DNA of 38,520 bases from Natrinema thermotolerans DSM 11552 (GTDB lineage: Archaea > Halobacteriota > Halobacteria > Halobacteriales > Natrialbaceae), in assembly GCA_000337115.1 (NCBI GenBank), contig AOIR01000053.1, forward strand, positions 179,650-218,169. The letters run 5' to 3'. A program made the position numbers and the translations under genes. How positions within the stretch are numbered: the stretch's first letter is position 1; each line of letters starts with the position of its first letter. This document shows, piece by piece, positions 1 through 38,520 of this stretch. Under the pieces are notes generated by a model. The model was not told the DNA's origin, did not search any database, and worked only from the letters and a program-made list of their open reading frames with translations.

Positions 1-378
1 CCGGCCGACGGCGACGCTGCGGGTGGTGATCGGGACGAGACGTCGGCTGCGGCCGACGTCGACCCCGCGGCGGCGGTGATGCCGCTCGAGGGACTCGCCG
101 GCGACGGCTCGACGGGGGACAGCGGGACGGACGAGACGCCGGTGACGGCCGAGGGGGACGACACGGCAGAGACCGACGAGACGAGCGAGACCGGCCGGAC
201 GAGCCGGTTCGAGGTCTACGAGGACAGGGGCGGCGAGTGGCGCTGGCGGCTCGTCCACTGGAACGGCAACATCGTCGCCGACAGCGGCGAGGGGTACGCC
301 TCGCGGTCAAACGCCGAACGCGCGGCCAGAAGCGTGATGCGAATCGCGCCGAACGCGACGATCGAGCGCCTCGAGTGA
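1..378 (+). CDS. DUF1508 (YegP-like) domain protein, 5' end missing
   Basis: The reading frame is open from the first base, so the N-terminus lies outside the window; about 125 residues are visible. The first 65 or so are low-complexity and rich in Ala, Asp, Gly, Thr and Glu, typical of a haloarchaeal linker. The last 58 or so form a DUF1508 module: an FEVYED start, a WRWRL strand, GNIVADSGEGY, a conserved Ser/Asn/Ala stretch and a short C-terminal strand. DUF1508 domains are small alpha/beta units, often in tandem, of unknown biochemical role. An internal GTG at 76 could be a start, but the frame upstream has the same composition, so I treat the gene as truncated by the window. It converges on the DUF547 gene 46 nt away. 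Confidence 0.75.
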   Translation, partial: PADGDAAGGDRDETSAAADVDPAAAVMPLEGLAGDGSTGDSGTDETPVTAEGDDTAETDETSETGRTSRFEVYEDRGGEWRWRLVHWNGNIVADSGEGYASRSNAERAARSVMRIAPNATIERLE

Positions 379-424
379 GGGCCGGACCGTCTGCCGACTC
401 GAGCGTCGACCTGCGGGGTCTAGG

Positions 425-1162
425 CTACCGCCGGACCTCGTCGCCCTCGAGATCGACGTCCAACTCGGCGGAGTGATCGACCCGTTCGTATTCGAGCGAG
501 GGGCCGGCGTCGGCCGGGACCGCGTTGTACTCACGGAGAAACGCCACGATCCCGCGGCGGCCGCCGAAGTCGCCGCGATAGCGTCGGAAGAGTCGGGGGA
601 CCGTCGCCGTCTCGGTTTCCCGGTCGTAGCTGACGTTTTCCTCTAAGAACCACTCGATGGCGATGTCGAGTTCCTCGTCGACGTCCTGGGGCGAGTAGAC
701 CGCGATCGGCGGACAGTGATCCGTCGCGTGACTGATCGCGAAGTGGATCCGGGGATCGCAGTCGTCGAGGCGAAACTGCCGTTCGAACGAGGAGGGAAAC
801 GGGCGCGGGAGATAGCCCATTCCCCACGGCAGCTTCGAACTCCGGAGCAGGCCGTGTTCGATGTCGTTGAGACTCAGCCAGACGCCGCCGACGGGGACCC
901 GATCGCGGGCGAAGAACTTCCACGCCTCGAGCAGCCCACCCTCGTGGAGGTCCGGCTCCTCCGACTCCAGCAGGAGCTGGGCGTAGGCGTTGTAACAGTT
1001 GAGCCAGAAGGCGAGTTTCCCCTCGCGGCTGGACAGCGCCCGCTCCAACCGCGACCGATCGATCGTCGCGAGGTGGTCTCGCAACGGCTCGGCGTCGCCC
1101 TCGGTCTTGACCGTATACAGGAGATCGGCCGAGAGGGAAAGGGGATCGAGCTGAGTCGACAT
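425..1162 (-). CDS. DUF547 domain-containing protein
   Basis: This is a 245-aa soluble protein without signal peptide or membrane segment. It matches DUF547: an early KLAFWLNCYNAY block (about residues 48-60), a LNDIEHGLLR helix, and the diagnostic core FAISHATDHCPPIAVYSP around residues 142-160, followed by a basic C-terminal region ending FLREYN. DUF547 is related to transglutaminase/cysteine-peptidase-like folds, and the Cys of the DHCPP segment with nearby His residues could form a nucleophile centre; no activity is established, so the function is open. The ATG at 1162 agrees with family-length N-termini. It is divergent from the AI-2E transporter, with 111 nt between them. Family assignment is good, role unknown. 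Confidence 0.8.
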   Translation of the reverse strand: MSTQLDPLSLSADLLYTVKTEGDAEPLRDHLATIDRSRLERALSSREGKLAFWLNCYNAYAQLLLESEEPDLHEGGLLEAWKFFARDRVPVGGVWLSLNDIEHGLLRSSKLPWGMGYLPRPFPSSFERQFRLDDCDPRIHFAISHATDHCPPIAVYSPQDVDEELDIAIEWFLEENVSYDRETETATVPRLFRRYRGDFGGRRGIVAFLREYNAVPADAGPSLEYERVDHSAELDVDLEGDEVRR

Positions 1163-1273
1163 TCGGCTAGAAATACACGTACCAGCCTCTTGAAGCCGTG
1201 TGACGCCTTGCTACGACAGTCCAGAGTGGCGATACGTTCATGCCGTGGTTTTATGCCAGCGAACGGAGAAATA

Positions 1274-2299
1274 ATGGGCGTGAATATCAGCAAGGGATTT
1301 CTGCTCGTTCTCGTCGGGCTCTTCGCCTATCTCTCCCTGTTGCTCGTGTTGCCGTTCTCCCAGTACGTCCTCGGCGCTATCCTCATCGCGTACGTTCTGT
1401 ATCCGCTCCAGCAACGCCTTGAAGAGCGGGTCGCGCCCCCGATCGCCGCGTTCGCGCTCGTCGGGCTCGCAGTCGCCGGTTTCGTCGTTCCGCTGGTCGT
1501 CATCGTCGCCGCGATCGCCAGCGATGCCCGGCGGCTCCTCGAGCAGGTCAACACCGACTCCATTCAACTCGGCGAACTCGAGCGTGCCATCGAGGAACAG
1601 ACCGGGCAGTCGGTCGATCTCCCGTCGGCGCTGGCCGACGCGGCACAGAACGTCGGGACGATGGTTCTCGAGAGTTCGACCGAGTGGTTCAGCGCGATCA
1701 CCCACACGCTGATCGGGCTCGGGCTCGCGATCTTCCTGCTGTACTACCTTCTCAAGGACGGCAGCAACCTGCTGACGTGGATGCGGGAACTGACGCCGCT
1801 ACCTGACGACGTACAGGACGACTTTTATCAGGAACTGGACGAGGTCATGTGGGCCGTCCTCGCCGGCCACGTCATGATCGCGATCATTCAGGGGACCATC
1901 GCGGGACTGGGACTGCTGGCGACCGGCGTCCCGAACGCGGCGTTCTGGACCGCGATCATGATCGTCCTATCGCTGATCCCACTGATCGGGTCGTTCATGG
2001 TCTGGGGGCCCGCCGTGATCTATCTCTTCCTGATCGAGGAGCCGCTGCTTGCGGTCGCGCTGTTCGTCTACAGCATGATCGTCGTGGGCCTGTCCGACGA
2101 CTATCTCCGCCCCATCCTCGTCGATCGGTACGCGGAACTCAACCCCGCCGTCATCATCCTCGGGGTCCTCGGCGGCGTCTACGCGTTCGGCGTCATGGGG
2201 CTGTTCTACGGGCCCGTCGTCCTCGGCGCGCTGATCGCGGTTCTCGACGTGATGAACGATCACTACGACCGGCTCGAGGACGAGCCCGGGATGCGGTGA
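1274..2299 (+). CDS. AI-2E family transporter (PerM/UPF0118)
   Basis: A 341-aa integral membrane protein with paired hydrophobic helices near the N-terminus (about 8-75), a soluble Glu-rich stretch (about 90-130), then helices to residue 330. The late motif with a conserved Pro and Asp (LSDDYLRPILVDR) and the closing LGGVYAFGVMGLFYGPVV segment are family hallmarks. Members have been linked to autoinducer-2 export or to Na+/H+ antiport; the substrate here cannot be read from sequence. I chose ATG 1274, preceded by a GGAG element; an in-frame ATG at 1253 would add seven residues. Its stop lies 24 nt from the converging HTH regulator gene. Confidence 0.85.
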   Translation: MGVNISKGFLLVLVGLFAYLSLLLVLPFSQYVLGAILIAYVLYPLQQRLEERVAPPIAAFALVGLAVAGFVVPLVVIVAAIASDARRLLEQVNTDSIQLGELERAIEEQTGQSVDLPSALADAAQNVGTMVLESSTEWFSAITHTLIGLGLAIFLLYYLLKDGSNLLTWMRELTPLPDDVQDDFYQELDEVMWAVLAGHVMIAIIQGTIAGLGLLATGVPNAAFWTAIMIVLSLIPLIGSFMVWGPAVIYLFLIEEPLLAVALFVYSMIVVGLSDDYLRPILVDRYAELNPAVIILGVLGGVYAFGVMGLFYGPVVLGALIAVLDVMNDHYDRLEDEPGMR

Positions 2300-2323
2300 T
2301 CGGCGACCGACTCGAGCGAGCCG

Positions 2324-2851
2324 CTACGACGAGTCACCGGTCCCTGCAAGCAGTTCGTCGACGAGCCGCGTGAACCGGTCGACGAGCCGATCGGGAACCG
2401 TCGGCGTCACCGTCGTCAGGAGCCGTCCCGTCGCCTCGGGATCGGCGAGGTCGAGGACGACGCGGTTCCGGTCGTCGTAGCGTTTCTCGACGATGTCGTG
2501 TGCGACGAGCCGATCGACGTGGTACTCGAGGGTGCTGCGTGCGATCCCGAGGTCGTCGGCGATATCGGCCGGCGCGGCGTCCTCGGTCTCCGCCAGTGCG
2601 ACGACGATCTCGCGGGCCGTCTCCCGGCGAAACAGTGCCAGCGCGGCCCGCTCCCACTCGTCGTAGGTCGGCGGATAGTAGTGGGTCCGGCCGTAGAACT
2701 CCTCGCGGACGAGTCGGCCGTCCTCGAGCAGCCGCCGGATGTGGTACTGTATCTGTCCCGGCGCGAACGCCGACTCCCTGACGAGTTCGTTGAAGTGGAC
2801 GCCGGCGTTGTCGTCGACGTGTGCCCGAATTCGCTGTCGCGTGTCGGTCAT
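2324..2851 (-). CDS. Two-domain winged-helix transcriptional regulator
   Basis: A 175-aa protein with two consecutive winged helix-turn-helix modules, an arrangement common in haloarchaeal regulators. The first (about residues 5-60) contains the recognition-type stretch APGQIQYHIRRLLEDGRLV with a wing ending FYGRTHYYP. The second (about 78-135) contains a related IARSTLEYHVDRLVAHDIV helix and a basic wing. The C-terminal 35 residues look helical and may dimerise. There is no sensor domain, so the ligand and targets are unknown; it could regulate itself or the divergent cold-shock gene 170 nt away. The ATG at 2851 has a TATATG-type box about 43 nt upstream, implying a short 5' leader. Confidence 0.8.
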   Translation of the reverse strand: MTDTRQRIRAHVDDNAGVHFNELVRESAFAPGQIQYHIRRLLEDGRLVREEFYGRTHYYPPTYDEWERAALALFRRETAREIVVALAETEDAAPADIADDLGIARSTLEYHVDRLVAHDIVEKRYDDRNRVVLDLADPEATGRLLTTVTPTVPDRLVDRFTRLVDELLAGTGDSS

Positions 2852-2892
2852 ATGAGTCCCCGCAAACCCTGGCGTCGGCTAGCGCCGGGGGG

Positions 2893-2900
2893 CATATAAC
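2893..2900 (-). promoter_or_regulatory. TATA-like box for the HTH regulator gene
   Basis: Read on the minus strand, GTTATATG stands out in an otherwise GC-rich intergenic region and lies about 43 nt before the regulator ATG, which would put transcription start roughly 15 nt upstream of the codon. Visible by eye only. Confidence 0.4.
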
Positions 2901-3021
2901 GGGTGGCTCGCGTTCCCGGCCGCCGAGAACCGCGGCCCGATCCCGGTCCGATCGGGCCGACGGTCGTGGTATCACGACTCTCGGAAGGGTTATCCGTGTA
3001 TTGCTCCTCTCTTTGGTTGTA

Positions 3022-3216
3022 ATGGCGAAAGGCAACGTTGATTTCTTCAACGACACAGGCGGCTACGGTTTCATTTCGACTGAGGATGCGGACGATGACG
3101 TGTTCTTCCACATGGAAGACGTCGGCGGCCCGGACCTCGAGGAAGGCACCGAGATCGAGTTCGACATCGAACAGGCCCCCAAGGGTCCCCGCGCGACGAA
3201 CGTCGTCCGCAACTAA
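3022..3216 (+). CDS. cspA: Cold-shock domain protein (CspA family)
   Basis: A complete 64-aa cold-shock domain, the usual size for haloarchaeal CspA homologues. RNP1-like residues are present as GGYGFIST (15-22) and RNP2 as DVFFHMEDV (26-34), which form the single-stranded nucleic-acid face of the OB-fold barrel. Family members bind RNA or ssDNA and act as RNA chaperones. The protein is strongly acidic, the haloarchaeal adaptation. ATG 3022 gives the canonical MAKGNVDFFN start. The gene stands alone, divergent from an HTH regulator and followed by a T5 tract in a 180-nt spacer before a membrane-protein gene. Confidence 0.95.
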   Translation: MAKGNVDFFNDTGGYGFISTEDADDDVFFHMEDVGGPDLEEGTEIEFDIEQAPKGPRATNVVRN

Positions 3217-3396
3217 CGTCGCCGTCAGTGTCGGTTCGACGGCGCTGTACGACGATTCGATTTTTCGAGACGCTCCGTATCGAGCCGCGGCTCCCGACTC
3301 CGGTGAGTGAGAGCCGAGCCCGACGGTGCGGGGGCGACTCGAGCCCGACACCGAAGCGAATAGGTAGCCACCGGTCCGAGTAGCGGTATCGATCGC

Positions 3397-3744
3397 ATGG
3401 TGCCCGCAATGTCGGTCGCCGAGGGGTGGCTCGACCCGCAACTCGCGCCCGTCCTCGTCGCGATCATCGTGCTGGCCGCGCTCGGGACGACCGCGCTGTT
3501 CGTCGTCGGCGTCGCCGCCTACGCCCGGCGTCGAACGGCTCGCTACTGTTTGATCGCGGTCGTACTGGGTGTGCTTGTCGTCCGGTCGATAACCGGACTG
3601 GGAACCGTCCTCGGGCTCGTCCCGATGACGGTCCATCACCTCGTCGAACACGGCTTCGACTTCCTGATCGCACTCTTGCTTCTCTATGCGGTCTATCGGA
3701 GCGGCACGGCCGGCGACGGCCGAGCCGCCGAGTTCGACGACTAG
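3397..3744 (+). CDS. Small integral membrane protein, function unknown
   Basis: A 115-aa protein with three predicted membrane helices (about 17-41, 50-70 and 87-102) and an acidic C-terminal tail. A polar Arg-rich loop (ARRRTARY) follows helix 1, suggesting that loop is cytoplasmic. A His pair lies just before helix 3 (VHHLVEHGFDF), which in comparable small haloarchaeal membrane proteins might bind metal or haem, but that is speculation. I do not recognise a named family with confidence. Starts at ATG 3397 or 3409 are both possible. It ends 26 nt before the next gene and may be co-transcribed with it. Confidence 0.65.
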   Translation: MVPAMSVAEGWLDPQLAPVLVAIIVLAALGTTALFVVGVAAYARRRTARYCLIAVVLGVLVVRSITGLGTVLGLVPMTVHHLVEHGFDFLIALLLLYAVYRSGTAGDGRAAEFDD

Positions 3745-3770
3745 AAACCCGTCGGGTCCGTACCGCGACC

Positions 3771-4109
3771 ATGCGCGTCCGTCGTTACATCTACGACTCC
3801 GATCGCGCCGCCGACCACGTCGACGACGTCCTCGAGCGGCTCGCCGCCCGCGAGGAATCGATCGACCGACAGGACGTCGCCGCGGCCGCAGACCGGGACG
3901 ACGCGATCCGGGAGGCGATGCTCGCGGTCCGTGAGTCGGTCCGGATCGGTTCGAACCCCGACGAGATCTACGACGAGAACGGGGACCCCGACTTCTCGGC
4001 TGGCGTCCTCATCACCCAGGCACCGACGGGCCGGCGACACCTCTATACCGGTCGGGACGCGCTCGAGGCGCTGTCCGAAGCGACGGGGGCCGATTCCGAC
4101 GGCACGTGA
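3771..4109 (+). CDS. Conserved-looking hypothetical protein, 112 aa
   Basis: A soluble, highly charged protein starting MRVRRYIYDSD. The first two thirds read as amphipathic helices rich in Asp, Glu and Arg (residues 10-60). The final part contains SAGVLITQAPTGRRHLYTGRDALEALS, which looks like a small beta-alpha unit with a Gly/Arg turn. No catalytic motif is visible and I cannot name a family. Codon usage and acidity match the neighbours, supporting a real gene. It lies 26 nt after the membrane-protein gene and 95 nt before the methylthiotransferase, whose own TATA-like box suggests separate transcription. Confidence 0.6.
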   Translation: MRVRRYIYDSDRAADHVDDVLERLAAREESIDRQDVAAAADRDDAIREAMLAVRESVRIGSNPDEIYDENGDPDFSAGVLITQAPTGRRHLYTGRDALEALSEATGADSDGT

Positions 4110-4168
4110 TCGTCGCGTCGACACCGCGTGAACCGATCCCGGAGCCGTGACGACCGGGATCCGTCGGG

Positions 4169-4175
4169 CTTTTGG
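4169..4175 (+). promoter_or_regulatory. TATA-like box for the methylthiotransferase gene
   Basis: A CTTTTGG box ends 30 nt before ATG 4205, the spacing expected of a leaderless or near-leaderless haloarchaeal promoter. It supports the ATG start over the upstream TTG at 4172. Confidence 0.45.
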
Positions 4176-4204
4176 CCTCCCGCGCCCGATGGATCATCGA
4201 ACGG

Positions 4205-5458
4205 ATGGCCCGGTATCACATCGAAACCTACGGCTGCACGTCCAACCGCGGGGAGAGCCGCGAGATCGAGCGGCGACTCCGAGACGCGGGCCACTACCGG
4301 GTCGACGGCCCCGAACAGGCCGACGTCGCCATCCTCAACACCTGTACCGTCGTCGAGAAGACCGAGCGCAACATGCTCCGGCGGGCCGAGGAACTGGCCG
4401 ACGAGACGGCGGATCTCTTCATCACGGGCTGTATGGCCCTGGCCCAGGGCGAGGAGTTCGCGCGGGCCGACGTGGACGGGCAGGTACTGCACTGGGACGA
4501 GGTCCCCGAGGCCGTCACCAACGGCGAGTGTCCGACGACGACCCCCGACGCCGAGCCGATCCTGGACGGCGTCGTGGGTATTCTCCCGATCGCGCGGGGC
4601 TGTATGTCCGACTGTTCGTACTGCATCACCAAGCAGGCCACCGGCAAGATCGACTCCCCCTCGATCGAGGAAAACGTCGAGAAGGCCCGCGCGCTGATCC
4701 ACGCCGGCGCGAAGGAGATCCGCATCACCGGGCAAGACACCGGCGTCTACGGCTGGGACGAGGGCGAGCGCAAGCTTCACCGCCTGCTCGAGCGGATCTG
4801 TGCGATCGAGGGGGACTTCCGGGTGCGCGTGGGGATGGCCAACCCGAAGGGCGTCCACGGCATCCGCGAGGACCTCGCCGACGTCTTCGCCGAAAACGAC
4901 GAACTCTACGACTTCCTGCACGCGCCCGTCCAGTCGGGTAGCGACGACGTCCTCGGGGACATGCGCCGCCAGCACCAGGTCGAGGAGTATCTCGAGGTCG
5001 TCGAGACGTTCGACGACGCCCTGGAGTACTGGACGCTGTCGACGGACTTCATCGTCGGCTTCCCCACCGAGACCGATCACGACCACGCGCAGTCGATGGC
5101 TCTGCTTCGCGAGACCCGGCCGGAAAAGATCAACGTCACGCGCTTTTCGAAGCGGCCCGGCACCGATGCCGCCGAGCTGAAGGGGCTTGGCGGGACGATC
5201 AAGAAGGAACGCTCGAAGGAGATGAGCGAAGTCAAGCGCGAGATCGTCGGCGAGGCCTACGCCGACATGGTCGGCGAGGTCCGCGAGGACTGTCTCGTCG
5301 TCGAGGACGGCACCGCCGATTCGGTGAAGTGTCGTGACTCGGCCTACCGGCAGATAATCGTCCAAAACGCCGACGACTACGGCATAGCGCCCGGCGACTT
5401 CGTCGACCTCGAGATCACGGCCCACGAGACGATGTACGCCTTCGGCGAGCCCGTGTAG
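4205..5458 (+). CDS. tRNA t6A37 methylthiotransferase (e-MtaB type)
   Basis: A 417-aa radical SAM methylthiotransferase that converts N6-threonylcarbamoyladenosine-37 of ANN-decoding tRNAs to the 2-methylthio form. The N-terminal domain carries the auxiliary cluster Cys residues C11 (ETYGC), C47 (NTC) and C76 (TGC). The radical SAM core carries the C-x3-C-x2-C motif at C133, C137 and C140. The later HAPVQSGSDDVL and FIVGFPTET stretches are typical of MiaB/RimO/MtaB proteins. Residues from about 355 form a TRAM-like RNA-binding tail. Archaeal members of this size are e-MtaB/CDKAL1-like, so t6A rather than i6A is the likely substrate. ATG 4205 gives the family start MARYHIETYGC. Confidence 0.93.
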   Translation: MARYHIETYGCTSNRGESREIERRLRDAGHYRVDGPEQADVAILNTCTVVEKTERNMLRRAEELADETADLFITGCMALAQGEEFARADVDGQVLHWDEVPEAVTNGECPTTTPDAEPILDGVVGILPIARGCMSDCSYCITKQATGKIDSPSIEENVEKARALIHAGAKEIRITGQDTGVYGWDEGERKLHRLLERICAIEGDFRVRVGMANPKGVHGIREDLADVFAENDELYDFLHAPVQSGSDDVLGDMRRQHQVEEYLEVVETFDDALEYWTLSTDFIVGFPTETDHDHAQSMALLRETRPEKINVTRFSKRPGTDAAELKGLGGTIKKERSKEMSEVKREIVGEAYADMVGEVREDCLVVEDGTADSVKCRDSAYRQIIVQNADDYGIAPGDFVDLEITAHETMYAFGEPV

Positions 5459-5551
5459 CGAGTCGGTAGCCGACCCGACTCGTACAGACCAATCCTCAGT
5501 TGCCGGGAACCGGCTCTGGGAGCAAAGTGGCTCCGGTGCGTATCAACGAAT

Positions 5552-5917
5552 ATGAACGAGTCAGCCGACCGGCCGACCCGCTGTCCGCGGGAGAAACGGG
5601 ACGGCGAGATGGGCTGTGATCCCTATCGGGTCATGGACCTGCTCAACGACGACGACGCGCGAGCGGTGTATCTGTACGCCGAGGAGCCGACGACGGTAAA
5701 CGAGATCGCCGAGGCGCTGGATCTCCCGCAGTCGACGGCCTATCGGAAGGTCGAGAACTTGGAGGAAGCGGGACTGCTCTCACAGCTCAACGAGCGGTCG
5801 CGGACCGGCATGCCCGCCCATTACACGCAGGCCATGGATCACGTGTCCGTGACCTACGACGATCCGCTCCGGATCGAGTGTGAGTGCAACGGCAGGACGC
5901 TGTACTGTGAACACTGA
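5552..5917 (+). CDS. HTH protein with N- and C-terminal cysteine motifs
   Basis: A 121-aa protein with one winged HTH (about residues 26-90): a LLNDDDARAVYLY helix, then TVNEIAEALDLPQSTAYRKVENLEEAGLL, the ArsR/TrmB-like recognition helix. Five Cys flank it: C11 and C22 before the HTH and C110, C112 and C119 at the extreme C-terminus, where the motif is C-x-C-x6-C-E-H. That arrangement is compatible with metal or redox sensing; this is inference. The gene ends 5 nt before the 3' end of the convergent peroxiredoxin-like gene, so a redox role is attractive but unproven. Similar haloarchaeal HTH proteins exist, targets unknown. Confidence 0.75.
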   Translation: MNESADRPTRCPREKRDGEMGCDPYRVMDLLNDDDARAVYLYAEEPTTVNEIAEALDLPQSTAYRKVENLEEAGLLSQLNERSRTGMPAHYTQAMDHVSVTYDDPLRIECECNGRTLYCEH

Positions 5918-5922
5918 CGGCC

Positions 5923-6402
5923 CTACAGCTCCGCGACGGCGGCCTCGATCTCCTCGCGGGGGAGCGGCGAGATCCAGTCGTCCGCGACGAAGGCGTACTG
6001 GACCTCGCGATCCGCGTCGAGGACGAACGCCGACCGCCACGGCGTCGAGACGTTCGCCATATGGTCGCGGTCGGCCAGCAACTCGAGCGACTCGCTGACC
6101 TCACCGTCGACGTCGGCGAAAAAGCGGAACCCGGGCTCGTCCAGCCAGCGCAGGAACTCGTTTTGTGCGTACGGGCCGTCCCGACTGATCCCGAGGACGG
6201 CGACGTCCTCGAACTCGCCCCAGCCGGCCCGAACGAACTGTTTCCACCAGTTCTGTGCGATCGCGCTGAACGCGAAGCCGGTCGCGATCACGACGCCGCC
6301 ACGCTCGCCAAGCGCCGCGGACAGCGCCGTCGACCGGAACGTCTCGCCGTCACACAACAGCGCCTCGAATGCCGGCACCGTCTCGCCCTCGATCGGTGGC
6401 AT
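5923..6402 (-). CDS. Peroxiredoxin-like (AhpC/TSA fold) protein lacking the peroxidatic Cys
   Basis: A 159-aa thioredoxin-fold protein of AhpC/TSA type: a GETVPAF start, a GVVIATGFAF strand, the NWWKQF helix, the LGISRD strand (about 70-75), a FFADVDGEV turn and a C-terminal FVLDADREVQYAFVADDW strand pair. In catalytic peroxiredoxins the FTFVC-P segment holds the peroxidatic Cys; here the equivalent is FAFSAIAQNWW (43-53) with no Cys. The only Cys is C17, far from that site. It therefore probably does not act as a classical peroxidase; it may be a redox-inactive or chaperone-like relative. Start ATG 6402. It is divergent from a glutaredoxin gene. Confidence 0.75.
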   Translation of the reverse strand: MPPIEGETVPAFEALLCDGETFRSTALSAALGERGGVVIATGFAFSAIAQNWWKQFVRAGWGEFEDVAVLGISRDGPYAQNEFLRWLDEPGFRFFADVDGEVSESLELLADRDHMANVSTPWRSAFVLDADREVQYAFVADDWISPLPREEIEAAVAEL

Positions 6403-6423
6403 ACCCCGAATCGACCGTCGACC

Positions 6424-6480
6424 GACTAAAACCTCCGTGCCGCGGCAGCCTATCGCTCGAGACGGGCACCTACGCTTTTG
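6424..6480. promoter_or_regulatory. Divergent promoter region, peroxiredoxin-like and glutaredoxin genes
   Basis: Two T-rich boxes lie back to back in the 102-nt divergent spacer. On the minus strand GTTTTAGTC (6424-6432) lies 22-30 nt before the peroxiredoxin-like ATG at 6402. On the plus strand CTTTTG (6475-6480) ends 24 nt before the glutaredoxin ATG at 6505. Both spacings fit leaderless transcripts. A shared regulator binding between them is possible but not visible. Confidence 0.5.
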
Positions 6481-6504
6481 TCGCCGCGACCCGAACGGGC
6501 AGGT

Positions 6505-6741
6505 ATGGTTACCCTGTACCAACTCGAGGGCTGTCCGTACTGCGAACTCGTCGCCGACCGCCTCGACGAACTCGACGTCGAGTACGACAGCGTCTGGGTC
6601 GAAGGACTCCACTCGAAACGCAACGAGGTCAAGCGCGTCTCCGGCCAGCGACAGGTCCCGGTCATCGTCGACGAGGACCGTGGGATCACGATGGCCGAGT
6701 CCGAGCGGATCGTCGACTATCTCGACGCGACCTACGCCTGA
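6505..6741 (+). CDS. Glutaredoxin-like protein (CPYC)
   Basis: A 78-aa glutaredoxin/GST-N-terminal fold. The dithiol active site CPYC is at residues 10-13 (LEGCPYCELV). The cis-Pro is in RQVPVIVDED, and the C-terminal MAESERIVDYLDATYA resembles the GST-N/glutaredoxin helix that binds the gamma-glutamyl end of glutathione-type thiols. Many haloarchaea use gamma-glutamylcysteine rather than glutathione, so it may be a reductase for protein or gamma-Glu-Cys mixed disulfides; that is inference. ATG 6505 sits at leaderless spacing from a CTTTTG box. It is divergent from a peroxiredoxin-like gene, suggesting a shared redox context. Confidence 0.88.
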   Translation: MVTLYQLEGCPYCELVADRLDELDVEYDSVWVEGLHSKRNEVKRVSGQRQVPVIVDEDRGITMAESERIVDYLDATYA

Positions 6742-6762
6742 GACGGGTTGCTGTACCGATTT

Positions 6763-6799
6763 ACCGGTGCAACTGTAGAGCGGTCGCAGTTGCACCGGT
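6763..6799. repeat. Perfect 13-bp inverted repeat between convergent genes
   Basis: ACCGGTGCAACTG (6763-6775) is exactly mirrored by CAGTTGCACCGGT (6787-6799) across an 11-nt spacer, centred in the 95-nt gap between the glutaredoxin and cupin stops. There is no T-tract beside it. It could fold as a bidirectional terminator or 3'-end stabiliser, or serve as a protein-binding palindrome; the sequence alone cannot decide. Confidence 0.85.
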
Positions 6800-6836
6800 A
6801 CTGACATACAGGAGACCGTATGGGAACCCCGCCTCG

Positions 6837-7241
6837 CTACTCCTCGTCGAGCCCGTGGGGATCCAGCCCCGGGTCCTCGACCGCAGGTGCGCCGATCGCG
6901 AGAACGACGCCTTCCTCGTCGCCGACGTTGCGGTGGCCGTGGCCGACCTCCGGCTTGGCGACCCAGAACGTTCCGGGGCCCGCGTCGACGTACTCCGCCT
7001 CGCCCGAGCGACCGAGTTTCAGCGAGAACTCCCCCTCGAGGACGTAGTATAACTCCTCCTGCTCGGCGTGGGCGTGATACTGGATCTCCTCGCCGGGCTC
7101 GAAGTACCACAGCTTCAGGTTGACCGCGTCGGTGTCGAAGAAGTCATCGAGCGCGCGGATCCGCAGGTCCGGCGGGATTTCCTCGACCTCGGAGAGATCG
7201 GTCATCGGGACATCGTCGGTGTGGACAACGTCGTAGTCCAT
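6837..7241 (-). CDS. Cupin domain protein
   Basis: A 134-aa single-domain cupin. Motif 1 is visible as YHAHAEQEELYYVLEG (residues 55-70), with metal ligands H56, H58 and E62 or E63; motif 2 is PEVGHGHRN around residues 97-105. It is therefore a likely metal-binding beta-barrel. The substrate is unknown, since cupins range from isomerases to dioxygenases and sensors. ATG 7241 gives MDYDVVHTDDVP, whereas an earlier in-frame codon would add a basic, non-conserved stretch, so I rejected it. The gene converges on the glutaredoxin gene across a perfect inverted repeat and lies 102 nt from the HIT hydrolase on the same strand. Confidence 0.82.
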   Translation of the reverse strand: MDYDVVHTDDVPMTDLSEVEEIPPDLRIRALDDFFDTDAVNLKLWYFEPGEEIQYHAHAEQEELYYVLEGEFSLKLGRSGEAEYVDAGPGTFWVAKPEVGHGHRNVGDEEGVVLAIGAPAVEDPGLDPHGLDEE

Positions 7242-7343
7242 GCTACCGTATGGCACTACCGGGACCAAAAGCGTCCGGTCGTCCCGCACGGATTGCTGGC
7301 TCTCCGAAAGCGCCCGTTCGCGACCGCCCTCGAGCCGTCGTCG

Positions 7344-7883
7344 CTACTCGAAGCTGATCGCGTCGTCTTCGCCGGCGACGGTCGCCCCCTCCTGTGCGGC
7401 GAAGGCCTCGCGCACGCGCTCGTACGTTTCGTCGAGCGCTTCGACGATCACCGAGGTGTCGCCGATGACCGGCATGAAGTTGGTATCCCCCTCCCATCGC
7501 GGGACGATATGGGTGTGGAGGTGGTCGTCGATGGAGCCGCCGGCCCCGTCACCGAGGTTCAAGCCGGCGTTGAACCCGGTCGGCTCGAGTGCGGCATCGA
7601 GCGCGTCGAAGGTTCGCTGTTTCAAGCGGGCGTGATCGAGCAGGATCGGGTCTTCAAGGGCCGCGTACTCGCCGGTGTGGGTGTGTGGAATCACCATCGC
7701 GTGGCCCGGGTTGTAGGGGTAGTTGTTCAGCATGACGAACGCGTGTTCGCTTCGCGCAACGATCAAATTCTCCCGATCCGAGTCCTGATGGGGCAGTTCA
7801 CAGAAAACGCAGTCCTCGATATCGGCGTTTTTGTCCTCGCGTTCGATCCACTCGATCCGCCACGGTGCGAACACCTGCTCCAT
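7344..7883 (-). CDS. HIT family nucleotide hydrolase
   Basis: A 179-aa histidine-triad protein. The triad is HLHTHIV (H121, H123, H125), where the central His attacks nucleotide alpha-phosphates. An upstream C-x2-C pair (C25, C28 in EDCVFCEL) may bind zinc, as in Fhit/HINT-branch prokaryotic members. Other family landmarks are LNNYPYNPGHAMVIPHTHTG (52-71) and LNLGDGAGGSIDDH. Substrates are probably AMP-linked nucleotides such as Ap4A or adenylylated amines; which ones is not visible. ATG 7883 is chosen over a GTG four codons upstream because MEQVFAPWRIEWI is the usual family start. The gene is probably single. Confidence 0.92.
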   Translation of the reverse strand: MEQVFAPWRIEWIEREDKNADIEDCVFCELPHQDSDRENLIVARSEHAFVMLNNYPYNPGHAMVIPHTHTGEYAALEDPILLDHARLKQRTFDALDAALEPTGFNAGLNLGDGAGGSIDDHLHTHIVPRWEGDTNFMPVIGDTSVIVEALDETYERVREAFAAQEGATVAGEDDAISFE

Positions 7884-7984
7884 GTCGGATACCACTCGAG
7901 GCGCGCCTAAAGCGTTTCAGTCCCGCCGCTCGGGGCGATTGTAGGGGATTTTGTTGCCGCTTTCCGGCCGTTGTCTCGGGAATA

Positions 7985-8008
7985 AACGCTCGTAACGCGT
8001 CGAGCGTT
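7985..8008. repeat. 8-bp inverted repeat in a 254-nt intergenic region
   Basis: AACGCTCG (7985-7992) and CGAGCGTT (8001-8008) flank TAACGCGT. It lies between the divergent HIT and small zinc-ribbon genes, about 100 nt from the HIT start and 130 nt from the zinc-ribbon start. It could be an operator or chance; the rest of this AT-richer gap shows nothing I can name apart from the TATA-like box at 8105. Confidence 0.5.
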
Positions 8009-8104
8009 GTCGATAAACGAAATAGGACGCTCTCGTCCGGTCTCTCGAACGAAGGCAACGCCGTCTTGCGGTTTTGACGACTCACCCTTCAAAATGAAGC
8101 GTGG

Positions 8105-8111
8105 GTTTAAG
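8105..8111 (+). promoter_or_regulatory. TATA-like box for the small zinc-ribbon gene
   Basis: GTTTAAG lies 27-33 nt before ATG 8138, within the range seen for haloarchaeal leaderless promoters. Confidence 0.45.
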
Positions 8112-8137
8112 ATGGGACTACTGCAAGTAATCAGGTA

Positions 8138-8338
8138 ATGGCAACGACTGACGACTCCTTTAACGGGATGACCGAACACTGCGAGGAGTGCGAGTTGGAA
8201 ACGCTTCACGAGGTTTCGGTCCAGATCAGAACCGAGAGCATCAAACAGGAGAACGCCCAGTTCTCCCGCGAACCGTACCGCGTGAGCGAGTGCCAGCGCT
8301 GTGGCAATCGCTCGAGCCAGCGGATGAACAACGCCTGA
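8138..8338 (+). CDS. Small zinc-ribbon protein, 66 aa
   Basis: A 66-aa protein with two Cys pairs, C15-x2-C18 (HCEECELETLH) and C52-x2-C55 (ECQRCGNRSS), separated by a charged strand-rich middle (VSVQIRTES). This is the classic spacing of a single zinc ribbon with both knuckles present. The family appears restricted to haloarchaea; a nucleic-acid or protein-binding role is likely but not shown. It has its own TATA-like box and no SD, implying leaderless translation from ATG 8138. It stands alone, convergent with methionine aminopeptidase 100 nt downstream. Confidence 0.82.
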   Translation: MATTDDSFNGMTEHCEECELETLHEVSVQIRTESIKQENAQFSREPYRVSECQRCGNRSSQRMNNA

Positions 8339-8438
8339 GAACGCCGCACTGACCGCGGCCGGTCGGTCTCCCGTTTTCTCCCCCTCCGCGGATCCCTCGT
8401 TTCGGCCCAGTGCCGATTTCGGTTCGAAACCGACTGCG

Positions 8439-9335
8439 TTATTCAGTCGTTACTTCGCAGCCGTCCTCGGTGACGATGATCGTGTGTTCCTTCTGGCTGA
8501 CGAGGAAGCCGTCGTCTTCCTTGAGAACCGGATAGCTGTGGACGATGTCGTTGCGCTTGAGCCGCCGCAGCGCCATCTCCGGCCGGTCCGTCTCGAGCCA
8601 GCGGGTCGCAAACGGCAGCGTCCGGAACTCCTCGGTGATCTGCTCCAGGGCATCGCGGGCCTGCCGGTTGCGGACGGTGCCCTCGCGCTCGAGCGAGAAG
8701 ATCTCCTCGCTTGCACCCTCCGAGACCTTGCCGCCGCCGTCGGTCGCGAACGGTTCGATCGCGACGACATCGCCGACCTCCAGCGTCGTCCCCTGCGAGA
8801 CGGCGCGGTTGGGGATGTTCGGACTGGTGTGTTGCTCCCAGTGGCCCAGCCCGTGTCCGGTGAGGTTGACGACGGGGTTGTAGCCGTAGCCGTCGATGAC
8901 GTCTTCGATCTCGGCTCCGATCTCGCCGGTCCCGACGCCGGGTTCGACGATGTCGAGCGCGGCCTCTAAGGCCTGTTCGGAGGCCTCGGCGAGTTCCGGA
9001 TTGCCGGAGAGGTCGACGGTGACGGCGGTGTCGGCCAGCCAGCCGTCGACGTGGACGCCGATGTCTAAGTTGATCATCTCCTCGCCGAATGTCGTCTCGT
9101 CGTCGATCGACGGCGTCGCGTGGGCCGCCTCCTCGTCGACGGAGATATTGACGGGGAAGGCGGGTTCGCCGCCCAGTTCGCGGATGCGATCCTCGGCCCA
9201 CGTCGCGACCTCGAGGTGGCTCGTGCCGACCTCGACGCGCTCGGCGGCCTCCGCGCGTACCTGCGCGAGGATCTCGCCCGCCTCGCGGTGTTTCTCGTAC
9301 TTTTCGGACTCGAGGTCCACGTCGGATTCGGCCAT
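8439..9335 (-). CDS. map: Methionine aminopeptidase, type 2
   Basis: A 298-aa M24 metallopeptidase that removes the initiator Met from nascent proteins. The five metal ligands are identifiable: D91 (NLDIGVHVDGWL), D102 (LADTAV), H161 (TGHGLGHWEQH), E194 (AIEPFAT) and E283 (KEHTIIV). The insertion between H161 and the last Glu, containing TRWLETDRPEMALRRLKRND, defines the type 2 archaeal/eukaryotic subclass. Length is normal for archaeal MetAP2. ATG 9335 gives MAESDVDLESEKYEK; a T5 box on the minus strand (9358-9366) is 23-31 nt upstream, so the mRNA is probably leaderless. A 44-aa zinc-finger gene precedes it on the same strand. Confidence 0.95.
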   Translation of the reverse strand: MAESDVDLESEKYEKHREAGEILAQVRAEAAERVEVGTSHLEVATWAEDRIRELGGEPAFPVNISVDEEAAHATPSIDDETTFGEEMINLDIGVHVDGWLADTAVTVDLSGNPELAEASEQALEAALDIVEPGVGTGEIGAEIEDVIDGYGYNPVVNLTGHGLGHWEQHTSPNIPNRAVSQGTTLEVGDVVAIEPFATDGGGKVSEGASEEIFSLEREGTVRNRQARDALEQITEEFRTLPFATRWLETDRPEMALRRLKRNDIVHSYPVLKEDDGFLVSQKEHTIIVTEDGCEVTTE

Positions 9336-9399
9336 GCACCGGGGTTGTACCGGTCGACAAAAAGAGGTTCCGTCTCTCCGACGGCCTCGGTCGGACCGA

Positions 9400-9534
9400 T
9401 CAGTCACAACGCGGCCGATCCGGTCGGTCGGTGATCCACTGACAGTCGGGACAGGCGTCGATCCCCTGGACGTTCGCCAGCGGTAACCCACACTGCGGAC
9501 ACCGCCGGATCGCGTGCTGTGGTACTCGGAGCAT
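9400..9534 (-). CDS. 44-aa CPxCG-type zinc finger protein
   Basis: This short frame encodes M-LRVPQHAIRR followed by CPQCG (C12, C15) and, 12 residues later, CPDC (C28, C31), with one further Cys near the C-terminus. Two Pro-containing Cys knuckles at that spacing make a compact single zinc ribbon of the CPxCG kind that is abundant among haloarchaeal micro-proteins; a number of such proteins in Haloferax volcanii have been tied to stress and growth phenotypes, but not this one. A TATA-like box lies 22-32 nt before the ATG. It is followed 64 nt later by map, which has its own TATA-like box. The coding call is inferred from Cys spacing plus promoter. Confidence 0.75.
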   Translation of the reverse strand: MLRVPQHAIRRCPQCGLPLANVQGIDACPDCQWITDRPDRPRCD

Positions 9535-9555
9535 GGTTCCCCAGATGAATACGTC

Positions 9556-9566
9556 GATAATAAAAC
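9556..9566 (-). promoter_or_regulatory. TATA-like box for the 44-aa zinc finger gene
   Basis: On the minus strand GTTTTATTATC is the most AT-rich element nearby and ends 22 nt before the ATG at 9534, consistent with a leaderless start. Confidence 0.5.
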
Positions 9567-10116
9567 TACTTCACGACGATCGTCGAAACGCAGGCGATAG
9601 CGTCCCGTTCGTCGGGAGAGCAGTCGAGACGGTCCGGTCGCGAACCCGACCGTTCGAGGAAGAAACGACGTGTATACCGCGTGTGGCAACGATAGAGACT
9701 GCGCCGTTAGGTGCTTTCTGGCCGGAAATCCCGCGACTGGGAATCTCGCTTCCGGTAACCCCGAAACGGCCGCCACGCGTTATACCGATCGGCGGACTCG
9801 TCCCGAGTGGCGTGAGAGACGCCAGCCGGGCGCGTCACTGGCACGCTGATTCGTCCGAAACGCTCGCCGTCCCGAGGCCGGCAGCGAGGACGACCTCGGC
9901 GGGTGGATCCCGGGTTCGGGACGGCACCCACGGCCGGTTCGCGGTGAAGTGCTGGTTTTGCGGCGAACGCACCCATCATTTAGTGGATTTTTATCCCGTG
10001 GTGGACAGTCATCGAGAGCGATTCCCCGCTCGTCGGCCGTTCTCCGTCGGTTTCGGGCCCAGTAAGTCGACTGCGCATCGGTCAAGTTTTGCCGGCCCGC
10101 GATGGAAATGGTAGAC
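9567..10116. other. Long intergenic region without a supported gene
   Basis: About 550 nt between the zinc-finger promoter and the icd promoter. Open frames exist on both strands, but their products are Arg/Ser/Pro-rich, lack the acidic haloarchaeal signature and show no motif, so I do not call them. AT-rich islands occur (for example near 9975-9995, TTTAGTGGATTTTTATCCC). An untranslated RNA, a decayed gene or a regulatory region for icd are all possible; none is demonstrated. Confidence 0.5.
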
Positions 10117-10123
10117 CTTTTAC
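10117..10123 (+). promoter_or_regulatory. TATA-like box for icd
   Basis: CTTTTAC lies 27-33 nt before ATG 10150, a canonical spacing for a leaderless haloarchaeal mRNA; there is no SD sequence just upstream of the ATG. Confidence 0.55.
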
Positions 10124-10149
10124 CCCCATCGAAGAACCGTATAGACGAG

Positions 10150-11394
<1,245 letters not shown>

Positions 11395-11412
<18 letters not shown>

Positions 11413-11484
11413 AAAGCTTCTCGCGCAGTCAGAACGCCGTCGCGTTCTGACGATATCGAGAAACTCTCGTAACGGGTTTCTCGC
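11395..11484 (+). repeat. Duplicated icd 3' end with three hairpins
   Basis: A 30-nt segment at 11395-11424, covering the last icd codons and stop, recurs at 11455-11484 with 23 of 30 identical bases. The first copy folds as a perfect 11-bp hairpin (11398-11408 with 11412-11422) whose 3-nt loop overlaps the stop. Between the copies is a perfect 10-bp hairpin (11428-11437 with 11442-11451, 4-nt loop). The second copy retains an 8-bp stem (11457-11464 with 11476-11483). A role in 3'-end formation or mRNA stability is plausible. Confidence 0.85.
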
Positions 11485-11518
11485 ACTCACGCGGCATCTC
11501 TCTGTCTCGATTTCTTTT

Positions 11519-11543
11519 GCCATCGCCATCGACCAGCGATGGC
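11519..11543. terminator. 8-bp hairpin after a T-rich run, possible terminator
   Basis: GCCATCGC (11519-11526) pairs with GCGATGGC (11536-11543) just after TTTCTTTT. Archaeal termination depends mainly on T-runs, so the T-rich stretch at 11511-11518 may end the icd transcript, with the hairpin as an accessory. This is weak evidence. Confidence 0.35.
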
Positions 11544-11636
11544 CGACTCGGTCCGTTCACCCGTCGAATCCCTCGAGCGACGGCCGCTCCGTTCGCTTCG
11601 TAACGCTCTCACGGGCGGCCGTCGTAGCCCCCGTCG

Positions 11637-12080
11637 ATGGACGAACGCGACCTCGCGGTCCGGATCGCCGACACCGACCGGGAACGAACGGACGCCTTCG
11701 ACGTTCGCCACGCGGTCTTCGTCGCGGAACAGGGCGTCGACGAAGAACTCGAGTACGACGACCACGACGAGACGGCGACCCACTTCGTCGCCTACGACGG
11801 CACGGAGCCGATCGGCGCGGCCCGGCTGCGCGAACCCGAGGACGGCGTCGGCAAGGTCGAACGCGTCGCCGTCCTCGAGTCCCGCCGCGAGGAGGGCGTG
11901 GGACGGGCGCTGATGGCGACGCTCGAGCGCCGGGCCGCCGACGAGGGACTCACGGCGCTGAAACTCCACTCCCAGACTCACGCAGCCGACTTCTACCGCG
12001 AACTCGGCTACGAGCGCCACGGCTCGGAATTCGAAGAGGCGGGGATTCCCCACGTGGAGATGCGTAAGTCGCTAGCGTGA
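11637..12080 (+). CDS. GNAT family N-acetyltransferase
   Basis: A 147-aa single-domain acetyltransferase. The opening DTDRERTDAFDVRHAVFVAEQGVDEELEYD is the ElaA/YjcF-like subgroup signature. Motif A, which binds acetyl-CoA pyrophosphate, is VERVAVLESRREEGVGRALM (about residues 81-100) with the R-x-x-G-x-G/A loop. The conserved later segment LHSQTHAADFYRELGYERHG follows. Acceptor substrate unknown; YjcF-like proteins are generally annotated only as acyltransferases. ATG 11637 fits. The gene is single, 224 nt after icd and followed 110 nt later by a 52-aa membrane protein gene. Confidence 0.9.
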   Translation: MDERDLAVRIADTDRERTDAFDVRHAVFVAEQGVDEELEYDDHDETATHFVAYDGTEPIGAARLREPEDGVGKVERVAVLESRREEGVGRALMATLERRAADEGLTALKLHSQTHAADFYRELGYERHGSEFEEAGIPHVEMRKSLA

Positions 12081-12158
12081 TCCGTCGGGGCCGCGGTTGT
12101 CCGTCGGTGCTCGAGCGAGTGCCGTCCCGCCGCCGGCGTCGGCCGCCCGTCTGACTGA

Positions 12159-12166
12159 CTTTCAAG
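12159..12166 (+). promoter_or_regulatory. TATA-like box for the 52-aa membrane protein gene
   Basis: CTTTCAAG ends 24 nt before ATG 12191, giving leaderless spacing and supporting the small gene as expressed. Confidence 0.4.
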
Positions 12167-12190
12167 AGTGCGGCCGTGGGCATCGGAGCT

Positions 12191-12349
12191 ATGCAACAGG
12201 ACAGCTACGTCCCCCTGACCGTCCCCGAAACGACGCTGACGAGGCTGCGAACGACCGGCCGAATCGTCCTCCCGCTCGCGGTCGCGGCCGCCATCACTTG
12301 GCTCGGGGTCGTCGTCTTCCTCGAGGTCGTGACGACGCTGCTGACGTAG
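12191..12349 (+). CDS. 52-aa single-pass membrane protein
   Basis: The frame encodes a polar N-terminus (MQQDSYVPLTVPETTLTRL), a basic patch RTTGR, then a continuous hydrophobic helix from about residue 25 to 49 (IVLPLAVAAAITWLGVVVF then LEVV) and a short tail. The basic residues before the helix predict an N-in topology. A TATA-like box at leaderless distance and good haloarchaeal third-position GC support expression. I do not recognise a family; function unknown. It lies between a GNAT gene and a converging cupin gene. Confidence 0.6.
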   Translation: MQQDSYVPLTVPETTLTRLRTTGRIVLPLAVAAAITWLGVVVFLEVVTTLLT

Positions 12350-12469
12350 GGGACGGTGGACTGGCGAGGCACGCTCGAGGCGGTCCGTCGAACCGCTCTC
12401 GAGTACGACGTAGGAGCCGCTGGAGCGACCGACGGCGGTTCCGCGTCGAGACGGCGGTGATCGACGGCG

Positions 12470-12829
12470 TCATTCCCCGCGCCAGCTCGGGTCCTTCCGC
12501 GGCGGGCTGAAGACGTCGATGCCGCGGACGACTTCGTCGCCACGGTTTTCCGCGGCATGGGGCTGGTCGCCCGGAATCGCGTAGGAGTCGCCCGGACCGC
12601 AGACGATCTCCGTTCGCCCGTCGCGGTCGTCGCCACCGACGAGAAAGGTCAGTTCTCCCGAGCAGATGTACCCGGTCTGTTCGTGTGGGTGGCTGTGTTC
12701 CTCGACGACCGCGCCCGGTTCGATCTCGAAGTGCTGGACGTTCATCGAGTCGGTACCGGCAAGCAGCGCCAGATGGACGCCATCGGCGGCCTCGGCCGGC
12801 TCGCGGTCGGTCAGGGAGACGCGTTCCAT
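12470..12829 (-). CDS. Cupin domain protein
   Basis: A 119-aa single cupin barrel. Motif 1 is EEHSHPHEQTGYICSGEL (43-60) with ligands H45, H47 or H49 and Q51; motif 2 is PGDQPHAAEN (86-95) with H91. The Gln in place of the usual Glu of motif 1 is common in sugar- or signal-related cupins. It has no fused partner, so substrate and role are unknown. ATG 12829 gives MERVSLTDREPAEA; a longer in-frame option starting 123 nt upstream encodes Arg-rich sequence unlike the family and is rejected. A TATATAA-like stretch near 12853-12859 on the opposite side of the start may be the promoter. Confidence 0.82.
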   Translation of the reverse strand: MERVSLTDREPAEAADGVHLALLAGTDSMNVQHFEIEPGAVVEEHSHPHEQTGYICSGELTFLVGGDDRDGRTEIVCGPGDSYAIPGDQPHAAENRGDEVVRGIDVFSPPRKDPSWRGE

Positions 12830-12974
12830 ACGACCGTCGAACGATGATCGCCGATATAATTCCACGGGTTCCGATCGATTCCGGCACCCACCGATCGACC
12901 CGTGCCGGGACGTGGGTTGCCGACGACGGATCGCGACCGGAAAGCGTATCAACTACATTTGATAACGGAATAAC

Positions 12975-13307
12975 ATGAATCCGTACGTACTGCTCGCCGG
13001 GGCGATCCTATCGGAACTCGTCGGTACGACGGCGCTCAAACTCTCCGAGGGGTTCTCTCGGCCGCTCCCGAGTCTCGTCGTCTTGCTCGGCTACGGCGTC
13101 GCCTTCTATCTCCTCTCGTTAACCCTCGAGGAACTGCCGGTCGGACTCGTCTACGCGACGTGGGCCGCGCTCGGAATCGTCGGCGTCGCGTCGATCGGCG
13201 TCGTCGTCTTCGGCGAGCGCCTCGATCCGGCGGCCGTCGTCGGGCTGGGACTCGTCCTCGCCGGCGTCTACTGTCTCAACGTCGTCTCGGACGTGGCCGC
13301 CCACTGA
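12975..13307 (+). CDS. Small multidrug resistance (SMR/EmrE family) transporter
   Basis: A 110-aa, four-helix membrane protein of the SMR family, which works as an antiparallel or paired dimer exchanging cations for protons. The essential membrane-embedded acid is E14 (LLAGAILSELVGTTALKLSEGF). The YATWAALGIVG segment (about residues 60-70) matches the conserved YAxWxGxG block with the substrate-lining Trp. The GERLDPAAVVGLGLVLAGV helix 4 completes the fold. Whether it exports quaternary ammonium compounds or guanidinium-type substrates cannot be told. ATG 12975 is the conserved start; it is a single gene. Confidence 0.93.
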   Translation: MNPYVLLAGAILSELVGTTALKLSEGFSRPLPSLVVLLGYGVAFYLLSLTLEELPVGLVYATWAALGIVGVASIGVVVFGERLDPAAVVGLGLVLAGVYCLNVVSDVAAH

Positions 13308-13393
13308 CGCCCGCGGGGGAGTAGCGAACCGCCGGCGATCACGTTCGCCGTGCGTGGCGAAGGTTGAACTGTCCCGAGGAGCCATCTCGAGGC

Positions 13394-13918
13394 ATGTACG
13401 CCGTCGTCGGCTGTAGCGAGTGTTCGAACCTCTGGATCATCGAGGGCCGTTCGGAGACGACCCAGTGTCCCCGCTGTGGCGCGCGCAAAGCCTACGAGAA
13501 ACGCAAGAAGTTCGTCGAGACCGACGACGCGGCTCATGCCCGCGACGTGCGCGCCTCGATGCTCGCGAACCGACAGGGCGAGGGCGAGGCCTTCGCCGAA
13601 CTCGACTCCTTCGACGCGCTCGAGGACGAGGTCGCCGACGGCGTCGTCGACGACGAGGAGTACCTCGCGGAGTCCGGACTGGACGTCGACGCGGTCGACG
13701 CCGCCGGCGAGCGCGACCCGCGCGGCCCGACCCGAAGCGGGAGCAAGCGAGAGATCGTGGAGTCGGCCCTCGAAGCCCTCGAGGAGCCGACTGAGGGCGA
13801 AATCATCGATTACGCTGCCGAACGCGGCGTCAAACCCGAGTACGTTCGGGACGCTCTCGAGAAGCTGACGCGCCGGGGCGTCGTCAGCGAGAGTCGCGGC
13901 CGGTATCGGCTGCTGTGA
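13394..13918 (+). CDS. Zinc-ribbon plus winged-helix protein (DUF5817 type)
   Basis: A 174-aa haloarchaeal protein with an N-terminal zinc ribbon, C7-x2-C10 and C25-x2-C28 (GCSECSNLW and CPRCGARK), a long acidic helical middle (about 40-115), and a C-terminal winged helix (about 120-174) containing EGEIIDYAAERGVKPEYVRDALEKLTRRGVV and ending in a basic RGRYRLL wing. The layout resembles proteins annotated DUF5817. It probably binds nucleic acid, perhaps as a replication or transcription accessory, but targets are unknown. ATG 13394 starts the ribbon directly, whereas an upstream TTG adds a non-conserved stretch. It converges on hmgA, 21 nt away. Confidence 0.82.
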   Translation: MYAVVGCSECSNLWIIEGRSETTQCPRCGARKAYEKRKKFVETDDAAHARDVRASMLANRQGEGEAFAELDSFDALEDEVADGVVDDEEYLAESGLDVDAVDAAGERDPRGPTRSGSKREIVESALEALEEPTEGEIIDYAAERGVKPEYVRDALEKLTRRGVVSESRGRYRLL

Positions 13919-13939
13919 GTCTCCCGTCGCGGTGCCGGC

Positions 13940-15166
13940 CTACCGACCGAGGTCTTCGTGGGCGCTGGCGAGGTGGTTCGACGCCAGCGCACCGAGCAGG
14001 GAGAGTTCGCCGGCGAGCGCGCCGACGGCGATGATTTCGGCCAGCGCGTCGGCGTTCGAGCCGGGCGGATCGCCCCCGCCTCGCAGCCCCAGAACGTCCA
14101 GCGCCTCGGCCTGGGTCGGGAGTTTCGTGCCGCCGCCGACGGTCCCGACCTCGAGCGAGGCCAGCGAGACGCTGGCGTAGAGGTCGGTGGTGCCGTCCTC
14201 GCGCTCGCGGGCGTCCATCGTCGTGATGGTGTTGGCGGCCTCGACGACCTGGGCCTCGTCCTGCCCGGTCGCGAGGAAGGCCGCGCCGACGACGTTGGCG
14301 GCGTGGGCGTTGAACCCCAGGCTGCCCGCCTTGGCGCTCCCGACGAGGTTCTTGCGGGTGTTGGCCTCGGCGATGGCGTCGGCGGTCGTGTGCAACCGGT
14401 CCTCGACCAGTTCGCCGGGGATCACGGCGTCGGCGGTGACCGAGCGGCCCCGTCCCTCGACGGCGTTGATGGCGGCGGGTTTCTTGTCCGAACACATGTT
14501 CCCCGAGAGCGCGACGAGCGAGGCCGGCGTCTCGCGCTCGACGAGTTCGCAGGCCTCGCCGGTGGCGATCGTGGCCATGTTCATGCCCATCGCGTCCTTG
14601 GTGTCGTAGGCGAAACGTAGGTAAACGGAGTCTCCGACGACGTAGGGCTCGACATCGAGCAGTTCGCCGTGGCTGGTGGTGGACTCGGCTGCCTCGGCCA
14701 GCGCCTCGAGGTTCTGAGAGACCCAGTCGACCGTCTCGGCCGCCTCGGCGACGCCCGCGACCCGAAACACCGGGGCGCGGGTCATCCCGTTTTTCGTCAC
14801 GCGGGCGTCGGCACCGCCCGCGGACCGGATCACGCCCAGCCCGCGGTTGACCGACGCCAGCAGTGCCCCCTCGGTCGTCGCCAGCGGCAGGTAGTGATCG
14901 CCGTCGGCCGCACCGCCGTCTACCGGGACCGGCCCCACGACGCCCATCGGCACCTGTGCCGCGCCGATCATGTTCTCGATGTTCGGCTCCGCTCGCTCGG
15001 CGTCGAAGGCGTAGTCGCCGATCGCCTCGAGGTCGGTCCCCGACTCGCGTTCGACCAGCAGCCGCCGGGCCGCGGCCGCGGTGTCGTGGTCGGCGTGGTC
15101 CTCGAGTTCGTGAATGCGGAGGTCCCCCTCCTGAACCCGGTCAGCGAGGGTCTCGGGATCTGTCAT
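13940..15166 (-). CDS. hmgA: Hydroxymethylglutaryl-CoA reductase (NADPH)
   Basis: A 408-aa HMG-CoA reductase that makes mevalonate, the committed step of archaeal isoprenoid lipid synthesis and the target of statins used to select haloarchaea. Catalytic blocks are all present: the ENMIGAAQVPMGVVGPV substrate loop, the Glu of ATTEGALLASVNRG, the Lys of NMCSDKKPAAIN, the Asp of TGQDEAQ, and the C-terminal His H403 in HLASAHEDLGR. DAMGMNMAT is the cofactor-binding motif. It is a standard catalytic-domain-only archaeal enzyme with no membrane anchor. ATG 15166 fits the family. The strand and order place a four-helix membrane protein gene just upstream, 51 nt away. Confidence 0.97.
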   Translation of the reverse strand: MTDPETLADRVQEGDLRIHELEDHADHDTAAAARRLLVERESGTDLEAIGDYAFDAERAEPNIENMIGAAQVPMGVVGPVPVDGGAADGDHYLPLATTEGALLASVNRGLGVIRSAGGADARVTKNGMTRAPVFRVAGVAEAAETVDWVSQNLEALAEAAESTTSHGELLDVEPYVVGDSVYLRFAYDTKDAMGMNMATIATGEACELVERETPASLVALSGNMCSDKKPAAINAVEGRGRSVTADAVIPGELVEDRLHTTADAIAEANTRKNLVGSAKAGSLGFNAHAANVVGAAFLATGQDEAQVVEAANTITTMDAREREDGTTDLYASVSLASLEVGTVGGGTKLPTQAEALDVLGLRGGGDPPGSNADALAEIIAVGALAGELSLLGALASNHLASAHEDLGR

Positions 15167-15217
15167 GGGTAGGCCGAGACGGGGCCGGCCCCTAACAGTT
15201 GCTGATTGGCCGCGGCT

Positions 15218-15610
15218 TCAGTCGGAGCCGAGGTCGAGCGAGAGGTCGCCGCCGACGGCGCGATACCCCGCGACCCCCTCGTAACAGACCAGCGCCAGCA
15301 ACGCGCCGGTCCCGATCGTGGCGATGACGAGTTCCCGGAGCCCCTCGGCCTCGGCGGCGAACGCGACCGCGAACACGGCGGTCGCGAGCGCGGCGAACCG
15401 AAGCCTGCTTTGGGGCCGGATCGTCGCGTCAGTGGCTGCGAGATACAACTGCGGAATGGCGACGGCGACCCCGGCGAACAGCAGTACCGCGACCACCGGG
15501 CCGTCCCGAAGCGAGACCCCGAACTGCCCCTCGAGGACGACCGAGACGGCGACCGCGAGGACGAACACCAGCAGCGAGCCGAAGAGGACGCGACCTTCGC
15601 GATCGATCAT
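15218..15610 (-). CDS. Four-helix membrane protein, distant paralogue of the 37.8-kb gene
   Basis: A 130-aa protein with four hydrophobic segments (about 9-26, 38-57, 71-86 and 93-110) and an acidic C-terminus. Landmarks are PQLYLAATD after helix 2, PQSRLRFAAL before helix 3, and ATIGTGALLALVCYEGVAGYRAV at the end. The same order of features (HLYLALRN, PPSARWRYLAV, RAVIGVTIVGYVLTEAVDGYRTV) occurs in the protein at 37837-38232, so I regard them as diverged paralogues. Function unknown; no charged residues are buried and no motif suggests transport. It lies immediately upstream of hmgA on the same strand and could be co-transcribed. Confidence 0.7.
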   Translation of the reverse strand: MIDREGRVLFGSLLVFVLAVAVSVVLEGQFGVSLRDGPVVAVLLFAGVAVAIPQLYLAATDATIRPQSRLRFAALATAVFAVAFAAEAEGLRELVIATIGTGALLALVCYEGVAGYRAVGGDLSLDLGSD

Positions 15611-15735
15611 ACTGGCCGGTCAACGCGGGGCCGGGTCAACGTTGCGCTCGGTTGCAGTCTCGGCGACTGTCGGCGTCGCAGTCGCGGGCGGGGGCGGTCC
15701 CGTGTCGCCGATCCACGGGACCGCTCGAGGGGGTC

Positions 15736-15742
15736 GATTTTT
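15736..15742 (+). promoter_or_regulatory. TATA-like box for the LLM oxidoreductase gene
   Basis: GATTTTT lies 26-32 nt before ATG 15768; no other AT-rich element is nearby. Confidence 0.45.
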
Positions 15743-15767
15743 GCCGCTGGATCGAGAGGACGGGAGC

Positions 15768-16751
15768 ATGGACGTCGGACTCATGGTGACGGACTTCGGC
15801 GAGACCGATCTCGCGGACGTGGCTGTCCGCGCGGAGGACAGCGGCTACGACGCCGTCTGGCTCGGCGAACTCTGGGGGGCAAGCAGCATCGTACAGGCGA
15901 CCGAGATCGCCTGCCGGACCGACGAGATCGGTATTGGCACCGCGATCGTGAACGTCTACTCGCGGACGCCGGCCGTCCTCGCGATGACCGCCGCCTCGCT
16001 CCAGGACGTCTCGGACGGCCGGTTCACGCTCGGCCTCGGAACGAGTACCGCCACCGCGGTCGAGGGGCTCCACGGGATGGCGTTCGACCGGCCGGTGCGA
16101 CGCGCCCACGAGACGATCGAACTGGTCCGCGAACTGACCGCGGGCACCGGCGACCCGGTCGACTACGAGGGCGAACTGCTCGAGTCGTCGGCGTTCCCGT
16201 CGATCGAGGTCCCGGTGTCGATCTACCATGCCGGGCTCGGCCCGGCCAACCGCCGGGTCGTCGGCCGGCTGGCCGACGGCTGGATTCCGCACAACGTCCC
16301 GTTCTCACGGCTCGAGACTGCCTTCGAGGAGGTCGCGGCGGCCGCACGAGAGCGCGACCGCGATCCCGACGCGATCGAGATCGCGCCGTACGTGCCGGCG
16401 GCGGTCAGCGACGATCCCGAGGAGGCCCGCGAGACGCTGCGTCGGCACGTCGCCTACTATGTCGGGAGCGGCGAGGGGTACCGCCGGGCGGTCGCGACCG
16501 AATACCCCGACGAAGCCGATCGGATCGCCGAAGCCTGGCGGGCGGGCGAGAAGGGCGAGGCGGCGGCCGCGGTGACCGACGCGATGATCGCGGATCTGGG
16601 CGTAGCCGGCACTCCTGAGGCGGCTCGCGAGCGGCTCCGGACTCTCGTTGCCGAGACCGGGATCGACCATCCGATCGTCGTCGTCCCCGAGCCCGCTTCC
16701 GATGACGTCGCCGAGGCGACGATCCGGGAACTCGCGCCCGACCGGCTGTAG
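15768..16751 (+). CDS. LLM class flavin-dependent oxidoreductase
   Basis: A 327-aa luciferase-like monooxygenase/F420-reductase fold (TIM barrel). Diagnostic stretches are the opening MDVGLMVTDFGETDLADVAVRAEDSGYDAVWLGE, the GTAIVNVYSRTPAVLAMTAASL strand-helix, LGLGTSTATAVEGLHGM and the C-terminal GTPEAARERLRTL helix. In haloarchaea such proteins most often use coenzyme F420 or FMN; the cofactor cannot be assigned by eye, and the substrate is unknown. Length is normal. ATG 15768 is supported by the TATA-like spacing. The gene converges on the Gfo/Idh/MocA gene at 16.9 kb. Confidence 0.9.
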   Translation: MDVGLMVTDFGETDLADVAVRAEDSGYDAVWLGELWGASSIVQATEIACRTDEIGIGTAIVNVYSRTPAVLAMTAASLQDVSDGRFTLGLGTSTATAVEGLHGMAFDRPVRRAHETIELVRELTAGTGDPVDYEGELLESSAFPSIEVPVSIYHAGLGPANRRVVGRLADGWIPHNVPFSRLETAFEEVAAAARERDRDPDAIEIAPYVPAAVSDDPEEARETLRRHVAYYVGSGEGYRRAVATEYPDEADRIAEAWRAGEKGEAAAAVTDAMIADLGVAGTPEAARERLRTLVAETGIDHPIVVVPEPASDDVAEATIRELAPDRL

Positions 16752-16918
16752 GCGGACCGAGTGGCGGGACGGATCGGCACGCCCGCGGTCGTGCGATCCG
16801 GCAGCCGACGCCGCGACCGATCACGTGGATCTCGCTCTCGAGACCGACTCCGAGACGTCCGTCGCCGGCGCTACTCGAGCCCGACTCGGCACCCGGTCTC
16901 GGCCGATTCGTAGGCGGC

Positions 16919-17941
16919 CTAGATCGTCCGCAGGTCCGCCAGCCCGTCCGCGCCGTCGGGTTCGGGTGTGGTACCGGTCAGTACGCAGTAGCCGAAGTAG
17001 TCGAACTCCTCGCAGACCTCGTCGACGGACGGGCCGGTGTACTCCATACAGACGTCCCCGCTTTCGACGACCATCTCCTGTGGAACGACGCCACCGAACG
17101 GCGACTCGATGTGGACCTTTCCGTCGGTGCCGACCAGCTCGAGCTGGCTATTGGCGTGGGCGTCGAAACTGGCGGTACACGAGGCCGTCGCGTCCGTCCC
17201 GAACTCGAGTTGGACGGCGACGTGTTCGTCGACGGCCACGAAGGGACCGCCGCTCGAGTGCGTGGTCGCGTACACGCCCGTCGGCTCGCGATCGAGCAGG
17301 AACCGGATCGTGTTGAGCGGATAGATCCCGAGATCGACCAGCGCGCCGCCGCCGGCGAGGGCGGGATCGAGCCGCCACGTATCGGGCCCCGCGGTCTCGA
17401 GCAGCGGGTTGGAGGAGCAGCCGTGGAGCAGGACGACGTCGCCGATGGCGCGCTCGCGGACGAGGTCCCGCGTGCGCCGAACCGTCGGCTCGGTCTGGAG
17501 CCGGTAGGCCGTCATCAGGGTCACGCCGGCGTCGGCACACGCGTCGACGATCTCGCGAGCGCGGTCGACGGTCGTCTCGAGCGGTTTTTCGCAGATAACG
17601 TGCTTGCCGCGGTCGGCGGCCGCGATCGCGTACCGTCCGTGGGTCGCGTTCGGCGTCGCGACGTAGACGGCGTCGTAGGCGTCCGCGCGATCGCCCGCGA
17701 GGAAGGCGTCGTAGTCGACGACGGCGTCGACGTCGTACGTCTCGGCGACGTCCGTCGCCCGATCGGGGGAACTCGTCACCAGCGTCGTCGTCTCGCAGTA
17801 GGCCCCCGCGTCGATCGCCGGCAGCGCGCGCTGGCGTGCGAAGCCGCCGATCCCGACGACGGCGAGGCGAACCGTGCCCGCCGCCGATTCGCGCTCCCAG
17901 TCCCGTCGGGTGAAGTCTGCGAAGGCGTCCTCGAGTGCCAT
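16919..17941 (-). CDS. Gfo/Idh/MocA family oxidoreductase with premature amber stop
   Basis: A 340-aa NAD(P)-dependent sugar or inositol dehydrogenase-like protein. The Rossmann loop is VVGIGGFARQ (28-37), the signature CEKPLE holds the conserved Lys (K119), and GGGALVDLGIYPLN (197-210) carries the catalytic-site Asp. The frame stops at TAG (16919-16921), but directly beyond it, in frame, 15 codons (AAYESAETGCRVGLE) followed by TAG at 16871-16873 read as the usual C-terminus of this family. The gene therefore appears to carry a late nonsense change that removes the last helix; activity may be reduced or intact. ATG 17941 is the start. Substrate unknown. Confidence 0.85.
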   Translation of the reverse strand: MALEDAFADFTRRDWERESAAGTVRLAVVGIGGFARQRALPAIDAGAYCETTTLVTSSPDRATDVAETYDVDAVVDYDAFLAGDRADAYDAVYVATPNATHGRYAIAAADRGKHVICEKPLETTVDRAREIVDACADAGVTLMTAYRLQTEPTVRRTRDLVRERAIGDVVLLHGCSSNPLLETAGPDTWRLDPALAGGGALVDLGIYPLNTIRFLLDREPTGVYATTHSSGGPFVAVDEHVAVQLEFGTDATASCTASFDAHANSQLELVGTDGKVHIESPFGGVVPQEMVVESGDVCMEYTGPSVDEVCEEFDYFGYCVLTGTTPEPDGADGLADLRTI

Positions 17942-18091
17942 ACCGCCGCTAGGGCGGCGAACGGAAAGGCTCCAGTGTCCAGATCACGAACTGTCTCGGC
18001 TACGGACCGGTCGGTTCGCCCGAACAACTGATAGCTGGTTTTCGATCGTTCTACCAGCCGATGGTATTCCCCCGGAACGCAGTATCGAAGG

Positions 18092-18107
18092 AAAAAATTA
18101 TTCAATA
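18092..18107 (+). promoter_or_regulatory. AT-rich promoter element for nadA
   Basis: An AAAAAATTATTCAATA block is the strongest AT-rich element in the 204-nt gap. It is followed by a short leader with a GGTGA SD-like element (18136-18140), which sits in the right arm of a small GTCAC/GTGAC inverted repeat and ends 5 nt before the ATG. No known NAD-responsive operator is recognised. Confidence 0.5.
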
Positions 18108-18145
18108 TGCGTCTCTGAGTTGTAGTCACTCACAGGTGACGTCCA

Positions 18146-19279
18146 ATGGCTAACATGGAAACGGCGGAGCTGGAAACCGACCTAAGTCTGTTCAAATACG
18201 ACAACCTAGAGCAGTTGCCCCCCCAGTACCGGGAGCTCGAGGAGTCGGAACGAACGGACCGCATCGAGGCGGCCCTCGAGGAGTTGGGCGACGACGTCGT
18301 CATCCTCGGGCACAACTACCAGCGACGCGAGATCGTCGAACACGCCGACTTCATCGGGGACTCCTACCAGCTCTCGACGGAGGCGGCCGAGGCCGACGCC
18401 GAGTACGTGATCTTCGGCGGCGTGACGTTCATGGCCGAGAGCGCGGACATCATCACCGACGACGACCAGTCCGTGATCCTCCCGAGCATGGAGGCCTCGT
18501 GTCCGATGGCGGGGATGGCCGAGGCCCTGCAGGTCGACAGCGCGTGGGCCGAGATCACGGCCGCCGCGCCCGACGACGACATCATCCCGATCACCTACAT
18601 GAACTCCTACGCGGACCTGAAGGCCTTCTGTGCGAGCCAGGGTGGGCTCGTCTGTACCTCCTCGAACGCCCACAAGGCCTTCGAGTACGCCTTCGACAAG
18701 GGCGATAAGGTCCTCTTTCTCCCCGACAAACACCTCGGGGAGAACACGGCCCACCGGCTCGGTATGGAAGACGAGATCGCCCAGTGGGACCCCTGGGATC
18801 CGGCGGGGAAAGACGCCGACGAGGTCGCCGAGAGCGACATTATCCTCTGGGACGGCTACTGTCAGGTCCACGAGCGGTTCACCGCCGACCACATCGCCGA
18901 GATCCGTGCGGACCACCCCGACGCGAAGGTGGTCGTCCACCCCGAGTGTCGCCGCGAGGTCGTCGAGGCCGCCGACCGGGTCGGTTCGACCAGCACGATC
19001 TGCGAGACGGTCGAAAACGCCGACCCCGGCGAGACGTGGGCGATCGGCACCGAGATCCACCTCACGAACCACCTCCAGCGCTGGCACCCCGAGGTGAACG
19101 TCCTCCCGCTCTGTGGCGACGCCTGCATGGACTGCAACGCCATGCGCCAGATCGACCCCAACTATCTCACCTGGGTCCTCGAGGAACTCGTCGCGGGCCG
19201 GGAACACAACGTGATCGAGGTCGCCCCCGAGGAGAAGGAACTCGCGGAAGTGGCCCTCGACCGCATGCTCGAGATCTGA
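18146..19279 (+). CDS. nadA: Quinolinate synthase A
   Basis: A 377-aa NadA, a [4Fe-4S] enzyme condensing iminoaspartate with dihydroxyacetone phosphate to give quinolinate. The triple-repeat pseudo-symmetric fold is evident, with the VVILGHNYQRREI start of repeat 1. Cluster cysteines correspond to C119 (MEASCPMAG), C268 (HPECRREV) and one of C323, C327 or C330 in LCGDACMDCNAM. Substrate-site motifs GGVTFMAESA and TYMNSYADLKA are intact. ATG 18146 has an SD-like GGTGA; an internal ATG at 18155 is possible. It is followed after a single base by nadB, so the two form an operon and can channel the unstable iminoaspartate. Confidence 0.97.
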   Translation: MANMETAELETDLSLFKYDNLEQLPPQYRELEESERTDRIEAALEELGDDVVILGHNYQRREIVEHADFIGDSYQLSTEAAEADAEYVIFGGVTFMAESADIITDDDQSVILPSMEASCPMAGMAEALQVDSAWAEITAAAPDDDIIPITYMNSYADLKAFCASQGGLVCTSSNAHKAFEYAFDKGDKVLFLPDKHLGENTAHRLGMEDEIAQWDPWDPAGKDADEVAESDIILWDGYCQVHERFTADHIAEIRADHPDAKVVVHPECRREVVEAADRVGSTSTICETVENADPGETWAIGTEIHLTNHLQRWHPEVNVLPLCGDACMDCNAMRQIDPNYLTWVLEELVAGREHNVIEVAPEEKELAEVALDRMLEI

Positions 19280-19280
19280 G

Positions 19281-20801
19281 ATGACCGAAACCGACACCAG
19301 CACGGCGACGACGACCGACGGCGAAGTTACGGACGTTCTCGTCGTCGGCAGCGGCATCGCGGGCTGTGCGGCCGCTTTGTCGGCCGCCCGGGAGGGCGCG
19401 GAGGTTCTCCTCCTGACGAAAGCGACCAAACCTGACGACGCCAGCACCGACTGGGCCCAAGGTGGTATCTCCACGACGCGGGGCGACCCCGACTCGCTCA
19501 AATCGGATATCATCGACGCTAGCGACGGCACCGCCGATCCCGACGCCGTCGACACGCTCGTCGCGAACGCCGACGACGCCGTCGAAGACGTTCTCGTCGA
19601 CACCCTCGAGGTCGCGTTCGACGAGAGCGAGGACGGCGAGTTCGACTACACCCGCGAGGCGGCCCACTCCGAGTACCGGATCCTCCACGTCGACGCCGCG
19701 ACCGGCTCGCACATCCTGCGCCCGTTCCTCAACTACGTCGACGCCCACGAACACATTGAGGTCCGTCAGGACACGGCGGCGCTCGAGTTGATCACCGCCG
19801 AGGGGCGGGTCCACGGCGTGGTAAGTGACGAACAGTCGGAGGGTCACCCGATCTACGCCGGCGCGACGGTGCTGGCGACGGGCGGCATCGGCGCGCTCTA
19901 CGGCCGGTCGACCAACCCCGACGGCGCGACCGGCGACGGCATCGCCATGGCAGCACTCGCCGGAGCCGAGGTCGAGGACATGGAGTACGTCCAGTTCCAC
20001 CCGACCGCCTATGCTGGCGACGACCCCTTCTTGCTCTCGGAAGCCCTGCGTGGCGAGGGCGCAGTGCTTCGCAACGGGGACGGCGAGCGGTTCATGGAGG
20101 ACTATCACCCACAAGGCGATCTCGCACCACGGGACGTGGTCGCCCGCGCAGTCGAAACGGAACGCGAGGAAACCGGCGAGGTCGTCCTCGACGTGAGTCC
20201 CCTCGAGTTCGAGGCGGAATACCCTGCCATCGCCGAGAAGTGCCGGGATCGGGGCATCGAAGCCGACGAGATCCCCGTCGCGCCCTGCGAACACTTCCTG
20301 TGTGGCGGCATCGCCGTCGACGACCGCGGCCGGACCTCGCTCGATCGGCTCTACGCCGCCGGGGAGTGTGCCCGCACCGGCGTCCACGGCGCGAACCGGC
20401 TGGCGAGTACCAGCCTCCTCGAGGGGCTCGTTTGGGGACTGCGCGCGGGTGAGGACGCTGTCGGGTTCGATCCGGAGCCCGTCGAGGCCCCCGAACTCCG
20501 AAACCGCGACCCCGACCTGCCCGACCGGTTCGCCGCCGAGAAATTCACCCGGTTGCAGCAAACGATGGACGAGTACCTCGGCCTCGAGCGCGACCCCGAG
20601 GAGATCGCCCGCGCGGGTTCCGTCCTCCGGCGGCTCAAGGGCGAGGTCGACGCCTACGTCCGCACGCGGACGACACGCAGCCTCTACGAACTGCGCAACG
20701 CCAGCGTCGTCGCGCTGTTGATCGCGCGTGCGGCGAGCGAGAACACCGAGTCGATCGGCTGTCACTACGTCGTCGACGCGGAACGTCCGCCTCGAGCCTG
20801 A
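19281..20801 (+). CDS. nadB: L-aspartate oxidase
   Basis: A 506-aa FAD enzyme that oxidises L-aspartate to iminoaspartate, the substrate of the adjacent NadA. The dinucleotide loop is VVGSGIAGCAAALSA (about residues 17-31). The Asp/Thr-Trp-Ala-Gln-Gly-Gly block (STDWAQGGIS) and the late catalytic/FAD motif CEHFLCGGIAVDDRGRT plus LYAAGECARTGVHGANRLASTSLLEG are characteristic of NadB and its SdhA relatives; the SLLEG ending favours NadB. One base separates it from nadA, implying translational linkage. The electron acceptor could be oxygen or fumarate. Length is slightly shorter than many bacterial forms, with no missing motif. Confidence 0.96.
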   Translation: MTETDTSTATTTDGEVTDVLVVGSGIAGCAAALSAAREGAEVLLLTKATKPDDASTDWAQGGISTTRGDPDSLKSDIIDASDGTADPDAVDTLVANADDAVEDVLVDTLEVAFDESEDGEFDYTREAAHSEYRILHVDAATGSHILRPFLNYVDAHEHIEVRQDTAALELITAEGRVHGVVSDEQSEGHPIYAGATVLATGGIGALYGRSTNPDGATGDGIAMAALAGAEVEDMEYVQFHPTAYAGDDPFLLSEALRGEGAVLRNGDGERFMEDYHPQGDLAPRDVVARAVETEREETGEVVLDVSPLEFEAEYPAIAEKCRDRGIEADEIPVAPCEHFLCGGIAVDDRGRTSLDRLYAAGECARTGVHGANRLASTSLLEGLVWGLRAGEDAVGFDPEPVEAPELRNRDPDLPDRFAAEKFTRLQQTMDEYLGLERDPEEIARAGSVLRRLKGEVDAYVRTRTTRSLYELRNASVVALLIARAASENTESIGCHYVVDAERPPRA

Positions 20802-20864
20802 CCGGACGACTCCTGGTCGCAGTTCCCGTTCCGCTTTCGGAACGCTTGAAGTCACCTGTGGAGA

Positions 20865-22031
20865 ATGTCGAGCGTGGCCCGCGCTCGCCTCTTCGCCTCC
20901 CTCTGTGGACTCGTCTTCTTCGTCAACCTCGCCAGAATCGTCTTCGCACCGCTGCTCGACGTGTTCATCGGCGAGTTCGCGATCGGCGAGGCGACGGCCG
21001 GACTCATCGTGACGCTCGCGTGGGTCGGGAGCGCGTCGCCCCGATTGCCCACCGGCTGGCTGCTCACGAAGGTCCCGAGACACTACGTCGTGATCGGTGC
21101 GGGAACGATCCTCGCGGTTGCGTCCGGCCTCGCCGCGACCGCGACGACGGTCCGTCATCTCATGATCGGCGCGTTCCTCATGGGAATCGCCTCCGGGGTG
21201 TACTTCGTCTCGGCGAACCCGCTGTTGAGCGAACTGTACCCGACGCGGATCGGCCGCGTCATGGGAATCCACGGGGCCGCCAGCCAGCTCGCCGCGGTGA
21301 TCGCCGCTCCCTTCGTTGCGCTCGCCCTTCTCGTCGACTGGCGGCTCTCGCTGTGGGCGATCGCCGTCGGGGCGGCGCTTGTCACGGCCTACGCGTGGTA
21401 CGCCGCGAGCGGGACCGAGATGCCGGCGGCCGGACGGGACGACCGCGACTTCGTCGCCGGCGCGCTCTCGGAGTGGCGGATCATCGTGACGGCGCTTGCC
21501 ATCGTCGGTGCCGCGTCGTTCGTCTGGCAGGGCGTGTTCAATTTCTACGAACTCTACATGCAGTCGAAGGGGCTCTCCGACCGCGCCGCGGGGACGATGC
21601 TCACGGTCGTCTTCGCCGCCGGCGTGCCCGCGTTCTTCCTCGGCGGCAGCCTGGCCGACAGACTCCCGAAGGTCCCGTTTTTGCTCGGGATCGTCGGTAC
21701 CTTTGCCGCGTGCCTGCTCGCGCTTACCGTCGTCGACGGACTGATCGCGCTGGTCGTCCTCTCGGCGGCCATCGGGGTCGTCATCCACACGCTGTTTCCG
21801 GCCACGGATACGTATCTCCTCGATACGCTCCCGGACTCCGCGCGCGGCAGCGCCTACGCCGTGTTCAGTTCCGCGTGGATGCTCACGCAGGCACTCGGCT
21901 CGTCCGCTCTGGGGCTGTTCATCGAGCGGGGATACACCTACGACGCGGTCTTCGCCGTCGCCGCGCTCGGTCTCGCGGCCACGATCGCGGTCCTCATCGT
22001 CCTCGAGCGGACGGGGCGGCTCCCCGAGTAG
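20865..22031 (+). CDS. MFS transporter inserted between nadB and nadC
   Basis: A 388-aa, twelve-helix major facilitator. The helix 2-3 loop (GSASPRLPTGWLLTK) retains the family A-like motif in modified form, and the helix 8-9 loop (GGSLADRLPKV) carries its second-half counterpart. The sequence LLSELYPTRIGRVMGIHGAASQLAAV belongs to typical antiporter-type helices 4-5. It lies 63 nt after nadB and 88 nt before nadC on the same strand. That position invites the idea of a nicotinate, quinolinate or aspartate transporter, but no substrate residue can be read, so this is only context. ATG 20865 is well placed. Confidence 0.85.
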   Translation: MSSVARARLFASLCGLVFFVNLARIVFAPLLDVFIGEFAIGEATAGLIVTLAWVGSASPRLPTGWLLTKVPRHYVVIGAGTILAVASGLAATATTVRHLMIGAFLMGIASGVYFVSANPLLSELYPTRIGRVMGIHGAASQLAAVIAAPFVALALLVDWRLSLWAIAVGAALVTAYAWYAASGTEMPAAGRDDRDFVAGALSEWRIIVTALAIVGAASFVWQGVFNFYELYMQSKGLSDRAAGTMLTVVFAAGVPAFFLGGSLADRLPKVPFLLGIVGTFAACLLALTVVDGLIALVVLSAAIGVVIHTLFPATDTYLLDTLPDSARGSAYAVFSSAWMLTQALGSSALGLFIERGYTYDAVFAVAALGLAATIAVLIVLERTGRLPE

Positions 22032-22089
22032 CCCGTAGATCGCGACGAACCGGCTCGGTCGCGAGTTCGAGGCCGCACCAAGCGGGTCG

Positions 22090-22097
22090 CTTTTTTG
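22090..22097 (+). promoter_or_regulatory. TATA-like box for nadC
   Basis: CTTTTTTG lies 23-30 nt before ATG 22120, so nadC probably has its own leaderless start besides any read-through from the nadAB side. Confidence 0.5.
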
Positions 22098-22119
22098 CCG
22101 GGCGCTCACAGACTCGCGT

Positions 22120-22935
22120 ATGATCACCGACGTGCAGGTCGAACGCTGGCTCCGCGAGGACGTGGGCCACCACGACGTGACGAATCAGGTGCCCGGCGAA
22201 ACGACCGGGCGACTCGTCGCGAAAGAGTCGGGCGTCGCTGCCGGCCTCGAGGCCGCGACGGCGGTCTTCGACTACCTCGACGTACCCGTGACCGACCGCC
22301 TCGAGGACGGAACCGAGATCGAACCTGGCGACGAACTCCTTCGGGTCGAAGGGGCCGCACGCGAGGTGCTGCGTGGGGAACGCGTCGCCGTGAACCTCGC
22401 GGGCCACGCCTCGGGGATCGCGACGCGGACGCGCGAGGCAGTCACCGCGGCGCGAACCGAATCGGACGACGTCGCGATCGCCGCGACCCGCAAGACCACC
22501 CCCGGCCTCCGCGGGGTCGAGAAGCGGGCGGTCGTCGCGGGCGGCGGCGACACCCACCGGCTCGACCTCTCGCATATGGTCATGGTCAAGGACAATCACA
22601 TCGAAGAGATGGGCCTCGAGGGGGCGATCACCCACTTCGACGAGCGGACGTCGTTCGCGACGAAGATCGACGTCGAGGTCGAACGCGTCGAAGACGCCCC
22701 GCGTGCGGCCACAGCGGGTGCCGACATCGTCCTGCTGGACAACATGACGCCAGACCGGACGCGGGACGCGGTCGCGGAACTCGCCGACTACGACGGCGTG
22801 TTGGCCGAGGCCAGCGGCGGGATCGCCGTCGCGGACGTGCCCGACTACGCCGCCACCGGTGTCGACGTGATCTCGATGGGGTCGTTGACCCACTCAGCGC
22901 CGTCGCTGGATCTCTCCTTTCGAACCGGGAACTGA
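22120..22935 (+). CDS. nadC: Nicotinate-nucleotide pyrophosphorylase (carboxylating)
   Basis: A 271-aa quinolinate phosphoribosyltransferase that converts quinolinate and PRPP to nicotinate mononucleotide, CO2 and PPi. The N-terminal open-sandwich domain starts VERWLREDVGHHDVT. The barrel carries the conserved Arg/Lys blocks RKTTPGLRGVEKRAV (about 127-141), GGDTHRLDLSHMVMVKDNHIE and the LLDNMTPDRT/EASGGI phosphate-binding strands. Together with nadA and nadB it completes aspartate to NaMN. ATG 22120 is supported by the TATA-like box. Seven bases separate its stop from the end of the convergent hypothetical gene. Confidence 0.97.
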   Translation: MITDVQVERWLREDVGHHDVTNQVPGETTGRLVAKESGVAAGLEAATAVFDYLDVPVTDRLEDGTEIEPGDELLRVEGAAREVLRGERVAVNLAGHASGIATRTREAVTAARTESDDVAIAATRKTTPGLRGVEKRAVVAGGGDTHRLDLSHMVMVKDNHIEEMGLEGAITHFDERTSFATKIDVEVERVEDAPRAATAGADIVLLDNMTPDRTRDAVAELADYDGVLAEASGGIAVADVPDYAATGVDVISMGSLTHSAPSLDLSFRTGN

Positions 22936-22942
22936 CGCCCAC

Positions 22943-23449
22943 TTACTCCTCGCTCCAGGCCTGAACGTCCGACTCCTCGAGGAAGAGCGAGGGATCGTCG
23001 TGGGAGAACGTCACCCAGCCCGCGACCGGATCGGCCGCGACGTGAACCAGCAACTCCGCCTCCAGCAGCGCGGTTTCGAAGACGGATCGACACGCCGAGA
23101 CGTCGTAGACCAGCGGGACGAGGACGGCCGTCTCGGTCTCCTCGTCGCGTTCGACCGCGAGCGCCACCCGGCGATCGCCGTCGCCCTCCTCGAGGGGCCG
23201 GTAGTAGACATCGGCCGCGGAAATCGTTACGTCGCCGTCCTCGATCAGTCCTTCGACGAGTTCGTACGCCGACTGCGAGACCGCGACATCGAGCCCGGTC
23301 CGATCCTCGCTCTCGACCGGTGAGACGTCGGTCGGTTCGAGGACGACGGCGTCCCAGCCCTCCTCGCGGTACTCTTCGGCGATTCCCGCCGCGTCCTCGA
23401 GGAGGTCGTCCCAGACGGCGTCCGTCCCCATCGAGTCCTCCGCCGTCAT
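22943..23449 (-). CDS. Conserved-looking haloarchaeal protein, 168 aa
   Basis: A strongly acidic soluble protein. The first part (EEYREEGWDAVVLEPTDVSPV) resembles a helix followed by the strand of an alpha/beta domain, and the middle (VYYRPLEEGDGDRRVALAVERD) looks like beta strands carrying a solvent-exposed face. The C-terminus contains LLVHVAADPVAGWVTFSHDDPSLFL. No catalytic motif or membrane segment. I recall similar uncharacterised haloarchaeal proteins but cannot name the family safely. ATG 23449 has a clear GGAGG SD seven nt upstream; the leader contains a possible 11-codon ORF. It converges with nadC. Confidence 0.7.
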   Translation of the reverse strand: MTAEDSMGTDAVWDDLLEDAAGIAEEYREEGWDAVVLEPTDVSPVESEDRTGLDVAVSQSAYELVEGLIEDGDVTISAADVYYRPLEEGDGDRRVALAVERDEETETAVLVPLVYDVSACRSVFETALLEAELLVHVAADPVAGWVTFSHDDPSLFLEESDVQAWSEE

Positions 23450-23481
23450 CGCCGCCCCTCCGGTCCCGTCGGTGTGTGCAT
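23446..23481 (-). CDS. Possible 11-codon leader ORF overlapping the next start
   Basis: ATG at 23481 opens a frame M-HTPTGPEGRR that stops at TGA overlapping the following gene's ATG (ATGA). A T5 box 24-31 nt upstream would start transcription almost exactly at this ATG, so a leaderless ribosome could translate it. Since the main gene also has its own SD (GGAGG), the short frame may be accidental. It is listed because the same geometry recurs at 26.4 and 26.8 kb. Confidence 0.3.
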   Translation of the reverse strand: MHTPTGPEGRR

Positions 23482-23504
23482 ACCCGGGGGAACGGCGTGG
23501 AGAC

Positions 23505-23512
23505 GAAAAACG
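23505..23512 (-). promoter_or_regulatory. TATA-like box for the 168-aa gene
   Basis: On the minus strand CGTTTTTC is 24-31 nt before the leader-ORF ATG at 23481 and 56-63 nt before the main ATG, implying a leader of about 33 nt with an SD. Confidence 0.4.
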
Positions 23513-23544
23513 TTACCTCACTTCGGGGATCGTGGTAGTGGTCC

Positions 23545-23553
23545 GATATTATT
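23545..23553 (+). promoter_or_regulatory. TATA-like box for the 89-aa membrane protein gene
   Basis: GATATTATT lies 28-36 nt before ATG 23581, the most AT-rich stretch of the divergent spacer. Confidence 0.45.
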
Positions 23554-23580
23554 AGGTGATGGAGAACCGACACGTCACGT

Positions 23581-23850
23581 ATGTCCGCCCGCGACGACTC
23601 GGGACGCGATCGCAAACCGTTCCCGAAACGACTGGGTGAACTCGCCGTTTCGATCGTCGTCCTGACCGGCGTGACGGTCGTGGTCGGCTACGGCGGCTGG
23701 GCCGTCCTGACGCTGCTCGCCAAGCTGGGCGGTCCCGATCCGGAGACGGCCGACGGGGACCCGCTCAGGGAGCGACTACTGGCCTGGCCCGAACGGAACC
23801 GCGAGTTCATGCGAAACGACGGCTGGGGGCAACTCCCGCTGAAACCGTAG
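23581..23850 (+). CDS. 89-aa single-pass membrane protein
   Basis: The protein has a charged N-terminus (RDRKPFPKRLGE), one membrane helix (about residues 22-47, VSIVVLTGVTVVVGYGGWAVLTLL) and a soluble tail of about 40 residues ending WPERNREFMRNDGWGQLPLKP. The conserved-looking Trp/Pro/Asn content of the tail suggests a structured extracellular or cytoplasmic contact. Basic residues before the helix predict N-in topology with the tail outside. Family not recognised; function unknown. It has its own TATA-like box and converges on the lipoate-ligase-like gene with 27 nt between stops. Confidence 0.65.
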   Translation: MSARDDSGRDRKPFPKRLGELAVSIVVLTGVTVVVGYGGWAVLTLLAKLGGPDPETADGDPLRERLLAWPERNREFMRNDGWGQLPLKP

Positions 23851-23877
23851 CCCGACGCGAGCGGCCGACTCGCTCCG

Positions 23878-24585
23878 TCACGGCTCGGACTCCGCGTCGT
23901 CGATCGAACCGACAGTCGCATCGCCGACCAGTTCGTCCTCGAGCGCCCGGCGGACGGGCTCGGGATCGGCCGGGCCGTCCGCGTCCGCGACGGTGCCGAC
24001 CGACGCCGGCTCGAGCGAGAGCCCGAGCGTGCCGTAGACCTCCTCGAGAACGTCTGCGAGTCCTTCCCGGTTCGCGACGAGGACGACGCCAGCGACGAGC
24101 GCGGCGTCCTGCCGGACCCGCTGGGCGATGCCGACGATCTTCCGTCGCTGCCCGTCCCTCCCCTCGGTCGACAGCGAGTGGGTCCCCGGACAGAACGCGT
24201 CGTCGGGCTCGCCCCTGACCGGCGAGGGGCCCAGTCCCTCGAGCGCGCGCTCGACGGCGGCCGTGGCGCGCTCGTAGCGGTCGGTGGTTCCCTGCCGATA
24301 CTCCGCGACCGGCTCCGCACGGGCAAAGGCCAGCGTCGTCTCGCCGTCGTAGGCGACCGCCCGCCCGCCGACCGACCGCTCGATCGGCGGGAACCCCCGG
24401 TCGTCGGCCGCCTCGCGGGCGCGGTCGTACCCCTCGAGTTCGGCGTCCCGGCGGCCGAACGCGACCTGTCGGTGGGGGACCCAGACCCGGACGGCGGGCT
24501 CGCCGTCGGCGGCGCTCGAGAGCAGTCGGCGGGTCGCGTCGCGATCGGCGGGGATCGAATCGGCCCGTCCACGAAGCACGCGCAT
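23878..24585 (-). CDS. Lipoate-protein ligase A fold protein
   Basis: A 235-aa member of the biotin/lipoate A/B ligase superfamily. The conserved RSVGGRAVAYDG block (about 69-80) is the lipoyl-AMP binding glycine loop, and RRKIVGIAQRVRQDAAL contains the catalytic Lys of KIVG. It probably forms acyl-adenylate and/or transfers lipoate or octanoate to the E2 and H proteins of oxoacid dehydrogenase and glycine cleavage systems, which haloarchaea possess. The C-terminal accessory domain of bacterial LplA is shortened, as is common in archaea where a second partner protein may be needed. ATG 24585 fits the start. It lies next to, and divergent from, the M23-like gene. Confidence 0.85.
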   Translation of the reverse strand: MRVLRGRADSIPADRDATRRLLSSAADGEPAVRVWVPHRQVAFGRRDAELEGYDRAREAADDRGFPPIERSVGGRAVAYDGETTLAFARAEPVAEYRQGTTDRYERATAAVERALEGLGPSPVRGEPDDAFCPGTHSLSTEGRDGQRRKIVGIAQRVRQDAALVAGVVLVANREGLADVLEEVYGTLGLSLEPASVGTVADADGPADPEPVRRALEDELVGDATVGSIDDAESEP

Positions 24586-24642
24586 ATCGGCCGTTCGACT
24601 CGGTGGGTCTAAACGGTCACGCCACCCAGCGTCGGACGACCG

Positions 24643-25536
24643 ATGGCCGTTACGCTCCCCGAAGCAGTCCTGGCCCAGTACGAGCGCTTCTCGCTGTACA
24701 ACTCGCCCTATCCCGCCCACGACGGCGGCTGTGCGATCGACCTCTATCCGGGGACGCTCGCCGACGGGCGGACGACCGCCGCGCCAAGCCCGGTCGCCGG
24801 CACCGTCCGGGAGACCCGTACCGTCCGCGCGCCGCCGAAACCCTACGCGCCCGACCACGACTACCTGATCCTGCTCGAGCCAGCGGCCTCGAGCCCGCTG
24901 GCCGGCCGCACGGTCCGGATTCTGCACGTCGAGCCCGCGGTCGCGGCCGGCGACCGCGTGGCGCGTGGCGACTCGCTGGGGCGACTCGTCCGCGCGGGCT
25001 TTTTCGCGCCGTGGGTCGACAACCACCTCCACGTCGGCGTCCGGGAGCTGGACCAGAACCCCTACCGGGCGTCGGGCTCGCTCCCGCTGGAACTCGGGGT
25101 CTCGGTCCGGCCCCTCGAGTGGGACGGCACCGGCCGCGTCCGATCGGCCGGCGACACCTACGCGGTACTGGATGCGCCAGTGCATCCGAATCCCGGCGCT
25201 GAATTCGTCGGCGTGGGGGCCGACGGCGGCGGCGTCATAGACGGCGGGCTCCCCCACTACGACGGCGGCGGACTGCTCGAGCGCGGCGAGTCGCTCGAGG
25301 CCGAGGGCCCGGCCGAGACGGTCGTCTCGCTGAACGGCGATCGCCTCGGCGTCGCGACCGGCCGGACGATCGCGTGGGACGACGTGACCGTCACGGCAAA
25401 CGGCGAGCCGATCACCGGGGTGTCGCTGTTCTGTGCCCGCGACGGCGCGTTCGGTGCGAAACTGATCTGTCCCGATCGCCGCTTCGAAGTCGGGACGGAC
25501 GTTCGCGTGCGGGCCCGCTCGAGCGACGAGCGTTGA
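24643..25536 (+). CDS. M23 peptidase-like protein without signal peptide
   Basis: A 297-aa soluble protein. The N-terminal half resembles the lysostaphin/M23 fold: YPAHDGGCAIDLYP provides a His and Asp (H27, D34), SPVAGTVRETR is the strand after it, ILHVEPAVAAGDRVARGDSLGRLV is the typical biotinyl-lipoyl-like hairpin with GD..GD, and WVDNHLHVGVRE supplies the H-x-H. The ligands are displaced from the standard H-x3-D spacing, so zinc binding is uncertain. The C-terminal half (about 170-297) is a separate beta-rich domain rich in Gly and Asp. No secretion signal, and archaea lack murein, so a peptidoglycan role is unlikely; function unknown. Confidence 0.65.
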   Translation: MAVTLPEAVLAQYERFSLYNSPYPAHDGGCAIDLYPGTLADGRTTAAPSPVAGTVRETRTVRAPPKPYAPDHDYLILLEPAASSPLAGRTVRILHVEPAVAAGDRVARGDSLGRLVRAGFFAPWVDNHLHVGVRELDQNPYRASGSLPLELGVSVRPLEWDGTGRVRSAGDTYAVLDAPVHPNPGAEFVGVGADGGGVIDGGLPHYDGGGLLERGESLEAEGPAETVVSLNGDRLGVATGRTIAWDDVTVTANGEPITGVSLFCARDGAFGAKLICPDRRFEVGTDVRVRARSSDER

Positions 25537-25634
25537 TCGATGCCCGTCCCGGACCGCGGTCCGCGAACCAACGGCGGACAACGGGAACGACTAGAAACGT
25601 AGCTGTCAAGAGCGTCGCCGAGAGACGGGCGGCT

Positions 25635-26126
25635 ATGACCGAGGACACCCCGACGGAGGCCATGCTCGAGGAGTTCGACGATCGCGAGAGCATGCTGCAA
25701 CACTTCCTCGACGAGAACCAGGAGTTCCTCTCGTGGCTCGGGACGAGCATCGATCACGTCGGCGACGGGACGATGACGATGTCGATCCCCTACGACGAGA
25801 AGTTGACGAACACGCGGCCCACCGCCGCCGACGACGAACGGGCGGACATGCACGGCGGCGTCGCCGCGACGCTGATCGATACTGTCGGCGGCCTCTGTCT
25901 GCGGACGGCCATGGACGATCCCTTCGGCGCGCGGATCGCGACCATCAACCTGAACCTCAACTATCTCCGACCGGCGACGGGGGATCTCGTGGCGACGGCG
26001 GACGTCGTCCGGGTCGGCGGCAGCGTCGGCGTCAGCGAGATCGTCGTCGAGAGTACGACGCCCGACGGGGAAACCCACGAGGTCGCGATCGGGCAGGGCG
26101 CGTATCGGGTCTTCCGGGGCGACTGA
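25635..26126 (+). CDS. PaaI-type hotdog thioesterase
   Basis: A 163-aa hotdog-fold protein. The core motif DMHGGVAATLIDTVGGLCLRTAM (about 72-94) carries the HGG turn and the Asp that polarises the thioester in PaaI enzymes, followed by the INLNLNYLRPATGDLVATADVVRVGGSV strands. It hydrolyses acyl-CoA thioesters, probably aryl- or short-chain acyl-CoA, though specificity is unreadable. The N-terminal 45 residues form acidic helices with LDENQEFLSWLGTSIDHVG. ATG 25635 fits. It stands 98 nt after the M23-like gene on the same strand; co-transcription is possible. Confidence 0.92.
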   Translation: MTEDTPTEAMLEEFDDRESMLQHFLDENQEFLSWLGTSIDHVGDGTMTMSIPYDEKLTNTRPTAADDERADMHGGVAATLIDTVGGLCLRTAMDDPFGARIATINLNLNYLRPATGDLVATADVVRVGGSVGVSEIVVESTTPDGETHEVAIGQGAYRVFRGD

Positions 26127-26197
26127 TCCCGGTCACGGCCGCGCTCGTCGCGGCTCCGCCTCGTTCTCGCTCTCCGTCGGTCACCGATCGGCGTCGT

Positions 26198-26362
26198 CTA
26201 CGAGTCGGCGGTCAGTATCCGCAATCGAGCCACGAACGCCGCGGTAACGAGCCCGAAGACGAGCGCGGGCAGAAACGCACTCGTCGAGACGTAGTACCAG
26301 AACACGTACGCGCTACCGGCGGCACCGAGCAGGTACACCGGCAGTAACCGCCGTTCGTTCAT
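26198..26362 (-). CDS. 54-aa two-helix membrane protein, tandem copy A
   Basis: The frame encodes MNERRLLPVYLLGAAGSAYV, then FWYYVSTSAF and LPALVFGLVTAAFVARLRIL, ending TADS. Two hydrophobic segments (about 8-25 and 29-44) are preceded by a basic N-terminus and followed by ARLR, giving an N-in/C-in hairpin. Copy B at 26564-26728 has the same length, the same MNxRRLxPxYLxG opening and the same VxRLR ending, so this is a tandem duplicate. Its ATG overlaps the stop of a 26-codon leader ORF (ATGA), and a GGAGG element lies 10 nt upstream. Function unknown; size and form invite comparison with membrane toxins or small regulators, without evidence. Confidence 0.7.
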   Translation of the reverse strand: MNERRLLPVYLLGAAGSAYVFWYYVSTSAFLPALVFGLVTAAFVARLRILTADS

Positions 26363-26439
26363 TCGGACGGTCCCTCCATCGTCGATCCGTCGCTCGAGTT
26401 ATCGCCGACCACCACACGTACCGATCGAACCCCGCTCAT
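26359..26439 (-). CDS. 26-codon leader ORF coupled to membrane protein copy A
   Basis: M-SGVRSVRVVVGDNSSDGS then TMEGPSE. The TGA stop shares bases with the next gene's ATG, the standard geometry for translational coupling. A TTTA-containing box lies 22-30 nt upstream of this ATG, so the transcript could start at its first codon (leaderless). An equally long ORF with identical overlap precedes copy B. Whether the peptide matters or only its translation is unknown. Confidence 0.5.
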   Translation of the reverse strand: MSGVRSVRVVVGDNSSDGSTMEGPSE

Positions 26440-26460
26440 ACCCCTTCGTTCGACTGACGG

Positions 26461-26469
26461 GGGTAAACA
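26461..26469 (-). promoter_or_regulatory. TATA-like box for unit A
   Basis: On the minus strand TGTTTACCC is 22-30 nt before the leader-ORF ATG at 26439. Confidence 0.45.
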
Positions 26470-26563
26470 TCTGCGGACCGGCAACCGTCGGCCGAGCGTC
26501 CCGCCCTCGCGAGCGACCGTGTCCCCGTCGATGGCAGTCCTCGAGTGTCGGCGGCGCAGCGAC

Positions 26564-26728
26564 TCAGCCGTCGGTGGATACCATCCGCAGCCGAACGACG
26601 AGATAGCCCGCAACGAGGGCGAACGCACCGGCGTACAGCCACGTACCATTCGTAATCGCGTAGCTGAACGCGATAGCGTTGAGCGCGATACCGACAAGAT
26701 ACAGCGGACGCAGTCGCCGCCGGTTCAT
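26564..26728 (-). CDS. 54-aa two-helix membrane protein, tandem copy B
   Basis: The frame encodes MNRRRLRPLYLVGIALNAIA, then FSYAITNGTWLYAGAFALVAG and YLVVRLRMVSTDG. Hydrophobic helices at about 9-25 and 31-46 follow a strongly basic N-terminus, with VRLR after the second. It aligns end to end with copy A at 26198-26362 without gaps. Identical positions include M1, N2, R4, R5, L6, P8, Y10, L11, G13, V44, R46, L47 and R48. A GGTGAT element is seven nt before the ATG, which overlaps the stop of a 26-codon leader ORF. A real paralogue pair; function unknown. Confidence 0.7.
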   Translation of the reverse strand: MNRRRLRPLYLVGIALNAIAFSYAITNGTWLYAGAFALVAGYLVVRLRMVSTDG

Positions 26729-26805
26729 GTGCGATCACCGCCCGTCGCCGACTCGAGGCGCGGACCGTTCGCTTCGTCGTCGAGTCGTGATCGACCGGAG
26801 TCCAT
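26725..26805 (-). CDS. 26-codon leader ORF coupled to membrane protein copy B
   Basis: M-DSGRSRLDDEANGPRLES then ATGGDRT. Same length (81 nt with stop) and same ATGA overlap as the leader ORF of copy A, with weak sequence likeness (SG-RS near the start). A CTTTT-type box lies at leaderless distance upstream. This strengthens the case that the two-cistron arrangement was duplicated as a whole. Confidence 0.5.
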   Translation of the reverse strand: MDSGRSRLDDEANGPRLESATGGDRT

Positions 26806-26829
26806 AGCCGACCCTTGGACCGACGGCCG

Positions 26830-26837
26830 TGAAAAGG
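26830..26837 (-). promoter_or_regulatory. TATA-like box for unit B
   Basis: On the minus strand CCTTTTCA lies 25-32 nt before the leader-ORF ATG at 26805. Confidence 0.45.
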
Positions 26838-26869
26838 CAGGGGCCGAGCGAGCCACCGTCGACGGGCGG

Positions 26870-27442
26870 TTACGCGAACGCGATCTCCGCGCTCGGTTCG
26901 ACCTCGCCGAACAGCCACGCGGCGTGATCGAGGGCGTACTCATGGTGGTCGTCCTCGATCGCGCCGATGCAGTCCTCGAGCATGATCGGCCGGAAATCCC
27001 GTAGCCCCGCACTACCGCCGGTGTGGAGAACACAGACGTTCGCGAGGGTCCCACAGATCACCAGGTCGTCGATCCCGCGGGCGTTCAGCCACCCCTCGAG
27101 TTCGGTGTTGTAAAAGGCGTCGTAGGTGTGTTTCTCGATCACGTGGTCCCCGTCTTCGACGGGCAGCTCGTCGACGATCTCGGCCTCCCACGAGCCCTCG
27201 AGGACGTGTTCGCCCCACTGCTCGAACTCGTCGTAGTAGTGGGCGTCGTCGAACTGTTCCGGTGGGTGGACGTCGCGTGTGAAGATCACCTGCGTCCCGG
27301 CCTCGCGAGCGCGCTCGAGCAAGTCGGCGATCGGCTCGATGACGGCCTCGCTGCCCGGCGCGTACAGCGAGCCGTCCGGATGACAGAATCCGTTTTGCAT
27401 GTCGACCACCACCACCGCCGTGCGATCCGGATCGAGTTGCAT
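26870..27442 (-). CDS. Isochorismatase-family cysteine hydrolase, probable nicotinamidase
   Basis: A 190-aa protein with the family catalytic triad D14 (VVVVDMQNGF), K104 (VIEKHTYDAF) and C137 (GTLANVCVL). It also keeps the metal site typical of nicotinamidases: D57-x-H59 (TRDVHPPEQ) and a second His, H79, in WGEHVLEGSWEAEIV, matching the WPxHC/GAE region of PncA. Spacing of all six positions resembles archaeal nicotinamidases. I therefore infer that it deamidates nicotinamide to nicotinate, feeding the nicotinate phosphoribosyltransferase at 35.3 kb. Another amidase activity is possible because the superfamily is broad. ATG 27442 has a TTTT box at 27466-27474. Confidence 0.78.
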   Translation of the reverse strand: MQLDPDRTAVVVVDMQNGFCHPDGSLYAPGSEAVIEPIADLLERAREAGTQVIFTRDVHPPEQFDDAHYYDEFEQWGEHVLEGSWEAEIVDELPVEDGDHVIEKHTYDAFYNTELEGWLNARGIDDLVICGTLANVCVLHTGGSAGLRDFRPIMLEDCIGAIEDDHHEYALDHAAWLFGEVEPSAEIAFA

Positions 27443-27465
27443 GGTTGACGGTACGAACGGGATCG

Positions 27466-27474
27466 TCAAAACGT
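27466..27474 (-). promoter_or_regulatory. TATA-like box for the nicotinamidase-like gene
   Basis: On the minus strand CGTTTTGAC lies 24-32 nt before ATG 27442. Confidence 0.45.
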
Positions 27475-27612
27475 TCGCGCCGGCCTCGAGGCGGTTCGCG
27501 TATCGCCCGCAACTCGCGGCTCACCGCCCGACCGCCTTTCATGCGACTGCCGAATACGGAACCCGCTGGGACGAGAACATCGCTCCGTTCCGCGAACCCC
27601 TTCGATCCGATC

Positions 27613-29496
27613 ATGAAGTACGAACGCCTCGAGGAGTACGGCGCGATCGGCGACGGAAACACGGTCGCCCTCGTCGGCCGCGACGGCTCGATCGACTGGT
27701 GTCCGTTGCCCCACGTCGAGTCGCCGAGCGTCTTCGCCACCGTCCTCGACGCCGACCGCGGCGGTCACTTCGCCGTTCGACCGACGGGATCGTTCGAGTC
27801 GGTCCAGCAGTATCGCGACCGGACCAACGTCCTCGAGACGACGTTCCGGACCGCCGGCGGCGCAGCGACGGTGACCGATTTCGTGCCCGTCACCGACGCC
27901 GACGACCGGCCGCCCGCCGTCTACCGGAAACTGGACTGCGAGGACGGCCCGCTCGAGGTCGCGATCGAGTTCGACCCCCGATTCGACTACGCGCGGGACG
28001 TGCCCGAGATCGAGTCGACGGCCGACGGCGTCGTCGCGACCGGCGACGACGAGCGGGCCGCCCTCGCGAGCGACCTCCCGCTCGAGCCCGCGAGCGACGG
28101 CCCCGGAGCGACCGCGACCGCGACGCTCGCGGGCGGCGAGACGCGCTGGCTCGCGCTCGGGTACGGCGAGGGAATCGCCTTCGAACCGTCGCGGTATCGG
28201 GAGGCACTCGCTGGAACGATCGACTACTGGCGCGACTGGGTCCACGACTGCGACGGCGGGGAGCGTCCCGTCGGCGACCGGTGGCACGACCTCGCGGTCC
28301 GCTCGTCGCTCGTCCTCAAACTCCTGATTCACCGCGAGACGGGCGCTGTGTGTGCGGCCCCGACGACCTCGCTGCCCGAGGACGTCGGCGGCGTCCGCAA
28401 CTGGGACTACCGATACAACTGGATCCGCGACGCGGCCTTCACCGTCCGGGCGCTGGCCGAACTGGACCACCTCGAGGAGGCGCGGTCGTACTTCCGGCTG
28501 TGTCTCGACCACTGTCGGCACCACGACCCGGCCGACGTGCCGCCGGTCTACGACCTCCACGGCGGGGCCGACCTCGAGGAGCGCGTCCTCGATCACCTCG
28601 AGGGCTACCGCCGTTCGGCCCCCGTTCGCGTCGGCAACGCGGCCCGGAAGCAACACCAGCTCGACGTCTACGGCGAGTTGATCCTCGCGATCTACGAGAG
28701 CGTCCGCTACGGCGAGCCGATCCGGGCCGACGACTGGGCGGTGGTCCGTGACTTCGTCGAGTACGTCTGCGACGGCTGGGACGACCCCGACGCCGGGATC
28801 TGGGAGGTACGGAGCGACCCCGAGCAGTTCGTCTACTCGAAGGTGATGTGCTGGACGGCGCTCGATCGCGGGATCGAACTCGCCGCGGCCGCCGACGGCG
28901 TCGACGCGCCCCTCGAGCGCTGGCGGGCCCGTCGCGAGGACGTTCGGGCGGCGATCCTCGAGCGGGGGTTCAGCGAGGGAACGAACAGCTTCGTGCGCGC
29001 TTTCGACGACGAGGACACGCTCGACGCGGCGAACCTGCTCGTTCCGGTCGTCGGGTTCCTCCCGCCCGACGACGACCGCGTCCGGGGGACGATCGACGCG
29101 ACGCTGGACCGGCTGGCGACCGACGACGGACTCGTCCGGCGCTACGAGGGCGACGACGGCCTGCCGGGGGTCGACAGCCCGTTCGTCGTGTGTTCGTTCT
29201 GGCTCGTCACTGCGCTCGCGCTCGCCGGGCGGACCGACGAGGCTCGCGACCGCTTCGAGTCGGTCCTCGAGTACGCCAGTCCGCTCGGCCTGCTGTCCGA
29301 AGCGATCGACGAGGAGACCGGCGAACAACGGGGCAACTATCCGCAGGCCTACAGCCACATCGGGCTGCTCAACGGCGCGCTGTACCTGGCGGACGCGACC
29401 GGCTCGGGCGACGCGTCGCCGGCACCGCTCGGGAGCGAGGCTGACGGCCTCGATTCGGAGACGGAGATCATCCGGCGATCGAACGACGACGAGTGA
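27613..29496 (+). CDS. Glycoside hydrolase family 15 protein (glucoamylase/trehalase)
   Basis: A 627-aa GH15 enzyme with an N-terminal super-sandwich domain (about 1-230) and an (alpha/alpha)6 barrel. The start MKYERLEEYGAIGDGNTVALVGRDGSIDW is the typical family opening. Barrel motifs include NWDYRYNWIRDAAFTVRAL (263-281). Likely acid and base are E398 (AGIWEVR) and E563 (GLLSEAIDEETGE), followed by GNYPQAYSHIGL. It hydrolyses terminal alpha-glucosidic bonds; trehalase and glucoamylase cannot be separated by eye. There is no signal peptide, so it acts in the cytoplasm. An in-frame ATG at 27541 is a less likely start. It ends 5 nt before the VKOR gene. Confidence 0.93.
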   Translation: MKYERLEEYGAIGDGNTVALVGRDGSIDWCPLPHVESPSVFATVLDADRGGHFAVRPTGSFESVQQYRDRTNVLETTFRTAGGAATVTDFVPVTDADDRPPAVYRKLDCEDGPLEVAIEFDPRFDYARDVPEIESTADGVVATGDDERAALASDLPLEPASDGPGATATATLAGGETRWLALGYGEGIAFEPSRYREALAGTIDYWRDWVHDCDGGERPVGDRWHDLAVRSSLVLKLLIHRETGAVCAAPTTSLPEDVGGVRNWDYRYNWIRDAAFTVRALAELDHLEEARSYFRLCLDHCRHHDPADVPPVYDLHGGADLEERVLDHLEGYRRSAPVRVGNAARKQHQLDVYGELILAIYESVRYGEPIRADDWAVVRDFVEYVCDGWDDPDAGIWEVRSDPEQFVYSKVMCWTALDRGIELAAAADGVDAPLERWRARREDVRAAILERGFSEGTNSFVRAFDDEDTLDAANLLVPVVGFLPPDDDRVRGTIDATLDRLATDDGLVRRYEGDDGLPGVDSPFVVCSFWLVTALALAGRTDEARDRFESVLEYASPLGLLSEAIDEETGEQRGNYPQAYSHIGLLNGALYLADATGSGDASPAPLGSEADGLDSETEIIRRSNDDE

Positions 29497-29501
29497 GACC
29501 A

Positions 29502-31004
29502 ATGAGCGACGACAACACCAACGACTCGAGCGAGGAATCGACTGCGGTGACGACAGACGCGCGAGAGCGCCGTTCGCGACCCGACGACGGCGACGGAAGC
29601 GGAGCGGACGGCTCGAACGGGAGCGGCGCAAACGACGGTGGCGACGGCGGCGACTCGATGCGGCCGGGCGAGATGATGCTCAAACATCCAGTAAAGGAGA
29701 CCTGGGTCCAGTACGCCGTCATCTCGCTCGGTATCTGGCTCGTCGCGAGTACACCGGCCCTGAACTACGGGAGCGCGTTGATGGTCTGGAACGGCGTCGT
29801 CAGCGGGCTCCTCCTGATCGCACTGGCCGGGCTCACGATCTACCGCGAGAGCGGCTACGCCAACTACGCCAACGGCTTCGTCGGTCTCTGGCTCGTGTTC
29901 GCGCCGATCGCGTTCTGGGCCCCGACGGCCGCGGCGTACGCAAACAACGCGCTCGTCGGGACCATGGTGATCACGTTCTCGGTGCTGATCGTGATGCGCT
30001 CCGAGATGGACGGCCCGACGATCCCGCCGGGCTGGTCGTACAACCCCTCGACGGGGGCCCAACGCGCGCCGCTGATCGCGCTCGGCATCTTCGGCTTCTT
30101 CGCCTCGTGGTACATGGCTGCCTTCCAACTGGGCTACATCGAGCGCGTCTGGGACCCGCTGTACGATCCGGGAACCGCGGCGATACTGACCTCGAGCGTC
30201 TCGGAGGCGTTCCCGGTCTCCGATGCAGGTCTCGGCGCGGTGGCCTACTCCGTCGAGGCCCTGATGGGCTTCATGGGTGACCGTCGGCGGTGGCGGACGA
30301 TGCCGTGGATGGTCGCCTTCTTCGGTGTCGTCGTCATCCCGCTGGGCTTCGTCCAGGTGCTGCTTGTCATCAGTCAGCCGATCATGGTCGGGACGTGGTG
30401 TACGCTCTGTCTGCTCTCGGCTTTCGGCATGCTCTGGATGATCGCGCTGACCGTGGACGAGGTCGTCGCGATGGGGCAGTTCCTCGTCCGGCTGATGCGA
30501 CAGGGCGACAGCCTCTGGACCGCGTTCTGGATGGGTGGAACGTTCCCCGAAGACGAGGCCGGCGTAAGCGAGAACGCGATGAGAGAGATCGACGACCGTC
30601 CCGCCAGCGAGCCGTTCTGGGGCGTCTCGACCCCGTGGACGCTGCTGGGAGCGATGGCGCTCGGCGCGTGGCTCATGCTCTCGCCGACCGTCTTCGGAAC
30701 GACCGGACTCATGGCCGACAGCAGCCACCTCGCCGGCTCGCTGATCGTTTCCTTCACCGTGATCGCGACCGCCGAGCCCGCTCGCGCGGTCCGATTCCTG
30801 AACGTGCCGCTGGCCGCGTGGGTCGCCGTCGCCCCGTGGCTGCTCGACGGCGTCCCGACGCTCGCCGCGATCAACGCCGGCGTCGCCGGGGCGCTCGTGG
30901 TGCTGCTCAGCGTCCCGCGGGGCTCGTTCGAGGACCGCTACGGCGGCTGGGAGGAGTATGCAACCCTCCGGACGTTCGATCGGCTCAACCCACTCAGTAG
31001 CTAA
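29502..31004 (+). CDS. VKOR-like/SPW-repeat membrane protein
   Basis: A 500-aa polytopic membrane protein. Residues 1-55 are an acidic, Gly/Ser-rich disordered lead. An SPW-type repeat follows (about 65-165, ISLGIWLVASTPALNYGSALMVWN) and recurs near the end (TPWTLLGAMALGAWLMLSP). Between them is a vitamin K epoxide reductase-like core (about 185-320) with VWDPLYDPGT, FPVSDAGLGAVAYSVEALMGFMGD and the redox motif C300-T-L-C303. VKOR proteins couple quinone reduction to disulfide formation. No other Cys is present, so the periplasmic loop pair used to relay electrons is missing. Only 5 nt separate it from the GH15 gene and 2 nt from the SDR gene. Confidence 0.87.
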   Translation: MSDDNTNDSSEESTAVTTDARERRSRPDDGDGSGADGSNGSGANDGGDGGDSMRPGEMMLKHPVKETWVQYAVISLGIWLVASTPALNYGSALMVWNGVVSGLLLIALAGLTIYRESGYANYANGFVGLWLVFAPIAFWAPTAAAYANNALVGTMVITFSVLIVMRSEMDGPTIPPGWSYNPSTGAQRAPLIALGIFGFFASWYMAAFQLGYIERVWDPLYDPGTAAILTSSVSEAFPVSDAGLGAVAYSVEALMGFMGDRRRWRTMPWMVAFFGVVVIPLGFVQVLLVISQPIMVGTWCTLCLLSAFGMLWMIALTVDEVVAMGQFLVRLMRQGDSLWTAFWMGGTFPEDEAGVSENAMREIDDRPASEPFWGVSTPWTLLGAMALGAWLMLSPTVFGTTGLMADSSHLAGSLIVSFTVIATAEPARAVRFLNVPLAAWVAVAPWLLDGVPTLAAINAGVAGALVVLLSVPRGSFEDRYGGWEEYATLRTFDRLNPLSS

Positions 31005-31006
31005 CG

Positions 31007-32029
31007 ATGGCAGGATCCACTGACTCCGAAGTCGTCGTCGTCACGGGTGCATCGGCCGGCGTCGGGCGAGCCACCGCTCGCGCGTTCGCCGAACGGAACG
31101 CGAAGGTCGGTCTCCTCGCACGCGGCGAGGACGGTCTCGAGGGCGCGCGCGAAGACATCGAGAACGCGGGCGGCGAGGCGGTCGTCGTCCCGACCGACGT
31201 CTCGAACTACGACGAGGTCGAGGCGGCGGCCGAGACGGTCGAAGACGCGTTCGGCCCGATCGACGTCTGGGTGAACAACGCGATGGTGTCGGTGTTCTCG
31301 CCGGCCGCGAAGATGACCGCCGACGACTACCGCCGCGTCACCGCGGTCACCTACCTCGGCTACGTCTACGGCACGCAGGTCGCCCTCGAGCGGATGCGCC
31401 CCCGCGACGAGGGGACGATCGTCCAGGTCGGCTCGGCGCTGGCGTATCGCGGCATTCCGCTCCAGTCGGCCTACTGCGGCGCGAAACACGCGATCCAGGG
31501 CTTCACCGAGTCCGTCCGGACCGAACTCATCCACGACGACTGTGACGTGCAGTTGTCGATGGTGCAGATGCCCGCGATGAACACCCCGCAGTTCGAGTGG
31601 TCGAAGAGCCGGATGCCGAAACAGCCCCAGCCGGTGCCGCCGATCTATCAGCCCGAGGTCGCGGCTCGAGCGATCACGTGGACCGTCGACAGCGGCGAGG
31701 ACGAACTGTGGGTCGGGCGGTCGACGGTGAAAGCAATTCTCGGGAACCGTCTGATCCCGCGACGGCTCGACAACTACCTCGCCAGCGGCGGCTACGACTC
31801 CCAGCTGACCGACGAGCCGACCGATCCCGACCGGGAACACAACCTCCACGAGCCGGTGGCGGGCGATTTCGGTGCGCACGGTCCGTTCGCCGACCGAGCG
31901 CGCGACCGGAGTTACCAGCTCCAGGCGTCGATGCATCGGCGGGCGCTCGCCCTGCTCGTCGGGCTGGCGGTCGCGATCGCGAGCGCGGTCGTCGGCCGCC
32001 GACTCGTCTCGCGCGATACCGACTGGTGA
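31007..32029 (+). CDS. SDR family oxidoreductase with C-terminal membrane anchor
   Basis: A 340-aa short-chain dehydrogenase/reductase. The cofactor loop is TGASAGVGRATA (13-24), the NNA strand is VNNAMVS, and the catalytic Tyr/Lys pair is Y156-x3-K160 in AYCGAKHAIQGF. The region after 190 (SMVQMPAMNTPQFEWSKSRMP) fits SDRs of the type often fused to membrane tails, and residues 310-332 (ALALLVGLAVAIASAVVGRRL) form one membrane helix. It is thus a tethered NAD(P)-dependent reductase. Substrate unknown; quinone or lipid-derived ketones are conceivable given the VKOR neighbour. Two bases separate it from the VKOR stop. Confidence 0.9.
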   Translation: MAGSTDSEVVVVTGASAGVGRATARAFAERNAKVGLLARGEDGLEGAREDIENAGGEAVVVPTDVSNYDEVEAAAETVEDAFGPIDVWVNNAMVSVFSPAAKMTADDYRRVTAVTYLGYVYGTQVALERMRPRDEGTIVQVGSALAYRGIPLQSAYCGAKHAIQGFTESVRTELIHDDCDVQLSMVQMPAMNTPQFEWSKSRMPKQPQPVPPIYQPEVAARAITWTVDSGEDELWVGRSTVKAILGNRLIPRRLDNYLASGGYDSQLTDEPTDPDREHNLHEPVAGDFGAHGPFADRARDRSYQLQASMHRRALALLVGLAVAIASAVVGRRLVSRDTDW

Positions 32030-32066
32030 CCGCCCGCGTCGGCGGGCGCGCGGCGTAACCATTGTC

Positions 32067-32073
32067 CTTTTTA
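32067..32073 (+). promoter_or_regulatory. T-rich box before the first Hvo_1808-family gene
   Basis: CTTTTTA lies 34-40 nt upstream of ATG 32107, allowing a leader of a few nt. It may also terminate the SDR transcript. Confidence 0.4.
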
Positions 32074-32106
32074 CATTCCTGTTCAAACGGATAGCTATCA
32101 CATCGT

Positions 32107-33774
32107 ATGAGATCGACCTCCGCCCGTTCGTCCGTCGCCCTCCTCGCAGTCGTCCTCGCCGCAGTGTTGGTAACCGGCGGGGTCGCTGGACCGGTCGTAG
32201 CGACGACCCCGACTGCCGACTCGAGTAGCGCGATCGATGCTTCGCCCGCCACCGAGTCGATCGCTGCCTCGAGCGCAGTGACGGAACCGCAGGCAGACCG
32301 CCCCGCCGATCCCTCGACCGAGGACACCGTCGGCTACGTCGAGGGCTACTGGTACGACGACGAACTACCGGTCGACGACCGCAGTGACGCCGTCGTCGAC
32401 GAGTCCGAACTCGACGCCGTCGTCTACCGGTCGATGGCCCGCGTCGAGCGGATCCGGAACCTGACCTTCGAAGACGGCGTCGACGTCGATGTCGTCACCC
32501 GCTCGGAGTATCAGGAAACCAACGACGACCGGTTTACCAATGTCACCGACGCCGACCGTCTCGAGGGCAACGTCGGGTACGAGGCGCTGTTTATGGTCGA
32601 CCGAGACACCGACGCGATGAACTCGACGAAGTCGGTCTACGGCGGTTCCGTCGCCGGCTACTACGACCCCGAAACCGACGAGATCGTCATCGTCTCGAAC
32701 AACCCTGAAACGCCGGAGTTAGACGAACTCACGCTCGGTCACGAACTCGTCCACGCCTTGCAGGACCAGCGGTTCGACCTCGAGTCGCTCGAGGGGACGA
32801 CCCAAGACAGCGATACCGGGATCAGCGGCCTCGTCGAGGGCGACGCCAGCCATGTCGAAAACGAGTACGAGCGTCGGTGTCGTACCGACTGGGACTGTCT
32901 CACGCCCAACGGTAGTGGTGGGCAGGGCGGCGTCGGCGACGTCAACTGGGGGATCTACTTCAGCATCTACCAGCCCTACAGCGACGGCCCCAACTACGTC
33001 GACCACCTGCGCGAGCAGGGGCCGGGCTGGTCCGCGGTCAACGCCGCCTACGACGACCCGCCGACGACCACCTCGGCGGTGATTCATCCCGGTTCCGACC
33101 GCGAACCGGCGACCGTCTCGGTGCCGGACCGCTCGAGCGAGGACTGGCGACAGCTCAGGATCGACGGCGAGGTAGCCAACGACACCGTCGGCGAGGCGGG
33201 GATGGTTGCGATGTTCGCTGCCGACACGGTCGATCGGAACCGCGAGTCGGTGATCAGCGCCGACGACTTCTTCCGGGGCGGCACCGGGGAGTACGACTAC
33301 GACCAGCCGGCCACCGACGGCTGGGCCGGCGACGAACTGGTCGTCTACACGAACGACGACGCCGACGCCGCGAGCGGCCCCGGTGCGGCCGGCGACGCCG
33401 GCTACGTCTGGCGGACACAGTGGGACACGGTAGACGACACCGAGCAGTTCGTCGACGCCTACAGTCAGTTGCTCGCGACCCACGGTGCGGAATCGGTCGA
33501 GGACCGACAGGACACCGCCGTCATCGAGGACGGCGGCTACGCCGGCGCGTACTACCTCGAGCGCGACGGCCGAACGGTGACGATCGTCCGCGCGCCGTCG
33601 GTCGCGGAACTGCCGAACGTCGAGGCCGGTGCCGCGCCGGCAGGCGAGAACGAACTCCTGGCCCTCGAGGAGGGAGCCGAGACCGTTCCCGGCTTCGGCG
33701 TCGGGGTCGCGGCGATCGCGCTCGCACTGGCGGCGGTCGTCGCCCGCGTCGCCGGCGGCCATGGACGGAACTGA
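32107..33774 (+). CDS. Hvo_1808-family surface protein, PGF-CTERM anchored, putative metalloprotease
   Basis: A 555-aa exported protein with an N-terminal signal (residues 1-33) and a Ser/Thr/Ala-rich linker, then the Hvo_1808 domain. Zinc-protease hallmarks are H212-E213-L-V-H216 (TLGHELVHALQDQ) and E244 in LVEGDAS as the probable third ligand. A Cys pair C258-x5-C264 follows. The C-terminus has PGF (P528) followed by a hydrophobic helix and basic tail, the archaeosortase A recognition signal, so the mature protein should be lipid-anchored on the S-layer side. Substrate unknown. A lipoprotein paralogue follows 69 nt downstream. Family good; proteolysis inferred from motifs only. Confidence 0.87.
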   Translation: MRSTSARSSVALLAVVLAAVLVTGGVAGPVVATTPTADSSSAIDASPATESIAASSAVTEPQADRPADPSTEDTVGYVEGYWYDDELPVDDRSDAVVDESELDAVVYRSMARVERIRNLTFEDGVDVDVVTRSEYQETNDDRFTNVTDADRLEGNVGYEALFMVDRDTDAMNSTKSVYGGSVAGYYDPETDEIVIVSNNPETPELDELTLGHELVHALQDQRFDLESLEGTTQDSDTGISGLVEGDASHVENEYERRCRTDWDCLTPNGSGGQGGVGDVNWGIYFSIYQPYSDGPNYVDHLREQGPGWSAVNAAYDDPPTTTSAVIHPGSDREPATVSVPDRSSEDWRQLRIDGEVANDTVGEAGMVAMFAADTVDRNRESVISADDFFRGGTGEYDYDQPATDGWAGDELVVYTNDDADAASGPGAAGDAGYVWRTQWDTVDDTEQFVDAYSQLLATHGAESVEDRQDTAVIEDGGYAGAYYLERDGRTVTIVRAPSVAELPNVEAGAAPAGENELLALEEGAETVPGFGVGVAAIALALAAVVARVAGGHGRN

Positions 33775-33812
33775 CCCTCGGGCGGATCCCGGTACGGCCC
33801 CCCGACCGATGA

Positions 33813-33820
33813 CTCTTTGA
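33813..33820 (+). promoter_or_regulatory. TATA-like box for the lipoprotein paralogue
   Basis: CTCTTTGA lies 24-31 nt before ATG 33844, so the second paralogue may be transcribed separately from the first. Confidence 0.4.
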
Positions 33821-33843
33821 TCGCGTCGCCGAATACCCACCCA

Positions 33844-35301
33844 ATGTCTCGAGTACGGCTGTTCGCCGTCCTCGCGCTCGTCGTCCTCTCGGGCTGTGCC
33901 GTGCCCGGCACCTCCGACGGGTTCGACACCGATCGCGACCTCGGCTACGTCGACGACTACGCCCACGACGACGTCTTTTCGTTCGACACGAGCGACGGCC
34001 TCACCGAATCCCAACTCGAGGCCGTCAAATACCGCTCGATGGCGCGGATCGAGGTCGTTCGCGGGCTCAAGTACGAGCGCGACGTCGACCTCGAGATCGT
34101 TACGCGCGAGGAGTACCGCGCCCAGCGAGGGGCGACCCGCGGGAACGGCTCGGCGTTCCGAAACGAGGTCTGGCGCGGTGCCTTCCTCGTCGACGGCGAG
34201 ACGGATGTCGACCGGGCGTTCGATGACCTCTATGCCGATTCGATCCAGGGCTACTACGTGAACGATCGGATCGTCATCATCGCCGACGACGCCGACGAGA
34301 TCCGGATCGACCGGCGGACGCTGGTCCACGAACTGACCCACGCCCTGCAGGACCAGCACTTCGGCATCGGCCGCGAGAGCGAGACGATCGACGGCCTACG
34401 TGCCGAGAACGGGCTGCTCGAGGGCGAGGCGGGCTACGTCCCCGCTCGGTACGATCGCCGTTGTGGCGCGGCGTGGCAGTGTCTGTCGGACCCACAGCCG
34501 CCGGCAGCCAGCGGCGAGGCGCTCACCCGGCGACCGTTCAACGCCGGGCTCTTCCTCTCGATCTACGCCCCCTACGCCGCGGGACCGCCGTTCGTCGCCG
34601 ATCTCCACGACCGTGGCGGGTGGGCGGCCGTCGATCGCGCTCACGACGATCCGCCCCGGAGTACCGCACAGTTGCTCCACTCCGAGCGGTATCCCGACAC
34701 CGAGCCGGTTTCCGTCGAACTGACGGATCGCTCGAGCGACGGCTGGGACCCCGTCTCGGACGACGGCGAGCCGCGGACGGAGACGGTCGGCGAGGCGACG
34801 CTGTTCGCGACGCTGTGGGCAAACGGCGTCGTCGACCGGCCGCTCACCCGCGGAGCCGGCGAGCGATCGCCGTACAACTACAGCCATCCGGCGACCGCGG
34901 GCTGGGCCGGCGACGGGTTGCAGGTTTATCAGGCGACCGACGACACCGACCGGACGGGCCACGTCTGGCGGCTCGCGTGGGACAGTTCGGCCGACGCACG
35001 CGAGTTCGCCGACGCCTACCGCGGACTCCTCGAGAACCGCGGGGCCGAACGAGTCCGGACGGCCGGCGACGGCGTCTACCGCATTCCCGACGACGAGTCG
35101 TTCGACGGCGCGTATCGTGTCTCCGTCACCGACGACCGTGTCGAGATCGTCGGCGCGCCGACCGTCGACGCACTCACGGCGATCCGTCCCAGGGAAACGG
35201 ACACGCGGCCAACGCCGTCGCTCGAGGCGGCGGACCGACCGTTGTCGGCCGGATCGCCGGCCACGACACCGGGGACGCCGGAGCCCGCCGCGGCGCCGTA
35301 G
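33844..35301 (+). CDS. Hvo_1808-family lipoprotein, putative metalloprotease
   Basis: A 485-aa paralogue of the preceding protein. It has a lipoprotein signal: hydrophobic residues 5-15 then L15-S16-G17-C18, with Cys18 expected to be lipid-modified. The catalytic motif is H162-E163-L-T-H166 (LVHELTHALQDQHFG), the third-ligand region is E193 in LLEGEAGYV, and the Cys pair C207-x5-C213 is kept. Both proteins share a LGYVDDY-like opening, YRSMAR-E, a DDPP-like turn and the GWAGDGLQVY block. It lacks PGF-CTERM and ends in a Pro/Thr-rich tail, so anchoring is at the N-terminus. A duplicated surface-enzyme pair with opposite anchors. Confidence 0.87.
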   Translation: MSRVRLFAVLALVVLSGCAVPGTSDGFDTDRDLGYVDDYAHDDVFSFDTSDGLTESQLEAVKYRSMARIEVVRGLKYERDVDLEIVTREEYRAQRGATRGNGSAFRNEVWRGAFLVDGETDVDRAFDDLYADSIQGYYVNDRIVIIADDADEIRIDRRTLVHELTHALQDQHFGIGRESETIDGLRAENGLLEGEAGYVPARYDRRCGAAWQCLSDPQPPAASGEALTRRPFNAGLFLSIYAPYAAGPPFVADLHDRGGWAAVDRAHDDPPRSTAQLLHSERYPDTEPVSVELTDRSSDGWDPVSDDGEPRTETVGEATLFATLWANGVVDRPLTRGAGERSPYNYSHPATAGWAGDGLQVYQATDDTDRTGHVWRLAWDSSADAREFADAYRGLLENRGAERVRTAGDGVYRIPDDESFDGAYRVSVTDDRVEIVGAPTVDALTAIRPRETDTRPTPSLEAADRPLSAGSPATTPGTPEPAAAP

Positions 35302-35309
35302 ACGGGCAG

Positions 35310-35316
35310 TTTTTTT
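35310..35316 (+). promoter_or_regulatory. T7 tract: terminator and/or promoter element
   Basis: A T7 run sits 24-30 nt before ATG 35340 and 9 nt after the preceding stop codon. It can serve as TATA box of the nicotinate phosphoribosyltransferase gene and as a terminator of the lipoprotein gene. Confidence 0.45.
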
Positions 35317-35339
35317 GTCTCCCACGGGAAACCGACGAT

Positions 35340-36503
35340 ATGTCAAACCCGTTCGGCACCGTTCCCCCGGACGCGATTCTTGCGGGGGAAGCCACCGACG
35401 CCTACTTCGAGCGGACCCGGGCGACGCTCGAACACGCGGACAAGAACCCACACGTCGTCGCCGAAGTCACCGCCGACCAGTTCCCGACCGGCGATTTCGA
35501 CGTTTTCACCGGCGTGAAAGACGTCGCGACGCTGTTCGAGGGCCGCGACGTCGACATCGACGCGCTCCCCGACGGCCAACTGTTCGACGGCGGCCCCGTC
35601 TGCCGGATCGAGGGTCCCTACCTCGAGTTCGCCGCACTCGAGACCGCGCTGCTTGGCTTTCTCTCGCAACCGAGCGGGTTCGCGACGGCCGCGCTCGAGG
35701 CGCGGGTGGCCGCGCCTGACTCGCTGGTGCTTTCCTTCGGTGCGCGCCACGTCCACCCCTCGATCGCGTCGACGGTCGAGCGGGCCGCGCTACTGGCCGG
35801 ACTGGACGGCTTCTCCCACGTCGCGGCCGGCGAGATCCTGGGAAGGGAGGCCGGCGGCACGATGCCCCACGCGCTCATGTTTTGCTTCGGCGAGGGCAAC
35901 CAGGCCGACGCCTGGACGGCCTTCGACGAGGCCGTCGGCGAGGACGTGCCCCGCATCGCGCTGGTCGACACCTTCTGGGACGAGAAAAGCGAGAGCCTGC
36001 TGGCCGCCGAGACGCTCGGCGACGACTTGGACGGCGTCCGGATCGACACCACGGGATCCCGCCGGGGCGACTTCCGCCACATCATCCGCGAGGTCCGCTG
36101 GGAACTCGACGCCCGCGGCCACGAGGACGTCGACGTCTTCTGTAGCGGCGGGCTCGTGCCCGAGACGATTCGCAACCTGCGCGACGTCGCCGACGGCTTC
36201 GGCGTCGGTAGCCACATCACGGGTGCCGACTCGGTCGACTTCAGCCTCGACATCGTCGAGATCGAGGGCGAGCCGATCTCCAAGCGCGGCAAGCTGTCGG
36301 GGGTCAAAGACGTTTACCGAACCCCCGACGGCGGCCACCACGTCGCGCTGGCCGATCGCGAGGCACCCGACGACGGCGAGTCGCTGTTCGAGCCGCTGGT
36401 CCGGGACGGCGAGGTCGTCCGGGAGTTCGACCTCGAGGCGGCGACCGATCGCTGTCTGACCGACGCCGCTGCCGTCGACTTCGGCTCGACACTCGAGGAG
36501 TAG
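35340..36503 (+). CDS. pncB: Nicotinate phosphoribosyltransferase
   Basis: A 387-aa archaeal-type NAPRTase that combines nicotinate with PRPP to give nicotinate mononucleotide, the Preiss-Handler salvage step. Family blocks are SFGARHVHPS (with the catalytic-loop His region), a MPHALMFCFGEG stretch, the VDTFWDEKSESL strand, RIDTTGSRRGDF, and the phosphate-binding GGLVPETI and FGVGSHITGADSVDFSLDIV. All sit in normal order, and length matches short archaeal enzymes. ATG 35340 is supported by family start and T-box. The product is the same NaMN that NadC makes at 22 kb; a nicotinamidase-like gene at 26.9 kb would supply nicotinate. Confidence 0.93.
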   Translation: MSNPFGTVPPDAILAGEATDAYFERTRATLEHADKNPHVVAEVTADQFPTGDFDVFTGVKDVATLFEGRDVDIDALPDGQLFDGGPVCRIEGPYLEFAALETALLGFLSQPSGFATAALEARVAAPDSLVLSFGARHVHPSIASTVERAALLAGLDGFSHVAAGEILGREAGGTMPHALMFCFGEGNQADAWTAFDEAVGEDVPRIALVDTFWDEKSESLLAAETLGDDLDGVRIDTTGSRRGDFRHIIREVRWELDARGHEDVDVFCSGGLVPETIRNLRDVADGFGVGSHITGADSVDFSLDIVEIEGEPISKRGKLSGVKDVYRTPDGGHHVALADREAPDDGESLFEPLVRDGEVVREFDLEAATDRCLTDAAAVDFGSTLEE

Positions 36504-36566
36504 TTCCGGACGACAGCCGTCGCTGTGCGTTCGAGACGGATCGAGCGGCGGAAAACAACGTGGCGT

Positions 36567-37166
36567 CTAGATCTCTTCGATGCTGCCGTCGGCCTCGCGC
36601 TCGCGGAAGACCTGTCCCTCGAACAGCGTCACGACGACGTCGTCGTTCTGCCAGGCCCCCGGGGCGAGCTTCGCCTTCCGGCAGGTCCGATCGAGGTACT
36701 CGCGGGCGCTCCAGTCGTTCTCGACGGGTACCGTCGGGTAGAGCCAGCCGCCCTCGCCGCCGTCGATGGCGACGCCGTGGGTCCCCAACTCGAGGTCGGC
36801 CAGCGGATCGTCCGTCAGGACGACGCTCTTGACCGTACAGACCGACACCGTGAGGTTCGGCAGCTCCGAGGGGCTGACCTCGGAGCCACAGGAGTCCTCG
36901 CTGGCGGCCTCGATGGCCGCGTCGACGATGACGTGGCCGAGCTGGTCGTCCGAGTGGTAGCCGCCCGCACAGCCCCGCAGGCTCCCCCGGCCGCGGGTCG
37001 ACTCGAGGCGGACGAACGCCCCGGTCCGCTCGTAGAAGGCTTCGCGCATACTGCCCGGTTGTTCTCGTTGCCCGTGTTGTACGTAGGATTCGACGGATTC
37101 TCGCGCGAGTTCGACCGCGCGAGCCCCGTCTTCGTAGGAGAGGTCGACGCCCTGTCGCTGGGACAT
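36567..37166 (-). CDS. AMMECR1 domain protein
   Basis: A 199-aa soluble protein of the AMMECR1/TIGR00296 family. The conserved LRGC motif is at 63-66 (GSLRGCAGGY), preceded by ERTGAFVRLEST and followed by a helix with VIVDAAIEAASED; the later LPNLTVSVCTVKSVV and GWLYPTVPVENDW strands are typical. Related proteins, often near Memo-like enzymes, are thought to take part in radical or tRNA-linked chemistry, but the activity is undefined. ATG 37166 is preferred over an upstream TTG. It has a TTTTA box 25 nt upstream. Divergent from RNase P RNA. Confidence 0.9.
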   Translation of the reverse strand: MSQRQGVDLSYEDGARAVELARESVESYVQHGQREQPGSMREAFYERTGAFVRLESTRGRGSLRGCAGGYHSDDQLGHVIVDAAIEAASEDSCGSEVSPSELPNLTVSVCTVKSVVLTDDPLADLELGTHGVAIDGGEGGWLYPTVPVENDWSAREYLDRTCRKAKLAPGAWQNDDVVVTLFEGQVFREREADGSIEEI

Positions 37167-37190
37167 ACAGATGGACAAGGGGATAGTCGT

Positions 37191-37200
37191 CCTAAAACGC
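37191..37200 (-). promoter_or_regulatory. TATA-like box for the AMMECR1 gene
   Basis: On the minus strand GCGTTTTAGG lies 25-34 nt before ATG 37166. Confidence 0.5.
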
Positions 37201-37242
37201 TTCCATTCGTCACTGGGTGGTTTTTGAGACCCCGATCGGGGG

Positions 37243-37250
37243 ACTTATTC
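37243..37250 (+). promoter_or_regulatory. TATA-like box for RNase P RNA
   Basis: ACTTATTC lies 22-29 nt before the inferred 5' end of the RNA near 37272, the expected spacing. Confidence 0.5.
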
Positions 37251-37271
37251 GCCCCACGAGACTATACCCAG

Positions 37272-37757
37272 TGGGAGAGAGAGCCCGGCCGCCGCGATGG
37301 TCGTACCGGTGACGGTATGACCACCCAACGTGATCCATCCCGTCGGGATGCATCACGCTCTAACGTTGCCCGTCCCTCCGGGACGCGCAACGCTCGCGAG
37401 GAAAGTCCCCCCACCTGTTCGGGCAGGTGACCGGACGCAAGTCCGGAGCGGGAGACCGCTGGCTCTGGAACAGAAACGACACGTCTCGGCCCGACCGATG
37501 ACGCGTGCGAATCCGACCGAGAGGAAGGAGAGTTGACCCGCAGAGGGCGGCGGTCGCAGTGACGTGGTTCGAAACCACAGGTCGTGTTCGTCACGGCCGA
37601 CCGCTCACGGACGGCCGAGGAGCGATGGAACGGCGAACCCTCACCGGTGCAAGTCCGCGCCGTGGTAGCCCGAACGCCCCGCGGCACCGCCGCGGACGGC
37701 GCGGACGCTCAGCCGAATGCCGGGCCGAACAGAAGGGGGCTTACTCCTCTCACCCAG
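37272..37757 (+). ncRNA. rnpB: RNase P RNA (archaeal type A)
   Basis: The catalytic RNA of RNase P, which trims tRNA 5' leaders. The diagnostic CR-I GAGGAAAGTCC lies at 37398-37408 and CR-V ACAGAAGGGGGCTTAC at about 37729-37743. Terminal stem P1 forms between GGGAGAGAG near 37273 and CTCTCACCC ending at 37755. Clear internal hairpins include CCGGAC-GCAA-GTCCGG and AGCGG-GAGA-CCGCT with GNRA-type loops near 37430-37460, and GGTCGTACC/GGTATGACC in the 5' part. Size (about 485 nt) is at the upper end for haloarchaea. The ends are estimated from P1 pairing, to within several nt. Protein-coding frames inside are not genes. Confidence 0.95.
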
Positions 37758-37805
37758 TTTTCGCCCTCGAGCGGTCGCTATCCTCGCAGAAACCTCTGAC
37801 AGAAG

Positions 37806-37814
37806 TTATTTATT
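37806..37814 (+). promoter_or_regulatory. TATA-like box for the four-helix protein gene
   Basis: TTATTTATT lies 23-31 nt before ATG 37837, one of the most convincing leaderless promoters in the window. Confidence 0.6.
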
Positions 37815-37836
37815 CTCTGTCACGCCCGGTTCTGAT

Positions 37837-38232
37837 ATGAACAGCCGCGAAGTCGTCGTCTATCTCGGAGCCATACTGCTGGCGTTCATGGGGTTACTCG
37901 TAGCTGGTTTTGTGGCGTATGTCCTCGAGTTCAACTCAGACATGGTGGAAATCGCAATGTTGCTCGTGTTCTACGGGATCGCACTCGGCGGCGGCCATCT
38001 GTACCTCGCGCTCCGAAACGAGGGCAGCGACGTGCCACCGTCCGCACGATGGCGATATCTCGCGGTTCTCATCCTCCTCCTCGTCGCAGGTGCCGCACTC
38101 GCCGTTAACGGTGAGCAGACCATCGCAACGATCGAACTCAGGACGATCGGACGGGCCGTTATCGGCGTGACGATCGTCGGCTACGTCCTGACTGAAGCCG
38201 TCGACGGCTATCGGACGGTTCGCTCGAGTTGA
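37837..38232 (+). CDS. Four-helix membrane protein, distant paralogue of the 15.2-kb gene
   Basis: A 131-aa protein with four hydrophobic segments (about 6-30, 38-58, 71-88 and 103-118). Landmarks HLYLALRNEGSDVPPSARWRYLAV and RAVIGVTIVGYVLTEAVDGYRTV line up with those of the protein at 15218-15610, which has LYLAATD, PQSRLRFAAL and YEGVAGYRAV at the same places. Overall identity is low, so this is distant paralogy inferred by eye. No transport or enzyme motif; function unknown. The C-terminal tail is short. A strong TATA-like box and no SD predict leaderless translation from ATG 37837. Confidence 0.7.
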   Translation: MNSREVVVYLGAILLAFMGLLVAGFVAYVLEFNSDMVEIAMLLVFYGIALGGGHLYLALRNEGSDVPPSARWRYLAVLILLLVAGAALAVNGEQTIATIELRTIGRAVIGVTIVGYVLTEAVDGYRTVRSS

Positions 38233-38320
38233 TTCGCCAATTTCCGCGGACACGTTTCATCGACATCAGCCGCTCGCTTCGCTCTCGGGTTGTCTCGGCA
38301 GAAACGCGTCCTGACGGAGT

Positions 38321-38520
38321 CCAACGCGAGCGCTAGCGAGCGTTGGGCACGGAACGTCGGAGACGTTCCGAAGATTTGAACACGGGAAGACGGTCGCTCC
38401 CTTCGGTCGCGCTGTCGTTCGAGAGAGCTTCGCTCTCTCGTGACTGAGCGAATCGAAGATTCGCGAGGTCCGCGAAACCGAAGGTTTCGCTTGATGACGA
38501 AAGACGCCTTTGGCGTCTTT
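38321..38520. repeat. Run of perfect short hairpins to the window edge
   Basis: At least five perfect inverted repeats follow each other: 38350-38358 with 38362-38370 (9 bp, GGA loop), 38420-38427 with 38433-38440 (8 bp), 38448-38454 with 38458-38464 (7 bp, GAA loop), 38472-38479 with 38483-38490 (8 bp, GAA loop) and 38500-38508 with 38512-38520 (9 bp, TTT loop). A sixth imperfect one spans 38321-38346. The density is far above that of the rest of the window. No gene is supported here, and the remaining 38233-38320 shows nothing recognised. Confidence 0.8.

Follow-up and report, generated by a model that had tools for sequence, protein, structure and literature searches.

Two adjacent genes of the haloarchaeon Natrinema thermotolerans DSM 11552, located within an analysed stretch of 38,520 nucleotides (the window), probably encode exported, membrane-tethered, gluzincin-like metallopeptidases of the zincin superfamily, and we place the probability of this reading at roughly 0.72. 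The two products, P0001 and P0002, share 38% identity and are the only Hvo_1808-family members in the source genome. Both are full-length members of the family whose profile takes its name from HVO_1808 of Haloferax volcanii: they score 538.8 and 477 bits, respectively, against NF038145 (Hvo_1808_fam; curated cut-off 200), with profile positions 1–431 and 2–432 covered. The family carries no name beyond that of a surface protein, as the initial annotation had said. Family membership, conservation, the predicted fold, the alternative anchors and a conserved gene neighbourhood were established by computation, and a literature search found no metal or proteolysis assay of any Hvo_1808-family member. 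The pair has the following features, where P0002 is read from the ATG at 33844 and the open reading frame list places a longer TTG start at 33817.

32107–33774, plus strand: gene 1, P0001, upstream Hvo_1808-family protein, 555 aa
32740–32754, plus strand: HELVH of P0001, residues 212–216, predicted metal-binding and catalytic motif
32836–32838, plus strand: E244 of EGDA in P0001, predicted third metal ligand (from conservation)
32878–32898, plus strand: C258-x5-C264 of P0001, conserved cysteine pair, probable disulfide
33688–33771, plus strand: PGFG, hydrophobic stretch and basic end of P0001, PGF-CTERM-like
33844–35301, plus strand: gene 2, P0002, downstream Hvo_1808-family protein of the lipobox type, 485 aa
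33886–33897, plus strand: LSGC lipobox of P0002, residues 15–18 (motif match only)
34327–34341, plus strand: HELTH of P0002, residues 162–166
34420–34422, plus strand: E193 of EGEA in P0002, predicted third metal ligand (from conservation)

The HExxH motifs lie where the initial annotation had placed them. The EG[DE]A glutamate that follows, the C-x5-C pair that it described for both proteins and the lipobox of gene 2 were likewise recovered. P0001 consists of a signal peptide, a predicted gluzincin domain (residues ~69–333), a C-terminal domain (~334–509) and the PGF-CTERM-like anchor. In the proposed mechanism, the two histidines and the catalytic glutamate of HExxH would be joined by a glutamate of the next helix (E244 or E193, 27–28 residues past the second histidine), which presumably acts as a metal ligand, to form a gluzincin-type site. 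Zinc would be bound there, and the enzymes would cleave peptide bonds of exported or surface proteins just outside the membrane. The pair most likely arose by an old tandem duplication, after which the copies would have come to differ in the end that is anchored.

The strongest evidence for such a metallopeptidase site is the deep invariance of HExxHxxQ and EGxA. Family members are found in 390 of 391 Halobacteria genomes, and remoter relatives with about 20–25% identity occur in other Halobacteriota and on one Chloroflexota plasmid (a putative lipoprotein). Across the remote relatives only 11 columns are invariant, namely the H, E, H and Q of HExxHxxQ, the E, G and A of EGxA, and a single G, P, G and D. 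The shared HExxH/Glu motif is beyond chance, because it persists at this distance and because the H, E, H and E are kept in all 57 rows from the genus of the window (these rows overlap for some genomes). Purifying selection acts on both P0001 and P0002 (dN/dS 0.15–0.54) and is stronger on gene 2. The initial annotation would have been undone by family-wide loss of HExxH; instead, most members keep all four residues, and a large subset reads QExxH.

Matches to Pfam were with zincin families alone, and for P0001, P0002 and 99 members all fell short of membership. The weak matches among the 99 members were to the metallopeptidase families DUF6782 (63/99), M78 (30/99) and M76 (22/99). PF10103 (DUF2342, Zincin_2) gave no match with P0001 or P0002 at E values up to 5 and was absent among the families listed for the 99 members. 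Some remote haloarchaeal paralogues (loci L216–L221) score below the NF038145 cut-off yet retain HExxH and the EG motif. A homologue on a Chlorohelix plasmid (L141:2521–3987), annotated as hypothetical, adjoins a gene for an MMPL-family transporter.

An AlphaFold2 model of P0001, built with 99 sequences, has a pLDDT of 85 (mostly >90 in the core) and a pTM of 0.82, and orders the region as a strand, the HExxH helix (207–223) and then a helix (233–260) that carries E244. Structural comparison returned zincins and gluzincins. Among solved structures, 3cmn resembles the model most (Foldseek probability 1.00, E 8.7e-3) and superimposes on residues 95–332 with a Z score of 11.2 and 4.8 Å over 201 residues. 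For this domain, the matches that follow come mostly from gluzincins of families M1, M4, M9, M2 and M32 at Z 6–8, a range where likeness may reflect common arrangement only. Taken together, these scores agree with a zincin fold but fall short of certainty. A model of the QExxH protein of Halobacterium salinarum leads to a similar result (3cmn, Z 12.0). Residues 334–509 of P0001 weakly resemble TiME, PknH and RseB/MucB domains (Z 6–8).

The HEMTH and EG motifs of 3cmn also align with those of the Hvo_1808 family (profile A5, E 0.33), which constitutes residue-level support and not proof, and a search of PDB sequences gave no significant match with P0001, the Chlorohelix protein or profile A2. 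A profile–profile comparison of A3 with A5 was discarded because P0001 and P0002 are present in both profiles, making the comparison circular. The alignments and the model, with its helices and fold matches, support the catalytic activity that had been suggested from the gluzincin-like motifs, and they make both a metal site and catalysis likely in P0001 and P0002.

HExxH gives way to QExxH (TL[SA]QELFH...EGDG) in the upstream-type copy of many other haloarchaea (for example, L090:3818-5332). A non-redundant set (<85% identity) of 212 rows contains 41 Q and 168–169 H sequences, and every sequence of both groups keeps E213, H216 and E244. Of 33 columns conserved to 97% or more among the H sequences, the Q sequences replace column 212 alone and keep 31 at 90% or more; the Q copies have therefore not decayed. 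The C-x5-C pair is at least 95% conserved in the H and Q sets alike. Changes that accompany Q are 215 to F, 247 from A to G, 234 from D to E and 236 to H, for which the Fisher values ignore relatedness. As judged from these alignments, part of the upstream-type copies elsewhere carries a remodelled QExxH site and not a decayed one. One relative (L112:4010-5452) reads EELNH, with Glu replacing the first His, and is the single such case.

A tree built without the motif columns and accompanied by 200 bootstrap trees requires 5–6 changes between the H and Q states, at least 3 of which are forced by well-supported branches. That the Q form arose only once was rejected, as 0 of the 200 bootstrap trees are compatible with it. 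L023, an HExxH protein, branches within a group of Q proteins (support 100/97) and is probably a return from Q to H, the alternatives being that the state was gained independently or was copied from a paralogue by gene conversion. Halobacterium salinarum has a single family member, a QExxH protein at the usual syntenic place, and the Q form therefore needs no HExxH partner. A partnership of active and inactive copies was rejected as the general reason for the Q form, given that the Q copy stands alone in some genomes.

As for anchoring, the initial annotation had given gene 1 a signal peptide and a C-terminal PGF-CTERM; the signal peptide and the PGF pattern stand, but the C terminus scores 17.9 bits against TIGR04126 (PGF_CTERM), below the cut-off of 24.5. 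We call the signal PGF-CTERM-like only, because the tripartite pattern is present and archaeosortase A (ArtA) is encoded in the source genome but the score falls short. Simple rules applied to fully readable haloarchaeal proteins, from overlapping loci and thus not independent counts, gave 131 with a lipobox alone, 96 with a C-terminal anchor alone, 21 with neither and none with both. Of the 227 proteins that bear a recognised anchor and can be read at both ends, 0 combine the two anchor types, which are thus alternatives within the family. A lipobox is, moreover, no proof of lipid anchoring by itself: HVO_1808, whose lipobox reads LAGC, is exported, processed and cell-associated, and its C19S mutant retained processing and anchoring although it was less stable (PMC2945643).

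Tandem pairs occur either as a C-terminally anchored protein with a lipobox protein, as in the window, or as two lipobox proteins. In favour of the idea that the pair, tethered from opposite ends, cuts a single substrate at two distances from the membrane is an observation in the genus of the window, where a C-terminally anchored upstream copy is typically paired with a downstream copy bearing an N-terminal lipobox. Two copies are present in 24 of 29 genomes of this genus and one copy in 5 of 29, and several congeners have the upstream copy alone. Pairs from other families consist of two lipoproteins (20 HExxH pairs for which both ends could be read, together with pairs that include the Q form); conservation thus does not extend to opposite anchoring, and no shared substrate is known. 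By these motif assignments, tethering at one end is conserved and anchoring at opposite ends is not a family rule. We regard the opposite-end explanation as very unlikely. Of the original interpretation, the gluzincin-like site and likely catalysis are upheld by conservation and the model, whereas opposite anchors as the key design give way to anchor types that alternate and to many pairs made of two lipoproteins.

Less improbable, although still unlikely, is that these are pseudoproteases or binding proteins, whose zincin scaffold would serve binding or structure while selection no longer maintains catalysis. The QExxH copies weigh against the protease reading, in that loss of one ligand is tolerated in a form that accounts for 41 of the 212 non-redundant sequences and can be the sole copy, as in Halobacterium salinarum; the annotation of the family as a 'surface protein' only points the same way. 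For the QExxH copies themselves, a pseudoprotease role is possible. Against this explanation for the family, most members retain all four residues, and even in the Q form H212 alone of the near-invariant columns is replaced while E213, H216 and E244 persist. A metal-dependent hydrolase that acts on something other than peptides, with a role tied to nicotinate or amide metabolism, is the least probable of these explanations and scarcely credible to us. It derives from two conserved neighbours of the pair.

26870–27442, minus strand: isochorismatase-family hydrolase, conserved divergent upstream neighbour
35340–36500, plus strand: nicotinate phosphoribosyltransferase, conserved downstream neighbour (NF006415, 523 bits)

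An isochorismatase-family gene on one side and a nicotinate phosphoribosyltransferase gene on the other flank 54 of 79 named loci, and at least one of them is present in 64 of 79. However, the structural relatives of the family are peptidases, its proteins are exported whereas these neighbours look cytosolic, and gene order may persist without a common function. Both neighbours are present in the window, where about 4.6 kb of extra genes separates the isochorismatase gene from the pair. This interval (27445–32029) holds GH15/trehalase-like, VKOR+SPW and SDR genes, which are absent from the corresponding place in Natrinema mahii (L062), where the isochorismatase gene adjoins the pair.

Reading a near-universal haloarchaeal 'surface protein' as a tethered zincin would give a component of the cell surface a testable activity. 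Of broader interest is the conserved QExxH form, a natural experiment in how far a zincin site may be altered and yet not decay. To our knowledge, descriptions of natural QExxH proteases are few. Literature retrieved for 'QEXXH' concerned Volvox and MMP8, plus one diiron halogenase that is unrelated.

HExxH sites with substitutions are frequent and in some cases conserved, and the paper that reports them (PMC3650047) gives their roles as unknown. According to a passage of PMC7717551 that cites Heitzer and Hallmann 2002, a Volvox metalloproteinase with QEXXH is functional and prefers copper, so that a working non-zinc QExxH site is possible. This protein, Volvox VMP3 (QEXXHXXGXXH), resembles the Q-form proteins in the natural replacement of the first His of HExxH by Gln; unlike theirs, its site is metzincin-like and includes a third His, and, being unrelated to the Hvo_1808 family, it offers a precedent for chemistry only. 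By this analogy, QExxH members might be working metalloproteases whose Q-E-x-x-H...E site is tuned to a non-zinc metal such as copper, a tentative suggestion that we consider rather doubtful. If it were true, HExxH and QExxH would represent two functional states between which a single family of surface proteases can switch.

For the preferred reading of P0001 and P0002 as gluzincin-like metallopeptidases, the closest comparison is 3cmn (Caur0242), a zincin that PMC3650047 places in SCOP d.92.1.16 and names as the DUF2342 template. This protein and DUF2342 combine the best fold match with HExxH and a downstream EG glutamate. 3cmn differs from the Hvo_1808 family in its low identity (16–18%) and in a longer stretch from HExxH to the glutamate; the Hvo_1808 proteins, for their part, are exported and anchored and have no significant match to the Pfam model. 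The gluzincins, including thermolysin (M4), aminopeptidase N (M1), collagenase (M9) and ACE (M2), share the succession of an HExxH helix and a helix with the third-ligand Glu and align with about residues 69–333 of the P0001 model, whereas they have no significant sequence similarity to the Hvo_1808 family, which possesses a C-terminal domain of its own.
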